Positions 1-64,000 of a stretch of DNA of 64,000 nt are shown here, piece after piece; the stretch's first letter is position 1; every line of letters starts with the position of its first letter. The stretch spans positions 1 to 64,000 of the forward strand of contig JAJDVS010000068.1 of the NCBI GenBank assembly GCA_022825945.1. The letters run 5' to 3'. A program made the translations under genes and the position numbers. This DNA is from Pseudomonadales bacterium (GTDB lineage: Bacteria; Pseudomonadota; Gammaproteobacteria; Pseudomonadales; Pseudohongiellaceae). The notes under the pieces were generated by a model. The model was not told the DNA's origin. It did no database searches and was given only the letters and a program-made list of their open reading frames with translations.

Positions 1-12
1 AGTCAGAGCTTC

Positions 13-136
13 CCTGCGGCACATGGAAGTGCCGCCGAATTCGATGGCGTAAGCCATTGAATTCGGGAGCAAAACAAAACCACGCTTTTGTTTTGCGATA
101 ATGAAAAACTCCACGGATGGAGTTTTTCAGAGAATA
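13..136 (+). repeat. Four-hairpin repeat element, copy A
   Basis: Four perfect or near-perfect hairpins stand in a row. H1 is 16-22/29-35 (GCGGCAC, loop ATGGAA). H2 is 36-48/53-65, a 13-bp stem including one G-U pair, closed by a GTAA loop of the GNRA type. H3 is 69-79/86-96 (11 bp, loop CCACGC). H4 is 103-112/119-128 (10 bp, loop ACGGAT). A second, expanded copy lies at 25383-25586 in the same orientation. No reading frame is conserved between the copies. It could be a structured RNA, a mobile palindromic element or a DNA structure; the sequence alone does not decide. Confidence 0.8.
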
Positions 137-177
137 CCTAGGAGCCTGCGCGCAGCGAAGCGAAGGCGCGGAATGAC
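137..177. repeat. Composite fragment: MITE end plus half of a short palindromic repeat
   Basis: The stretch opens with CCTAGGAGCCTGCG, identical to the terminal sequence of the palindromic element at 6214-6382. It continues into GCGAAGCGAAGGCGCGGAATGAC, which resembles one arm of the GTCATTCTGCG-type palindromes found elsewhere in the window. It looks like a decayed or nested remnant lying between hairpin array A and the CoA-transferase gene. From 178 to 237 I see only the short leader of the following gene. Confidence 0.55.
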
Positions 178-237
178 CTCGGGTTGGCTGCCCGGTCGTG
201 TACACTTGCGGCTCATTCTTGACAGGCGACCGAATTC

Positions 238-1440
238 ATGGACTCCAGGCGGCCGGGGGCTCTCGCGGGCAAACTCGTCATCGACCTTTCCAGGGTGCTT
301 GGCGGGCCCTATTGCACCCAGATTCTTGCCGACCATGGCGCCAAGGTAATCAAGGTCGAGCCGCCCCGGGGCGACGAAACCCGGGATTGGGGACCGCCTT
401 TCCATGAAGGCGACGCCGCCTATTTCCTCAGCCTGAACCGCAACAAGCACTCGCTTGGGCTGGACTTGTCGATTCCCGCGGGAAGGGAAGTGCTGTTACG
501 TCTGTTGCGCGACGCCGATGTGCTGGTGGAAAACTTCAAGCCGGGCACCATGGAGCGCTGGGGGCTCGGATTCGAAGAAAGTCTCGGCAAGCGCTTTCCC
601 CGCCTGGTGCACTGCCGCATCAGCGGTTTCGGCTCGGATGGCCCCTGGGGCGGATTCCCCGGTTATGACGCCATCATCCAGGCCATGGCCGGCTGGTTCA
701 GCATCAATGGCGAGACCGAAAGCAGTCCCATCCGGCACGGGCTGGCCATGGTGGATATGGGCACCGGCCTGTACTGCGCCATTGCGATACTCATGGCGCT
801 CAGCGAAAGGGAGAACTCGGGCCGCGGGCAGTATCTCGACATGACCCTGTACGACTGCGCCGTGTCCCTGATGCACCCCCATATCGTCAACTACCAGTTG
901 TCCGGGGAGATTCCCGGACCCACTGGCAACGCCCATCCCAATATCAGTCCATACGACACTTTCCGCACCCGCACCACGGACATTTTCATCGGCGCCGGCA
1001 ACAACCGCGCCTTCGTCAAACTCTGCCGCGAACTCGGCCGCCCCGAACTCGCCGGCGATACCCGCTTCCGCGACAATATCGACCGGGTCAACAACCGCGA
1101 CGAACTCAAGGTGGAGATCGAGTCCTGCCTGATCCGCCTGGACGGCGAAGAGATCAGCGACCGCCTCGCCCGGGCCGGTCTCGCCGCGGGCCCGATCCAT
1201 AATACCGCCCAGGTGGTCGGGCATCCCCACACCCGGCATCGCCAGATGAACCTGGAGCGGGACTGGTACCGGATGACGGGCACCCCCATCAAGCTGTCCC
1301 GAACTCCCGGGGCCCTGCGCAGCCTGCCGCCGCGCTTCGGTGAGCATGGCCGGGAAATCCTCCGGGAATTCGAATTCGACGACGCCGCCATCGAAGATCT
1401 CGCCAAGACCGGCGCCCTGCTTTTCGAACGCCGCACCTGA
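238..1440 (+). CDS. CaiB/BaiF family CoA-transferase (class III)
   Basis: The 400-residue protein matches the usual length of family III CoA-transferases, which move CoA between carboxylic acids through an aspartyl-CoA intermediate in the cytoplasm. Visible family features are the N-terminal DLSRVLGGPYCTQILAD block (about residues 17-33), VENFKPGTMERWGLG (about 97-111), GFGSDGPWG, and MVDMGTGLY near residue 170, whose Asp fits the catalytic position. The substrate cannot be told from sequence; members include formyl-, succinyl-, carnitine- and bile-acid-CoA transferases. The gene stands alone, with a promoter-bearing gap before the TonB receptor downstream. The start at 238 is the first ATG giving the canonical N-terminus. 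Confidence 0.93.
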   Translation: MDSRRPGALAGKLVIDLSRVLGGPYCTQILADHGAKVIKVEPPRGDETRDWGPPFHEGDAAYFLSLNRNKHSLGLDLSIPAGREVLLRLLRDADVLVENFKPGTMERWGLGFEESLGKRFPRLVHCRISGFGSDGPWGGFPGYDAIIQAMAGWFSINGETESSPIRHGLAMVDMGTGLYCAIAILMALSERENSGRGQYLDMTLYDCAVSLMHPHIVNYQLSGEIPGPTGNAHPNISPYDTFRTRTTDIFIGAGNNRAFVKLCRELGRPELAGDTRFRDNIDRVNNRDELKVEIESCLIRLDGEEISDRLARAGLAAGPIHNTAQVVGHPHTRHRQMNLERDWYRMTGTPIKLSRTPGALRSLPPRFGEHGREILREFEFDDAAIEDLAKTGALLFERRT

Positions 1441-1469
1441 TCCGGTTTCGCGCCCGGGGCGTATGGGAT

Positions 1470-1497
1470 TTGCAGTTCAGGGAGTTGCGCCTATAAT
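1470..1497 (+). promoter_or_regulatory. Predicted sigma70 promoter of the TonB-dependent receptor gene
   Basis: TTGCAG (1470-1475), 16 bp, TATAAT (1492-1497). The -10 is a perfect consensus match and the -35 matches at 4 of 6 positions. It lies 65 bp upstream of the receptor ATG at 1563. An AGGGGAAGC-type ribosome binding site precedes that ATG. Confidence 0.7.
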
Positions 1498-1562
1498 CAG
1501 AGGCTTGGCACAACAAGACAAAACCGTCTACAAGCAGTACTCATGCCACCGAGGGGAAGCAA

Positions 1563-4500
1563 ATGAAAACCCGTATTACATTCCGTCGCAAGCACGGTGC
1601 CGTCGTGCTTGCCGCCACCGCCGCTTTTGCCCAACAGGCACTGGCCCAGCAGGAGAATATCGAAGAAGTCGTCGTCACCGGCTCGCGAATCGCCCGCGAC
1701 GCCAATCTGACGGGCGCCCTGCCGGTTCAGTCGCTCACGGCGGAAGACATTGCCGCTTCCGGCGAATTCTCGCTGTCGGATGTCGTCAACGACGTACCCG
1801 CCTTGCTGTCGTCCCTGACTCAGGAAAGTTCCGTGGACCGGGGCGCCGCCGGGGGTAACCGGCTCAATTTGCGTGGCCTGGGCCAGAACCGCACCCTTGT
1901 GCTGGTTGACGGTCGCCGCCATGTTGGGGGGGCGCAAGGATCCTCCGCGGTTGATATCGGCTCGATTCCCGCTGCGCTCGTTGAGCGGGTGGAAGTACTT
2001 ACCGGCGGCGCTTCGGCGGTGTATGGCGCCGACGCGGTTTCAGGGGTGGTCAACTTCATCCTGCGCGATGACTTTGAAGGGCTTGAAATCGATGCCCGCT
2101 ACGCCTCATCTGAGTATGGCGACGCCCAGCAGGGGGTCTTTTCCCTCGTCTATGGCGAAAACTTCGCCGATGGCCGCGGCAACATAACCTTCGCGGCCGA
2201 TGTGCGCCAGGACGCGGGTTTGAAAGTGAACGAACGCGGCGACGGTCTGTACGCCGGTTCCTCAAGCAACTGGCCTAATCCCGATCTGCGATTCCAGCAA
2301 GGCGACATCGGCCCGAATACGCCCAATTTCGCGACTTTCTACGACTATGCAACTACAGGGCTGTACCATTACGGTCTGAATATTCCCACTACAGCCAGCG
2401 ACTTCATAGCGGACTACACCGACGAGTTCGGAGTGGCGCCCAACCTTACTGCGGCCGAGACTGCGCTCATCGACCGTGCGGCGAACGCTTTTCCGCGAGC
2501 GGAAAGGCCGTTGAGCACTTTCGGACTGACCTCGGGCTACGGCAAAATAATCCCCGGCAACACATCCAACTTCAGCGGCTTCAGCGCCGAAACGCCCATC
2601 GATCTCAACGGTAACGGCATCCCGGATTGCCTCGATTCCTATACGGGCTTCAGTTCCTCTTTCTCCAGCCCGGAATCTCCGTTCGGCGTGATCGGCGGCT
2701 GCTGGACCATACAGGAAGACGGCACGGTCCTACCGGTTCGGGACGGCATCATAGCCAACAATGTGAACAGCTTCGGTGGAGACGGCTACGACGCGACCCA
2801 AGAAGGCCTGGACGATATCGTGCTGCCCGATGAAAAGATTTCGCTCAACCTTCTGGGACATTACGATCTGACCGATTCCGACACGGCCTTCCTTGAGCTA
2901 AAGTACGTGACCCAGGAAACCTCCGCCGAACTGCGCCCCACCTCGTTCTGGGACATTCTTCCCGGATCGTCCGATAACCCCTTCCTACCGGAATTCATTC
3001 GTGGCGTGGCGGAGCAAACCGGCGGCGTCGGCCTTACGGTGGATCCCTTGCATTTTGATTCCACCGGCACATACAAACGCGACACCTGGCGTGTGGTAGG
3101 CGGACTCGAAGGCGAGTTCGACAACGGCTGGCAGTATGAGACCAGTATCAATTATGGTCGTTACGACTATGAATTCACCCGCTTTGGAGATGTGATCCTC
3201 GACCGTTTCCTCGCAGCCTTCGACGCGGTCACCGATCCTGATACGGGCCAGCCCGCCTGCCGCGCCGATGTGTACCCCGATGCGCCAGCAACGAAAACGC
3301 CTTTCGACATTCCCCGCTGGAATCCCGGCTACTACTCGTACACGCCAGGGAGCGGCGACTGCGCACCGCTGAACCTGTGGGCCGGCAAGGACGGAGTGAG
3401 CCAGGAAGCCATGGATTTTGTGACTTACGACGCATGGAATGAACTTTCGATCGATCAGTTTGCGCTGTCGGGCACGGTGATCGGTGATAGCGCCGATTGG
3501 TTCGAGTTGCCCGGTGGACCGTTGGGCTTCGCCGCAGGCCTTGAATACCGCGAGGAATCTTCCGAAGCGAAGGTGGACCCATGGCAGCGCGGTGTGATTC
3601 CCCCGGGTTCGCCCTACCCCGCCGGCACGCTCATAAGCACTGTGCAAGGCAACAGTGGGAGCCTTCCAATGAATGGCTCGCTGGTGTTCGACCCCACGGT
3701 GATTCGTGACAACGAAACCGGCGAATACGATGCCACCGATGTCTTTGTCGAAGTTTCCCTTCCCATCCTGGCGAACCAGCCGGGCTTTGAGGAATTTACG
3801 GTCGACGTGGCCGCCCGGGCTTCGGATTATTCAACCATCGGCAACACCGAATCCTGGAAGCTGAATCTGATTTGGGCGCCGATCGAGGATATCTCCTTCC
3901 GCGGCGGCGTTTCCCAAGCGGTGAGGGCACCGAATATCACCGAGTTGTTCGGCCCCGTCGTCGGCACCACATCGCGACCGACAGACCCTTGCGACATCAA
4001 AACCATCGAGGGACTGCGGGATGATGGTTTCAATGACAAGGCCGAGGCAAGTCTGGCCAACTGCAGCGCGGAGTTTGATCGTATCGGTGTCATGTATACG
4101 GATGACGACGGCGGATACAACTGGACCGATCCACTGACAGCCCGTTTCTCGGGCCAGATCAGCGGCAACCGCGATCTGACAGAAGAAACCGCAGATACGA
4201 TAACCTACGGTTTCGTGTTCTCGCCCTCCTTCCTGCCGGGATTCACCCTGACACTGGACTACTGGGACATCACTATCGAGGACGCGATTTCGGAGGTCTC
4301 CGTCCAGAACATCGTCGATGGCTGCTATCAGAGCGCCACGCCCAACCAGGAATTCTGCGATCGGATCGAACGAAACCCGGACCCGAGATCTCTTCAGGCC
4401 GGCGGTTTCGTATTTTTCCGCCAATCCAGCACCAACTTCGCCAAGTTCGAAACCGATGGCTTCGACCTGACGGCTTCGTACAACTTCGATATCGGTGCCC

Positions 4501-4928
4501 ACGGCTTTGATATCTCGGTCACCGGCACCGAAGTAAAGTCGAATAACGATTTTACCAACCCGAACGACCTGACTGAGATAGACCCGGCGCTAGGCGAGTT
4601 GTACCTCCCGGAACTGGCGGGCAACATCTTCCTCGGCTGGACCTGGGGTGACCTCAGCGTCGGCTGGCAATCCCAGTATCTCGGCGAAATGTTGCCGGGT
4701 TCGCCCAGGATGGAAATCGAAACTTATCTCACCCAGTTCGGCCCCTCGGTGTTGATGGACGAAACCTGGATTCACGACATTAATGCTCGCTACGTCGTTA
4801 ATGAAGAGTTGACCGTGTACGGCGGCATCAATAACCTGACCCACACCGATCCCTTCATATCCGAGAATGCATATCCGGTAACACCGCGCGGCCGCATGAT
4901 CTTCCTTGGGGGAACATATCGTTTGTAA
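1563..4928 (+). CDS. TonB-dependent outer-membrane receptor (large, 1121 aa)
   Basis: An outer-membrane beta-barrel transporter powered by TonB. The signal peptide covers about residues 1-28 (basic start, hydrophobic core, ending ALAQ). A TonB-box-like segment EEVVVTGSRI follows at about 32-41. The plug domain includes LRGLGQNRTLVLVDGRR and the typical GASAVYGADAVSGVVNFI (about residues 145-165). The rest is barrel with long acidic Tyr/Asp-rich loops, which makes the protein larger than common siderophore receptors (650-800 aa). It ends GGTYRL rather than with the usual terminal aromatic residue. The substrate is unknown; large receptors of this VVVTGSRI class often handle peptides or glycans in marine and soil proteobacteria. 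The energising operon is at 48.7-54 kb. Confidence 0.95.
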   Translation: MKTRITFRRKHGAVVLAATAAFAQQALAQQENIEEVVVTGSRIARDANLTGALPVQSLTAEDIAASGEFSLSDVVNDVPALLSSLTQESSVDRGAAGGNRLNLRGLGQNRTLVLVDGRRHVGGAQGSSAVDIGSIPAALVERVEVLTGGASAVYGADAVSGVVNFILRDDFEGLEIDARYASSEYGDAQQGVFSLVYGENFADGRGNITFAADVRQDAGLKVNERGDGLYAGSSSNWPNPDLRFQQGDIGPNTPNFATFYDYATTGLYHYGLNIPTTASDFIADYTDEFGVAPNLTAAETALIDRAANAFPRAERPLSTFGLTSGYGKIIPGNTSNFSGFSAETPIDLNGNGIPDCLDSYTGFSSSFSSPESPFGVIGGCWTIQEDGTVLPVRDGIIANNVNSFGGDGYDATQEGLDDIVLPDEKISLNLLGHYDLTDSDTAFLELKYVTQETSAELRPTSFWDILPGSSDNPFLPEFIRGVAEQTGGVGLTVDPLHFDSTGTYKRDTWRVVGGLEGEFDNGWQYETSINYGRYDYEFTRFGDVILDRFLAAFDAVTDPDTGQPACRADVYPDAPATKTPFDIPRWNPGYYSYTPGSGDCAPLNLWAGKDGVSQEAMDFVTYDAWNELSIDQFALSGTVIGDSADWFELPGGPLGFAAGLEYREESSEAKVDPWQRGVIPPGSPYPAGTLISTVQGNSGSLPMNGSLVFDPTVIRDNETGEYDATDVFVEVSLPILANQPGFEEFTVDVAARASDYSTIGNTESWKLNLIWAPIEDISFRGGVSQAVRAPNITELFGPVVGTTSRPTDPCDIKTIEGLRDDGFNDKAEASLANCSAEFDRIGVMYTDDDGGYNWTDPLTARFSGQISGNRDLTEETADTITYGFVFSPSFLPGFTLTLDYWDITIEDAISEVSVQNIVDGCYQSATPNQEFCDRIERNPDPRSLQAGGFVFFRQSSTNFAKFETDGFDLTASYNFDIGAHGFDISVTGTEVKSNNDFTNPNDLTEIDPALGELYLPELAGNIFLGWTWGDLSVGWQSQYLGEMLPGSPRMEIETYLTQFGPSVLMDETWIHDINARYVVNEELTVYGGINNLTHTDPFISENAYPVTPRGRMIFLGGTYRL

Positions 4929-4988
4929 GTGCTGTAGCCCATGGCGCCGGCGGGGCCGGCGCCGGAAGCGAGACCCGGGAGCGGAGCC

Positions 4989-6218
4989 ATGTCCAGATTG
5001 TCCCGAACCAATGTGGAGAGACTCGTCTTCGCCTGCTTCCTCGCCGTGCCGATTCTTTTCGTTGTCGCCCAGGACTTCACCCCGAGCATATTCGAGCGCG
5101 ACGATGGGACGATTCCGCTCAACACCGAAGAACCGGGCTTCGATCTCTGGAGCCAGCTTCGCGACGGCGAGGACGATCCCGAGCGTGAGCCGGGGCCCTT
5201 GTATCCGGGCCGGCTCCACAGCATGGGCGTGCTTACCTTCTTCCAGTTGCCCGTGGCGATTACTCCCCGGGACCTGATCGCGGGCGAGGTCGACGTGGCC
5301 ATCATGGGCGCCGAGATCGACATGGGGGTCGGCTTTCGCGGCGCCGGACAGGGGCCCAGCGCCCTGCGCCACAGTTGGGGCCGGTTCGGCGGCGGCGACC
5401 TGCCCCACATGCACACCGGCATCGCCTGGAAGGATGAACTCGTTGCCGTGGATTACGGCGATGCGCCCATAGACCGCTTCAGCGTCGAACGCAGCATGCC
5501 CTACGTCCGCGCCATGGTGCGGGAAATCGCCGAAACCGGCGCGATTCCCATCGTCATCGGCGGCGATCATTCGCTGGAATATCCCGACGTGGCCGGCGTT
5601 GCCGATGTCTATGGCAAGGAGAACGTGGGCGTGATTCACTTCGACGCCCACTACGACGCCGCCGGCGACGGCTATTCCGGCCATCTCATCTCACACGCCC
5701 AGCCCATTTACCAACTGATCGAGGAGGGCCACATCCTCGGCCGGAACTATATCCAGGTGGGTCTGCGCGGCTACTGGCCCGGGCCGGAAGGATTCGAGTG
5801 GATGCGCGAGAACAACATGCGCTACCACACCATGGTGGAAATCGAGCGCGACGGCTGGCCCGCGGTGATGGAGCGCATCATTGCCGAGGCCAACGACGGC
5901 CCCGAGCATTTGTACGTGTCATTCGACATCGACGTGCTCGACCCGGCCTACACCCCCGGCACCGGCACGCCGGAACCCGCGGGCCTGACAACCCGGGAAG
6001 TCTTCCCCCTCGTGCGCGCCCTGTGCACCGAAAAGAATCTGGTGGGGTTCGAACTCGTCGAACTCAACCCACTGGTGGACCCGGGCTACACCACAGTGAT
6101 GAATTCCGGCCGTATCGTCCAGGAATGCCTCACTGGCATCGCCATGCGCAAGGCCGGCATCACCGACGGCGCCTACCTCAACCCCCTCACCGTCGACGAC
6201 GGCAGATCCGACCCCTAG
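4989..6218 (+). CDS. Agmatinase/ureohydrolase family protein with N-terminal signal-like segment
   Basis: Arginase-fold binuclear manganese hydrolase of about 409 aa. Metal-binding motifs are present: GGDHS, HFDAHYDA and SFDIDVLDPAYTPGTGTPEPAG. The last is typical of agmatinases, guanidinobutyrases and related enzymes that release urea from guanidino compounds. I chose the ATG at 4989 because GGGAGCGGAG sits just upstream; an upstream in-frame ATG (4941) has no such site. The protein then begins with a hydrophobic stretch (LVFACFLAVPILFVVAQ, about residues 11-27), unusual for these normally cytoplasmic enzymes, plus about 60 extra residues before the catalytic core. The TAG stop lies inside the end of the palindromic element that follows. 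The exact substrate is unknown. Confidence 0.88.
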   Translation: MSRLSRTNVERLVFACFLAVPILFVVAQDFTPSIFERDDGTIPLNTEEPGFDLWSQLRDGEDDPEREPGPLYPGRLHSMGVLTFFQLPVAITPRDLIAGEVDVAIMGAEIDMGVGFRGAGQGPSALRHSWGRFGGGDLPHMHTGIAWKDELVAVDYGDAPIDRFSVERSMPYVRAMVREIAETGAIPIVIGGDHSLEYPDVAGVADVYGKENVGVIHFDAHYDAAGDGYSGHLISHAQPIYQLIEEGHILGRNYIQVGLRGYWPGPEGFEWMRENNMRYHTMVEIERDGWPAVMERIIAEANDGPEHLYVSFDIDVLDPAYTPGTGTPEPAGLTTREVFPLVRALCTEKNLVGFELVELNPLVDPGYTTVMNSGRIVQECLTGIAMRKAGITDGAYLNPLTVDDGRSDP

Positions 6219-6382
6219 GAGCCTGCGCCGTAGGAATTCACGGCTGCAAATCCGCTCTCATCCACGCCCCTGGCCGTTCGATTTCGTTGCATATTCACCA
6301 ATATTCGCCTCAATCGACCGGCCAGGGGCGCGGCGATAGCGAATTTTCGCTTTCGCGAATTCCTACGGCGCAGGCTCCTAGG
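6214..6382. mobile_element. MITE-like palindromic element, copy 1 (about 169 bp)
   Basis: The ends are inverted repeats of about 26 bp, beginning CCTAGGAGCCTGCGCCG and followed by TAGGAATTC. A second inner inverted repeat (CGCCCCTGGCCG / CGGCCAGGGGCG) brackets an AT-richer centre, so the whole element can form one long hairpin. Copy 2 at 20941-21107 is nearly identical but in the opposite orientation. It encodes no transposase, so mobility would need a helper elsewhere. CTAG occurs at both outer borders and may be a target duplication. Confidence 0.75.
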
Positions 6383-6409
6383 ATTGAGTCAAAAAAACTG
6401 AAAAAGTGC

Positions 6410-6437
6410 TTGCATCTGCGTGATATGGTGTTATAGT
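6410..6437 (+). promoter_or_regulatory. Predicted promoter of the GntR-ABC operon
   Basis: TTGCAT (6410-6415), 16 bp, TATAGT (6432-6437), directly downstream of MITE copy 1. The -10 lies inside the inverted repeat at 6428-6449, so the first gene product could repress its own promoter. Confidence 0.6.
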
Positions 6438-6449
6438 CATGTATAACAC
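6428..6449. promoter_or_regulatory. Putative GntR/YtrA-type operator
   Basis: A perfect inverted repeat GTGTTATA - 6 bp - TATAACAC overlaps the -10 element and ends about a dozen bases before the regulator gene. Its symmetry and position fit an autoregulatory operator for the adjacent GntR protein. This is inference from placement. Confidence 0.6.
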
Positions 6450-6461
6450 TACAGCGGAGGC

Positions 6462-6839
6462 ATGACCTTGCAGGGGAACTGGAACAGCAGGGAACCGATT
6501 TACCGGCAGTTGCGGGACCGCGCCGCCGAGCGGATTCTCGATGGCGATTGGCCGGAAGGCGAGGCGGCGCCTTCGGTGCGCAAGATCGCCAATGATCTGC
6601 GCGTCAATCCGATTACGGTATCCCGGGCCTGGCAGATGCTGGTGGACGAACAACTGCTCGAGGTGCGGCGGGGGCTTGGCATGTATGTGGCCGCCGGCGC
6701 CAGGGAACGCCTGCGCGAAGCCGAACGAAAACGATTTCTGGAACGGGAGTGGCCGGCGATGATCAAGCGGATCGACCGCCTCGGGCTCAGGCTCGGGGAT
6801 TTGCCGCAAGCTTCCCGCTCCGGAAAAACCGAGGGGTAA
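6462..6839 (+). CDS. GntR family (YtrA subfamily) transcriptional regulator
   Basis: A short GntR protein of about 125 aa with an N-terminal winged helix (REPIYRQLRDRAAERILDGDW, APSVRKIANDLRVNPITVSRAW, EVRRGLGMYV) and only a short helical tail. That is the YtrA architecture, which normally controls an adjacent ABC transporter. Start choice: the ATG at 6462 is only 1 nt after GGAGG, whereas the in-frame TTG at 6468 has 7 nt spacing. The real start may therefore be 6468, costing two residues. It is followed 6 bp later by the ABC ATPase gene. The palindrome at 6428-6449 is the likely binding site. Confidence 0.92.
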   Translation: MTLQGNWNSREPIYRQLRDRAAERILDGDWPEGEAAPSVRKIANDLRVNPITVSRAWQMLVDEQLLEVRRGLGMYVAAGARERLREAERKRFLEREWPAMIKRIDRLGLRLGDLPQASRSGKTEG

Positions 6840-6845
6840 AGATTC

Positions 6846-7805
6846 ATGGAAAACAGCTTGCTGGATCGGCGGACGGCGCCTGGCGCCGCGGTCGGGGAGG
6901 GATTGGGAGAAGGGGGAAGGGAAAGCATCGTCAAGGCCCGGGGACTGCGCAAGTCCTATGGCAAGCTCAGGGCGCTTGACGGCGTGGAGTTGAACATTGC
7001 GACGGGCTCCATCAGCGGGCTGATTGGTCCCAATGGCGCCGGCAAGACCACGGCGCTCAAGGCCCTGCTCGGCCTGATCGACGTCCAGGGCGATCTCGAA
7101 GTCGCCGGCATGGACCCAAGGGCCGCGCGGCACCGCCTGATGGATGAGGTCTGCTTCATCGCCGACGTGGGCATTCTGCCGGGCTGGATGACGAGCCGGC
7201 AATTGCTCGACCATGTGGAGAAGGTGCATTTCCGCTTCGACCGGCGCCGGGCGGAAAAACTGCTGTCCACCACTGAAATTCCCGCGGACAAGCGCATCCG
7301 GAGCCTGTCCAAGGGCATGGTGACCCAGTTGCATCTTTCGGTGGTCATGGCCATCGACGCCAGCCTGCTCGTGCTCGACGAGCCCACCCTCGGCCTCGAC
7401 ATCATGTATCGCAAGACTTTTTACGACCGTCTGCTCAACGACTATTACGACGGCCGCCGCACCATTATCATCAGTACCCACCAGGTGGAGGAAATCGAAC
7501 ACCTGCTGACCCATCTGCTGTTCATCGACAAGGGCCGGATCGTGCTCGACCAGTCGCTGCAGGCAATGGCCGAACACTATGTGGAAGTCGCGGTGGACCC
7601 GGAACAGCGCGAAGCCGCCCGGCGGCTCGGGCCCATGCACAGCCGGGAGTTGCTCGGCCAGCTTGTATGCCTCTACGGCGGCGTGGCGAGACAGCAACTC
7701 GAAGCCCTGGGCGAAGTGCGAACGCCGGCGGTGGCCGACCTGTTCGTCGCCAGACTGACGGGGGAGAAGGGCAGACAGACGGAGGGAAACCAGAATGAAA
7801 ACTGA
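6846..7805 (+). CDS. ABC transporter ATP-binding protein
   Basis: ATPase subunit (319 aa) of an ABC-2-type exporter. Walker A is GPNGAGKTT (about residues 61-69), the signature is SLSKGM (a divergent LSGGQ), Walker B is LLVLDEPTLGLD, and the H-loop is STHQVEE. The first 25-30 residues are a Gly/Ala-rich leader not typical of the fold, so translation may start further in. After the nucleotide-binding domain comes a roughly 90-residue C-terminal extension. It sits between the YtrA-type regulator and the permease and overlaps the permease gene by 11 nt, which indicates coupling. The substrate is unknown; YtrA-linked systems are commonly tied to cell-envelope stress or antimicrobial compounds. 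Confidence 0.92.
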   Translation: MENSLLDRRTAPGAAVGEGLGEGGRESIVKARGLRKSYGKLRALDGVELNIATGSISGLIGPNGAGKTTALKALLGLIDVQGDLEVAGMDPRAARHRLMDEVCFIADVGILPGWMTSRQLLDHVEKVHFRFDRRRAEKLLSTTEIPADKRIRSLSKGMVTQLHLSVVMAIDASLLVLDEPTLGLDIMYRKTFYDRLLNDYYDGRRTIIISTHQVEEIEHLLTHLLFIDKGRIVLDQSLQAMAEHYVEVAVDPEQREAARRLGPMHSRELLGQLVCLYGGVARQQLEALGEVRTPAVADLFVARLTGEKGRQTEGNQNEN

Positions 7806-8631
7806 AATGACGCGCTTTGGCGCCCTGCTGCGGAAAGAAGTGCGGGAGCACCGCAATCTGTTGTGGATCACCCCCACGGTGGTCAGCCTGCTGTTGTTGC
7901 TGATCTTCTTCCTGCTCGTGCTCGGGCCCCTGCAGAACCTGGGCCACTCCGCCCTGCTCTGGGCCGGCAGCCTGCTGGGCAATCCGCCCCTGCGCTCCGC
8001 GGTGGCGGTACCCCTGTTCGCGGCCATGCCCTTCGCCCCGGCGATATTTCTGACCTCGATCATTTACCTGACGGTCTGCCTCTATCAGGACCGCAAGGAC
8101 CGCAGCTTCCTGTTCTGGCAGTCGATGCCGGTTTCCGACTGGCAGGCGGTCATGGCCCGGGCGGTTACCGCGGTTTTCGTGATTCCCGCGGTTTTCGCGC
8201 CTTTTGTGCTGGTCTGCCTGCTGTGCCCGCTGCTCTACCTCGCCCCCGCCATGGCCGATGCCGGCACGGGCTTTGCCACGGGCAGGGCGCTGCTGCTGGC
8301 CCTGGATGCCTCGGTGCTGTTCTGGTGCTTCACCTGGCTCAACGGCTTGCTGATGCTGCCGGTAATCGGCTGGTTCCTGCTGTTTTCGGCCTATTCGAAG
8401 CGGGTGCCATTCCTCTGGGCCCTGGGCAGCATTTTTCTCCTGGCCCTGCTGGAAGTCTGGCTGCTCGACAGCATCTGGTTCGTCTACTGGATGAACTGGA
8501 CCACCCGGGCGCTGGTTTTCGGCTACCGCGACGTGCCGGCAACCCTGTTCAGCTACGACATGCTCGTGGCGCTGATTCTCGGCGGCGTACTGCTCGCCGG
8601 TGCCGCATTCATGCGCCGCTTCAACGACTGA
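7795..8631 (+). CDS. ABC-2 type transporter permease
   Basis: A 278-residue inner-membrane protein with about six hydrophobic segments. Clear ones lie near residues 23-43 (a long LLLLIFFLLVL run), 72-95, 115-145, 160-200, 205-225 and 250-270. The soluble N-terminus MKTEMTRFGALLRKEVREHRNLLW and the layout fit the membrane subunit of an ABC-2 exporter partnered with the preceding ATPase. Its start overlaps the ATPase gene by 11 nt. It is not homologous enough by eye to name a substrate. Confidence 0.87.
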   Translation: MKTEMTRFGALLRKEVREHRNLLWITPTVVSLLLLLIFFLLVLGPLQNLGHSALLWAGSLLGNPPLRSAVAVPLFAAMPFAPAIFLTSIIYLTVCLYQDRKDRSFLFWQSMPVSDWQAVMARAVTAVFVIPAVFAPFVLVCLLCPLLYLAPAMADAGTGFATGRALLLALDASVLFWCFTWLNGLLMLPVIGWFLLFSAYSKRVPFLWALGSIFLLALLEVWLLDSIWFVYWMNWTTRALVFGYRDVPATLFSYDMLVALILGGVLLAGAAFMRRFND

Positions 8632-8645
8632 GGTGAGGATTGATC

Positions 8646-8852
8646 ATGAAAAAACACATTCTGCGCAACCGACACAGCCTGCTGCTGACCACCGTCGCCG
8701 TATTCTGCGTCCTCATCCTGCTGGAAGCCGCCCTGAGCAACCGCAGCCTGTTCAATCTCGAAGTCGACAACAGCTTCTTCCAGTTCCGCGTGGGAGACTC
8801 GCTAATTCTTGACGACCTTGAACTCCTGGAGGACTTCCCCATCGATTTCTGA
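8646..8852 (+). CDS. Small single-pass membrane protein in the ABC operon
   Basis: A 68-residue protein with a basic start (MKKHILRNRHS), one hydrophobic segment (LLLTTVAVFCVLILLEAAL, about residues 11-29) and an acidic tail ending DDLELLEDFPIDF. AGGTGAGG is spaced about 7 nt before the ATG at 8646, which supports that start over the TTG at 8640. It lies 14 nt after the permease stop and is probably cotranscribed. I do not recognise the family. It may be an accessory or regulatory subunit of the exporter. From 8853 to 9012 I see only the leader of the next gene. Confidence 0.7.
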   Translation: MKKHILRNRHSLLLTTVAVFCVLILLEAALSNRSLFNLEVDNSFFQFRVGDSLILDDLELLEDFPIDF

Positions 8853-9012
8853 CTCCCCCGGCAGCGGTGATGCCCCTCCCTCCCCAACAATACCTCACCA
8901 TGTGCTAGCATTCGCTCCCGCCCGGAGCGAAGATGAGCCAAAACCTGTCCATATCCAGGGGCCATCGCGATTACCCGCAATCCGGTCCAACCGCAACCAA
9001 TGAGACAAACCC

Positions 9013-9774
9013 ATGAGCTTGTTTGACCTGACCGGCAAAGTCGCCCTGATTACCGGCTCCAGCCGGGGCATCGGCGAGGCCATCGCCCGGCGTTACGCCG
9101 AGCATGGCGCGAAAGTGGTGGTTTCCAGCCGCAGCCTCGAATCCTGCGAGCCGGTGGCGGCCACCATCCGCGACCAGGGGGGAGACGCCCTGGCCATTGC
9201 CTGCAATATCAACTACGCCGAGCAGTTGCAGGCCCTTGCCGACGGTGCCCGGGAACATTATGGCCGCATCGACGTGCTCGTCTGCAATGCCGCCCTGAAC
9301 CCGCATTTCGGGCCTTCCCAGGATATCCCCGACGCCGCCTTCGACAAGGTCATGCACGCCAATATCGGCAGCATCCACCGGCTTTGCCGCATGGTGATTC
9401 CCGGCATGGCGGAAAACGGCGGGGGGTCGGTGATTATCGTGTCGTCGATTGCCGGCCTGAAAGGCTCGGGAGTGCTCGGCGCCTATGCCATCTCCAAGGC
9501 CGCCGACATGCAGATCGCCCGCAATCTCGCGGTGGAGTGGGGGCCGCGCAATGTACGGGTCAACTGCATCGCTCCGGGCCTGGTGAAAACCGAGTTCGCC
9601 CGGGCCCTGTGGGACAATCCGGAAATCTACCGGTCCACCGTGGCGCAGTACCCCCTGGGGCGCATCGGCGAGCCCGACGAAATCGCCGGCGCCGCGGTCT
9701 ATTTCGCCTCCGCCGCAGGCAATTTCACCACCGGACAGACCCTCGTCGTGGACGGTGGCGGGGTGATTGGCTGA
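9013..9774 (+). CDS. SDR family NAD(P)-dependent oxidoreductase
   Basis: A classical short-chain dehydrogenase/reductase of 253 aa. The cofactor motif TGSSRGIGEAIA is at about residues 15-26, NAAL at about 92-95, the catalytic Ser in IVSSIAGLKGS, and YAISK carries the catalytic Tyr and Lys (about 158-162). PGLVKTEF and the C-terminal TGQTLVVDGGG are also typical. It resembles DHRS4-like carbonyl reductases and bacterial 3-oxoacyl or 3-hydroxyacyl dehydrogenases, but the substrate cannot be assigned. The acyl-CoA dehydrogenase follows 27 bp downstream in the same direction, suggesting a shared fatty-acid or CoA-ester oxidation role. Confidence 0.94.
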   Translation: MSLFDLTGKVALITGSSRGIGEAIARRYAEHGAKVVVSSRSLESCEPVAATIRDQGGDALAIACNINYAEQLQALADGAREHYGRIDVLVCNAALNPHFGPSQDIPDAAFDKVMHANIGSIHRLCRMVIPGMAENGGGSVIIVSSIAGLKGSGVLGAYAISKAADMQIARNLAVEWGPRNVRVNCIAPGLVKTEFARALWDNPEIYRSTVAQYPLGRIGEPDEIAGAAVYFASAAGNFTTGQTLVVDGGGVIG

Positions 9775-9801
9775 GTCGTAAACCTCCCAGGAGACAGCAA
9801 G

Positions 9802-11016
9802 ATGAATCTCGGATTATCCGAAGGACTGATCGAAATTCGCGAAAAGATCCGCCGCTTTGTGGAAGACAAGGTGGCGCCGGCGGAGCCGGAATATCTGGCG
9901 GAAATCAATGTGGGCGACCGTTGGTCCCATACCCCGCGGCAGGATGAGATCCTCAACGGGCTCAAGCGGGAGGCCCGGAATCAGGGTCTGTGGAATTTCT
10001 TTCTGCCGGAAAGCCAGGGCGGGGCCGGCATCAGCAATCTCGAATACGCCCATCTCGCCGAAATCATGGGCCGCAGCCGGCTGGCTTCGGAGTCAATGAA
10101 TTGCAGCGCCCCGGACACCGGCAATATGGAAGTGCTCGAACGATTCGGTTCGGAGGAGCAGAAAAAGGAATGGCTGAAACCATTGCTTGCTGGCGAAATC
10201 CGCTCGGCATTCGCCATGACCGAACCCCATGTGGCCTCTTCCGACGCCACCAATATCTCCACCCGGGCGGTGCTCGATGGCGATGAATGGGTAATCAACG
10301 GCGAGAAATTCTATATCTCCGGCGCTGGCGATGAGCGCTGCAAGATCATGATCGTCATGGTGGTCACCGACCCGGACGCGCCCCGCCACAATCGCCAGTC
10401 CCAGATTCTGGTGCCGAGGAACACCCCCGGCGTCGAAATCGTGCGGCCCATGTGCGTTTTCGGCCACGACGACGCGCCACATGGCCATATGCACATCAAA
10501 TTTCACAATGTGCGGGTTCCCGAAAGCAATATCATTCTCGGCCGTGGCCGCGGGTTCGAGATTTCCCAGGGGCGGCTCGGGCCGGGACGCATCCACCATT
10601 GCATGCGTTCCATCGGCGCGGCGGAGCGGGCGCTGGACCTGATGTGCGAGCGCGCGGTCAGCCGGGAAGCATTCGGCAAGCCGCTCGCCGAATTGGGCGG
10701 CAACTACGACATCATCGCCGACAGCCGTATCGAAATCGAGATGTGCCGCCTGCTCGTGCTGCGCGCCGCCCACCTGATGGACAGCCTGGGCAACAAGGCG
10801 GCCAGGGACGCGATTTCCCAGATCAAGGTGGCGGTGCCCAACATGGCCCTGCGGGTAATCGACCGCGCCATCCAGATGCATGGCGCCGCCGGGGTATCCC
10901 AGGATTTCCCGCTGGCCTCGCTGTGGACGGCCCAGCGCACCCTGCGCCTCGCCGATGGCCCGGACGAAGTTCACCGCCGCGTCATCGCGAGAAAGGAGCT
11001 GGCGAGATATCGCTGA
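9802..11016 (+). CDS. Acyl-CoA dehydrogenase family protein
   Basis: A cytoplasmic FAD enzyme (404 aa) introducing an alpha-beta double bond into an acyl-CoA. The N-terminal helical domain is followed by the FAD/substrate signature [16 protein letters not shown] (about residues 136-151), the middle beta domain ([13 protein letters not shown]) and the C-terminal helical domain ([53 protein letters not shown]). The pattern is closest to the ACAD10/ACAD11-like clade, which prefers long or hydroxylated acyl chains; that assignment is tentative. It is probably cotranscribed with the SDR gene upstream. Confidence 0.94.
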
Positions 11017-11082
11017 GGGTGGTGGCTTCGAGCCGTCGAGCGGGCCCGCGGGATCTCTTCGGGAAAATGGGGAAGGGGGGGC

Positions 11083-11898
11083 ATGCCAATATCGCTGGGA
11101 GTGGTTATTCCGACTTTCAATCGTGCGCATACGCTGGGTCGGGCGCTCGATTCGGTGTTTGCCCAGACCTTGCCGCCCCGGCAGGTTATCGTCGTTGACG
11201 ATGGTTCGAGCGACGCCACCGCCGATCTGGTGGCGGGCTACCCCGGAGTCAGCTACCTGCGGCAGGAGAACCGGGGCGTCAGCACGGCGCGCAATCTCGG
11301 GATTCGCCATTGCGGCTGTGACTGGATCGCCTTGCTCGATTCCGACGACGAATGGTTGCCTGACAAGCTCCGGGTGCAGTTCGAGGCGCTGGCGGAAAAT
11401 CCCGGATATCGTCTGATCCATAGCGGCGAGATCTGGATTCGCAACGGCCGCAGGGTGAATCCGGCGGACCGGCATCGCAAGCGGGGCGGGTGGATATTCG
11501 AGCATTGCCTGTCGCTATGCGTGATTTCCCCGTCCGCGGCGGTGATCGAGAAGAACCTGCTTGAAGAGGTCGGTGGTTTCAACGAAGGGTTTCCGGCCTG
11601 TGAGGATTATGATCTCTGGTTGCGCATATGCAGCCGATACCCGGTGCTCCATGTCGATGAACCGCTGCTGCGCAAGTACGGGGGGCATGATGACCAGCTT
11701 TCGCGCCGGTATTGGGGGATGGACCGGTTCCGGGTACGGGCGCTGCGTGACTTGCTGGCGGGAAATGGGCTGCGTGCCGAGCAGCGGGAAGCGGCGGAGG
11801 CGACTTTGCGGGAGAAATGCCGGATATTGATCAACGGTGCCAGAAAGCGCGGCAATCTGGAAGTTTTGGAGGAGTTTGGAGTCTTATCGCATGGGTAG
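11083..11898 (+). CDS. Glycosyltransferase family 2 protein
   Basis: A GT-A fold transferase of 271 aa. The start is typical (LGVVIPTFNRAHTLGRALDSV), then VVDDGSSD, the RNLG motif (STARNLGIRHC) and the DxD-like LLDSDDEW (about residues 84-91). GGFNEGFPACEDYDLWLRI (about 165-183) supplies the acceptor-side ED. It is cytoplasmic or membrane-associated and probably acts on a surface polysaccharide; donor and acceptor are unknown. The gene is isolated from any obvious polysaccharide cluster. AAGGGGGGGC precedes the ATG. A short palindromic repeat follows the stop. Confidence 0.92.
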   Translation: MPISLGVVIPTFNRAHTLGRALDSVFAQTLPPRQVIVVDDGSSDATADLVAGYPGVSYLRQENRGVSTARNLGIRHCGCDWIALLDSDDEWLPDKLRVQFEALAENPGYRLIHSGEIWIRNGRRVNPADRHRKRGGWIFEHCLSLCVISPSAAVIEKNLLEEVGGFNEGFPACEDYDLWLRICSRYPVLHVDEPLLRKYGGHDDQLSRRYWGMDRFRVRALRDLLAGNGLRAEQREAAEATLREKCRILINGARKRGNLEVLEEFGVLSHG

Positions 11899-11907
11899 CA
11901 ACCACCT

Positions 11908-11945
11908 GTCATTCTGCGCGAAGCGAAGCGCAGTCGCAGAATCTC
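11908..11945. repeat. Short palindromic repeat (REP-like), copy
   Basis: It runs from GTCATTCTGCGCGAAG to CGCAGTCGCAGAATCTC and can fold as a hairpin (ATTCTGCG pairs with CGCAGAAT). The same sequence recurs at 54026-54063, with variants at 13297, 34084 and 37355. It lies between the glycosyltransferase stop and the next gene. Confidence 0.8.
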
Positions 11946-11963
11946 CCGGGAAATGGCTGTCCC

Positions 11964-12857
11964 ATGGCATGTATGAGCGTCATGTCTGAAAACCGGTCGC
12001 GCTCTGCCGAAAAGGGAAATGAGGTCAATGTCAACTTGGTAGTGGCCCACCGCCTTGAGGCCGAGCGGTTGATTCAGTGGTTTGGGCTTTCGGAGATTTC
12101 GCCCCGGGCCGAGTTCCCCTGGTTTGGGAATGGGGAGGGGTTGTCGCTGGTGGTGACGGGTTCGGGTGCCGGGCGGGCGGCGGCGGGGGTGCGCCATTTG
12201 CATGAAAGACGCCCCGGATGCGCCTGGCTGAATATCGGGATTGCGGGGCATGGCAGTGCCGCGGTGGGAACGGGGCTGCTGATTCATCGAATAGAAGACC
12301 GGTCAACCGGAAAGCGGCATTGGCCATCGCCGACAGGCTTGAAACTGCCGCACGGCAATCTGATCACGGTCAGCAAAGCGGAAACCGAATATGCCGAAGA
12401 CGCCGCCTATGACATGGAAGCGGCCGGTTTCTTTACCGCCGCGAGTCGTCTGATCGTCTCGGACCTGGTTCTTGTCTACAAGATCGTGTCGGACAACCCG
12501 AAACATCCGCTTGCCAGCTTCAGGCGCGGGCAGGTTCCCTCGCTGATTGGCGCCAGGGATTCCGAGATTCGCGCGCTGGTGACCCATTTGCGCGAGCGCG
12601 GCGCCCGATTCGCCCATTGGCGCAGCCTGCCCGCGGAGTACCAGCAGTTGCTGGAAAAGTACCATTTCAGCGTCACCCGCAAGGCCGCCTTGGGCAAGCT
12701 TTGCCGTCGCTTCACCGCCCTGGGCATGGGGCCGAGACTCACAGTGCTGGTGAGCAAGCGCTATCACAGTACAGCTGTGCTAATGGCGGCGCTGGAAGAC
12801 GAGCTTGCCGGGGCATTGCCGGTCGGCGGGAAAGGCTCAAATGAGCCGGCTTTCTGA
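11964..12857 (+). CDS. Nucleoside phosphorylase/nucleosidase superfamily protein
   Basis: About 297 aa. The N-terminal half fits the PNP/UDP phosphorylase fold: VNLVVAHRLEAERLI at the start, VVTGSGAGRAAAGV, WLNIGIAGHG, and YDMEAAGFF (the DMEAxG motif binding the ribose). The C-terminal third (about residues 190-290) is a separate helical region. It lies 13 nt upstream of the radical SAM photolyase-like gene. The two families co-occur in many non-sporulating proteobacteria in my recollection, so a joint nucleotide-damage role is possible but unproven. Start uncertain: in-frame ATGs at 11964, 11973 and 11982 all lack a strong ribosome binding site. Confidence 0.75.
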   Translation: MACMSVMSENRSRSAEKGNEVNVNLVVAHRLEAERLIQWFGLSEISPRAEFPWFGNGEGLSLVVTGSGAGRAAAGVRHLHERRPGCAWLNIGIAGHGSAAVGTGLLIHRIEDRSTGKRHWPSPTGLKLPHGNLITVSKAETEYAEDAAYDMEAAGFFTAASRLIVSDLVLVYKIVSDNPKHPLASFRRGQVPSLIGARDSEIRALVTHLRERGARFAHWRSLPAEYQQLLEKYHFSVTRKAALGKLCRRFTALGMGPRLTVLVSKRYHSTAVLMAALEDELAGALPVGGKGSNEPAF

Positions 12858-12869
12858 AGGCGGAATCCC

Positions 12870-14072
12870 ATGTTCTCGGCCATCTATTTTGAATCGGCGG
12901 TGCGGGACCACCCGAGAACCCGTGCGATTCTTCGCCGCTACCGGGACCTGCCGCAGATCGAATGTGGACGCTACAGCGAAATATTCAATCGCAAGTCCCA
13001 GAATTTCCGCCTGCAAAAGGAAAATTCCGCCCTGATTCTCGCCCGCAAGCACGGTCGCAAGGTACTGCCCGCACCGGGAGGCTACGGCTTTGACGCCGCC
13101 GGCAGCCACTACTTCTCCCACATGCTCAACTGCATCTACGACTGCCGCTACTGCTTCCTGCAAGGCATGTATCGCAGCGCCCATTGCGTGCTGTTCGTCA
13201 ACTACGAAGATTTCGCTGACGCGATCGAGCGGACGCTTTCCCACCCAAAAGAACACCCAAAAGAACACCCAAAAGAGGACACCCATCGGAAAAGCTGTCA
13301 TTCTGCGCGCAGTCGCAGAATCTCAAGCAGTGCTCTCCCAATGAGATCCTTCGGCTTCGCGCAGGATGACCGGGTAGGACGACAGGCGCAGGATAACGGG
13401 GTAGTAGCACATCTGCCCACTGACGCCGGAGAGGTCGCGCCCGACGCCGGGCAGGTCTTCTACAGCGGCTACGACTGCGACAGCCTTGCATTTGAGCCCG
13501 CCAGCGGCTTTGCCGAATACTTTGTTCCCTGGTTCGCGGCGCGGCCCCGGGCAGTTCTCGAATTGCGCACCAAAAGCACCCAGATTGGCGGCTTGCTCAA
13601 GCAGGAGCCTATCCAGAATTGCATCATCGCCATGAGCTTCACCACCGCAGCTGCGGCGGCGCGTTGGGAACACGGCGTGCCGGCCATCGAAAAACGTCTT
13701 GCCGCCCTCGGGCGGCTGCAGGAAGCCGGATGGCCCGTTGCCCTGCGCTTCGAGCCGCTGCTGCCGGATACGAGTCCGGACGCCTGCAGGGAATTGTTCG
13801 AACTGGTTTTCAGCCGTCTCGACTCCCGGTGGCTTCATTCCGTGAGTATCGGCCTGTTTCGCATGCCCGCGGACTATTTCCGCAACACCCTCAGGATTTA
13901 TCCCGACGAAGCTCTCTTCGCCCGGGAAACCCGAACCCGGAACGGCGTGACGTCGCTCCGGCATCCGCACGAGGAAGCCTGGCTCCGGCAAATCGAAACC
14001 GCACTGTTTCGCCATATCGACCCGAAGAATTATTATCGTTGCGCGGATGGGGAAACAGATCGTGAAAATTGA
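12870..14072 (+). CDS. Spore photoproduct lyase-like radical SAM protein with in-frame repeat insertion
   Basis: A 400-residue radical SAM protein. The SAM/4Fe-4S motif is CIYDCRYC (Cys88, Cys92, Cys95). Family blocks follow: [46 protein letters not shown] and the C-terminal [10 protein letters not shown]. The family includes spore photoproduct lyase, a UV-damage repair enzyme, but this organism shows no sign of sporulation. Residues about 125-195 do not belong to the family: a 12-nt tandem repeat encoding HPKE units, then an in-frame copy of the genome's short palindromic repeat ([17 protein letters not shown]). Relatives as I recall are about 330-350 aa. The extra loop sits between two conserved blocks, so the enzyme may still fold. 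The gene is close behind the phosphorylase-like gene. Confidence 0.85.
13242..13277 (+). repeat. Three 12-nt tandem repeats inside the radical SAM gene
   Basis: Three head-to-tail units of CACCCAAAAGAA (the last ends AGAG) encode [12 protein letters not shown]. Being a multiple of three, the repeat does not break the frame. It directly precedes the palindromic insertion at 13297-13370. Confidence 0.9.
13297..13370. repeat. Paired REP-like palindromes inserted in a coding region
   Basis: One arm is GTCATTCTGCGCGC...GCAGAATCTC (13297-13324). A partner in inverted orientation is GAGATCCTTCGGC...CAGGATGAC (13343-13370). This head-to-head arrangement matches the pairs at 37355-37433 and 54026-54109. 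Here it is translated as part of the radical SAM protein without a stop codon. Confidence 0.85.
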
Positions 14073-14082
14073 CGAAAGACGA

Positions 14083-15630
14083 ATGAACGCAGTGGAACTG
14101 AATCTGTTTGCCAGCCGGGTTGCCGCCATCTGTGAAGAGATGGGGGTGGTGCTGCGGCGGGCGGCGTTTTCTCCCAATATCAAGGACCGCCTCGATTTTT
14201 CCTGCGCGCTGTTTGATGCGGAGGGCAAGCTGTATGCCCAGGCCGCCCATATCCCCGTGCATCTCGGCAGCATGGCCTACGCCATGGGTGATGTGGTGGG
14301 GCGCTTCGACTGGGCCGAAGGCGACATGCTTGTATTCAATGACCCCTATCTCGGCGGTACCCATTTGCCCGATGTGACCCTGGTGGCGCCGGTTTTCCAT
14401 CAGGGCCGGCTTGCCGGATTCGCCGCCAATCGCGCCCATCACGCCAATATCGGCTGCGATACCCCGGGCTCGATGCCGCTTTCGCAGACTCTTGCCGAGG
14501 AAGGTCAGATCATTCCTCCCACGCTATTGTACCGGGCCGGGGAACTGCGGCGGGAAGTGGTCTTGCCGGGCTCGAACCGCGGTCCCGGAGGCGATTTCGC
14601 CGCCCAGGCAGGCGCCAATGAAGTGGGCGCGCAACGGCTCGGGGAATTGCTGGAATCACTCGGCGGCGAACAGTACCTGGCGGGCGTCGCCGAACTCAAT
14701 GACTATGCCGAGCGAATCTCCCGCAGGGCGCTGGCAGAGCTGGCCTCCGGCGAATACACGTTTCGCGATTATCTCGACGATGACGGATTCAGCGACAACC
14801 CGGTGCCGCTGGAAGTCACGTTGCGCCTCGGCGACGATAGCGCCGAACTCGATTTTTCCGCCAGCGCGGACCAGGTGCGCGGTAATCTCAATTGCCCCGA
14901 ACCGGTGGTCGCGGCGGCGGCCTACTACTGTTTCCGCTGCCTGTTTCCGCCCCGGGTTCCGGTTTGCGACGGCCTGTTCCGGCCCCTGCGCCTGATCACG
15001 CGCAAGGGCTCGGTGCTCAACGCCAATTCGCCCGCGGCGGTGGCGGCGGGCAACGTCGAAACCTCGATGCGCCTGGTGGATCTGATCTTCGGCGCCCTGG
15101 CCCAGGCTCTGCCCCAGAGGATTCCCGCCGCCAGCCAGGGCACGATGAACAACGTCGCCATGGGCAATGTCGATGCGGCGGCAGGCACGCGCTGGGATTA
15201 CTACGAAACGCTTGCCGGCGGCATGGGCGCGGGACCCGGCGGTCCTGGACCGGACGCGCGCCACAGTCATATGACGAACACCCTGAACACACCGGTGGAA
15301 AGCGTGGAGATGCACTATCCCCTGCGGGTACTGCGCTATGCCCTGCGCCGGGGCAGCGGGGGAGAGGGCCGCCATCGAGGCGGCAATGGTCTGGTGCGCG
15401 AGTACGAGTTTCTGGCAACCGCGTCCCTGAGCCTGCTCACCGAGCGCCGCAGGATTCCCCCCTGGGGCCTGCACGGCGGCGGACCGGGCCGAACGGGAGA
15501 AAACCATCTCAACGGCAAGCCGATACCCGCCAAATGCATGCTCAAGGTAGCTCCGGGCGACCGTCTCCGCCTCGCCACTCCTGGTGGGGGAGGATTTGAT
15601 CCATTCGATGACAAGCAGACCGCCAGCTAG
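14083..15630 (+). CDS. Hydantoinase B/oxoprolinase family protein
   Basis: About 515 aa, the usual length of HyuB-type subunits, which with a HyuA subunit hydrolyse hydantoins, 5-oxoproline or N-methylhydantoin using ATP, or act in acetone carboxylase-like complexes. Visible blocks are [79 protein letters not shown] and the Gly-rich C-terminus [14 protein letters not shown]...PGGGGFDPF. No hydantoinase A gene is nearby, which is unusual. I favour the ATG at 14083; an in-frame ATG at 14047 would overlap the radical SAM gene by 26 nt. Confidence 0.9.
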
Positions 15631-15671
15631 TACACTCGGCTTTTCTTCATCCCCGAGCAAGGCGAACCATC

Positions 15672-15995
15672 ATGAGCATCGAGCAGACCATCAAGGACCA
15701 GATCAGCGACAACAGCATCCTGCTGTACATGAAGGGCAGCCCGCAGATGCCGCAATGCGGTTTCTCCGCCCAGGTTACCCAGGCGCTGATGCAATGCGGC
15801 AAGCGCTTCGCCTACGTCGACGTGCTCGGCAACCCGGAAATTCGCGCCAATCTCCCCAAGGTCTCCAACTGGCCCACCTTCCCCCAACTCTTCATCGATG
15901 GCGAACTCGTCGGCGGCTGCGACATCGTCACCGAGATGCACGAAAACGGAGAGTTGCAACCGATGCTCGACAAGGCGGCCGGGGAATCCGGGTAG
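15672..15995 (+). CDS. grxD: Monothiol glutaredoxin, Grx4 type
   Basis: A 107-residue CGFS-type monothiol glutaredoxin that binds and transfers 2Fe-2S clusters in the cytoplasm, often with BolA. The active site CGFS is in MPQCGFSAQ (about residues 26-34). The glutathione-binding WPTFPQLFIDGELVGGCDI block is at about 70-88. Length and N-terminus (IEQTIKDQISDNSILLYMKG) are canonical. It sits alone between the hydantoinase gene and the HicB-like gene. Confidence 0.96.
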   Translation: MSIEQTIKDQISDNSILLYMKGSPQMPQCGFSAQVTQALMQCGKRFAYVDVLGNPEIRANLPKVSNWPTFPQLFIDGELVGGCDIVTEMHENGELQPMLDKAAGESG

Positions 15996-16012
15996 TCGCC
16001 CGGTAACGAAGC

Positions 16013-16180
16013 ATGAAAATCAAGATTGTTGTGCATGAAGCGGAAGAGGGCGGATACTGGGCCGAAGTTCCTTCCATTCCCGGTTGCGTCACTGAGGGCG
16101 ATTCCTTTGAGAAATTGCTTTCAAACCTGTATGAAGCAATAGAAGGATGCTTGTCGGTCGAGAGTATTGGGGCAACGTAG
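16013..16180 (+). CDS. HicB-like antitoxin, orphan (55 aa)
   Basis: The sequence MKIKIVVHEAEEGGYWAEV followed by PSIPGCVTEGDSFEKLLSNLYEAIEG is the compact HicB fold. This fold normally neutralises the HicA mRNase as the second gene of a type II toxin-antitoxin pair. At 55 residues it lacks the C-terminal DNA-binding domain of long HicB proteins. No HicA-like gene (a small basic protein with GSHxxF-type motif) is visible on either side, so this is an orphan or partner remnant. Base composition is less GC-rich than the neighbours, consistent with acquisition. It precedes the broken HEPN gene by 31 bp in the same direction. Confidence 0.75.
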   Translation: MKIKIVVHEAEEGGYWAEVPSIPGCVTEGDSFEKLLSNLYEAIEGCLSVESIGAT

Positions 16181-16211
16181 AAATCGAACATCTGACACAA
16201 AAGAACACACA

Positions 16212-16727
16212 ATGACGATAACAAACCGTGATCGGGTAGGAAATGCGCTGGAACTGCTAAAGTGGGGCTTAGGTCCATTCACGGAGCGCAAAGTCCAGGC
16301 GGCAAGGGAGTCGGAAGCATTGAATGAGCATGACCTGCGCGTGTTCAACGAAGACCCGACGCTCGCGGAAAAACCGATTGATCAGTGGGACGCAGCCGGT
16401 CTGCTGAAGTTGATGTGAGGTACTTGGAACGATGCTTTCCGGAAGGAGCTTGGTCCAGCGGAGCGCAGCTTTGTTGGGGAACTGCGCGGGTATCGCAACA
16501 AATGGGCACACCAAGAAAATTTTACCAGTGACGATGCCTATCGTATGCTCGATTCGGCCTCCGAAGCGGCTCGAGTCAAAGAAATGAAGAACCAAGTGTT
16601 GCGCGTGATGTGCAATGAACTAAGCCCTGGCGAGCTCGCCCCTGATCTTTTTACCAACAATAGGGTCATTTCTGCTGAGGCGGAATTGAGGCGGCTGCTT
16701 GATAACTATGCCAGCGATCAAGGCTGA
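16212..16727 (+). pseudogene. Swt1-type HEPN domain gene interrupted by an in-frame stop
   Basis: Reading one frame throughout, the product starts MTITNRDRVGNALELLKWGL (residues 1-20). It ends AAGLLKLM at a TGA (16416-16418) and continues GTWNDAFRKELGPAERSFVG to a second stop at 16725. The second part contains RNKWAH, the Rx4H motif of HEPN ribonucleases. In related Swt1-HEPN proteins, as I recall, the residue at the TGA is Trp, so one TGG-to-TGA change would explain it. That domain usually forms the N-terminus of a larger ATPase linked to phage-defence loci; no ATPase region follows here. About 171 codons in all. It is probably an inactivated defence or toxin remnant; the second half could also be expressed separately. 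Confidence 0.7.
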
Positions 16728-16748
16728 AAAGTCCGCACATGCGAACTG

Positions 16749-17357
16749 CTATTTCCAGAATTTCCAGCCGCCGAGGTCGCACCAGCGGTTGACGATCCGG
16801 CAGAACAGTTCGGCGGTTTTGGCGGCGTCGTAGCTGGCGCTGTGGGCTTTGGCGCAGGTGAATTCGATGCCGGCTTCCTCGCAGGCCCGCCGTAGCACGG
16901 TCTGGCCGTAGGCGAGGCCGCCGAGGGTGGCGGTGTCGAAGACACTGAAAGGGTGGAAGGGATTGCGCTTGAGATTGTGTCGTTCGCTGGCGGCATAGAT
17001 GAATCCGTGATCGAAATGCGCGTTGTGGCCGACGAGGATGGCGCGGCTGCAGCCCTGGGTCTTGACGGCTTTTCTCACCAGCTTGAACACGTCGCGGAAG
17101 GCTTCTTCCTCCGGGATGGCTTTCCGGGCCGGGTCGTTCGGGTCGATACCGGTGAATTCGAGGGCCGAGGCTTCGATATTGCTGCCGGCAAAGGGGATGA
17201 TGGAATGGAAGCGGTGCTCATCGGTTTGCAGCATGCCCTCCGCGTCCATGCGCAGCGTTACCGCGGCGATTTCGAGTATGGCGTCTTTCCTTGCCTGGAA
17301 GCCGCCGGTTTCCACATCCACGACTACCGGCAAAAATCCGCGGAACCGGTTTTTCAC
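16749..17357 (-). CDS. rnt: Ribonuclease T
   Basis: A DEDD-family 3'-5' exoribonuclease of 202 aa that trims tRNA 3' ends and matures stable RNAs, acting as a dimer. The first catalytic motif [10 protein letters not shown] is at about residues 11-20, then the family-specific ALEFTGIDP, then [13 protein letters not shown], and ExoIII-type [14 protein letters not shown] with the catalytic His and Asp. Length and N-terminus match the family. Its ATG overlaps the pyrC stop as ATGA, so the two genes are translationally coupled. Confidence 0.96.
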
Positions 17358-18400
17358 GCGCCGCCCGCCAACTTCCAGCGCACGGTTTCTCCCGCCCGCA
17401 CCGGGATGACTTCCGCCGCGCCGAACAGGTAGCGTTCCGGGACCGTCCAGCCTTCCCGCACGAGTTCCAGGCTTGAGGTATTGCGTTCCAGGCCGTAGAA
17501 ATCCGGCCCGTGGAAGGCGGCGAAGGCTTCGAGCCGGTCCAGCGCCTGTTCTTCCTCGAATACTTCTGCGTACAGTTCAAGCGCCGCTGGCGCTGTGTAG
17601 ATTCCGGCACAGCCACAGGCGCTTTCCTTTTCGCCCACCGGGTGGGGCGCCGAGTCGGTGCCGAGAAAAAAGCGCGGGTTGCCGCTGGTGGCGGCTGCCC
17701 GCAATGCCTCGCGATGCACATCGCGCTTGAGAATCGGCAGGCAATACAGATGCGGACGAATGCCGCCGGCGAGCATATGGCCGCGGTGGTACAGGAGATG
17801 ATGCGCGGTAATCGTGGCGCCGATTCTGGCGTCGGCTTGCGCCACAAACTCGGCGGCTTCGCGGGTGGTGATATGTTCCAGCACCATGCGCAAACCCGGA
17901 AAGCGCCGGGTCAGCGGCTGCAGGACCTGGTCGATGAACACCGCTTCCCGGTCGAAGATATCCACATCGCGGTGATTGACCTCGCCATGCATCAGCAGCG
18001 GCAGGTCGAGTTCCTGCATGCGTTCGAGCACCGGCCAGGTTTTCTCGATGGCCGTTACGCCGGATTCGGAGTTGGTGGTCGCGCCGGCGGGATAGTATTT
18101 CACGGCCGCAAGCCAGGGCGTTGTCGCGGCCCGGTCGATTTCCACCGGCGCCAGATTATCCGTCAGATACAGCGTCATCAGCGGCTCGAAACTGCCGCCG
18201 GGAGGGATTGCCGCCAGGATTCTGTCGCGATACTCGCCCGCCGCGGTCACCGTCGTCACCGGCGGCTTCAGATTGGGCATGATGATGGCTCGGCGAAAAC
18301 AGCGGGCCGTATGGGGAACGGTGGTCGCCAGCGTGGCATGGTCGCGCAAATGCAAGTGCCAGTCGTCGGGGCGGGTCAGGCTGATCCGGTCGCTACTCAC
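17354..18400 (-). CDS. pyrC: Dihydroorotase
   Basis: A zinc amidohydrolase (348 aa) closing carbamoyl-aspartate to dihydroorotate in pyrimidine synthesis. It is the short class II type of gammaproteobacteria. The metal site DWHLHLRD is at residues about 12-19, MPNLKPPV at about 41-48, MHGEVN, LEHITT, ITAHHL and FLGTDSAPH toward the C-terminus. The start is a GTG at 18400; in-frame ATGs immediately upstream are excluded by stops. It is followed by rnt with a 4-nt overlap. Confidence 0.96.
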
Positions 18401-18457
18401 AAGGTCGCATCCATTCCGTAAACCCGGCCATGTTACCCCATCATTGCCATTCGATGG

Positions 18458-18778
18458 TTACGATTCAATTACCCTCAACAGGGAATGCCAGTCCTGTCTC
18501 CCGCCCAAAATGCGCAAGACGTCAAGGAAGTCTCCCGAGATTCGGTACACAATCAAGTGATTGGCAACAGAATAGATTCGAACCGGAGGATTGAATTCTG
18601 TGCGTTCCGGCGCCAATTCAGGCATTGACAGCAGACGTTCAAGGCTGTTTTTGATGGATGCCGTGTAACGCGTCGTCTGAGCAGTCGACCAGTTTTCCGC
18701 ACTGTACAGCCAGATTTTTTCGAGATCGTCTTGGGCTGCCGGAGAAAGCCGAATGTCATTCAGATCAATTCGAGCCAC
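18458..18778 (-). CDS. RelE/ParE-superfamily toxin
   Basis: A small basic protein of about 106 aa: IRLSPAAQDDLEKIWLYSAENWS near the N-terminus, then LERLLSMPELAPERTEF, VRIYSVANHLIVYRI and VLRILGGRQDW. This is the ParE pattern, with helix alpha-1 followed by a beta-sheet ending RIL. ParE toxins inhibit DNA gyrase; RelE relatives cleave mRNA, and I cannot tell which applies. I chose the GTG at 18778, which overlaps the antitoxin stop by 14 nt and gives the canonical N-terminus. The upstream in-frame ATG would bury the gene in its partner. Confidence 0.9.
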   Translation of the reverse strand: MARIDLNDIRLSPAAQDDLEKIWLYSAENWSTAQTTRYTASIKNSLERLLSMPELAPERTEFNPPVRIYSVANHLIVYRISGDFLDVLRILGGRQDWHSLLRVIES

Positions 18779-19010
18779 GGCGTTCCCGCATCTTGGCGTG
18801 AAACTCGTCAAAATCGAAAGGCTCGGGCTCACCGCTTGCGATGCCCTCATCAATTGCCTGCTGAAGCATCTTGCTTGCCTGTTCCCGTTCCTGGTCTCGA
18901 CGAATCAAGTGGCGCACGTAGTCGCTGGCATTGCTGAAGCGTCCACTTGCGGTGCGGGTTTCCACCCATCGTTTCATCAAGTCAGGCAGTGATATATTCA
19001 TCGTTGCCAT
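18765..19010 (-). CDS. ParD-like antitoxin (CopG/RHH family)
   Basis: An 81-residue protein starting MATMNISLPDLMKRWVETR with ASDYVRHLIRRDQERE. This is a ribbon-helix-helix DNA-binding domain, followed by an acidic C-terminal tail that would bind the toxin. AAGGGAG spaced 6 nt before the ATG at 19010 fixes the start. It is the first gene of a type II toxin-antitoxin pair, stop overlapping the toxin start. The pair lies between pyrC and the sulfotransferase gene and is probably autoregulated. Confidence 0.9.
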   Translation of the reverse strand: MATMNISLPDLMKRWVETRTASGRFSNASDYVRHLIRRDQEREQASKMLQQAIDEGIASGEPEPFDFDEFHAKMRERRGSN

Positions 19011-19090
19011 TTGGTACTCCCTTGAGTGGTTCCCAATTATCGAGGTTTGGCAAAGTTTGTTAAACAACATCGCATGCCACTCCCTAGATT

Positions 19091-19816
19091 TCAACTCAGC
19101 CGGAATCCGCGGAGCCACTGGTATGTTTCCGTGGAACGCTGATGCAAGCGCCGGTGCTTTTCAGACAGTTTCGCGGTTCCGGGGCGATATTCCCGAAAGC
19201 CGGTGGATTGCGCCACGTCCCTGTACCAGTGCGGCGCCCAGACGCCATCGGAGTCCCGGTATCCCGATGGCCAGGACAGCATGGAATCGGGTAGATACTC
19301 GACTCCCAGCGAATCGCACAGGGCGGCGAGGGTCCGGCCCGGGTCGCGCAACACATCCGCCGCATCGATCACTGCCGGCGGCTCGCCGGTGACGGCGGCG
19401 ATTTCGCTGAACAGGCTGGCCTGTCTGGTCATGCCGATGTCGTGCTCGTCCACCGACGGCATCATTCGCAGATAAGAGGCGATGACCTCGGCCGGGTCGC
19501 GAATCAGAAAACAGTGCTTCAGCCCCGCGCACCAGGCCATGTCCATGCCCTCCGGCATGTGCTTGGTCATGTGCTTCTGGTATTGCAGCGGCGAGGCGGG
19601 GGATGGCCCGGTCAACTGCCTGACCACCTCGGCGCGGTTGGCGCTTTGCGAGGCGAGCACGGCATCCCGCGCCGGATGCGGCAACCCGGTCTCCTTGAGA
19701 TAACAGGCATAGAAGGGCTCATCGACTACCTCGCAATCGGGCCGGTTTTCCCAGCTCCGCATCATTGCGGTGGAGATATTGCGCGGTCCCGACCACATGG
19801 CGATGCGTATCATCAT
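19091..19816 (-). CDS. Sulfotransferase family protein
   Basis: About 241 aa. The N-terminal IRIAMWSGPRNISTAMMRSW has the 5'-phosphosulfate-binding loop pattern, and LIRDPAEVIASYLRM is the 3'-phosphate-binding motif. Then come DAADVLRDPGRTLAALCDSLGVEY and a C-terminal basic region. Such proteins transfer sulfate from PAPS, but this subfamily (SGPRN-type) has no clear substrate. The gene is coupled to the upstream aminotransferase gene through an ATGA overlap, so both proteins are made together. A link between the two activities has been annotated as fusions elsewhere, as I recall. Start taken at 19816; an upstream ATG (19834) lies inside the aminotransferase gene. Confidence 0.82.
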   Translation of the reverse strand: MMIRIAMWSGPRNISTAMMRSWENRPDCEVVDEPFYACYLKETGLPHPARDAVLASQSANRAEVVRQLTGPSPASPLQYQKHMTKHMPEGMDMAWCAGLKHCFLIRDPAEVIASYLRMMPSVDEHDIGMTRQASLFSEIAAVTGEPPAVIDAADVLRDPGRTLAALCDSLGVEYLPDSMLSWPSGYRDSDGVWAPHWYRDVAQSTGFREYRPGTAKLSEKHRRLHQRSTETYQWLRGFRLS

Positions 19817-20736
19817 GATCTGCCGCGGTCGCACTCTTCCGCGATCAAATCCTGGTACAATTCCCGCAATCGCCTCATCATCGGCCCCGACTCGCCATCG
19901 GCGATGGGGCGCCCGTCGATCTCGGCAACCGGAGCGAGTCCGGCAAACGTGCCGGTGACGAAGGCTTCGTCGGCGCTATAAGTCTGCATCACCGAGAAAT
20001 TTCGCTCGAACACCGGCACTCCGTTCGCCTTGCACAGTTGGATGACATTGCGCCGGGTGATGCCGTCAAGGCAGTAGTCGCCGGTGGATGTCCAGACCTC
20101 GCCATCCCGGACGATGAAGAAATGGGTGGAATTGCAAGTGGCCACATGGCCGTGGGGGTCGAGCATCAACGCCTCGTCAAAACCCGCCTTGGCGGCCTGG
20201 ATGCAGCCAAAGATGCAATTCAGTTTCGAGTGGCTGTTGATTCGCGGGTCCTGCACGTCGGCGTAACCCCGGCGCACATACACCGTGTAGAGACGGATTC
20301 CGCGACGGAACAGCGCCGGGTCCGGCGTCTTGTACTCCGGGATGATGACGATGGTGGGCGGGCCGATGGTCATGGCCGGGTCCTGGTAGGGCGTGGATTT
20401 CATGCCCCGGCTCAGCATCAGGCGGATATGCACCCCGGATTCCATGCCATTGGCGTCCACGGTGTCGTACAGCCTTCGCCCGAGGTCGGCGGGCGGGATT
20501 CCCGGGTCAAGATCCAGCGCCCGGGCGCCTTCCCAAAGGCGTTTCAGGTGGCGGTCCAGAAAGGGAATCACGCCCTGGTGCAGGCGCAGGCCCTCCCAGA
20601 TGCCGTCACCGAGGATAAACCCGCTGTCGAAGACCGAAACCACGGCCTGTTCCCGGGGGAACAGTTCCCCATTGATATTGATCTGAATATGCCGGTTGCG
20701 TTCATCCGGCGCGATGGCGTGGGTGCCGGTATTCAT
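19813..20736 (-). CDS. Class IV (PLP) aminotransferase, branched-chain or D-amino acid type
   Basis: Fold type IV PLP enzyme of about 307 aa. N-terminal INGELFPREQAVVSVFDSGFILGDGIWEGLR (about residues 18-48) is the class signature start. INSHSKLNCI contains the PLP-binding Lys, followed by DEALMLDPHGHVATCNSTHFFIV and LDGITRRNVIQLC. Then EAFVTGTFAGLAPVAEIDGRPI closes the active site. It could be IlvE-like or a D-amino acid or 4-amino-4-deoxychorismate relative; the context with a sulfotransferase gives no proof. I chose ATG 20736, which gives a family-like N-terminus, rather than 20841, which would extend into repeat sequence. Confidence 0.88.
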   Translation of the reverse strand: MNTGTHAIAPDERNRHIQININGELFPREQAVVSVFDSGFILGDGIWEGLRLHQGVIPFLDRHLKRLWEGARALDLDPGIPPADLGRRLYDTVDANGMESGVHIRLMLSRGMKSTPYQDPAMTIGPPTIVIIPEYKTPDPALFRRGIRLYTVYVRRGYADVQDPRINSHSKLNCIFGCIQAAKAGFDEALMLDPHGHVATCNSTHFFIVRDGEVWTSTGDYCLDGITRRNVIQLCKANGVPVFERNFSVMQTYSADEAFVTGTFAGLAPVAEIDGRPIADGESGPMMRRLRELYQDLIAEECDRGRS

Positions 20737-20763
20737 CCGAAAGTCCCCCGAAATTCTGAAATC

Positions 20764-20794
20764 GCCGTGAATTCCCGCGGCGCAGCCTCCTGGG
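20764..20794. repeat. Partial MITE end
   Basis: GCCGTGAATTCCCGCGGCGCAGCC and following TCCTGGG resemble the right terminus of the element at 20941-21107 (GCCGTGAATTCCTACAGCGC...). It lies just upstream of the aminotransferase start and looks like a degenerate single end. Confidence 0.45.
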
Positions 20795-20940
20795 CGGCCC
20801 GGAATGATCGTACGACACCGATCAAAAGTCCATTTTGACAAGGAAACTTGAATTTGGCTATGAAGGAGCGTGGCGGTAACGGAAAGGGGCCTGGCGCGAG
20901 CCGGGAAAGTGTTCCGTTACCGACAGAAAGTGATCGGAGT

Positions 20941-21107
20941 CCAGGAGCCTGCGCCGCAGGAATTCGCGAAAGCGAAAATTCGCTATCGCCGCGCCCCCGG
21001 CCGGTCGGTTGAGGCCAATATTGGTGAATATGCAACGAAATCGAGCGGCCGGGGGCGTGGATGAGAGCGGATTTGCAGCCGTGAATTCCTACAGCGCAGG
21101 CTCCTAG
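20941..21107. mobile_element. MITE-like palindromic element, copy 2 (about 167 bp)
   Basis: The reverse complement of copy 1 at 6214-6382 with only scattered differences. Terminal inverted repeats are CCAGGAGCCTGCGCCGCAGG and the matching CTGTAGGAATTC arm at the right. The inner GCCCCCGGCCG / CGGCCGGGGGC repeat preserves pairing despite a different base pair from copy 1. It sits between the aminotransferase and argG and places a potential long hairpin about 90 bp upstream of argG. Confidence 0.75.
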
Positions 21108-21200
21108 TCTGGAAATAGCATGCGGGGCATTACTTCCATTTCGATAAGCGCCGCCGCGCTCTGCTAGAATGCGCAGCCTTTGTATTGCCGGGATTCCTTC

Positions 21201-22412
21201 ATGTCGAAGATCAGCAAGGTGGTGCTCGCCTACTCGGGAGGGCTCGACACCTCGGTTATCGCCAAGTGGCTGCAGCAGACCTACGGCTGCGAAGTCGTGA
21301 CTTTTACCGCCGACATCGGCCAGGGTGAAGAGGTTGAGCCGGCCCGGGCCAAGGCCGAGGCCATGGGTATCCGGGAGATTTTCATCGAGGATCTTCGCGA
21401 GGAGTTCGTCGCCGAATACGTCAATCCCATGTTCCGGGCCAATGCGCTGTATGAAGGCGAATATCTGCTAGGCACATCCATCGCCCGCCCGTTGATTGCC
21501 AAACGGCTCGTGGAAATCGCCCATGAAACCGGCGCCGACGCCATTTCCCACGGCGCCACAGGCAAGGGCAACGACCAGGTTCGCTTTGAACTCGGCGCCT
21601 ATGCCCTGAGCCCGGGCATCCGGATCATCGCCCCCTGGCGCGAATGGGATTTGAACTCCCGGGAGCGCCTGCTCGCCTATTGCAAGCGGCACGGCATCGC
21701 GGTGGAAATGAAGCGCGGCGAGAAATCGCCTTACTCCATGGACGCCAACCTGCTGCATATCTCCTACGAGGGCGGCGTTCTCGAAGACCCTTGGGCGGCG
21801 CCGGACGAGTCCATGTGGATGCGAAGCGTATCCCCCGAGGCAGCGCCGGAGGAAGCCGCCGAACTGGAACTCGAGTATCACAATGGCGATATCACCGCCA
21901 TCAACGGCGCCGCCATGAGCCCGGCCAAAGTGCTGGAAAACCTGAACCGGATTGCCGGCGCTCATGGCGTGGGCCGGGCGGATATCGTCGAAAACCGCTA
22001 TGTGGGCATGAAATCCCGGGGCTGCTATGAAACCCCGGGCGGCACCATCATGCTCAAGGCCCACCGGGCCATGGAATCGATCACCCTGGATCGGGAACTT
22101 GCCCACCTGAAAGACGAATTGATGCCGCGCTACGCAAGCCTGGTCTACAACGGCTACTGGTTCTCCCCGGAACGGCGAGCCCTGCAGGCGTTGATCGATG
22201 ATTCACAGCGCCATGTCAATGGGAAAGTAAGGGTAAGACTTTACAAGGGCAATGTCATTATCACCGGGCGACAGTCCGACGATTCGCTGTTCGACGAAGA
22301 CATCGCCACCTTTGAAGACGACGCCGGCGCCTACGATCAGGCCGACGCAGGAGGCTTCATCCGCCTCAACGCCTTGCGCCTGCGAATCGCGGCGGGCAAG
22401 GGTCGAGCTTGA
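21201..22412 (+). CDS. argG: Argininosuccinate synthase
   Basis: A 403-residue cytoplasmic ligase joining citrulline and aspartate with ATP in arginine synthesis. The ATP-binding [15 protein letters not shown] is at about residues 9-23, then [38 protein letters not shown] and [11 protein letters not shown], and the C-terminal [12 protein letters not shown]. The start at 21201 gives [14 protein letters not shown], the canonical N-terminus; an upstream in-frame start at 21180 would add seven unconserved residues. A TAGAAT box at 21165-21170 may be the -10. Confidence 0.97.
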
Positions 22413-22682
22413 TCTATTGCATTTTTTTTTGAATTTGGATCAGTATGACAGCCAACACCTTCGAAAATCCGTAGAATGTGAAGCCTGTTTCATAGCACGG
22501 TTCGGAACTTTTGGCCATTGAATATGGTGAAGGTTCACTGCACCAAAAGTCGTTCCCAAGTAGTATTTCTGAACATTACTGAATCCTCATGATTAAAAAA
22601 AGTATCGTCAGCCTATCCCAATAAATCTGTGAAAGCGTGATTCGCCATTATTTGAATTGAAAAACGTTGCCTACCAAATAAA
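22413..22682. other. AT-rich intergenic gap with an inverted repeat
   Basis: These 270 bp between argG and nth are clearly more AT-rich than the surroundings, with runs of T and A. No supported gene is present. An inverted repeat ACTTTTGG (22507-22514) / CCAAAAGT (22543-22550) is extended by GGA...TCC beyond a two-base bulge. A poly-T run at about 22422-22431 follows argG but has no strong preceding stem. It may be the remnant of an inserted element. Confidence 0.6.
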
Positions 22683-23318
22683 TTAGCCCTGAATCTTGGC
22701 GGGATACTCGCAGAGGTCGGCGATGACGCAGTCGCCACAGCGGGGTTTGCGGGCGAGGCAGGTGTAGCGCCCGTGAAGGATCAGCCAGTGGTGGGCGTCG
22801 AGCAGGTACTCTTCGGGCACCAGGCGCAGCAATTCCTCCTCTACTACCAATACATTGCGGCCCAGCGCGATACCGGTGCGGTTGGAAACGCGGAAGATAT
22901 GCGTGTCCACCGCCATGGCCACTTGCCGAAAAGCGGTATTGAGCACCACATTGGCGGTTTTCCTGCCGACTCCCGGCAGCGCCTGCAATGCTTCCCGGGT
23001 GGAAGGCACCCGGGAGCCATGCTTTTCCACGAGTATGCGGCAGGCGGCGATGACGTTCTTCGCCTTGGTATTGAACAGGCCGATGGTGCGGATATAACGC
23101 TTGAGCCCTTCCTCGCCGAGGGCGAGCATGGCTTCGGGCGTGTTCGCCACGGGGTAGAGCTTTTCCGTTGCCGCATTGACGCTGACATCGGTGGCCTGGG
23201 CCGACAGAATCACCGACACCAGCAGTTCAAAATGGGAGTTGTAGCGCAATTCGGTTCGCGGCGCCGGATTGGCCGTCTTGAGGCGCTCGAAGATTTCCCG
23301 TCTGGCGGCGGCTTTCAT
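22683..23318 (-). CDS. nth: Endonuclease III (DNA glycosylase/AP lyase)
   Basis: A 211-residue base-excision repair enzyme removing oxidised pyrimidines. Helix-hairpin-helix [14 protein letters not shown] with the catalytic Lys lies at about residues 114-127, and [11 protein letters not shown] carries the catalytic Asp. The C-terminal 4Fe-4S loop is C-x6-C-x2-C-x5-C in [17 protein letters not shown]. Its start overlaps the stop of the upstream ferredoxin gene by 4 nt, an arrangement like rnf-nth in gammaproteobacteria. Confidence 0.97.
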
Positions 23319-23728
23319 GTCTGCTTGCGGCGGGCCGCAACCCGCGCCACGGCGGCGGCGATTTCGCGCCGGGCGGCCTCCCGGGAAAATCCGCTCGCGC
23401 GAGCCCTGGGGTAGAGCCTGGGGTCGGGATTGGCCCGCCGGAACTCGTGATACTCCTCGCGCCGGCGGCGATGCCGCAGGAGTTCGTCATCGGGCTTGAG
23501 TGCCGCGGGCAGCGCGCGCATTTCAATGCAATCGACGGGGCAGGGCGCGACACAGAGCTCGCAGCCGATGCATTCTTCGGCGACCACGGTATGCATCATT
23601 CCCGGCGCGCCGATGATGGCGTCAACCGGGCACACCGGCAGGCATCTGGCGCAGCCGATACATTCGGCTTCCCGAATGAAGGCCAGCGCCTTCTGCGGCT
23701 CAGGGTTGCCGGGAGAGGTACTGCTCAT
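23315..23728 (-). CDS. Two-cluster 4Fe-4S ferredoxin, RnfB-like C-terminal type
   Basis: A 137-residue protein with two classic 4Fe-4S motifs, [16 protein letters not shown] and [18 protein letters not shown] (about residues 24-70), followed by a basic Arg-rich tail. It corresponds to the C-terminal ferredoxin module of RnfB/RsxB but lacks the N-terminal membrane anchor and third-cluster domain. No other rnf genes are in the window. It sits directly upstream of nth with an ATGA overlap and may supply electrons for Nth cluster maintenance or act as a general ferredoxin. Its 5' end overlaps the protease gene by 29 nt. Confidence 0.88.
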
Positions 23729-25211
23729 TCGGCAGGCCGCTGGAATGGGCGGAGGGAATCCGGTAGCGCGCGAGAATCTGTTCCTCGGAGGCCAGCGCTT
23801 CCTCGTGATCGATCACCATCTGGTAGCCGTTGTCATTGTGAAAGACGACGAAAGGCTCGGTGTTTTTCCGCAACATGGCGACGAAATGATCAAAATCCCG
23901 GATGGGCTCGTCGTTGACGGTTTCCACCACCCAGTTGCGCCAGTCGTGGTAACCGAGATTGACATCGGCCGCCATGACCTGCAGGGCCACCACGAGTTCC
24001 TGGCGCTCGGGGGAGGCCCATTCATTGCGGGCTTCGAGCAGGGAAATCGGCGCCGAGCGGCTCCAGTCGTTGCCCCAGCGCTTGATCAGATTCATGTTCA
24101 GTGGCACGAACAGGACGCCGCCGTACAGGTAGTACTCGGGAATCTCGTCGAATTTCTCGCCATTGACGAGGCTGTAGTTTTCCCGCTCGCCGCCGGCCAC
24201 AAGCACGGCCTCGCGTCCCTTGCCCTGGCGGGAATAGCGCAGGGGGATGGCGTCGCCCACGTGGAACTGGTCCATGGCGTACTTGTAGTTGGTGAGAATA
24301 TCGGAATCCAGCCGGATGCTGCCGTCGTCGGCAATGGCAAGGCCGTTGATCTCGGTAATGACGTCGTTGACTTCCAGAATGCCGGCGGCGGGGGAGTCAT
24401 CGAAAACCTTGATGACGATCACGCCGCGCTGATCTTCGCTCAGCCCCCGGGCGGATTTGGCCGCGGGACTTTCCAGGGTCTGGGTGCGGAAGCCGAGATC
24501 GGGAAATCCGTCGTGGATGCCGTCCTCACTGTCCCTGAGCACATGGCGGATTACGCTGGGCGGGATGAAGTAGCCAAGGTTTTCCGAGCGCCCGCCGGTA
24601 TTGGCCTGCATGACGATGCCGACGATCTGCCGATTGACGATGACCGGCCCGCCGCTGTTGCCGGGATTGATGGCGGCGTCGAGCTGGCCGGCGAGCAGAT
24701 AGCTGGAGGCGTGGGAGTAGATCTGGTGCTCCACCCGGGACAGCACGCCCTTGGTGATGCTCAGGCTCTGCCCACCCATGGGGTAGCCGAAAACCGAAAC
24801 CTCGTCCCGCAGATCGGGCAAATCACCGATGGTGAGCGGCTTGAGCCCGGCGTAAAAATCCTCGTCCTCCACTTCGATCAGGGCCAGGTCCGCCTCGTGG
24901 GAGACAAACAGCACCCGGGCCTGGAAACGCTGGGGATCGTTGTGTTTTTGCGCCTGCACGTAGCTGGCGTCGGCGATCACATGGGCATTGGTGAGAATGC
25001 GGTTGGCGTCGATCAGCACCCCGGAGCCGGAGGATTGCCGCGGATTGAGCAGACGCCAGGGAACGAAGTAATCCGGCGCCGCCTGGGTGGTGTAGATCTT
25101 TATGACCGAGTCTTCAATTTCCTGGATGTCGCTGTACTGGGCAACGGCGCCGCCGGAAAACCCGGCTGCGAACACGAGGACGAACAAAGTCTTGCCCGAA
25201 AAAATCTGCAT
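23700..25211 (-). CDS. Secreted trypsin-like serine protease with PDZ domain (HtrA/Deg-like)
   Basis: 503 aa with a signal peptide ([20 protein letters not shown], ending AVAQ), so periplasmic or exported. The catalytic triad is visible: His in LTNAHVIAD (about residue 76), Asp in [11 protein letters not shown], and Ser in [10 protein letters not shown] (about 175). A PDZ-like domain follows ([22 protein letters not shown], about 280-340). The C-terminal 150 residues have no obvious repeat of it. It differs from standard DegP in layout and resembles the Deg-like proteases of uncertain substrate. It is the first gene of an operon-like run with the ferredoxin and nth genes. Confidence 0.93.
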
Positions 25212-25382
25212 GGCGCAGGCCTACCGCAAAGCTAGGCGGAGAGTATCGTGCCCGCGGCCATTTGCTGTCAAATTGAAATGCAATTGTCATGGTCCCTGAT
25301 CAGGGCGGGGTGCGGGGAACCCCGCCAGAATCGAAGAAGTTTCAGGCTTGCACAAAACTGGCAGGAAGCGTTATGCTGAAAA
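25212..25382. other. Intergenic region with a GC-rich hairpin
   Basis: Between the protease start and hairpin array B there is no supported gene. A hairpin GGCGGGGT (25304-25311) / ACCCCGCC (25319-25326) has a 7-nt loop but no following T run, so it is not a convincing terminator. Confidence 0.5.
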
Positions 25383-25586
25383 CCTGCGGCGCATGGAAGT
25401 GCCGTCGAATTCGATGGGTGGAGGCGAGCGTTTTCGAAGCGCAGCTTCGAGCGCGGCCGGAACGGCGCGGAGCTCTGCTCCGTGACTGGAGTAACCCACT
25501 GAATTCGTGAGCAAAACGAAACCACGCTTTTGTTTTTGCGATAAGGAAAAACTCCGCGGATGGTGTTTTTCAGAAAATACTTGGCT
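25383..25586 (+). repeat. Multi-hairpin repeat element, copy B (expanded)
   Basis: It corresponds to copy A at 13-136. H1 GCGGCGC/GTGCCGT (25386-25405) keeps pairing through two G-U pairs. H2 keeps GAATTC ends but with TGGGT/ACCCA instead of ATGGC/GCCAT. Its loop is expanded by about 75 nt that holds two more hairpins (CGAAGC/GCTTCG and CGGAGC/GCTCCG). H3 (25511-25539) has one G-U pair and one bulge. H4 is 25546-25571 with a single mismatch. It lies about 220 bp upstream of the HPF gene, in the same relative orientation as copy A upstream of its gene. From 25587 to 25804 I see no supported gene. Confidence 0.78.
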
Positions 25587-25804
25587 AGCAAGGAACCGGG
25601 ATGCGCTGGATTTTTTTCCCTCCGCAATATCTGATCAGGCCGCTGCGAGATCAGGCACCAGATCAGACAAGAGCCCCGCTGATTCAGCCGGGTCTTCCCG
25701 CCGAAAACAGCTATCCCGCAACCTCCATTTTCCAACCCGTAACGGCAGCCAATCCGGCCTCGGCCGGCGGTCGCCATTACTCAGGCAACCAGGGAGTGTA
25801 ATTC

Positions 25805-26146
25805 ATGAATAATGAATTCCAGATCTTTTTCCACAACATTGATCAGACCGAAGCATTGCGGGAGGCCGTGCGCAAGCGTATCGCCAAGCTTGAACGCTAC
25901 TGCGAGCGGATTATCCGGGGCCGGGTGGTGCTCGATTCGCCGCATAATCATCACCACAAGGGCAGGGTTTATTCTGTGGGTCTGGAAATTCATACGCCCC
26001 AGCGGGAAGTGCGGGTCAACCAGGAGCAGCATGACAATCATGCCCACGAGGACTTGTATGTGGCAATCCGGGACGCCTTCAACGCCGCCGAAAGGCAACT
26101 CAAGTCAGTGGACAAGAACCATCGCAGCAAGAGCGTGCAGTACTGA
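25805..26146 (+). CDS. hpf: Ribosome hibernation-promoting factor, short HPF/RaiA type
   Basis: A 113-residue protein of the HPF/YfiA family, which binds the 30S subunit near the decoding centre and promotes inactive ribosomes in stationary phase. Beta-alpha-beta-beta-beta-alpha pattern: FQIFFHNIDQTEALREAVRKRIAKLE, then LDSPHNHHHKGRVYSVGLEI, and DLYVAIRDAFNAAERQLK. Only the N-terminal domain is present (no long C-terminal dimerisation domain). It is the first of a run with DUF1244 and an acyl-CoA ligase. A His-rich segment (HNHHHK) is more pronounced than I expect. Confidence 0.9.
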   Translation: MNNEFQIFFHNIDQTEALREAVRKRIAKLERYCERIIRGRVVLDSPHNHHHKGRVYSVGLEIHTPQREVRVNQEQHDNHAHEDLYVAIRDAFNAAERQLKSVDKNHRSKSVQY

Positions 26147-26164
26147 ACCTCAGGACCGGGCCCC

Positions 26165-26464
26165 ATGAACCAGCAGCAGCAACTTGAAATCGAAGCCGCC
26201 ACTTTCCGCCGCCTCGTGCGGCATCTGCGGGGGCGGCGGGACTTGCAGAATATCGAACTCATGAGCCTTGCCGGATTTTGCCGCAACTGCCTTTCCAAAT
26301 GGTACAAGGCCGAGGCGCAAGCCCGCGGCCATGAAGTCGAATATGAAAAAGCAAGGGAAATGGTCTACGGCATGCCCTATGCCGACTGGAAAGCGCAGCA
26401 CCAGACCGAAGCCACCCCCGAGCAGATGAGGGCCTTCGAACGGCACCAGCAGGAGAAGAACTAG
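26165..26464 (+). CDS. DUF1244 family protein
   Basis: A 99-residue cytoplasmic protein of unknown function. The signature core LVRHLRGRRDLQNIELMSLAGFCRNCLSKWYKAEA (about residues 17-51) and YGMPYADWKAQHQTEATPEQM match the DUF1244 family, common in alpha- and gammaproteobacteria. Two Cys residues in CRNC could bind metal, but that is inference. It lies 18 bp after hpf. The name is a family match by eye; no role is known to me. Confidence 0.85.
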   Translation: MNQQQQLEIEAATFRRLVRHLRGRRDLQNIELMSLAGFCRNCLSKWYKAEAQARGHEVEYEKAREMVYGMPYADWKAQHQTEATPEQMRAFERHQQEKN

Positions 26465-26523
26465 CGAGGTAGCGCGGTGGCGGCGCCTGACCAGGCTCAA
26501 GCATAACGAGAATTGCCATAACA

Positions 26524-28146
26524 ATGGAAAAACTCCCCGCAGAACTGCGCCCCGAGCAATACACCTCCCTTGGCGAAGTGCTTGGGCATATCGCCGCCGC
26601 CCATGGCGAACTGCCGGCCTTCACCGGTTTTGGCCACAGCCTGAGCTACCGCAGGCTCGACGAACTGAGCAGCCGTCTCGCCGGATTCTTCCGCGGCCAG
26701 CTGCGATTACGATCCGGCGACAGAATCGCCCTGCAACTGCCCAATGTGCCGCAGTTTCCCGTTGCCGCCTACGCCGCCATCAAAGCCGATCTGGTCATCG
26801 TCACCACCAATCCCCTGTACACAGCGCCGGAAATGCTGCACCAGTTTCAGGATTCCGGCGCCAGGGCGCTGATTATTCTGGAAACTTTTTGCGACAAGCT
26901 CGAAGGCATCATCGGCGAGAGCGAAATCGAACATGTCGTTATCGCCCGCCCGGGCGATCTGCTGCCCGCGCCCCGGGGCCCGCTGCTGAACTTCGCCGCC
27001 AAACGCCTGCGCAAGATGGTTCCCGAATATGAACTGCCATGCGCCCATGACTTCCGGAATGCGAGCCGGGCGGAACCCTTTGCCGGGGAGACCGATCGGG
27101 GAGGAGAGGACAGCGCGCTGATCCTCTACACCGGCGGCACCACCGGCGTTGCCAAGGGAGCCATGCTCAGCCATCGCAACCTCATCGCCAACATGATGCA
27201 ACTACGCTCACGCACTTCGCTGGTCATGGAGGATCAGTCGGCAACCGTGGTGGCGCCGCTGCCGCTTTACCATACCTATGCCTTCCAGTTGCACCTGCTG
27301 GTAATACCCTATGCGGGAAGCCACAGCATTCTTGTGCCCAATCCCCGGGATATCGGCGCCTTGGTCAAGCTGCTCAGGCGCCACCGGATCCATGGCTTCA
27401 CTGGCATCAATACCCTCTACCTCGCCCTGCTCAGGCATCCGGGTTTTGGCCGGGTGAATTTCAAAAGCTGGAAGTTCTGCGGCGCCGGCGGCATGGCCAT
27501 GTCAAGCTCGGTTGCCGAGGAATGGCTCGATCGCACTGGCTGCGAGATTCTGGAAGGTTACGGCCTGACCGAATGTTCACCCACGGTAACCGTCAATCTG
27601 CCAGGCAAGGTGAGGCGGGGCACCGTGGGTCAGGCGGTTCCCGAGACCGAATTGCGCGTTATAGACGATCTCGGCAACGCCCTGCCGGCCGGGGCGGTGG
27701 GCGAACTTCAGGTGCGCGGCCCGCAAGTCATGACAGGCTACTACGGGCGCAAAGAAGCCACCGCGGAGAGCATCAATGGCGAGGGCTGGTTCAGCACCGG
27801 TGATTTCGCCACCATCAGCGAAGACGGCTATGTCAGTATTGTCGACCGCAAGAAGGATATGATTCTGGTTTCGGGATTCAATGTGTTTCCCAATGAAATC
27901 GAGGATTGGGTCAACCGTCACCCGCAAGTGGCGGAAAGCGCCGCCATCGGCATTGCCGATGAGCGCTCCGGCGAGGTGGTGAAGCTGTTCATCGTGGCCA
28001 GGGGCGAAGCGCCGGACCCGACCGTGATCCGGGACTGGTGCCGCCAGGGACTCGCCGCCTACAAGAGGCCCCGCCACATCGAATGCGTGGAAGACCTGCC
28101 CAAATCCCACATAGGCAAGGTCCTGCGGCGAGAACTGCGCAAGTAA
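26524..28146 (+). CDS. AMP-dependent acyl-CoA synthetase/ligase
   Basis: A 540-residue adenylate-forming enzyme of the FadD-like long-chain fatty-acid type, activating carboxylates to CoA esters. The P-loop-like motif ILYTGGTTGVAKGAM is at about residues 201-215, GYGLTECSPTV at about 345-355, YGRKEAT, and the A8-type hinge SIVDRKKDMILVSGFNVFP near 434-452. The C-terminal catalytic Lys is in SHIGKVLRRELRK. N-terminal ELPAFTGFGHSLSYRRLDELS is typical. Substrate chain length is unknown. It is followed 33 bp later by hrpA in the same direction. Confidence 0.93.
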   Translation: MEKLPAELRPEQYTSLGEVLGHIAAAHGELPAFTGFGHSLSYRRLDELSSRLAGFFRGQLRLRSGDRIALQLPNVPQFPVAAYAAIKADLVIVTTNPLYTAPEMLHQFQDSGARALIILETFCDKLEGIIGESEIEHVVIARPGDLLPAPRGPLLNFAAKRLRKMVPEYELPCAHDFRNASRAEPFAGETDRGGEDSALILYTGGTTGVAKGAMLSHRNLIANMMQLRSRTSLVMEDQSATVVAPLPLYHTYAFQLHLLVIPYAGSHSILVPNPRDIGALVKLLRRHRIHGFTGINTLYLALLRHPGFGRVNFKSWKFCGAGGMAMSSSVAEEWLDRTGCEILEGYGLTECSPTVTVNLPGKVRRGTVGQAVPETELRVIDDLGNALPAGAVGELQVRGPQVMTGYYGRKEATAESINGEGWFSTGDFATISEDGYVSIVDRKKDMILVSGFNVFPNEIEDWVNRHPQVAESAAIGIADERSGEVVKLFIVARGEAPDPTVIRDWCRQGLAAYKRPRHIECVEDLPKSHIGKVLRRELRK

Positions 28147-28179
28147 GTCCGTCCCGCACCACCGATCAACAGGCATGCA

Positions 28180-31100
28180 ATGGATACTGAAGATCTGAAG
28201 TTGCCGCCTGAACTTCCGGTCAGCAAGTACGCAAGGGAAATCGAGGGCCTGCTTGCCAGCAATCAGGTAATTATCGTTGCCGGCGACACCGGTTCCGGCA
28301 AGACCACCCAACTGCCCAAAATCCTGCTGCGGGCCGGTTTTGGCCGCAAGGGCATGATTGGCCATACCCAGCCGCGCCGCCTTGCCGCCATGTCGGTGGC
28401 CACCCGTATCAGCGAGGAACTCGGCGTCGCTCCGGGAACCGGGGTGGGTGTCCAGGTGCGCTTTGACCAGCGGGTTTCCGGGAATACCTGCCTGAAGCTG
28501 ATGACAGACGGCATCCTGCTTGCGGAAATCCAGCATGATCGCCTGCTGCGCCGCTATCAGGCGATCATCCTCGACGAAGCCCACGAGCGCTCGCTCAATA
28601 TCGATTTCCTGCTCGGCTATCTCAAGCTGATCCTGCCCCGGCGCAAGGATCTGAAACTGATTGTCACCTCGGCCACCCTGGCTGTGGAGCGCATTGCGGC
28701 CTTCTTTGGCGGGACACCCATCGTTCGCGTGGAAGGCCATAGCCATCCGGTAAGCATCCATTACCATCCCGCCGCACAACTCGCCGCCGAAGCGCCCGAG
28801 GAAGAGCGGCAAATGGCGGCCATCGGCAAAGCCATTGCGAAACTGAGCGGCCAGGGCAGGGGGGATATTCTGGTTTTCCTCAGCAGCGAAAAGGAAATCC
28901 GTGAAACCGCCGCATGGCTGCGCAAGCGCCGCATTCCGCAGACCGAGATTCTGCCGTTGTATTCGCGGCTGAGGGCTACGGAGCAGCAGCGTATTTTTTC
29001 GCCCCATAAAGGCCGCCGCATAGTACTGTCCACGAATGTGGCGGAAACTTCCCTGACGGTGCCGGGAATCCATTTCGTCATCGATACCGGCCAGGCCCGC
29101 ATCAGCCGCTACAGCCTTCAGCGCAAACTGCTGCGGCTGCCCATTGAAGCCATCTCCCGGGCCAGCGCCGACCAGCGCAAGGGCCGCTGCGGACGGCTCG
29201 CGCCGGGCGTCTGCATTCGCCTGTACAGCGAGAAGGATTTCCTGGCAAGGCCGGAATTCACCGACCCGGAAATCCGCCGCTCCAATCTTGCCCAGGTCAT
29301 TTTGCGCATGAGTTCCCTGGGGCTCGGCCAGCCCGAAGACTTTCCCTTTCTCGATGCGCCGCAGCAAAAATCCATCAATTATGGCCGCCGGTTATTGCAG
29401 GAACTGGGCGCCCTGAGCGAAGCCGGCAAGCTCACCGGCGTCGGCCGCATGCTTGCCCAGTTGCCACTTGAACCGGGGCTCGGACGCATGCTGGTAACGG
29501 CGGCAAGGCTCGGCAGTTTGCGGGAAGCGCTGATTATCGTTTCCGCCCTGAGCCTCGGCGATCTCTGGGAATCAGCCCCCGGCGGCAAAACCGACGAAAA
29601 GCGGACGGAACTCTCCCACCCCGAGTCAGACTTTCTCGGCCTGATCAAGCTTTGGCAAAGATGCGAGACGGAACGCGCATCCCAATCCCGGCTGCGCAAG
29701 TTTTGCGCAAAACGCGGGCTGTCTTTTCAGCGGGTGCGGGAATGGCGGGAAATTCACCGTCAGCTGTTGAACGCCTGCCGCCGGATGGACTGCAAGCTGA
29801 ACCGGAGTGACGCCGGCTATGCCGAAATCCATCGGGCGTTGATCAGTGGTTCGCTCAACCATATCGCGCGGCATCACGAAGGCCGGGTCTACCTGGGCAG
29901 CCGCAACCGCAAGTTCAGTCTCGCGCCGGTTTCCGCCCTGGCACGGAAAAACATTCCCTGGATCGTCACCAGCGAGTGGATCGACACCGACCGGACTTTC
30001 GCCGCCATGGCGGCAAGAATCAAGCCGGAATGGGCCATGGAATTCGCCGGCGGCCTGCTGCGCAAGGAATATGGCGAGCCTTTCTGGAGCCGCGACCGGC
30101 AACAGGCGATGACCCATGAGAAGACGATGCTCTATGGTCTTGCCCTGAAAGAGAATCATCCGCTGGACTACGCCAGGCTCGACGCCCCCGGCGCCCGGGA
30201 CATCTTTCTCAATGAAGCCCTGGTGGCCGACCAGATCCGCAGCAAGGCGCCTTTTCTCACAGAGAACCGGAAGTTTCTCGGGGAATTGCGCAAACAGGAA
30301 GAGAAATTCCGCCGCCCGGAACTGATCGTCAATGAGCGCGAAATTCATGGTTTTTTCGAGAGGCGGATTCCGGAGTCGGTGGTTTCCACCCGCAGCCTGG
30401 AAAGCTGGCTGGCCGAGGACCCCAAAGCGCGCAATCAATCCCTGGAAATGCGCCGGGCCGGGTTGTTCCGCGGTGACGCCCTCGGGGAACTGCGGCGCCA
30501 GTACCCGGATCGGGTAAAGCTGCAGAACAATGTGCTGCCGGTGGATTACGTCTTTGCGCCCGGCAGCGCCCGGGACGGCGTCAGCCTCGGAACGCCGGTG
30601 GAACTGCTCGCCCAACTCAGCCGCGCAGACCTGGACTGGGCGGTTCCCGGACTGCTGCGGGACAAGTGCATCGCCCTGATCAAGGGCCTGCCCAAGCGCC
30701 AACGCCGCAAATTCATTCCAGTTCCCGATTTTGTCGATCATGTATTACCGCAAATGCAGCGGGACGATGGCGAGCTGATCGATTCCCTGCTCAGGCAAAT
30801 GCAAGCTGTGGATAGCACAATTGCGCGCTGGCAATTGCGGCAGGTGGAGATTCCAGCGCATCTGCAAACCCGCCTGCAAGTTCTTGACCGGGCTGGCCGC
30901 ATCCTCGCCGAAAGTGCTGATCTGACGGCTCTGCGCCAGCGTTTCGCCGACCGCGCCCCGCGCCGCAGCCGTCATTCGCTGGAGCGCAGCGGCATGACCG
31001 GCTGGGAACTCGGGGACCTGCCCGAAAGCGTCTTCATCGGCGAAGGCGTCAAGCTGCTGCGCTTTCCGGCGCTGGTGGACGAAATCGATTCGGTGGCGGT

Positions 31101-31830
31101 AGCGCTGATGGAAAACCGGCAACAGGCGGCAAAAGCCAGCCGGCAGGGCGCCATGCGCCTGTTCATGCTGCGCAGTGTGGCCCGGCGCAATGCCCTGAAC
31201 AAACAGTTCCTGCGCTTCCGCAACGCCAATGCCGCCCGCATCGTGCTTGTGCCGGGTTTTGCCGGCATTGAGCAGGACGCTGCGCCCGCCTGCTATCTGG
31301 AAGCATTCGGCCTCGAAGGCGCCATTCCCCGCAGCGGGCGGAATTTCACGGAATTGCTGGAGGCGGGAGTGCCCATGCTGGCCAGATTCGCCATGGAACT
31401 CGAAAAATTGCTGGAGGAAATACTGGACAGGTTCCACCGGATCCGACCGGTACTCGCTGCGCTTCCCGCCGCAAATCCGGCGCGCAAGGACATGGAATCC
31501 CAGCTTGCCGACTTGTTGCCCAAAGGCTTTCTCGCCGGGGCCGGTTTTTCCTGGCTGCGGCAGTACCCGCGTTACCTTGACGGCATCCTGCTGCGGCTTG
31601 AAAAATCGCCGTATTTCGGTTCTGCGGATGAAAAGAATGCCCGGATAGTGGCATACTATCGGGACAGGCTTGAACAGCTACGTTCAGTCAGGGGGGATTC
31701 CAGTGCGTTGCGGACTTTTCGCTGGTCTGTAGAAGAGTTGCGAGTCTCCCTTTTTGCCCAGCGATTGGGAACCGCGTTCCCGGTTTCTCCAAAGCGGCTG
31801 GATGAACAGATGGCAAAGCTGATGGAGTAA
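28180..31830 (+). CDS. hrpA: ATP-dependent RNA helicase HrpA
   Basis: A 1216-residue DEAH-box helicase (E. coli HrpA is about 1300). Walker [14 protein letters not shown] is at about residues 35-47, [20 protein letters not shown] (DEAH box), [20 protein letters not shown], and [12 protein letters not shown]. The helicase-associated and OB-fold regions follow, then the DUF3418-type C-terminus specific to HrpA. It acts on mRNA and, in E. coli, resolves stalled ribosomes. It continues directly into mlaA after 6 bp. Confidence 0.95.
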
Positions 31831-31836
31831 ATCGGC

Positions 31837-32571
31837 ATGAAGTCGCTGCATTTGACTCGATTGCCTGACCGTTTTCCGCTCAGCGGGGCGCTGCTGATCT
31901 GTCTGCTTGCCCCCACCGCGCCGCTATACGGGCAGGCTCCGGAAACCGTCGGCGACCGCGACCCGTTTGTCGACATCAACCGCCTGATCTTCGGATTCAA
32001 TGAGTATTTCGACAATCTCCTGCTGCGGCCCGCGGCGATTGCCTATGTGAATCTTGTGCCGCCACCCATGCGCACCGGCGTGAACAACTTCTTCGGCAAT
32101 GTCGACGACCTCAACACCATGGCAAACAATTTGCTGCAGGGGAAAATCGGCGATGCGGTTTCGGATTGCGGACGGATCCTGATCAATTCCACGGTGGGAA
32201 TCGGCGGCCTGATCGACGTGGCCAGCGAACTCGGGCTCGAAAAGCACCAGGAGGACTTTGGCCAGACCCTCGGCGTATGGGGAGTCGAACCCGGCCCCTA
32301 TGTGGTTTTGCCCATTTTCGGCGCAAGCTCGGTGCGGGATACGTTCGGCTTTGTCATCGATTCCTTTGCCAATCCGGTGTATTACCTCGAAGACGACAAG
32401 GTTCGCATTTCGACCTATGGCGTGGAAAGGGTGGACTGGCGAACGGGTCTGATGCAGGCGGAATCCCTGGTTACCGGCGACAGCTACCTGTTTGTGCGCG
32501 AGGCCCAGTTCCAGAGCCGGGAGTATCAGGTGCGGGACGGTGAAATCGACGACCCGTTTGGCGATTTCTGA
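31837..32571 (+). CDS. mlaA: MlaA (VacJ) family outer-membrane lipid asymmetry protein
   Basis: 244 aa. The body is clearly MlaA: DPFVDINRLIFGFNEYFDNLLLRPAAIAYVNLVPPPMRTGVNNFF (about residues 45-90), GRILINSTVGIGGLIDVASELGL, DFGQTLGVWGVEPGPYVVLPIFG, SSVRDTFG. MlaA removes misplaced phospholipids from the outer leaflet via OmpC/F and MlaBCDEF. Oddity: the signal region GALLICLLAPTAPLYGQA has a Cys but no good lipobox (Ile at -1), and a normal signal-peptidase site is more likely, so it may be a soluble form. The other mla genes are not in the window. Converges with terB four bases later. Confidence 0.92.
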   Translation: MKSLHLTRLPDRFPLSGALLICLLAPTAPLYGQAPETVGDRDPFVDINRLIFGFNEYFDNLLLRPAAIAYVNLVPPPMRTGVNNFFGNVDDLNTMANNLLQGKIGDAVSDCGRILINSTVGIGGLIDVASELGLEKHQEDFGQTLGVWGVEPGPYVVLPIFGASSVRDTFGFVIDSFANPVYYLEDDKVRISTYGVERVDWRTGLMQAESLVTGDSYLFVREAQFQSREYQVRDGEIDDPFGDF

Positions 32572-32575
32572 ACCC

Positions 32576-33043
32576 TCAAGCGGATTCATCCAGGCGGGTT
32601 TTCTCCGCCAGCTTGGCGCGAATGAATTCACTGTGTGGCACATGAATCAGATCGCAAACCTTGCGGATCACATAATCCTCGTACTTGCTGAGTTCGGCGT
32701 CGGCGTAGGCGATGCGCCACATGTTGCGGATCAATGCGCATTTTTCCCGAAAAGTGCTGTGCTCGTTGACCAGGCTGGTGAACTCATAGAGCGAAGTCGA
32801 TTCAGCCGATTGTCCGCGCGCAAGAGCGATGACTTCATCGACTTCCCTTGCTGTGTTATTGCCGCTGGCACGCAATACCTCGGCTATCGAATCGACTTCC
32901 CGGGGGTCAAGCTCGTGATCTGCCTTGAGCACTTCAAACAGCAGGGCGGCGCTGGCGAGTTCGAGCCGCCGCGCCGCCCCGGCGGGGTCCGCTTCCTCCG
33001 GCGCGGTTGCGCCGCCGAACAGGTTTTTCAGGGAATCAAGCAT
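32576..33043 (-). CDS. TerB-like (TerB family) protein
   Basis: A 155-residue cytoplasmic helical protein. LELASAALLFEVLKADHELDPREVD, STFREKCALIRNMWRIAYADAELSKYEDYVIRKVCDLIHVPHSEFIRAK is the TerB pattern with acidic metal-binding residues. TerB-family members were named for tellurite resistance, but this stand-alone type is widespread and of unknown role. It ends 4 bp from the mlaA stop (convergent). Downstream neighbour on the same strand is not a ter operon. Confidence 0.88.
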   Translation of the reverse strand: MLDSLKNLFGGATAPEEADPAGAARRLELASAALLFEVLKADHELDPREVDSIAEVLRASGNNTAREVDEVIALARGQSAESTSLYEFTSLVNEHSTFREKCALIRNMWRIAYADAELSKYEDYVIRKVCDLIHVPHSEFIRAKLAEKTRLDESA

Positions 33044-33066
33044 GGGCGCGCTTTCCGGATTTGTTT

Positions 33067-34053
33067 TCAGGCCACCAGGGCCATGGCGTCGAGCAACACG
33101 TCGATGGAAGCTTCCCGCCGGTTGCCGTGGGTGCTCAGATGGCGGCGGAAATGCCGCCCGCCGCGCTGCCCCTTGAACAGCCCGAGCATATGGCGGGTAA
33201 TATGGCCCAGGGGAGTGCCATTGCGCAATTCCCGCTCCACATAAGGCAGAAATTCCCGCAGGGAATCCAGCCGGCTCCGTTCATTGGCCGGGGCGCCGAA
33301 GAATCTTTGGTCCACCTCATGCAGCAGCCAGGGATTGCCGTAAGCCTCCCGGCCAAGCATGACGCCGTCGACTTCCCGCAGCAGTTTTTCCGCGAAATCA
33401 AGCGTTTCAATGCCGCCATTGACGACGATTTCCAATTCGGGAAACGCCTTTTTGACCCGGACCACCCGATCATGATGCAAGGGCGGAATCTCCCGGTTCT
33501 GTTTTGGCGTCAGACCCTTGAGAATGGCGATGCGGGCGTGAACGATGAAAGTGGCGCAGCCCGCGCGAGCCGCCTGATCGACAAAATCGCGCAGTTCGCC
33601 TTCACTGTCCCGGCCGTCCACGCCAATGCGGCATTTCACTGTCACGGGAATGTCCACCGCAGCCGACATCGCCGCGACGCACTGCGCCACGAGCGCCGGC
33701 TCCTTCATCAGGCAGGCGCCGAAGTTGCCGCCCTGGACCCGGTCGCTGGGGCAGCCCACATTGAGATTGACTTCCCGGTAACCCACCTGTTGCGCCAGTT
33801 CCGCCGCTGCCGCAAGCTCTCCCGGCACGCTGCCGCCAAGCTGAATGGCCAGCGGCTGCTCGCGAGCCGAATAGCGCAGCAGACCCGCCGCATCGCCATG
33901 GAGCAGGGCGCCAGTGCTCAGCATCTCGCTATACAGCAGCGCATGCCGGGTAAACTGCCGCAAGAACGCCCGATCATGCCGGTCGGTCCAGTCCATCATC
34001 GGCGCCACGCAAAACCGATGGTTTTGCCTGTGGTTGTCACTGGAGGTGGTCAT
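33067..34053 (-). CDS. dusA: tRNA-dihydrouridine(20/20a) synthase DusA
   Basis: FMN enzyme reducing uridine in the tRNA D-loop, about 328 aa. FCVAPMMDWTDRHDRAFLRQ is the DusA-type N-terminus (APMMDWTDRH), NLNVGCPSDRVQGGNFGACLM has the catalytic Cys, TVKCRIGVDGRD, FIVHARIAILKGLTPKQNREIPPL (DusA signature), NGGI and DGVMLGREAYGNPWLL. The start at 34053 (MTTSSDNH) is chosen because the alternative ATG at 34083 abuts the palindromic repeat. Neither has a strong ribosome binding site. Confidence 0.95.
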   Translation of the reverse strand: MTTSSDNHRQNHRFCVAPMMDWTDRHDRAFLRQFTRHALLYSEMLSTGALLHGDAAGLLRYSAREQPLAIQLGGSVPGELAAAAELAQQVGYREVNLNVGCPSDRVQGGNFGACLMKEPALVAQCVAAMSAAVDIPVTVKCRIGVDGRDSEGELRDFVDQAARAGCATFIVHARIAILKGLTPKQNREIPPLHHDRVVRVKKAFPELEIVVNGGIETLDFAEKLLREVDGVMLGREAYGNPWLLHEVDQRFFGAPANERSRLDSLREFLPYVERELRNGTPLGHITRHMLGLFKGQRGGRHFRRHLSTHGNRREASIDVLLDAMALVA

Positions 34054-34083
34054 AACTTGATTATTGCCGAGGCCGGCATCCAT

Positions 34084-34121
34084 GTCATTCCGCGCGGAGC
34101 GAAGCGCAGCCGCGGAATCTC
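34084..34121. repeat. Short palindromic repeat (REP-like), copy
   Basis: GTCATTCCGCGCGGAGCGAAG followed by CGCAGCCGCGGAATCTC is the same family as at 11908-11945, with substitutions that keep arm complementarity (ATTCCGCG / CGCGGAAT). It lies between gltX and dusA, both on the minus strand. Confidence 0.8.
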
Positions 34122-34143
34122 AGGCAAGTGACATTCTGTCGAG

Positions 34144-35640
34144 TCAAGCCCTCTGCCGCGGCAAGTCACGGTATTCCCTTTCGAGTTTCTTCAGTTGCTT
34201 GTTGGAAATACCGCCAAGCGCCGTTACCGCGTCTCGAAGGCGGGCGCGAGTCAGGTCGAGGCCGAGGGTGGCTATGGATTCGTACACCGAAAGCGAAACG
34301 GGCCTGCCGCTGATGGCGACGAATAGCGGAAACAAAAAATCGCGAATCTTGTGTTCCATGGCCTGGGCGAGTTGTTGCAGGCGGGTTTCGACGGCATCGC
34401 GATTCAACTCGGGAATGCCTTCCAGCGCCCAGAGGCTGAACTGGAGAATGCGGCTACAGGCTTCCGGAGCCAATTTATTGTGGGAGAAATCCTCCACTCC
34501 GAGATCAAGTTCGCCTTGTAGCAGGTACGCCCCCAGGCCTGCAACCTGGCTGAAACGGCTGACTCTCTGACGCAGAAGCGGCGTAATGGTTTCAATCAAT
34601 TCAGGGTGAAACGCCCAGACCGCGAACTGGCGGGCGAATTCGGCATCGTCCAGGTCTTCGCGCAGGTAGCGGCCATTGAGCCAGTCGAGTTTCTCCCGGT
34701 CGAAAATCGGCCCACCCAGGGAAATCCGTTCGAGATCGAAGCTGGCTTCCATCTGTTCCAGACTGAATTTTTCTTCGCCATCGGGCATGCTCCAGCCCAT
34801 GTTGCCGAGGTAATTGACCAGAGCCTCGGGCAGATAGCCCATGGCCTGGTAATAGTCGATGCTGACGGGATTCCTGCGTTTGCTGAGTTTGCTCTTGTCC
34901 GGGTTGCGCAGCAGCGGCAAGTGGCAGAACACCGGCCTTTCCCAGTCTAGGGCGTCATACAGCAACGCGTGTTTGGGAACCGAACTGATCCATTCCTCGC
35001 CGCGAATCACATGGCTGATTTCCATCAGGTGGTCGTCCACCACATTGGCGAAGTGATAGGTAGGCAGGCCATCCGACTTGATCAGTACCGGCATATCCAC
35101 CTGGGACCACTGGATGCGAATCTCGCCCCGCAGCAAATCGGTGAAAACGCATTCCCCCTCCCGGGGCACCCGCAGCCGGATCACATGACTTTCGCCCCGG
35201 GCGAGTCGCTTTGAAACCTCCCCGGCGGGCAAGCCCAGGCAATGCCCGTCATAGCCCGGCTGCAACTTCTGCCGCATCTGCTCCCGGCGCAATGACGCCA
35301 AGCGATTTTCATCGCAAAAACAATGAAATGCATCGCCTTTTTCCAGCAAAACACGAATCTGTTCGGAATAAATTTCCGTCCGTTCGCTCTGCCGGTAGGG
35401 ACCCTGGCCGCCCTCACGACCCGGACCTTCGTCCCAGTCCAGCCCAAGCCAGCGCAAGGCATCCAGTATCTTTCGCTCCGACTGCCCGCTCGACCGCTCC
35501 CGGTCGGTATCCTCAATGCGCAAAATGAAACTGCCGCCCCGGCGACGGGCGAAACAACGATTGAACAGGGCAACATAGGCCGTGCCCAGGTGAGGATCGC
35601 CGGTAGGCGAAGGCGCAATCCGAGTGCGAACCAAAGACAT
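34144..35640 (-). CDS. gltX: Glutamate--tRNA ligase
   Basis: Class I aminoacyl-tRNA synthetase, 498 aa. RTRIAPSPTGDPHLGTAYVALFN carries the HIGH-equivalent HLGT motif, the KMSKS-equivalent is DKSKLSKRRN (about residues 240-249), and GEEWISSVPKHALLYDAL and QMEASFDLERIS are family blocks. Canonical length. A -10 candidate TATAAT lies at 35679-35684 on this strand. Confidence 0.97.
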   Translation of the reverse strand: MSLVRTRIAPSPTGDPHLGTAYVALFNRCFARRRGGSFILRIEDTDRERSSGQSERKILDALRWLGLDWDEGPGREGGQGPYRQSERTEIYSEQIRVLLEKGDAFHCFCDENRLASLRREQMRQKLQPGYDGHCLGLPAGEVSKRLARGESHVIRLRVPREGECVFTDLLRGEIRIQWSQVDMPVLIKSDGLPTYHFANVVDDHLMEISHVIRGEEWISSVPKHALLYDALDWERPVFCHLPLLRNPDKSKLSKRRNPVSIDYYQAMGYLPEALVNYLGNMGWSMPDGEEKFSLEQMEASFDLERISLGGPIFDREKLDWLNGRYLREDLDDAEFARQFAVWAFHPELIETITPLLRQRVSRFSQVAGLGAYLLQGELDLGVEDFSHNKLAPEACSRILQFSLWALEGIPELNRDAVETRLQQLAQAMEHKIRDFLFPLFVAISGRPVSLSVYESIATLGLDLTRARLRDAVTALGGISNKQLKKLEREYRDLPRQRA

Positions 35641-35678
35641 GAGTTTTCCCGAAGCGACGGCAAGCCGGCGAAACCGCC

Positions 35679-35684
35679 ATTATA
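35679..35684 (-). promoter_or_regulatory. Candidate -10 element for gltX
   Basis: TATAAT on the minus strand, 39 bp upstream of the gltX ATG. I find no convincing -35 at the usual spacing. Confidence 0.4.
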
Positions 35685-35755
35685 TCCGCTGCCCGCCAAG
35701 CCATGCCCATGACAGATCACCGCGAAGAATCCGGAAGATAAATGCGGGCGGGGAA

Positions 35756-35784
35756 TTGACAGCGGGGCAGGCCGCTCCTAGAAT
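35756..35784 (+). promoter_or_regulatory. Strong sigma70 promoter of tRNA-Ala
   Basis: TTGACA (35756-35761), 17 bp, TAGAAT (35779-35784). The -35 is a perfect consensus match, and the tRNA starts 17 bp after the -10. This arrangement fits a highly expressed tRNA gene. Confidence 0.8.
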
Positions 35785-35801
35785 CCCCACCTCTGCCAAG
35801 T

Positions 35802-35877
35802 GGGGCCTTAGCTCAGCTGGGAGAGCGCAACGCTGGCAGCGTTGAGGTCACCGGTTCGATCCCGGTAGGCTCCACCA
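35802..35877 (+). tRNA. tRNA-Ala (anticodon GGC)
   Basis: 76 nt with encoded CCA. The acceptor stem GGGGCCT/AGGCTCC includes the G3-U70 wobble pair that is the alanine identity element. The anticodon arm CAACG-CTGGCAG-CGTTG gives anticodon GGC, reading GCC and GCU. T arm ACCGG-TTCGATC-CCGGT. It ends 4 bp before the gltA stop, and the two are convergent. Confidence 0.97.
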
Positions 35878-35881
35878 CCAC

Positions 35882-37162
35882 TCACCCCGGATAATCCCGC
35901 TTCACCGGTCCGCGGTACAACTGCCGCGGCCTGCCGATCTTGTATGGCCCACTCATCATTTCGTTCCAGTTGGCCATCCAGCCCGGTGTGCGGCCGGTGG
36001 CGAAAATCACGGTAAACATGCTCGTGGGGATGCCCAGCGCCTTGAGAATGATCCCGGAATAGAAATCCACATTGGGATAGAGCTTGCGCCGGATGAAGTA
36101 TTCGTCTTCAAGGGCGATCTGCTCCAGCCTGCGGGCGATGCGGAAAAGAGTGGCGTCAGCGGTCTCGCCGACTTCTTCAAGCACCTGGTTGCAGACCTTG
36201 CGCATCACCTTGGCTCGGGGATCGAAATTCTTGTATACCCGGTGGCCAAATCCCATCAGCCGGTACGGGTCATTCGGGTCCTTGGCCCGGCGGATGAAAT
36301 CATCGATTCGCGACTCCGAACCGATTTCATTGAGCATCTGCAATACCGCTTCGTTGGCGCCGCCATGAGCCGGCCCCCAAAGGGCCGCGATGCCGGCGGC
36401 GGCACAGGAATAGGGATTCGCGCCGGTCGAACCTGCAATTCGTACCGTGGAAGTCGAGGCGTTCTGCTCATGATCGGCATGAAGCAGAAAGATCAGGTCC
36501 ATGGCGCGCGCGAGCACCGGACTGATTTCCTTTTCCTCGCAGGGGGTGCCGAACATCATGTGCAGGAAATTCTCGGCAAACCCCAGGGAATTGCGCGGAT
36601 ACATGAATGGCTGGCCCAGGCCGTGCTTGTAGCACATGGCCGCCAGCGTCGGCATCTTGGCGATGATGCGCCGGGCCACGAGCATGCGCTGCTCGGGGTC
36701 GGCGATGTCGAGGTTGTCATGATAAAAGGCCGACAAGGCCCCCACCACGCTGACGAGCATCGACATGGGATGCGAGGTGCGCGGGAACCCATTGAAAAAA
36801 AGGTGAATTTGCTGATCCACCATGGTGTGGTAGCGGATATTGTTCTCGAATTCGAGCCGCTCCTCGACGCTGGGCAGTTCGCCCCGGAGCAGCAAGTAGC
36901 AGATTTCCAGGAAACTCGATTGTTCGGCGAGTTGCTCGATGGGATAGCCGCGATACAGCAGCACGCCGTCGCCGCCATTGATGAAGGTAATGTCGGAATC
37001 GCAGGCGGCGGTGGAAAGAAAGCCCGGGTCGTAGGTGAAGAATCCGCTTTTGACCAGGCTGCGAACATCTATGACATCGGGCCCGAGACTGCTCGGATAA
37101 ACCGGAAGCTCCACCGATTCTCCATGACCTTCGATTTTCAGTTGCGCCTTTCTCTCCTTCAT
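35882..37162 (-). CDS. gltA: Citrate synthase (type I)
   Basis: 426 aa, condensing acetyl-CoA and oxaloacetate in the first TCA step. Type I hallmarks: [41 protein letters not shown] at the N-terminus, [15 protein letters not shown] (catalytic His), [20 protein letters not shown] (catalytic His and substrate Arg), [13 protein letters not shown]. The hexameric type I class is typical of gammaproteobacteria and often NADH-sensitive. It is divergent from sdhCDAB with its own TTGACA/TAGTAT promoter at 37251-37280. Confidence 0.97.
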
Positions 37163-37250
37163 GAGCTACCCCGGCTGGCCTGTTGCGCGAAATAGGTGGT
37201 TCCCTAAAGCTTCGGGAATTCGCCGGCGACCGGTGTGGCGCGGCGACGCA

Positions 37251-37280
37251 ATACTAGAAACAGTCCCGCATTGTTGTCAA
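37251..37280 (-). promoter_or_regulatory. Predicted promoter of gltA
   Basis: On the minus strand TTGACA (37280-37275), 18 bp, TAGTAT (37256-37251), giving a leader of about 80 nt to the gltA ATG at 37162. Confidence 0.7.
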
Positions 37281-37354
37281 ATCTCCGCTTGGGCAGGCGG
37301 CGATTCACACAAGAGATGGAACGATACCGCGAATCTGCGCGTAGCATCTTCCAC

Positions 37355-37433
37355 GTCATCCTGCGCGGAGTGAAGTCGCGAAATCGTCTTGAGAGGCCCT
37401 TGCCAGAGATTCTGCGGCTACGCGCGGAATGAC
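37355..37433. repeat. Paired REP-like palindromes between gltA and sdhC
   Basis: A GTCATCCTGCGCGGAG...-type unit (from 37355) and an inverted GAGATTCTGCGGC...CGCGGAATGAC unit (37406-37433) sit head to head. They lie exactly between the divergent gltA and sdh promoters and so could insulate the two promoters or bind a DNA-structuring protein. Confidence 0.75.
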
Positions 37434-37444
37434 GGGGAACCGGT

Positions 37445-37473
37445 TTGTCACGCAAGCCTTCGGCGAATATACT
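37445..37473 (+). promoter_or_regulatory. Predicted promoter of sdhCDAB-suc operon
   Basis: TTGTCA (37445-37450), 17 bp, TATACT (37468-37473). Expected transcript start near 37480, before the GTG at 37507 and after any upstream start, which supports the GTG as the true sdhC start. Confidence 0.7.
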
Positions 37474-37506
37474 CTCGCTGGCTTCGCAAACTGCAGTGCA
37501 AAAAAC

Positions 37507-37881
37507 GTGAAAACCGCCAGACCTGTCAATCTCGACCTTTTCAGCATAAAGTGGCCGGTAACGGCGCTGGTCTCCATTGCGCATCGGATCAGCGGCGTGC
37601 TGCTGTTTCTGGCCATGCCCCTGCTGCTGTACCTGTTCGAGCTGTCGCTTTCCTCGGAAGCGGGTTTTCGCCGGGCCGGCGCGATGCTCGCCTCGCCCAT
37701 GCCGCGCCTTGTCGGCTGGCTGCTTGCCGTGGCCCTGCTGTATCACCTGATCGCAGGCTGCCGGCATCTGCTTATGGATATGGGATTTGGCGAGACCTGG
37801 CGCGCCGGCAAGGCGGGCGCCCAGGCGGTCATTGCGATTTCGGTGCTGGGCGCGATTCTTGCGGGAATGTTGCTATGGTGA
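37507..37881 (+). CDS. sdhC: Succinate dehydrogenase cytochrome b556 subunit
   Basis: 124 aa with three membrane helices: [20 protein letters not shown] (heme/quinone region, His and Ser-Arg), then LLYLFELSL and the C-terminal [27 protein letters not shown] with the heme-ligand His. It anchors SdhAB to the inner membrane and binds ubiquinone. The start is the GTG at 37507 ([12 protein letters not shown]); an in-frame ATG at 37429 lies upstream of the predicted promoter. Overlaps sdhD by 7 nt. Confidence 0.92.
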
Positions 37882-38246
37882 CCAATGCCACAAGCCTGGG
37901 CCGCTCGGGGTTGTTCGACTGGCTGGTGCAGCGATTCAGCGCCCTGGTGCTGCTCGCCTGGATCGCCTGGGTCAGCATTGGCGTCATCGCAGCGGCGGAA
38001 TTCGGCTACCCGCAATGGCGCGCGCTGTTCGCCGCCGTCCCGATGCAGATATTCAGCCTGATTGCCGTGCTGTCGCTCTGCGCCCACGCCTGGGTGGGCG
38101 TATGGACGGTTACCACCGACTATCTCAACGAAGCGCATCTCGGCAAGGCGGGAACGGCAATCCGCCTATTGACTCAGATCGCCTGCCTCTTGCTCACTCT
38201 GTCATGTCTCATATGGGGCGCGCGGATCTTCTGGGGGAGCGGATGA
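37875..38246 (+). CDS. sdhD: Succinate dehydrogenase hydrophobic membrane anchor subunit
   Basis: 123 aa, three transmembrane helices (about residues 20-42, 52-75 and 95-118). [18 protein letters not shown] and [18 protein letters not shown] are recognisable (heme His, then DY near quinone). Start ATG at 37875 overlaps sdhC; its stop overlaps the sdhA start as ATGA. Confidence 0.9.
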
Positions 38247-40015
38247 GCGGATTCCGCCAGATTTCCTTTGACGCCATCATCGTCGGCGGCGGCGGCGCCG
38301 GCATGCGTGCGGCCCTGCAACTGTCCCAGTCCGGATTTCGCACCGCGGTGCTGTCCAAGGTTTTCCCCACCCGCTCCCATACGGTTTCCGCCCAGGGCGG
38401 AATAACTTGCGCCATTGCCAGCGCCGACCCGGAAGACGACTGGCGCTGGCACATGTACGACACCGTCAAGGGCTCCGACTACATCGGCGACCAGGACGCC
38501 ATCGAATACATGTGCATGGAAGGCCCGCAAACCGTGTATGAACTCGAACACATGGGTCTGCCCTTTTCCCGCACCGCCAATGGCCGCATCTACCAGCGCC
38601 CCTTCGGCGGCCAGTCGAAGAATTTCGGCAAGGGCGGCCAGGCGGCGCGCACCTGCGCCGCGGCGGACCGCACCGGCCATGCCCTGCTGCACGCCCTGTA
38701 CCAGGGCAATCTGAAAAACGATACGGTCTTCCTCAACGAGTGGTACGTCATCGATCTTGTGGTGAACCGGGACGGCGCGGTCAGCGGCGTTACCGCCATC
38801 AATATCGAGGACGGCGAAGTTTGTTTCGTCGCCGCCGCGGCAATAGTGCTCGCCACCGGCGGCGCCGGCCGCATCTATGCCTCCACCACCAATGCCCTGA
38901 TCAATACCGGCGACGGCGTGGCCATGTGTCTGCGGGCGGGTTTTCCTGCGCAGGACATGGAAATGTGGCAATTCCACCCCACCGGCATCCACGGCGCGGG
39001 CACCCTGGTCACCGAAGGCTGCCGCGGCGAGGGTGGCTATCTGATCAACAGGGACGGCGAGCGCTTCATGGAGCGTTACGCTCCCAACGCCAAGGATCTT
39101 GCCGGCCGCGACGTAGTGGCCCGGGCCATGGTGCTCGAAGTGCTGGAAGGCCGGGGCTGCGGCGAGCAGGGCGACCACGTCATGCTCAAGCTTGACCATC
39201 TCGGCGCTGATGTACTCAACAGCAAGCTCCCCGGCATTCTTGAGCTGTCACGCACTTTTGCCCATGTGGATCCCATCCGGGAACCGATTCCCGTGGTGCC
39301 CACCTGTCATTACATGATGGGAGGCATCCCCACCAATATTCACGGCCAGGCCCTCACCCGCAACGAAGCCGGAGAAGACGTGGCGGTTCCCGGCCTGTTC
39401 GCCGCCGGCGAGGCCGCCTGCGTTTCGGTCCACGGCGCCAACCGGCTCGGCGGCAACAGCCTGCTCGACCTTGTGGTGTTTGGCCGCGCCGCGGGCAAGC
39501 ACATCGATGAGCTGCTGCGGCAGGGCATGCAGGCCCGCCAGGCTGCGTCGGAAGACGTGGACCGGGCCCTGAGCCGATTGCGCCGGCTCGATACCTCCAG
39601 CGAAGGTGAAAACACCGCCGCGCTGCGCGAAGAACTGCAGAGCATCATGCAATTGCATTTCGGCGTGTTTCGCACCGGGGAGTTCATGCGCGAAGGCATC
39701 GCCAAGCTCGAAGCCCTCAAGCCGCGCATCGAAAACTCTCATCTCGCCGACAAGAGCGCGACATTCAATACCGCCCGCATTGAGGCGCTAGAGCTGGAAA
39801 ACCTGTTTGCCGTGGCCGAGGCCACCGCGATCGCCGCCGAAGGCCGCGACGAAAGTCGTGGCGCCCACGCCAGGGACGATTTCCGCGAGCGCGACGACGA
39901 CAACTGGCTGTTCCACTCGCTGTATTTCCCGGAAAAGCGGAAAATCGGCAAGCGCGTGGTAAATTTCCGGCCCAATGTGGTCGATACTTTTCAGCCCAAG
40001 GCAAGAACTTACTGA
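38243..40015 (+). CDS. sdhA: Succinate dehydrogenase flavoprotein subunit
   Basis: 590 aa, covalent-FAD subunit oxidising succinate to fumarate. FAD-binding [18 protein letters not shown] (about residues 12-29), [10 protein letters not shown] with the FAD-linked His, [33 protein letters not shown] and [19 protein letters not shown]. The active-site His/Arg ([13 protein letters not shown]) are present. Start at ATG 38243, coupled by ATGA to sdhD. Confidence 0.98.
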
Positions 40016-40021
40016 ACCGGA

Positions 40022-40738
40022 ATGAGCCAGATCTCAATCAGCATCTATCGGTACAACCCGGAGCAGGACAGCAAGCCCCGGATGCAGAGCCTTGAGGTGG
40101 AAGTGTCCGGGGACCGCGATCTCATGGTCCTCGATGTGCTTGAACTCGCCAAGGCGAAAGACCCGTCGATCACCTACCGGCGTTCGTGCCGGGAAGGCGT
40201 CTGCGGCTCGGACGGGATGAACATCAATGGCGTCAACGGGCTTGCCTGCATCACGCCGCTGTCCAAAGCCGCCGGCCCCGCCCGCAAGCTCGTACTGCGG
40301 CCGCTGCCGGGTTTGCCGGTGATCCGGGACCTGGTGGTGGACTTGTCGCAGTTCTACGAGCAGTTTGAAAAGATCAAGCCCTGGTTGATCAATGACGAGC
40401 CGCCCCCCGCCATCGAGCGCCTGCAATCCCCGGAAGAACGGGAAAAGCTCGATGGACTGTACGAGTGCATTCTCTGCGCCTGCTGCACCACGAGTTGCCC
40501 ATCGTTCTGGTGGAATCCGGACAAGTTTATCGGCCCCGCGGGGCTGTTGCAGTCCTACCGCTTTCTTGCCGACAGCCGGGATGAGGCCACCGCCGAGCGC
40601 CTCGCCGAACTCGACGACCCGTTCAGCGTATTCCGCTGCCGGGGCATCATGAACTGCGTCTCGGTCTGCCCCAAGGGGCTCAATCCCACCCGCGCCATCG
40701 GCAAGATTCGCAACATGCTTGTCGAACAGGGTACCTGA
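40022..40738 (+). CDS. sdhB: Succinate dehydrogenase iron-sulfur subunit
   Basis: 238 aa. N-terminal 2Fe-2S ferredoxin domain with CREGVCGSDGMNINGVNGLAC (about residues 60-80), then the 4Fe-4S and 3Fe-4S motifs CILCACCTTSCPSFWWN and CRGIMNCVSVCPKGLNP. It carries electrons from SdhA to quinone. Follows sdhA by 6 bp. Confidence 0.98.
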   Translation: MSQISISIYRYNPEQDSKPRMQSLEVEVSGDRDLMVLDVLELAKAKDPSITYRRSCREGVCGSDGMNINGVNGLACITPLSKAAGPARKLVLRPLPGLPVIRDLVVDLSQFYEQFEKIKPWLINDEPPPAIERLQSPEEREKLDGLYECILCACCTTSCPSFWWNPDKFIGPAGLLQSYRFLADSRDEATAERLAELDDPFSVFRCRGIMNCVSVCPKGLNPTRAIGKIRNMLVEQGT

Positions 40739-40764
40739 AGCCACAAGGCGCCGGACTCCTGGTC

Positions 40765-43647
40765 ATGCAGCAAAACGACATGGAAACGCTCTGGAGCACG
40801 GGCCACCTGTCCGGGCCCAACGCCGAGTATGTCGATGGCCTGTACGAAAGCTGGCTCGCCAATCCCGCCTCGGTGCCCCCGGAATGGCGCAGGTTTTTCG
40901 ATGAACTGCCGGCAGGCAACGGCGGCGCAGCGGAAGTTTCCCATCTGCGCATCCGCGAGGATTTTCGCAAGCTCGGCAAGGTCAGCCGCTACGCCCAGGT
41001 GCTGAGCAATGACGCCGTCGTCAATTCCGAGCACGAACAAAAGCAGGTTCAGGTGCTCGAGTTGATCAGCTGCTACCGGGAACGAGGCCATCAGAAGGCG
41101 GCCCTCGACCCACTCGGGCTCATGGCCCGCCAGCGCGTACCCGACCTGGAAATCGAATTCCATGACCTGTCGCCCATCGACTATTCCACCATATTCCAGA
41201 CCGGCGCCCTGTTCATCAGCAAGCCCAGGGACAGCCTGCGGAGCCTGATCGACACGCTGGAGCGCATCTACTGCGGCTCCATCGGCTACGAGTACATGCA
41301 CATCGTCAATCTGGCGGAAAAACAGTGGATCGAGCAGGAAGTCGAATGCAATGACGGTTATCTCCGCTTCGGCAACAAGGACAAGAAGCATCTGCTGGAA
41401 AGGTTGACCGCCGCCGAGGGCCTGGAAAAACACCTGGACGGCAAGTATCCCGGCACCAAGCGTTTTGGACTCGAAGGCGGCGAAAGCCTGATTCCGCTGC
41501 TCGACGAAGTCGTCCAGCGCGCCGGGGCCAGGGGTTCCCGGGAAGTCGTGCTCGGCATGGCCCACCGCGGCCGGCTCAATGTACTCGTCAATCTGCTGGG
41601 CAAGAACCCCTCGGACCTGTTCGACGAATTCGAGGGCAAGGCGGTATACGGCAGTTCCGGCGATGTCAAGTATCACCAGGGGTTTTCCTCCAACATCATG
41701 ACTCCCGGCGGCGAAGTGCACATGGCGCTGGTGTTCAATCCATCCCATCTCGAAATCGTCGCCCCGGTGGTGGAAGGTTCGGTGCGGGCCAGGCAATCGC
41801 GCCGGGAAGATCGCAAGGGCGACCTCGTCCTGCCGGTGATCGTTCACGGCGACGCCGCTTTCGCCGGGCAGGGCGTGGTGATGGAAACCTTCCAGATGTC
41901 CCGCACCCGGGCCTTTCATACCGGCGGCACGGTGCATGTCATCATCAATAACCAGGTCGGCTTTACCACCAGCCGCCAGGACGACGCCCGCTCCACCGAG
42001 TATTGCACCGATGTGGCGAAGATGGTCCAGGCGCCGATTTTCCACGTCAACGCCGACGATCCGGAAGCGGTACTGTTCGTCACCCGGCTCGCCCTCGACT
42101 ACCGCTACCAGTTCAAGAAGGACGTGGTCATCGATCTCGTCTGCTACCGCCGCAAGGGTCACAACGAAACCGACGAGCCCGCGATTACCCAGCCCCGCAT
42201 GTATCAGGCCATCCGCCGCCACAAGACCGTCAAAACCCTGTACGCCGAGCGTCTGGCGCGGGAGGACGTGGTCTCTCCCGCCGATTCCCGGGAGCAGGAA
42301 AGCAGCTACCGCGCCGCCCTCGACACCGGCGAGCATGTGGTGAAGAGCCTGGTCAAGGAGCCCTCGGTGGAGCTGTTCGTCGACTGGAGCCCCTATCTCG
42401 GCCACGACTGGAGCCCCCACTACCAGACTTCGATGCCCTTGCAGAACCTTCAGGGTCTGGCGCGCAAGCTCGTCGCGGTCCCGGAAGGATTCCAGTTGCA
42501 CCGCCAGGTGGCAAAGCTGATGGAAGACCGCCGGCGCATGGCGGAAGGCGAGATTCCCCTGGACTGGGGATTCGCCGAATCCCTGGCCTACGCCAGTATC
42601 CTGGTCAGCGGCAACAAGGTGCGGATTACCGGCCAGGACTGCGCCCGGGGAACCTTCGCCCATCGCCATGCGGTGCTTTTCGACCAGCAAAGCGGGGCCG
42701 AGCATGTGCCGCTGCAGCAGTTGGCCAAGGATCAGGGCTCGTTCACGATCTACGATTCCCTGCTGTCGGAAGAGGCGGTGCTCGCTTTCGAATACGGCTA
42801 CGCCACCACCACCCCCAATGCCCTGGTGATCTGGGAAGCCCAGTTCGGCGATTTCGCCAATTCCGCCCAAGTGGTGATCGACCAGTTCATCACCAGCGGC
42901 GAACACAAGTGGCAGCGGCTGTGCGGGCTGACCATGCTGCTGCCACACGGCTACGAAGGACAGGGGCCGGAGCATTCCTCCGCCCGGCTCGAACGCTTTC
43001 TGCAGCTATGCGCCGAGCACAATATCCAGGTCTGTCTGCCCACCAACTCGGCCCAGGTTTTTCACATGCTGCGCAAGCAGGTGCTGTGCCCCCTGCGCAA
43101 GCCGCTGGTGGTGATGTCGCCCAAGAGCCTGTTGCGCCGGCGCGAGTGCGCCAGCAGCCTCGAGGAACTCGCCGGCGGCGCATTTCAGGTGGTGCTTGAC
43201 GACCCGGCGAAACCCGCTCCCAAAACCGTTCGCAAGCTCGTGCTCTGCAGCGGCAAGGTGTACTACGACCTCGATGAGATGCGCCGGGGCCAGGGCATTG
43301 AAGATATCGCCATTATCCGGCTGGAGCAGCTGTATCCCTTTCCACACGAAAACTTCAAGCGCTGCATCCGCCGTTACCGCAATGTGGAATCCATCATCTG
43401 GTGTCAGGAAGAGCCCATGAACCAGGGCGCCTGGTATTCCAGCCAGCATCATATGCGCCGGGACATCACCGCCCTGTATCCGGAAATCTGGCTGGGATAC
43501 GCGGGCAGGGAGCCTTCCGCCGCGGCCTCCGCCGGCTATCTGGCCCTGCATTTGCAGCAGCAGGAGGATTTTCTCCGCGAAGCCCTGGATCTGAAACCAC
43601 CACCGGGCAAGGGCAAGGCGGGCAAATCGGGAAGAAAGCAGAAATGA
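40765..43647 (+). CDS. sucA: 2-oxoglutarate dehydrogenase E1 component
   Basis: 960 aa thiamine-diphosphate enzyme decarboxylating 2-oxoglutarate and passing the succinyl group to SucB. N-terminal [16 protein letters not shown] binds E2; [16 protein letters not shown] (about residues 264-279), the ThDP motif with [11 protein letters not shown], and NQVGFTTS. C-terminal [36 protein letters not shown] and [11 protein letters not shown] are typical. Its stop overlaps the sucB start as ATGA. Confidence 0.98.
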
Positions 43648-44867
43648 CCATTGAACTGAAAGCGCCCACACTGCCGGAATCGGTGCCCGACGGCACGATC
43701 GCCGTCTGGCGCCGGAAAGCCGGCGAAAGCGTGCAGCGCGACGAAGCGCTGGTGGATATCGAAACCGACAAGGTGGTGATCGAGGTGGTGGCGCCCGCCG
43801 ATGGCGTACTCAAGGAAATCTACAAGCAGGCCGGCGAGACCATTACCAGCAATGAAGCCATCGGCAGGCTGGAACCCCGGGCCGCCAGCGACGGGTCGCA
43901 AGCTCCCGATTCGGAATCGGAAGCCAGCGAAACCGTGGCGCCGCCGGCCGCCGGCCCCGCGGTACGCCGCCTGCTGGAAGAACACGGCATTGCGGCGGAG
44001 GAAATCAGTGGCAGCGGCAAGGGCGGCCGCATTACCCGCCAGGACGTGCTCGACAAGATCGCCGCCGATCAAACCGAAGCCAAACCTCCTCCGGCGGAAC
44101 CGGCGCCTGTCGCGCCCAGGCCTGCCGGGCAGCCCGCCGGTGGAAACCTGCAATCCATGGAAAACCGCAAGGAAGAGCGGGTTCCCATGAGCCGGCTGCG
44201 GGCCCGGGTCGCCCAGCGCCTGCTCGAAGCCACCACCACCACGGCCATGCTGACCACCTTCAACGAGGTCAACATGCAACCGGTCATGACGCTCCGCAAG
44301 CGTCATCAGCAACGTTTCCAGGAAACCCACGACGGCGTCCGTCTCGGTTACATGTCCTTCTTCGTGCGGGCCTCCATCGAGGCGCTGAAGCGTTTTCCGG
44401 CGGTAAACGCCTCCATCGACGGCAATGATATCGTCTACCACGGCTATCAGGATATCGGTGTCGCGGTTTCCTCGCCCAGGGGCCTTGTGGTTCCCGTGTT
44501 GCGCGACGCCGACAACATGGGCTTTGCCCGCATCGAGAAGGAAATTCTCGAATTCGGCGAAAAAGCCCGGGACGGCAAGCTCGCTATCGAAGAACTTGCA
44601 GGCGGTACCTTCACTATTTCCAATGGCGGCATTTTCGGCTCCCTGCTTTCCACCCCGATTCTCAATCCGCCCCAGACCGCGATTCTCGGCATGCACAAGA
44701 TCCAGGAGCGCCCCATGGCGGTGGACGGCGAGGTGAAAATCCTGCCGATGATGTATCTTGCGCTTTCCTACGACCACCGCCTGATCGACGGCAAGGAAGC
44801 GGTACAATTTCTCCTGGCCATCAAGGAACTCATCGAGGACCCGGTGCGGCTCGTGCTGGAAATCTGA
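43644..44867 (+). CDS. sucB: Dihydrolipoyllysine-residue succinyltransferase
   Basis: 407 aa E2 core of the 2-oxoglutarate dehydrogenase complex. Lipoyl domain with [19 protein letters not shown] (lipoyl Lys about residue 42), E3/E1-binding domain [30 protein letters not shown] (about 107-136), Pro/Ala linker, and catalytic domain ending [16 protein letters not shown] with catalytic His. The ATG at 43644 gives [14 protein letters not shown], the standard start. Confidence 0.98.
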
Positions 44868-46337
<1,470 letters not shown>

Positions 46338-46382
46338 CCGATTGCGGCTCATCCGGCGGCAGTTCCAATAGGGAAAGCATCC

Positions 46383-47552
46383 ATGAATCTCCACGAATAC
46401 CAGGCCAAGCAGTTGTTTGCCGAGTACGGCCTGCCGGTGTCGCGGTCGATGACCGTGAACACCGCCGCGGATGCCGCGGCCGCCACCGCGCAACTCGGCG
46501 GCGAACACTGGGTAGTCAAGGCCCAGGTTCATGCCGGCGGCCGCGGCAAGGCGGGCGGGGTCAAACTCGTGCAAAGCGCAGCCGAGGCCGGGGAGTATGC
46601 CCGGCACTGGCTGGGGCGCAATCTGGTTACTTACCAGACCGACTCGGAAGGCCAGCCGGTCCACAAGATACTGATCGAGGAATGTGTCGATATCGAAAGC
46701 GAACTGTATCTCGGCTCGGTGATCGACCGTTCCTCGCGCCGCATCGTGTTCATGGCTTCCACCGAAGGCGGCGTCGATATCGAAAAGGTGGCCCGGGAAA
46801 CGCCGGAAAAAATTCTTCGCGCCAGTATCGACCCGTTCGCCGGCCCCCAGGCTTTCCAGGGCCGGGAACTCGCTTTCCGGCTCGGGCTGACCGGCAAGCA
46901 GGTCAGGCAATTCACCGAAATCTTTCTCGGTCTCGCCAGGCTGTTTCAGGAACTCGACCTCTCCCTGCTCGAAATCAATCCCCTGGTGATCACCCGCCAG
47001 GGCGAACTCAATTGCCTCGACGGCAAGATCAATATCGACGGCAATGCCCTCTACCGCCAACCCCGCATTCGGGAAATGCACGACCCCAGCCAGGACGACG
47101 AGCGCGAAGCCCATGCCGCCCAATGGCAACTCAGTTATGTGGCCCTCGACGGCAATATCGGCTGCATGGTCAATGGCGCCGGGCTCGCCATGGGCACCAT
47201 GGATATCGTCCAGTTGCACGGCGGCAACCCCGCCAATTTCCTCGATGTGGGCGGCGGCGCCACCGCCGAGCGGGTGGCCGAGGCCTTCAAGATCATACTT
47301 TCCGACGACAAGGTTCGCGCGGTACTCGTCAATATCTTCGGTGGCATCGTGCGCTGTGACCTGATCGCCGACGGCATCATCCAGGCGGTGCGGGAAGTCG
47401 GCGTCACCCAGCCCGTGGTGGTGCGCCTCGAAGGCAACAGCGCCGCCGAGGGGCGGCAGCGGCTCGCCGCCAGCGGACTGCGCATCATCGCCGCCAACAG
47501 TCTTGAGGACGCCGCGCAAAAAGTCGTTGAAGCTGCGGGAGGCGCGCAATGA
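46383..47552 (+). CDS. sucC: Succinate--CoA ligase, ADP-forming, beta subunit
   Basis: 389 aa ATP-grasp subunit: [21 protein letters not shown] start, [103 protein letters not shown]. Makes ATP and succinate from succinyl-CoA. Overlaps sucD by 4 nt. Confidence 0.98.
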
Positions 47553-48445
47553 GCATCCTCATCAATGCCGAAACCCGGGTCATCTGCCAGGGAATCACCG
47601 GCTCCCAGGGCAGCTTCCACACCGGGCAGGCGATTGCCTACGGCGCCCGGATTGTGGGCGGCGTCACGCCGGGCAAGGGTGGCCAGACGCATCTTGGCGT
47701 GCCGGTATTCGATACGGTTCGCGAAGCCGCCGAACAAACCGGCGCGGATGCGACATCCATTTATGTACCCGCGCCATTCTGTCTCGATTCGATTCTGGAA
47801 GCCGTTGCCGCCGGCATCCGCCTCGTGGTCTGCATCACCGAGGGCATTCCCACCCTCGACATGCTCCTCGCCAAGGCGAGCTGCGACGCCGCCGGGGCAC
47901 GCCTCATCGGTCCCAACTGCCCCGGCGTGATCACTCCCGGGGAGAGCAAGATCGGCATCATGCCCGGCGATATCCATCTGCCCGGCAAGGTGGGCATCGT
48001 TTCCCGCTCCGGAACCCTCACTTACGAGGCGGTGCAGCAGACCACGGATCACGGCTTTGGCCAGTCCTCCTGCGTCGGCATCGGCGGCGACCCGATTCCA
48101 GGCTCGAGTTTTGTGGACATTCTCGGGCTGTTTGAAGAAGACCCCGCCACCGAAGCCATCGTCATGATCGGCGAAATCGGAGGCAGCGCCGAGGAAGAGG
48201 CCGCGGCTTTCATCGCGGAAAAGGTTCGCAAGCCGGTGGTTGCCTATATCGCCGGCGTCACGGCGCCGCCGGGCAAGCGCATGGGCCACGCCGGGGCGAT
48301 TATCGCCGGCGGCAAGGGCACCGCCGCCGAGAAGTTCGCGGCGCTGGAGGCCGCCGGCGTCCATACCGTTCGCAGCCTTGCCGACATCGGCATGGGATTA
48401 TCCCGGGCCACAGGGTGGAAATCTGTTCTGGCTGGTGGCAGGTAG
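47549..48445 (+). CDS. sucD: Succinate--CoA ligase, ADP-forming, alpha subunit
   Basis: 298 aa Rossmann subunit carrying the phosphorylated His. [25 protein letters not shown] start, [67 protein letters not shown], and [17 protein letters not shown] with the phospho-His. Last gene of the nine-gene sdh-suc operon; a gap of 300 bp follows. Confidence 0.98.
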
Positions 48446-48746
48446 TCGAATCTGGCTTGGACGGATGCGTGTCGCTTCCCTGCCATATCTGTGCAAAGTC
48501 ATGGAATGACAGCGGAAGGCGGTGTCGAAAATGGAGTTGCCGTCACGCCGCAAAAAGGGTTCAACACTCTTGAGAACTTGTGTTAGGCTTGGGCGCAATC
48601 GGCCAGAAGCTGGAAAAAAGCGAGAAAAAAGAGCCTGGCGACCAGATGTCTGGGACTCGCCGAACTGAACTCACTGTCCGGGCGCAAACGGCTGAAAATG
48701 CCAACCCTGCCCGAACTTGGTTTTTGACGAACGATTAGGATGGCAC
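48446..48746. other. Intergenic gap before the TonB operon
   Basis: No supported gene. It separates the suc operon from the TonB operon and should hold a promoter for the latter. I see only a weak candidate: TTCAAC about 48560 with a poor -10 about 17 bp later, and no clear Fur-box palindrome. No convincing intrinsic terminator after sucD is visible. Confidence 0.5.
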
Positions 48747-49574
48747 ATGAAAATTCGCAATATCGGTAAGGTTTCGATTGCGCTGCTGCTCACGGTTTTT
48801 GCCGGCTCGACCCTGGCCCAGGACGCCGCGCCGGCCCAGAACGTCCCGGAACCCGAGATACTCGTGGACAGCAGCGTACTGGATCGGGCAATGAGCGCCA
48901 TTGGCGAAAAGTACCGCGAGTCGGCGGAAGTTCAGCAGGAACTGACCCGGCTGGCGGATTCGGCCAGTTCCACCTTCGAGGAATTCAAGCGCGCCAATGA
49001 CGCCCTGGAATCCCTGCTGGTTCTCAATGCCGGATTCCGCAAGTCGATTTCCATCCAGGAAGACAATATCGCCACCCTCGACGAATCCATCGCCTCGGTG
49101 GAAGAGGTGACCCGCAACATTCCCCTGCTGATGGAGAAGATGCTGGCGGCAATCGAGGAATTCATCGAACTGGACTATCCCTTCCAGCTTGAGGAAAGAC
49201 GGGCCCGGGTCGAGTTCGCCCGCAACGCCATCGACAATCCCGATGTGTCCATCGCCGAGAAGTTCCGCCAGGTACTGGTGATGTACCAGAACGAGACCGC
49301 CTATGGCCGCACCATCGAAACCTATGACGATACCATCGAGATCGAGGGCGTCGCCCGGGATGTCAGCATTGTTCGCATCGGCCGGGTGGCGCTGATCTAT
49401 CAGACCACCGACCGCCAGGAAACCCGCGCCTGGGACAACCGCGGCAGGGAGTGGGTTGAGTTGCCGCCGGGCGAATACCGCACCGCGGTGCAGAACGCCA
49501 TCCGCGTCGCCGCCCAGCTTGACGCCCCAAGAGTCATCGAACTGCCTGTACTGGCTCCGGAGATTGCACAGTGA
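48747..49574 (+). CDS. DUF3450 domain protein of a TonB energiser operon
   Basis: 275 aa with a signal peptide (MKIRNIGKVSIALLLTVFAG, ending TLAQ) and a long helical coiled-coil-like region (about residues 50-140), followed by a beta-rich C-terminal part (IRIGRVALIYQTTD). It fits the DUF3450 family that accompanies TtpC-type TonB systems (Vibrio TonB2 and Shewanella relatives). Periplasmic, role unknown. The start at 48747 excludes ten upstream residues read from a TTG. Stop overlaps the next gene's GTG start (GTGA). Confidence 0.88.
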   Translation: MKIRNIGKVSIALLLTVFAGSTLAQDAAPAQNVPEPEILVDSSVLDRAMSAIGEKYRESAEVQQELTRLADSASSTFEEFKRANDALESLLVLNAGFRKSISIQEDNIATLDESIASVEEVTRNIPLLMEKMLAAIEEFIELDYPFQLEERRARVEFARNAIDNPDVSIAEKFRQVLVMYQNETAYGRTIETYDDTIEIEGVARDVSIVRIGRVALIYQTTDRQETRAWDNRGREWVELPPGEYRTAVQNAIRVAAQLDAPRVIELPVLAPEIAQ

Positions 49575-50965
49575 ACCGTCCAAATCTGAAAGCCCTATTC
49601 GTTTCCGGCGCCCTGCTGGGCTTCGCCGCGCCGCTCGCGGCCCAGGAATCCGCCGGCAATCTGGCCGAACTGCTCGACCTCGTGGCCGAGGACCGGGTAG
49701 CCGAATCCGAGGAATACCGGCAGCGCCTCAATGAGTTCGAACAGAACGCCGCCCGCCAGGAAGAAATCCTGAATACCACCAACAATCGCATCGTCGAGCA
49801 GGAAACCCTGCAGACCGAGTTGAGCGACCAGTTCGAGCAGAACGAGATCACCATCGCCGACAAGCGCGAAGTCCTCCGCGACCGCCGGGGCGACCTGAAC
49901 GAATTATTCGGCACCCTGCAGGGCGTGGCGGGCGATTTCCTGAGCACATTCGAGAATTCCCTGATCAGCGCCCAGTACCAGGGCCGCTCGGAAGCCGTGG
50001 AAGGCTTTATCGAGAAAGCGGGCAGCACCATCGCCCAGCTGGAAATCGAGGAAATGGAGCGCTTCTGGTTCTACATGCACCAGGAGTTGACCGAATCCGC
50101 CCGGGTCGTCACCTACAACGGCGATGTGGCCATGCCCAATGGCGACACCGTCAGCCAGTCGGTGACCCGCATCGGCGCCTTCAACGCGGTGTCCGACGGA
50201 CAGTACTTGCGCTATTCCGGCGACATCGGCCACCTTCAGGTGCTGCCGCGCCAGCCCGATTCCGCCACCCTCGCCTCGGCCAGGGACCTGGAGAACGCCA
50301 GCGACGGTTTTGTCCGCGTGGGCATCGATCCCACCGGCGGCGTAGGCGGCCAAGTGCTCGCCAATCTCGTCAACTTCCCCACCGTGGAAGAGCAGGTGCG
50401 CAACAACTCGGGCATTATCGGCTTCATCATTATCGGCGTGGGCATTGTCGGCATCCTGATCGCCTTCCTGCGGCTGCTGATCCTTTCCCTGGTGTCGCTC
50501 AAGGTGCGGGCGCAGTTGCGCAACGCCGACCGCCTGAGCAAGAAGAATCCCCTGGGCAGGGTGCTGCTCGTGGGTGAATCCAACCCCGACGTGGATACCG
50601 AAACCCTCGAACTCAAGCTCGGCGAGGCCATCCTGCAGGAAACGCCTTCCCTGGAAAGCATGCTCACCCTGATCAAGATGATCGCCACCATCGCGCCGCT
50701 GGGCGGGCTGCTTGGCACGGTAACGGGCATGATCCAGGTTTTCCAACAGATCACGGTCTATGGCGCCGGCGACCCGACCATCATGGCCGGCGGTATCTCC
50801 CAGGCCCTGATGACCACGGTGCTCGGTATTGTCGTCGCCATCCCGACGATCTTCATGCACACCGTGGTGAAGAGCCGCGCCGACAATATCACCCACATCC
50901 TCGAACAGCAGGCCACGGGCATGATTGCCCAGAAAGCCGAGCGCGAGGCCCGGGCCGCCGGCTGA
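49571..50965 (+). CDS. ttpC: MotA/TolQ/ExbB proton channel family protein, TtpC type
   Basis: 464 aa. N-terminal signal peptide (ALFVSGALLGFAAPLAAQE), a periplasmic coiled-coil region (about residues 30-120), then three membrane segments (about 281-305, 375-400 and 415-440). The ExbB/TolQ-like LEMLTLIKMIATIAPLGGLLGTVTGMIQVF block spans the second and third. TtpC proteins couple a TonB2-type system to additional energy transduction. GTG start overlaps the upstream stop as GTGA. Followed 31 bp later by exbB. Confidence 0.9.
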   Translation: MNRPNLKALFVSGALLGFAAPLAAQESAGNLAELLDLVAEDRVAESEEYRQRLNEFEQNAARQEEILNTTNNRIVEQETLQTELSDQFEQNEITIADKREVLRDRRGDLNELFGTLQGVAGDFLSTFENSLISAQYQGRSEAVEGFIEKAGSTIAQLEIEEMERFWFYMHQELTESARVVTYNGDVAMPNGDTVSQSVTRIGAFNAVSDGQYLRYSGDIGHLQVLPRQPDSATLASARDLENASDGFVRVGIDPTGGVGGQVLANLVNFPTVEEQVRNNSGIIGFIIIGVGIVGILIAFLRLLILSLVSLKVRAQLRNADRLSKKNPLGRVLLVGESNPDVDTETLELKLGEAILQETPSLESMLTLIKMIATIAPLGGLLGTVTGMIQVFQQITVYGAGDPTIMAGGISQALMTTVLGIVVAIPTIFMHTVVKSRADNITHILEQQATGMIAQKAEREARAAG

Positions 50966-50996
50966 GAGTGACCGAATACAGCGGGAGATGACGTAA

Positions 50997-51527
50997 ATGT
51001 ACTTTTTCTTGCTCGACATCATGGACGCCATCAGCAGCTTCATGCAGCGGGGCGGTCCCGTGCTCAACGTGATCGCCATACTGCTGTTCCTGAAGTGGTC
51101 CCTGGTGTTCGAGCGGGTCTGGTATCTCAACACCACCCACAAGCGCAACGTCAAGAACACCCTGGCGGAATGGAACGCCCGCCAGGACACCGACTCCTGG
51201 GCCGCGCGCCGGATTCGGGAGATGATGATTTCCCGAATCTCCCTCGACGTGCGCAGCACCCTGCCGATTATCGAAGTGCTGGTGACGATCTGCCCGCTGC
51301 TTGGGTTGATCGGCACGGTAACCGGCATGATCGAAGTCTTCTTCGTCATGGCGGTCACCGGCGGCGGCGACGCCAAATCCATGGCGGGAGGCGTATCCAA
51401 GGCGACGATTCCCACCATGGCGGGAATGGTGGGCGCCATCTCCGGCATCTTTGCCTACAACTACCTGAAAGGCCAGGTGGATCGGGACCTCGAACTGCTT
51501 GAGGACCATTTGCCATTGAGCCACTAA
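50997..51527 (+). CDS. exbB: Biopolymer transport protein ExbB
   Basis: 176 aa inner-membrane proton-channel subunit, three transmembrane helices: N-terminal GGPVLNVIAILLFLKWSLVFERVW, then PIIEVLVTICPLLGLIGTVTGMIEVFF and ATIPTMAGMVGAISGIFAYNYL. Conserved Thr and Glu/Asp positions typical of the channel are visible. GGGAG lies 9 nt before the ATG. With ExbD it uses proton flow to energise TonB. Confidence 0.94.
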   Translation: MYFFLLDIMDAISSFMQRGGPVLNVIAILLFLKWSLVFERVWYLNTTHKRNVKNTLAEWNARQDTDSWAARRIREMMISRISLDVRSTLPIIEVLVTICPLLGLIGTVTGMIEVFFVMAVTGGGDAKSMAGGVSKATIPTMAGMVGAISGIFAYNYLKGQVDRDLELLEDHLPLSH

Positions 51528-51576
51528 GCCCAATGCGCAGCCTGAAACAGCGGATCACGAATACGGGACAGCAGCA

Positions 51577-51984
51577 ATGAAAAGCGGATTGATGAAACGG
51601 GCGGAAAACGAGGAAGCGGGCGAGATCGATCTCACCCCCATGCTTGACGTCGTTTTCATCCTGCTCATTTTCTTTATCGTCACCTCGGTCTTCGTCCGGG
51701 AGGCCGGCATCGACGTCGCCAAACCCGAGGCCTCCACCGGCCTCAGCCAGTCCGGCGACCTGATCCTCATCGCCGTGGGCGCCCAGGGCGATATCTGGAT
51801 CGACGGCGACCAGATCGATCCGCGTTTCATCCGCTCCCGTTTTGAACTGCGGCTTGCCGACGCGCCGAATTCCTCGGTGGTCATCCAGGCGGACCAGAAC
51901 TCCAATAACGAGCAGGTATTGCAGATTCTGGAGGCGGCCCGGGAAGCCAACATCGAAAACGTTTCCATTTCAACGGAGGCTTGA
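51577..51984 (+). CDS. exbD: Biopolymer transport protein ExbD
   Basis: 135 aa: short cytoplasmic N-terminus, one membrane helix (IDLTPMLDVVFILLIFFIVTSVFV, about residues 15-38) with the conserved proton-carrying Asp in PMLDVVF, and a periplasmic domain. Sits between exbB and tonB and is translated as part of the operon. Confidence 0.95.
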   Translation: MKSGLMKRAENEEAGEIDLTPMLDVVFILLIFFIVTSVFVREAGIDVAKPEASTGLSQSGDLILIAVGAQGDIWIDGDQIDPRFIRSRFELRLADAPNSSVVIQADQNSNNEQVLQILEAAREANIENVSISTEA

Positions 51985-51987
51985 CAG

Positions 51988-52602
51988 ATGATATTCGTCA
52001 GATGGGGCATTTCCTTCGCCCTGGCCGTGGGCATCACCGGCGGCCTGTTCTATTTCATGCAATTTCTCATCGCCACCGGCGAGCAGCTTGACGAAGCGAT
52101 TTCCGTGGTGCGAATCGTGGATGCCACCATGCCCGAGATTGAACTCGACGTGGTGGAGGAAATCGAGCGTCCCGAACCCATCGAGGAAATCGTCGAGCAG
52201 GAAGTCGATGTGCCCGACAAGCAGATTTCCCTGGACAGCGGCCCGTCCATCGCCATCGCCCGGGGCGACGTGGATATCGGCGACGGTCTCGATCTGACCC
52301 CGGCCACCATCAGCAGCACAGATGGCGACTATCTGCCCCTGGTGGCGATTGCGCCCCAGTATCCCACCCGGGCCGCCCAGCGCGGCATTGAGGGCTGGTG
52401 CCTGGTGAGTTTTACCGTGGATGGCCTCGGCAATGTGGTGGAAGACAGTATTGTGGTGGTCGATGCCGAGCCGCCTAACATATTTGACCGCTCATCGGTT
52501 CGCGCCGCGGCGCGCTTCAAGTTCCAGCCCCGGGTTGTCGACGGCCAGGGCGTTGAAGTGCAAGGCGTACAGTACGTGTTCCGCTACGAGCTCGAAGAAT
52601 AG
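51988..52602 (+). CDS. tonB: TonB family energy transducer
   Basis: 204 aa. N-terminal membrane anchor (ISFALAVGITGGLFYFMQFL), an acidic Pro/Glu-rich linker with VEEIERPEPIEEIVEQEV, and the C-terminal TonB domain PQYPTRAAQRGIEGWCLVSFTVDGLGNV with YP and the beta-strand ending (PRVVDGQGVEVQGVQYVFRY). Transfers inner-membrane energy to receptors such as the one at 1563-4928. Only 3 bp from exbD. The linker is short and acidic rather than Pro-Lys-rich. Confidence 0.93.
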   Translation: MIFVRWGISFALAVGITGGLFYFMQFLIATGEQLDEAISVVRIVDATMPEIELDVVEEIERPEPIEEIVEQEVDVPDKQISLDSGPSIAIARGDVDIGDGLDLTPATISSTDGDYLPLVAIAPQYPTRAAQRGIEGWCLVSFTVDGLGNVVEDSIVVVDAEPPNIFDRSSVRAAARFKFQPRVVDGQGVEVQGVQYVFRYELEE

Positions 52603-52628
52603 CGGCCAGGGCAACAGGAGCCGGCAAC

Positions 52629-53990
52629 ATGAAGAAAATCTATGGTCTGATACCCGCCTTGCTGTCGGGTTTTGTACTGATGCTGGCCCAGCCCGGCGCC
52701 CCGGCGCTGGCGGGGGAAGAATCGCGGCCGCCGCCGGAGGCGCGCACCGCGGGAACTCTCGGTCCCCAGGTCATGCGGGCCATTTCCGAAATCCAGGAAA
52801 TGATGTCGCCGGAAGATCCGGAAGACCCGGTGGACCTGCAAGGCGCCAAGGAAGCCCTGGACGAGCTTCGCGAACGCCGCTGGGAACGCATGAACGATTT
52901 CGAAAAATCCACCACCCTGAACTTCTACACCAACTACTATCTCGCCATGGAGGACTTCGCCGGCGCCCTGCGCACCTTTGAGGAAATGCTCACCATCGAG
53001 GACCTGCGCGAGGACACCCGCCGCCGCACCCACCGCTCACTCGGCCAGCTTTACGCCGCCGAGGAGAACTGGGAACAGTCCATCGCCAACTACGAAGCCT
53101 GGCGGAACATGACCGTCGAGGAAGACGAAATCGTGTTCAAGGGCCTTTCCTACGCCCATTACCAGCTCGACGACATGCTGCCGGCCAGGGACTACTGGCT
53201 CGACTACATGAAGCTGTCCCTCACCAATGGCCTGGAGCTTGGCCGGGATGACTACGCCTATCTCAATGGCGTCTATTTCACCCTGGAAAGTTTCGACGAT
53301 GCCCTTGATCTCACCAAGACCATGATCATGAAGTTCGATGACCCCACCGACTGGCAGAACCTGAGCGCGATCTACGCCAGCCTCGACCGGGAAGACGAGC
53401 GGGTGCAGTCCCTGAATCTGACGTATCTCCGCGGCCTTGTGGATGACGATACCCGTTTCCTCAATCTCGGGCAGTCCCTGGCGGGCATGGAGATTCCGCT
53501 TTCCGGACGCAAGATTCTCGACGACGGTTTCGCCCAGGGCCTGATTCCCGACGATCTCGAAAACAACACCACCCTGGCCCAGATGTCCATGCTCGGCGCC
53601 GAATACGACGAAGCCCTGGAGCCCGCCCTGCGCGCCGCGGAACTCGACAATACCGGCAACTCCCACGACACCCTGGGCTACCTGTACTACGTGCTCAACC
53701 GCTACGAGGAAGCCGCGGAAGCTTTCCAGGAAGCGCTGGACCGGGGCGGACTCGAAGACCGCGCCGACACCCTGCTTTTTCTTGCCCGGGCACTGGTGGA
53801 ACTGGATCGGTTCGGCGAAGCCCTCGAAGCCACCAGCGATTCCGCCGAAGCCGGTGGGGAGCAGGAACGGCAGGCGGCCGGCAGCTACCGGCAGTTCATC
53901 GAATCGACCCGGCAGCGATACAATATACTCGCCGAACGCCGCAACGACGCCATGGACTTCTACGAAACCTATCCATCATTGATCGATTGA
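52629..53990 (+). CDS. Tetratricopeptide repeat protein of the TonB operon
   Basis: 453 aa with a signal peptide (MKKIYGLIPALLSGFVLMLA, ending PALA), so periplasmic. Several TPR-like helical repeats are seen: RRTHRSLGQLYAAEENWEQSIANYEAW (about residues 120-150), and NSHDTLGYLYYVLNRYEEAAEAFQEALDRGG (about 345-375). TPR proteins of this position occur in TtpC-type operons and may tie the ExbBD complex to the periplasm. Exact partner unknown. Confidence 0.9.
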   Translation: MKKIYGLIPALLSGFVLMLAQPGAPALAGEESRPPPEARTAGTLGPQVMRAISEIQEMMSPEDPEDPVDLQGAKEALDELRERRWERMNDFEKSTTLNFYTNYYLAMEDFAGALRTFEEMLTIEDLREDTRRRTHRSLGQLYAAEENWEQSIANYEAWRNMTVEEDEIVFKGLSYAHYQLDDMLPARDYWLDYMKLSLTNGLELGRDDYAYLNGVYFTLESFDDALDLTKTMIMKFDDPTDWQNLSAIYASLDREDERVQSLNLTYLRGLVDDDTRFLNLGQSLAGMEIPLSGRKILDDGFAQGLIPDDLENNTTLAQMSMLGAEYDEALEPALRAAELDNTGNSHDTLGYLYYVLNRYEEAAEAFQEALDRGGLEDRADTLLFLARALVELDRFGEALEATSDSAEAGGEQERQAAGSYRQFIESTRQRYNILAERRNDAMDFYETYPSLID

Positions 53991-54025
53991 CTGTCATCCT
54001 GCGTGCGGCAGAGCGCCCGCCCCCT

Positions 54026-54109
54026 GTCATTCTGCGCGAAGCGAAGCGCAGTCGCAGAATCTCCCTGGGTGGCCTCCGCATGAGATTCTGCGATTGCGCG
54101 CAGAATGAC
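54026..54109. repeat. Paired REP-like palindromes before htpG
   Basis: A unit GTCATTCTGCGCGAAG...CGCAGAATCTC (54026-54063) and an inverted unit GAGATTCTGCGATTG...CGCAGAATGAC (54082-54109) lie head to head, 18 bp apart. The first is identical to the copy at 11908-11945. The pair separates the TonB operon from htpG. Confidence 0.85.
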
Positions 54110-54124
54110 GGGACAAGGACAAGG

Positions 54125-54152
54125 CTTGAAATCTCCGCGCTAACCCCCATCT
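54125..54152 (+). promoter_or_regulatory. Heat-shock (sigma32) promoter of htpG
   Basis: CTTGAAA (54125-54131), 13 bp, CCCCATCT (54145-54152). Both elements and the spacing match the sigma32 consensus (CTTGAAA-N13-17-CCCCATNT). Expected transcript start about 54158-54160. Confidence 0.9.
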
Positions 54153-54156
54153 GAAG

Positions 54157-54186
54157 ACCCAGCCGCAGAAGCGGCTGGGTTTTTTG
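54157..54186 (+). terminator. Intrinsic-terminator-like hairpin in the htpG leader
   Basis: ACCCAGCCGC (54157-54166), AGAA loop, GCGGCTGGGT (54171-54180), then a T run to 54185. It is a perfect 10-bp stem. It lies at the predicted transcript start of htpG, so it probably ends the TonB operon while also becoming the first structure of the htpG mRNA. Confidence 0.85.
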
Positions 54187-54203
54187 TGTAATGGGGACCG
54201 AAA

Positions 54204-56117
54204 ATGGCCGAAACCGCCGCCAACACCGAAACCAGAGGATTCGAAACCGAAGCCAAACAGCTCCTGCATCTGATGATCCACTCCCTGTACAGCAACCGGG
54301 AAGTGTTTTTGCGCGAGCTCATTTCCAATGCCTCGGACGCCGCCGACAAACTCCGCTTCGAAGCCCTCTCCAACCCGGAACTGCTCGAAGAAGACCCGGA
54401 CATCCAGGTCAGAATCGAATTCGACCCGGACAACAAGACCATCAGCGTGGCCGACAACGGTATCGGCATGAGCCGGGAAGAGGTCATCCGCAATCTCGGC
54501 ACCATCGCCCGTTCGGGCACCGCCCACTTCCTCGAATCGCTCACCGGCGACCAGCAGAAGGACTCCCAGCTCATCGGCCAGTTCGGTGTCGGCTTTTATT
54601 CCTCCTTTATCGTCGCCAAAGAAGTCGAAGTGCTCACCCGCAAGGCCGGAACCAAGCCCGGCGAAGCCGTATTGTGGAAGTCCAGCGGCGAATCCGAATA
54701 CTCGATCGCCGACGCCGAAAAATCCGAACGCGGCACGATCGTTATCCTGCATCTGCGGGACGACGCCAAAGAGTTTCTCGAAAACTACCGCCTGCGCGGC
54801 ATCGTCAAGAAGTACGCCGACCACATCTCCATCCCCGTGCTGATGGCTGAGCAGAAATTCGGCGATGACGAAGAGGGCGACGACAAGGACGGAAAAACAG
54901 AGCCCGCCTTTGAACCGGTGAACGAGGGCAAGGCGCTTTGGACCCGTTCGCGCAGGGACATCAAGAAAAAGGAATACCAGGAATTCTACAAGCACATCGG
55001 CCACGCCTTCGACGAGCCCCTCGACTGGAGCCACAACCACGTGGAAGGCAAGCTCGAATACACCAGCCTGCTGTTCCTGCCCAAAAGCGCCCCCTTCGAC
55101 CTCTGGAATCGCGACGGCGCCCGAGGCCTCAAGCTCTATGTGCAGCGGGTATTCATCATGGACGAGGCGGAACAGTTCCTGCCGCTGTACCTGCGTTTCG
55201 TGAAGGGCATTCTCGACTCCAACGACTTCCCCCTCAATGTTTCCCGGGAGATCCTGCAAAAAGACCCCAAGGTGGAAAAAGTTCGTACCGCACTCACCAA
55301 ACGCGTGCTCGACCTGATCGGGCGGCTCAAGAAAAAGGACACGGAAGCCTACGCCGGCTTCTGGAAGGAATTCGGGCAGGCGCTCAAGGAAGGCCCGGCG
55401 GAAGATTTCGGCAATCGCGAGAAAATCGCCTCGCTGTTTCTGTTCAGCAGCACCGAATCCACCGGCGAAGAGCAGGACCAGGGGCTCGGGGACTATGTCG
55501 CCCGCATGAAGGAAGGCCAGGACAAGATCTACTATCTGGTCAGCGATTCCCTCAAGGCCGCCCGCAGCAGTCCCCAGCTCGAAGTGTTCCGCCGCAAGGG
55601 CATCGAGGTGCTGCTCATGCACGACCGCATCGACGAATGGCTGATGGGGCATCTCCATGAATTCGACGGCAAGTCATTCCAGGACATCGCCCGGGGCAAG
55701 CTCGACCTCGGCAAACTCGAGGACGAGCCCGAGCCGGAAGACGAAGGCGAGCACGCCGACCTGCTCAAGCGCATCAAGGACAGCCTCGGCGAGCAGATCA
55801 AGGAAGCTCGGATCACCCGGCGGCTTACCGATTCCCCCGCCTGCCTGATCGTCGATGAACACGACATGGGTATGCAGATGCGGCGAATCATGGAAGCCTC
55901 GGGCCAGAAGGCGCCGGAATCAAAGCCGATCTTCGAAATCAATCCCGACCATGCGCTCCTGCAGCGCCTCAACCGGGAAAGCGACGAATCCCGCTTCACC
56001 GATCTGGCAACCATCCTCTTCGGCCAGGCCAGCCTCGCCGAGGGCAGGGGGCTTGACGATCCGGCGCAGTTTTCCAGTAGATTGAACAAGTTGTTGCTGG
56101 AATTGACCGGGGAGTAA
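54204..56117 (+). CDS. htpG: Chaperone protein HtpG (Hsp90)
   Basis: 637 aa. N-terminal GHKL ATPase: [56 protein letters not shown]. Middle domain: [43 protein letters not shown]-terminal dimerisation domain to the end. A short out-of-frame ATG at 54191 precedes. Transcribed from a sigma32 promoter at 54125-54152. Confidence 0.98.
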
Positions 56118-56149
56118 GCGGGGATGAGTTGCAGGGTTTCTTGGAAAAT

Positions 56150-57886
56150 TCACATCCTCTCCAAAGTCTGGATTCCCAACAAATCCAGTCCCTGTTCCAG
56201 CGCCTGTTCGGTGAGCCGGGCCAGGGCGAGCCGGGAATTTCTGACTTCGGGCTCTGCCTGGAGGATGGGACAGGCTTCGTAGAAGCGCATGAAGCTGCCG
56301 GACAGTTTGTACAAATAGTTGCAGAGAGTATTGGGGTAGCATTCCTTTGCCACCAGATTGACGACTTCAGGTAGTTGCAGGGTTTTCAGTAACAGGGCCC
56401 GTTCTTCGGCCGCCGAGATTCGCAGCAGGCTGGAAGTTGAAGCTTCGGCGGGCAGCTTGCGCAGGATGCTCTTGATTCGAGTGCCGGCGTAGAGCAGATA
56501 CGGCGCGGTATCGCCTTCGAATGACAGCATGCTCGACCAGTCGAAGATATAGTCGCTCATGCGGTTCTTGCTCAGGTCGGCGTACTTGACCGCGGCGATG
56601 CCCACGGTTTCGGCAATCTGCCGCCGCTGTTCCTCGTCCAGTTCCGGGTTTTTTTCCGAAACCAGATCGTAAGCCCGCGTCACCGCCTCATCGAGCAAGT
56701 CCGCCAGCTTTACCGAATCTCCCGATCGCGTCTTGTAAGGCTTGTTGTCCCTGCCCATGATGGTTCCGTAGGCGATATGTTCCAGCGACAGCCTGTCGTC
56801 CACCATTCCCGCCGCCCGGGCCACGGCGAACACCTGCTGGAAGTGGAGCGACTGGCGGGCGTCCACCACGTATAGCGAACGGTCCGCCCTGAGTTCGCCG
56901 GCGCGCAGTTTGACCGCGGCGAGGTCGGTGGTGGAATAGAGATAGCCGCCGTCCGATTTCTGCACGATGACGGGCAGGGTTTCGCCGTCCTTGCGCTTGA
57001 ATTCCGGCAGGAAGACACAGCGGGCGCCATCGTTTTCCTGTAACAGTCCCGCCTCGTCGAGTTGGCGGATAACGCCCGCCAGATCCTCGTTGTAGCGGCT
57101 TTCGGCGTCGAGGTCGGCGTGGCGCAGGCTGACATTGAGCCGGTCATAGATGCTTTGGCAGTGGCTCAGGGATTCGTCAATGAAGCGCCGCCAGGCGACC
57201 AGGGTTTCCGGGTCTCCGCCTTGCAGCTTGACCACGCTCAGGCGGGCCCGGCCGGCGAAATCCGGGTCGGCGTCAAAACGGTTCTTGGCGGCGCGGTAAA
57301 AGGATTCCAGGTCAGCCAGTTCGGCTTGCAATACGTTTGCGTCCTCGCCGAGTTCGCGCAGATAGGTGATCAGCATGCCGAACTGGGTTCCCCAGTCGCC
57401 CACATGATTCTGGCGAATCACCTCGTGGCCGAGGCGCTCAAGCACCCGAACCAGACTGTCGCCGATGACCGTGCCGCGCAAATGCCCCACGTGCATTTCC
57501 TTGGCGAGATTGGGCGATGAATAATCGACGACGATTTTCTGTGGCTCGGGAGCATCCGGGATCAGCCTGTGGGGCGCGGCGAGCACCTGATTGCCGCGCC
57601 CGAGCAGGGCGCTGTCGGCAATCCGGATATTGATATAGCCGGGGCCGGCGACTTCCGCCCAGGCGATCAGGCCTTCCGGGTCTTTCAGGCCGGCAATGGT
57701 GGCCGCGGCTGCATCACGAGGTTTAAGCCCGGCGCGCCCCGCCGCGGCCATGACGCCATTGGCCTGATAATCGCCGAACTCCGGCCGTGAAGCGGTGATC
57801 ACATTGGGGTCGCAATCCGCCATGCCACAGGCTTCGCTCAGGGCCGCGCCCAGCATTCGCGTCAATTGTCCCTTGCAATTTTCCAT
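56150..57886 (-). CDS. argS: Arginine--tRNA ligase
   Basis: Class I synthetase of about 578 aa. HIGH-equivalent EMHVGHLRGTVIGDSLVRVLE (about residues 110-130), NHVGDWGTQFGMLI, the KMSKS-region FVLGRDNKPYKTRSG is represented by MGRDNKPYKTRSGDSVKLADLL, and an anticodon-binding domain ending LGIQTLERM. The start at ATG 57886 has AAGG 8 nt upstream and leaves a leader after the -10 TATAAT (57937-57932); a GTG at 57913 is also in frame but too close to that -10. Convergent with htpG. Confidence 0.96.
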   Translation of the reverse strand: MENCKGQLTRMLGAALSEACGMADCDPNVITASRPEFGDYQANGVMAAAGRAGLKPRDAAAATIAGLKDPEGLIAWAEVAGPGYINIRIADSALLGRGNQVLAAPHRLIPDAPEPQKIVVDYSSPNLAKEMHVGHLRGTVIGDSLVRVLERLGHEVIRQNHVGDWGTQFGMLITYLRELGEDANVLQAELADLESFYRAAKNRFDADPDFAGRARLSVVKLQGGDPETLVAWRRFIDESLSHCQSIYDRLNVSLRHADLDAESRYNEDLAGVIRQLDEAGLLQENDGARCVFLPEFKRKDGETLPVIVQKSDGGYLYSTTDLAAVKLRAGELRADRSLYVVDARQSLHFQQVFAVARAAGMVDDRLSLEHIAYGTIMGRDNKPYKTRSGDSVKLADLLDEAVTRAYDLVSEKNPELDEEQRRQIAETVGIAAVKYADLSKNRMSDYIFDWSSMLSFEGDTAPYLLYAGTRIKSILRKLPAEASTSSLLRISAAEERALLLKTLQLPEVVNLVAKECYPNTLCNYLYKLSGSFMRFYEACPILQAEPEVRNSRLALARLTEQALEQGLDLLGIQTLERM

Positions 57887-57931
57887 CGCTTTCGCCTTCG
57901 AAAATCCTTTCACTTATCAGAAAGTCATCGT

Positions 57932-57937
57932 ATTATA
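57932..57937 (-). promoter_or_regulatory. Candidate -10 of argS, beside an inverted repeat
   Basis: TATAAT on the minus strand. Just upstream of it (57941-57959) is an inverted repeat TCCCTG-7 bp-CAGGGA that overlaps the -35 region and could be an operator. The -35 is poor. Confidence 0.45.
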
Positions 57938-58026
57938 CTGTCCCTGCATGGAACAGGGATGGAAGCAATGGCCTCCGGGGGAAGGACTGGCCACTGTAAC
58001 CGAAAGCAGTAGGAGAAAGATGTTTT

Positions 58027-61000
58027 ATGAGCAAGCCTGAGGGGACACTTGACCAAATCGCCGAGTACCTGATCCTCGGCTACTTCAGGGACGCTTCCGG
58101 CCCGAACGCCACTTCAACCAAATGGTCTGATTCGGAAATTCGGGTCGATCTTTCCCGTCTCGACGCCAAAGGCCAGTTCCTCGCCCGCACCGCGCTCGAC
58201 ATGTGGTCAAGCACCACGGGGCTCGCCTTCAGGGAGGTGAGCATCGACCGTGACGATGGCCGAGGCGACAATGATCGTGGCATTCTCTTTCAATATGGCT
58301 CCGCGACAAAGGCGACGTGGCTAAAATCCGGCTCGGAGGGATGGATTTCCTGGAACGTCGAGCTGCGCAAATCCACGCAAGCCAATGCCGTGGGTACGAA
58401 CGAATCGGGCGAATATACGGTCATCGGGCCAAGGGCGCTGTATCACTTCATTCATGAGATCGGCCACGCGTTGGGGCTAGGGCATCCAGGCAACTACAAC
58501 GGTAGCGTCAGCTACCAGGGCGATGCCAAGTTTGCCAACGATAGTGTGCAAATTTCGGCCATGTCCTACTTCGGGCCGACGGAAAACCCCACACTGAAAG
58601 CAAGCCTTGCGCTTCCCGCCACCCCGATGAGCGCCGACATTCTCGCCATTGAAAAACTCTACGGCGATAGTAACGCGATGCGTACCGGCGACACGGTCTA
58701 CGGCTTTAATTCGACCGCGGGCGGCTTTCTCGATGACCTTGCCGGGCACATGAACGCCGGCAAAATCTTTGGCTTCACGCTGATCGATGATGGTGGCAAC
58801 GACTCCTTCGACTACTCCGGCGCATCACAGGGCAGCCGGGTGGACTTCAATCCCGGCGCCGTCTCCGACGTCTTTGGCCGCAAGGGCAACATGGTCATCT
58901 ACAAGGACACCGTCATTGAGCATTTTATCGGCGGCGGCGGCACGGACAATGTTACCGGAAACGATGCGAACAACATGCTCTTCGGCGGCGCCGGCGACGA
59001 CATCCTGATCGGCGGAATTGGCGACGACATCCTGATCGGCGGGATTGGCGCCGACACGCTCACCGGTGGAGGCGGTTCGGACACTTTCCGCTATACATCC
59101 GGCACTTTCGGCGCCGACACGATTACGGACTTCGAAGACGGCTCGGACATCATCGAGCTTGGCGGTGCAGGACTGCAATTCACCGACCTGACCATCAGCA
59201 ATCGCGCCCTGGACAAGATCATCGATGCGGGCTCCGGCAATACCATCACCCTTACCGGGCAGGCGGGCGCCACCATTGATGCGACCGATTTCTCCTTTAC
59301 CGGCGGGACGCTTCAAGTTTCCATTGAAGATGCAAGCATCGCGGAAGGCGGCGTCGCGAGCTTTGTCCTGCGCCTGTCGGATCTGTCCCACAAAGCTGTC
59401 AGCGTGGACTGGCGCACGCAGGATGGCACTGCCGTCGCTGGTGAGGATTTCACTGGCGTCAGCGCATGGCGGACTGTCATCTTCGCGCCGGGTCAGCTTG
59501 TCAAGCGCATTGCAGTGCAGACATTCAACGATGATGTGTTCGAGCCCGATGAGGCCTTCAGCATTCAACTCGGCAATCCGGTGGGCGCGACAATCAGTGA
59601 TGACGCGGGCAACGCGGTGATCGTCGAGAACGAAAACCCCACCGTATCGATCAGCGATGGCGCGGGTAGCGAAGGCGGCTTTGTAACGTTCCAGGTCAGC
59701 CTTGACAAGATCTCGCAAGCAGACGTTACCGTGAATGTCGCCGCAGGCAATGACGGCGCGGAGGAAGGCGCCGGGAACCATGTCGATTTCAAGCTTCCCG
59801 CCGGGAGCGACATCACCATCCCAGCCGGTCAACGAAGCGCCGAATTCAAGGTGCAGACCTTTTACGACAAACATGCCGAACCCGATGAGACCTTCTCGGT
59901 GCGCCTGCATTCTCCGGACGATGCGTATCCTCTTAATCGATCCGCCGCGACGGGAACCATACAAAACGTCGACGCGTCACAATTGCCCACGCCGCCAAGC
60001 ATTTCTCTCGCGGATGTCTCTGTCACGGAATCCGATGGCACGGTGCGGGTTCCGATTCATTTCGACAGGCTGGTTGAACCGGGCGAGCGAATCACTTTCA
60101 GGATGCGCCTGCTCGACGGCAGTGCCGAGAGTGCGCGCGATTTCTGGCACATGGGTTCGGCCCAGGCCACCGAGTTGAAGGTCGTTGAAGGCAACGGAAC
60201 GGATCGGGCGTTTGTTTCCCATCGTTTGGTCAATGACGAGTATCCGGAAGGCAATGAGCAATTTGCGCTTGAGATATTCAATGTTGACGGCGCCTTCCTC
60301 GCCGATGGAACCAGCATCATCACCATCCTTGATGACGATGCTCCCAGGATACAGCCTTACGTCTCCATTTCCACGAACCCTTCGGCAACCGAAGGCGATC
60401 ACGCAGTGTTCATGTTGCGTTTGGGACATCGGATGCCCCAGGACGTCACCGTCAACTGGTCGCTTGGTGGATCTGGCAGTGCGACAGGCGGCGAAGACTA
60501 CGACAACAGTCCCGCGAGCGGCACTGTCACCATACCGGCGGGAAAGCGTGCCGTGCCGGTCATTGTGGAAACCCATGTCGATAATGAAACCGAGGGTACG
60601 GAGACATTTTCCTTCAGCCTGACATCGGCCTCCGGGGCGTCGCTGCACCCGGACCTGCGTCATAGCCAGGCCGAAATCCACGATGATGGGATATTTCATC
60701 CCGGCATAAGCATCAGTGACGTGACAGTGACCGAGGGTGGTACAGCACACCTGTTCGTTACGCTGCGCCACCCGTCGCAAGGTGTCGTCATTGACTGGAG
60801 CACGTCCGATGGCACGGCCAGTCAGGGAGATGACTATGTCGCCGTCAGCGAGGGGCAGGTAGTCATCCCGACGTTCCAGACATCGGCGCGTATCGCCATA
60901 GCCACGAATGCCGATAACCTGCTGGAGGGGAGTGAGACCTTTACCGTCACCTTGAGCAACCCGCGTGGCAGGGGCGCCCTGAAAGACGCCACCGCCACGG

Positions 61001-63459
61001 TCACCGTTGTCGATGGGCCGACCCCGCCACAGCTTTCCATCGATGACGTGACGGTCGCCGAAGGCGGCGAAGCGCGGTTCACCGTCAGCCTGGAGAGAAC
61101 CTCGGCCGAGGATGTCAGCTTCACCTGGGCGACCTCGGACGGCACGGCGAAAGACGGCGCCGACTACACTGGCCAGAGCGGCCAGACACTGACCATCCCG
61201 GCCGGCAGATACAGCGCCAGCGTGACGGTGCAGGCCAGCGACGATGGTGTCAATGAATGGGATGAAACCTTCACCGTCACATTGAGCGATCCCGTCAATG
61301 CCCTGCTCGGTGACGCCACCGGCGAGGCCACCATCACCAACGAGGAGCGGCCTTTAGGCAACAAATACGCCTCGCTGATTGCCAGGGTAGAAGGCTACGC
61401 CGCCGAGACCGGGCAAAGCGATGGCCACCAGACCCGCTGGAATCAGGTACTGGCCGCCCTGGGCGTGGACAACGGCTACAACTACGACCCCATGACCGCC
61501 GCCGAGGCCCAGACCTATGCGGACCGGGGCTGGACGCGCTGGAACGAGGTGGTTGATGCGCTGACCGAGATTGAGGAGGCGGAACAGGCGGCGGAGCAAG
61601 CGGCGAGCACGCCGCCGGTGGCGTCCATCGACGATGTCACTGTCACAGAAGGCGGGCAGGCGCAGTTCACCGTGAGTCTGGACAAGACCTGGAGCGATGA
61701 CGTGACCCTGACCTGGGACACGTCCGACGGCACGGCCACTGCCGGCAGTGATTACACGACTCAGGCAAGTCAGTCCCTCACCATTGCCGCAGGCCAGCAA
61801 AGCGCGACGGTGAGTGTGCAGACCACGGACGATGGCGACGATGAGAACGATGAAACTTTCACGGTTACTCTGAGCAATCCCACCAATGCCACCCTCGGCG
61901 ATGACATCGGCGAGGCCACCATCACCGACAACGACGATCCGCCACCACCCGACAACCCGTACGCGGCGCTGATTGCCAGGGTAGAAGGCTACGCCGCCGA
62001 GACTCAGCACGGTGATGACCACCAGACCCGCTGGAATCAGGTACTGGCCGCCCTGGGCGTGGACAACGGCTACGACCCCATGACCGCCGCCGAAGCCCAG
62101 ACCTATGCGGACCGGGGCTGGACGCGCTGGGACGAGGTGGTGGCGGCGCTGACCGAAATTGAGGAGGCGGAACAGGCGGCGGAGCAAGCGGCGAGCACGC
62201 CGCCGGTGGCGTCCATCGACGATGTCACTGTCACCGAAGGCGGGCAGGCGCGGTTCACCGTGAATCTGGACAAGACCTGGAGCGATGACGTGACCCTGAC
62301 CTGGGACACGTCCGACGGCTCGGCAACGGACGGCGCCGACTACACCGGACAAAGCGGCCAAACGCTCACCGTCACGGCAGGGCAGCAAAGCGTCACGTTC
62401 AACGTGCAGACTACAGGCGACAGTCTGGACGAAGACGACGAGACCTTCACCGTCACCTTGAGCAGTCCCACCAACGCCACCCTCGGCGATGGCGCCGGCG
62501 AGGCCACGATTACCGACGATGACGCCGCGCCCGCGTTGTCCATTGACGATGTCACCGTGACCGAAGGCGATGTGGCGCGGTTCACCGTCGAACTCGACGC
62601 GGTGTCCGGCAAGGACGTCACCGTCAACTGGGCTACGTCCGACGGCACGGCCACTGCCGGCAATGACTACTCGGCTCGGAGCAGTCAGTCCCTAACCATT
62701 GCCGCGGGCCAGCAAAGCGCGACGCTCGCCGTGCAGACCGCCGACGATTCCGACGACGAGAATGACGAGACCTTTACCGTCACCCTGAGCAATCCCACCG
62801 ATGCGACACTCGGCGACAATACCGGCGAGGCCACCATTGAAGACAACGATGACGCTCCCGACCCCGACCCCGACCCCGACCAGTGGGACCACAACGGCCT
62901 GACCCTGATCGGCACCAACGCGTACGATTACCTCGCGGGAGCGAACGACAATGACCTGATTGACGGACGCGGCGGCCCCGACTGGATCGATGCCGGCTTT
63001 GGCGATGACCGGATGACCGGGGGCAAGGGCGCGGACAGTTTTGTCATATCCAGCAATCGCGGGCACGATGTCATCACCGACTTCAGCCCGGATGAAGGCG
63101 ACACCGTCTTCCTGGCAGGCCCCAACTTTTCCAGCTTCGGTCAAATGCTGGAGAGCCACACCGAACAGGACGGCGATGACGTGGTCATCTATACCAGCCC
63201 CGATCGTGAGGCGCACAGCCTGACCCTGCTGGACACGCAACTCTCTGCGCTGGATGCGGCGCAGTTCATGATCATCGGGGGATACAGTTCATCGGCTGTC
63301 ACGTCGGCGTATTTCCAGGGGCCAGCCTTCGCCGGACGACACGAACCCCTGTACCTTCAAATCAACGAATCTCCCGTTGCCGTAGAAGATGCCGATTTCG
63401 CCGCGCATTCACTGGCTATACTCCATCCTGCGGAATCCCAGGGAGATCTGATCTGGTAA
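58027..63459 (+). CDS. Serralysin-like metalloprotease with Calx-beta and RTX repeats
   Basis: 1810 aa, no N-terminal signal peptide. The N-terminal metzincin domain has HEIGHALGLGHP (His143, His147, His153; Glu144) and a Met-turn SAMSYF (Met179), so it should be an active M10B-type zinc protease. RTX nonapeptides GGAGDDILIGGIGDDILIGGIGADTL follow at about residues 318-353 and a C-terminal RTX set at about 1625-1680. Between them lie about nine or ten Calx-beta domains, each with DVTVTEGGxAxFTVxL, ATSDGTA and DETFTVTLSNP. Two near-identical unnamed modules (about 1112-1198 and 1310-1396) interrupt them. RTX without a signal peptide suggests type I secretion; no ABC exporter lies within the window. 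Adhesion or protein degradation at the cell surface is possible. Confidence 0.9.
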   Translation: MSKPEGTLDQIAEYLILGYFRDASGPNATSTKWSDSEIRVDLSRLDAKGQFLARTALDMWSSTTGLAFREVSIDRDDGRGDNDRGILFQYGSATKATWLKSGSEGWISWNVELRKSTQANAVGTNESGEYTVIGPRALYHFIHEIGHALGLGHPGNYNGSVSYQGDAKFANDSVQISAMSYFGPTENPTLKASLALPATPMSADILAIEKLYGDSNAMRTGDTVYGFNSTAGGFLDDLAGHMNAGKIFGFTLIDDGGNDSFDYSGASQGSRVDFNPGAVSDVFGRKGNMVIYKDTVIEHFIGGGGTDNVTGNDANNMLFGGAGDDILIGGIGDDILIGGIGADTLTGGGGSDTFRYTSGTFGADTITDFEDGSDIIELGGAGLQFTDLTISNRALDKIIDAGSGNTITLTGQAGATIDATDFSFTGGTLQVSIEDASIAEGGVASFVLRLSDLSHKAVSVDWRTQDGTAVAGEDFTGVSAWRTVIFAPGQLVKRIAVQTFNDDVFEPDEAFSIQLGNPVGATISDDAGNAVIVENENPTVSISDGAGSEGGFVTFQVSLDKISQADVTVNVAAGNDGAEEGAGNHVDFKLPAGSDITIPAGQRSAEFKVQTFYDKHAEPDETFSVRLHSPDDAYPLNRSAATGTIQNVDASQLPTPPSISLADVSVTESDGTVRVPIHFDRLVEPGERITFRMRLLDGSAESARDFWHMGSAQATELKVVEGNGTDRAFVSHRLVNDEYPEGNEQFALEIFNVDGAFLADGTSIITILDDDAPRIQPYVSISTNPSATEGDHAVFMLRLGHRMPQDVTVNWSLGGSGSATGGEDYDNSPASGTVTIPAGKRAVPVIVETHVDNETEGTETFSFSLTSASGASLHPDLRHSQAEIHDDGIFHPGISISDVTVTEGGTAHLFVTLRHPSQGVVIDWSTSDGTASQGDDYVAVSEGQVVIPTFQTSARIAIATNADNLLEGSETFTVTLSNPRGRGALKDATATVTVVDGPTPPQLSIDDVTVAEGGEARFTVSLERTSAEDVSFTWATSDGTAKDGADYTGQSGQTLTIPAGRYSASVTVQASDDGVNEWDETFTVTLSDPVNALLGDATGEATITNEERPLGNKYASLIARVEGYAAETGQSDGHQTRWNQVLAALGVDNGYNYDPMTAAEAQTYADRGWTRWNEVVDALTEIEEAEQAAEQAASTPPVASIDDVTVTEGGQAQFTVSLDKTWSDDVTLTWDTSDGTATAGSDYTTQASQSLTIAAGQQSATVSVQTTDDGDDENDETFTVTLSNPTNATLGDDIGEATITDNDDPPPPDNPYAALIARVEGYAAETQHGDDHQTRWNQVLAALGVDNGYDPMTAAEAQTYADRGWTRWDEVVAALTEIEEAEQAAEQAASTPPVASIDDVTVTEGGQARFTVNLDKTWSDDVTLTWDTSDGSATDGADYTGQSGQTLTVTAGQQSVTFNVQTTGDSLDEDDETFTVTLSSPTNATLGDGAGEATITDDDAAPALSIDDVTVTEGDVARFTVELDAVSGKDVTVNWATSDGTATAGNDYSARSSQSLTIAAGQQSATLAVQTADDSDDENDETFTVTLSNPTDATLGDNTGEATIEDNDDAPDPDPDPDQWDHNGLTLIGTNAYDYLAGANDNDLIDGRGGPDWIDAGFGDDRMTGGKGADSFVISSNRGHDVITDFSPDEGDTVFLAGPNFSSFGQMLESHTEQDGDDVVIYTSPDREAHSLTLLDTQLSALDAAQFMIIGGYSSSAVTSAYFQGPAFAGRHEPLYLQINESPVAVEDADFAAHSLAILHPAESQGDLIW
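61374..62321 (+). repeat. Direct duplication within the Calx-beta protein gene
   Basis: Segments 61374-61733 and 61968-62321 are near-identical at the DNA level. The second has a 6-nt deletion (loss of two codons at GYNYDP to GYDP), so the offset changes from 594 to 588 nt. Each covers an unnamed module (YAxLIARVEGYAAET...MTAAEAQTYADRGWTRW) plus the start of a Calx-beta domain. This indicates recent module duplication. Confidence 0.9.
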
Positions 63460-63499
63460 ATTCGCACGTCGCAAGCCTGGAAAAGTACAATCTGTACCC

Positions 63500-64000
63500 A
63501 TGAACCCATCTGACAAGGTACAGCATGTGCAAGTCCCCGGACGCCAGTCAGGCCAGCGGCTGGACAATTTCCTGCTGCGCGAACTCAGGGGCCTGCCCAG
63601 ATCGCGAATCTACCGCCTGATCCGGCGCGGCGAAGTGCGCGTCAACCGCGGCCGCTGCAAGCCCGAAACCCGTCTTGAAGAAGGCGACCGGGTGCGGATT
63701 CCACCCCATGCCGGCCACCAGGGCGCCGCCCCAGCCGCAGCCAGCGAAAAGCTCAAGCAAAGCCTCATCGAGTGCGTCCTGTTCGAAGACGAAGCCATGC
63801 TTGTCCTTGACAAACCCGCCGGTTTGCCGGTACATGGCGGCAGTGGCGTCCGCATCGGCCTGATCGAAGCCTTGCGCCAGACCCACCCCGAATGGCTCGA
63901 AACCGAACTCGCCCATCGCCTCGACCGGGAAACATCGGGCTGCCTCGTCATCGCCAAACAGGCCGGTTTCCTCCGTCACCTGCAGCGCCAACTCCGCACC
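63500..64000 (+). CDS. rluC: Pseudouridine synthase, RluC/RluD family (partial)
   Basis: The first 167 residues are in the window. S4-like RNA-binding domain: RLDNFLLRELRGLPRSRIYRLIRRGEVRVNRGRCKPETRLEEGDRVRI. The catalytic region includes LVLDKPAGLPVHGGSGV and HRLDRETSGCLVIAK with the catalytic Asp (HRLDxxTSG). This layout is closest to RluC, which modifies 23S rRNA positions 955, 2504 and 2580 in E. coli. The gene continues past 64000. Confidence 0.93.
   Translation, partial: MNPSDKVQHVQVPGRQSGQRLDNFLLRELRGLPRSRIYRLIRRGEVRVNRGRCKPETRLEEGDRVRIPPHAGHQGAAPAAASEKLKQSLIECVLFEDEAMLVLDKPAGLPVHGGSGVRIGLIEALRQTHPEWLETELAHRLDRETSGCLVIAKQAGFLRHLQRQLRT

Follow-up and report, generated by a model that had tools for sequence, protein, structure and literature searches.

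The run of hairpins at the start of the 64,000-nucleotide stretch of DNA analysed here (the window) is almost certainly a non-autonomous MITE of the IS5 group, IS5 family, inserted at a duplicated YTAR-like target, probably by way of an IS5-type transposase encoded elsewhere. This assignment follows from target duplications, from empty sites in relatives and from an IS5-type partner with near-identical ends. A preliminary description had seen in the same hairpins a suggestive sign of selection on the transcript; the preservation of their stems is borne out, but the sequence that carries them is a transposon-derived repeat, an origin that had not been considered. Although of a known kind, the family has a new sequence, and its five separate hairpins, together with their modular loss, are unusual. 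Its spread through a group of marine bacteria that have not been cultured most likely depended on an enzyme borrowed from an IS5-type transposon. The family is a large force in the genomes of these Pseudomonadales and probably lies behind many of the contig breaks in their assemblies.

Structure of the element

The copy at the start of the window (copy A) occupies positions 1–137 of the + strand. The window corresponds to G000:C32:1-64000, G000 being our label for its own genome, so copy A lies at the start of a contig and its 5′ side is cut by the edge. Complete copies elsewhere in the same genome, to which copy A is 97–100% identical, supply the missing part. The full element is about 151 bp long, is accompanied by a 4-bp duplication, runs from GGAAGCTCTGATYAAGTC to GAATAC and folds into five successive hairpins, H0 to H4. 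The four hairpins originally described are all present; the fifth, H0, is the one truncated by the window edge. The window includes its loop end and 3′ arm, at 1–14 (arm TCAGAGCTTCCC at 3–14), but not its 5′ arm. In other copies the complete hairpin reads GGGAAGCTCTGA-TYAAG-TCAGAGCTTCCC and contains the 5′ terminal repeat.

The remaining hairpins of copy A, all on the + strand, are intact. H1 (16–35; arms 16–22 and 29–35) has 7 bp and a 6-nt loop, and H2 (36–65; arms 36–48 and 53–65) has 13 bp, one of them an inherited G.T, closed by a GTAA loop. H3 (69–96; arms 69–79 and 86–96), with 11 bp, is the most conserved of the set. H4 (102–129; arms 102–113 and 118–129) forms 12 pairs rather than the 10 first assigned to it, and its 3′ arm overlaps the 3′ terminal inverted repeat at 120–137, whose reverse complement is GTATTCTCTGAAAAACTC. 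The right copy of the target duplication, CTAG, follows at 138–141 on the + strand; in complete copies the base after GAATAC belongs to the duplication. As RNA, copy A has a minimum free energy of −62.9 kcal/mol, with a z-score of −10.3 relative to shuffled sequence. A promoter and terminator scan of copy A gave no match, and in an Rfam scan of the window at the curated threshold only a tRNA scored.

Target duplications and empty sites

Among 52 copies for which both flanks were available, 21 are bordered by duplications that match at all four positions. The duplicated sequences are CTAG, TTAG, CTAA, CAAA, CGAA and TAAG, of which the first three are dominant; the 31 imperfect cases are explained in part by old copies that have lost an end. 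IS5 itself duplicates YTAR (PMC10359306), and the 4-bp duplications of the element are of this IS5-group type.

We searched for empty sites by joining the flanks of eight copies and querying relatives with the result, leaving out oversized pieces from contig starts. The site of locus L012 is empty in genome G032, where 82 of 82 positions are identical across the join and one TTAG is present. Clean empty sites with one copy of the target were also found for L006 in G032 and for L002 in G094, and for L010 and L022 the corresponding G094 sites are free of the element but differ by a few bases at the junction. The element is short and free of genes, exists in many near-identical copies, and has the terminal repeats, duplications and empty sites of a MITE.

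Terminal repeats and an IS5-type partner

The two ends of the element are imperfect inverted repeats that match at 12 of 18 positions. IS5-type elements with the same ends are present in the genus: compared with IS5-group ends found there, the 5′ end of the MITE is identical at 15–17 of 18 positions and the 3′ end at 12–13. Transposases of the PF01609 and PF05598 families in G000, G018, G021, G022 and G032 had been considered as the partner, and no matching ends were seen within the stretches read; the partner was therefore sought in 84 genomes with the E. coli IS5 transposase as query. The IS5-group element on contig G094:C42 spans 1094 bp between two CTAG sequences, and its ends, GGAACCTCTGATCAAGTC and GGAAGCTCTGATCAACTG, are identical to the 5′ end of the MITE at 16/18 and 15/18 positions, respectively. 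The transposase of this element shares 54% identity with that of E. coli IS5 and is broken by in-frame stops.

Many contigs of G022 break off after about 135 bases of an element that has GGAAGGTCTGAACAAGTC at its start and an ORF start resembling that of IS5. We infer that the assembly has probably collapsed the copies of an intact IS5-type element here. The same arrangement, the left end GGAAGGTCTGAACAAGTC followed by the transposase ORF start MEQLTFAELEHDAK, is seen at the ends of contigs C12, C15, C16, C44, C54, C80, C85, C92, C95 and C104. Remnants of IS5-type transposases persist in G032 and in the genome of the window (G000:C61 and C92). The latter yielded no intact transposase to match, but its assembly is broken at repeats and may be missing a multi-copy IS; an intact enzyme there bears on present activity, not on descent. 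In G077 and G104, the two finished genomes that contain the element, the E. coli IS5 query gave no IS5-type match.

In the mechanism that we propose, an IS5-type DDE transposase encoded elsewhere would recognise the imperfect ends of about 18 bp, GGAAGCTCTGATYAAGTC and GTATTCTCTGAAAAACTC, and insert the element at a YTAR-like tetranucleotide, which would be duplicated in the process. The five hairpins belong to the mobile unit, and two of them hold the terminal repeats. Most copies persist in intergenic DNA, in many cases right at a TAG stop codon, and their stems decay there more slowly than their loops. In some genomes, transposition may be recent or ongoing.

Distribution and modular variants

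That only two copies had been seen at first was an effect of the window. The genome from which it comes (2.6 Mb) contains at least 66 matches to the 5′ end pattern of the element, and G018 contains 125. DNA searches of the former returned dozens of copies with 94–100% identity in unrelated contexts, many of them at contig ends. Within the genus, 10 of 84 genomes carry the element; outside the genus, a scan of 58 relatives gave short and weak matches but no substantial one. Searches of a plasmid collection and of viral contigs gave no match. Exact matches to H3 among named records came from metagenome-assembled Pseudomonadales and uncultured Pseudohongiella genomes.

Many variants lack whole hairpins and consist of H0, H3 and H4, of H0, part of H1 and H4, or of the 27-bp ends alone. 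The last, minimal version, GGAAGCTCTGATTAAGTCAGAGAATAC, is found at L175 and L032 as two ends with nothing between them, flanked by TTAG-type sequences. At one site, the full element in L005 (G000:C10) corresponds to a form without most of H1–H3 in L372 (G018:C3), a difference that could represent either an internal deletion or an independent insertion at the same TTAG.

The second copy in the window (copy B; 25386–25580, + strand) is an old, 5′-truncated member of a long-H2 subfamily that has lost H0. Its H1 lies at 25386–25405, the arms of H2 at 25406–25419 and 25494–25507, H3 at 25511–25539 and H4 at 25546–25571, which confirms that it shares the hairpin order of copy A. The likeness between the two is not due to chance (0 expected), and copy B folds moderately better than shuffled sequence (z −2.5). 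Its pairing had been described as mostly kept. Pairs in H2 are indeed replaced and a G-U is present in H3, but H2 also contains an A.C mismatch, H3 has an extra T, and H0 is missing; the G-U pairs of this copy look like ordinary decay. The H2 loop is occupied by a GC-rich, foldable module (25420–25493, + strand) that is also found in other long-H2 copies. L038 and L349 carry the same module in their H4 loop, as if it inserted into, or were swapped between, hairpin loops.

Gene context

Neighbouring genes were assigned with a simple codon-usage ORF caller, and the gene context is accordingly approximate. Two of 75 copies lie inside genes. In many cases the copy begins right at the preceding gene's stop codon, since the target contains TAG, and TTAG is a much commoner target than CTAA. 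For the 57 copies with both neighbours called, the layouts were 26 with both genes forward, 14 convergent, 11 with both reverse and 6 divergent, and in 40 the gene on the 5′ side shared the strand of the element (p 0.003). This bias may reflect the asymmetry of the target rather than function. A position upstream of same-strand genes, noted at the outset, applies to both copies in the window but is not a rule of the family, which is intergenic and often sits at a TAG stop.

Conservation of the stems

Standard pairs make up 98.3% of stem cells across 88 distinct complete copies (96.9% in shuffles), and two-sided changes occur at 11 pairs. The corresponding figure was 2.7 (sd 1.2) in shuffles, a control that ignores the relatedness of copies, and 1–6 in slid structures. 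The claim that differences between copies preserve pairing therefore stands: the hairpins are intact to an unusual degree, with two-sided changes well above control. The largest contribution to the covariation comes from one pair in H4, which is C-G or U-A (47 vs 41 copies) with no intermediate and may reflect one old event inherited by a subfamily.

Orthologous copies provide a view of change in place. In four comparisons (L062/L341, L041/L361, L109/L112 and L109/L348, the last two of which share a copy), 7 of 429 stem positions and 18 of 162 loop positions had changed (Fisher p 3e-6). With the addition of an older, decaying pair (L271/L308), the counts were 21/535 for stems and 26/203 for loops (p 3e-5). 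At these few sites, therefore, the rate of change in stems is several times below that in loops even after insertion, and transposition alone is no explanation for this. The difference in orthologous copies is a measurable puzzle, and a role in RNA, a DNA palindrome or correction between arms are possible causes.

To separate selection on the transcript from other causes, we made use of the fact that a C-to-T change in a G-C pair produces G-U, whereas G-to-A produces A-C. The A-C count serves as a mirror control, as G-U would be favoured over A-C only if the RNA of the + strand were selected. An apparent excess of G-U in a set of 130 copies (54 vs 30) shrank to 41 G-U vs 27 A-C cells under a stricter selection of distinct, complete copies (88 copies; p 0.11; one inherited G.T pair excluded), and to 23 vs 20 when distinct events were counted (p 0.76). 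These counts give transcript selection no support, and are compatible with a weak effect. The G-U pairs that had been read as a sign of selection on the transcript do not carry that conclusion, given that the difference from A-C is not significant. Hairpin covariation and a handful of G-U pairs do not suffice as evidence of a functional RNA; the mirror count of A-C is needed as a control.

As an addition to the MITE explanation, stems could be kept at the level of DNA, either by correction of one hairpin arm against the other in cruciform or single-stranded form, or by selection on the palindrome for protein binding or transposition. We regard this as a tentative possibility. Near-equal numbers of G-U and A-C are what would be expected if the RNA of neither strand mattered, and the absence of intermediates at the H4 C-G/T-A pair points the same way, but that pair may record a single old subfamily event, and arm correction by itself, given the divergence of the loops, should have left far more two-sided changes than were observed.

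A second addition, which we consider doubtful, is that the hairpins of the MITE act, once inserted, in the RNA of neighbouring genes, as stabilisers of mRNA 3′ ends, RNase III sites or attenuators, and that the stems are maintained because the transcript is under selection. The low rate of stem change in orthologous copies, the two-sided changes and the same-strand orientation of the 5′-side gene agree with such a role, and in Neisseria and Yersinia MITEs and REPs have effects of this kind (PMC2267715, PMC10969869). Against it, G-U does not exceed A-C, the promoter and terminator scan was empty, the orientation bias could arise from target asymmetry, and many copies lack whole hairpins. A stronger form, in which the five-hairpin transposon becomes a functional 3′ structure at gene stop codons, with stems and not loops selected in place at dozens of genes, appears unlikely.

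Neither proposal replaces the IS5-group MITE as the identity of the element. It is highly improbable that the array is instead a stand-alone structured RNA, such as a riboswitch or sRNA, with dispersed copies: a strong fold and covariation would suit one, but exact empty sites refute it as a complete account, and the target duplications, transposon ends, modular loss of hairpins, lack of an Rfam match and inconsistent downstream gene also argue against it.

Comparison with known elements

The closest described relative of the five-hairpin MITE is MITEPsy1 of Pseudomonas syringae pv. phaseolicola, which is thought to derive from ISPsy2 (IS5 family), generates 4-nt CTAG or YTAA duplications and transposes in the laboratory (PMC3189936). 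Its ends, GGAAGGTCTGAAAAAGCC and GTATCCTCTGAAAAAGCC, have the same left-right asymmetry as those of our element, with 15/18 identities on the right and 14/18 on the left. Both elements therefore combine asymmetric ends of the form GGAAG.../GTAT..CTCTGAAAAA with CTAG/YTAA duplications, and neither contains a gene. The likeness rests on ends and duplications: MITEPsy1 is 100 nt long, exists in few copies and belongs to another bacterial group, whereas the present element has 151 nt, 66 or more copies, a five-hairpin interior and modular variants. E. coli IS5 resembles the element in its terminal repeats (GGAAGGTGCGAACAAGTC-like; 13/18) and YTAR target, and a related transposase occurs in the genus, but IS5 is autonomous and 1.2 kb long, and the element has no gene.

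REP/BIME and REPIN sequences are likewise short, palindromic, intergenic and present in many copies. They differ from the element in its 4-bp duplications and IS5-type ends, and the genome of the window has no Y1/RAYT transposase. The early judgement that the hairpins are not obviously REP, BIME or a known riboswitch agrees with this and with the absence of an Rfam family. IS200/IS605 is not known to make a target duplication. Hairpins at both ends might suggest a REP/BIME-like or IS200/IS605-derived element that a Y1 (HUH) transposase moves in single-stranded form. This is very unlikely, as it is contradicted by the 4-bp target duplication; the IS5-type terminal repeats also speak against it, and a search for a Y1/HUH transposase in the same genome found none.

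ERIC and Correia/NEMIS resemble the element in being mobile, non-coding repeats with stable hairpins. In most of them the terminal repeats pair into a single long stem. The element has five separate, successive hairpins, with different ends and a different target. Post-transcriptional effects have been described for hairpin-forming MITEs (PMC10969869, PMC2267715).

A second palindromic repeat family

The window also contains two copies, at 6218–6378 and 20944–21104, of a second palindromic repeat family with ends GAGCCTGCGCCGYAGGAATTC, a length of about 158 bp and CTAG-type duplications. There were 43 two-ended copies among the loci examined. This family is probably another MITE. The copy at 6218–6378 sits between the stops of two convergent ORFs. 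One TAG stop codon was found in three states in different genomes: it is occupied by the five-hairpin element in L012 (G000:C85), by the second repeat family in L351 (G018:C8) and L352 (G094:C6), and is empty in L217 (G032:C63).
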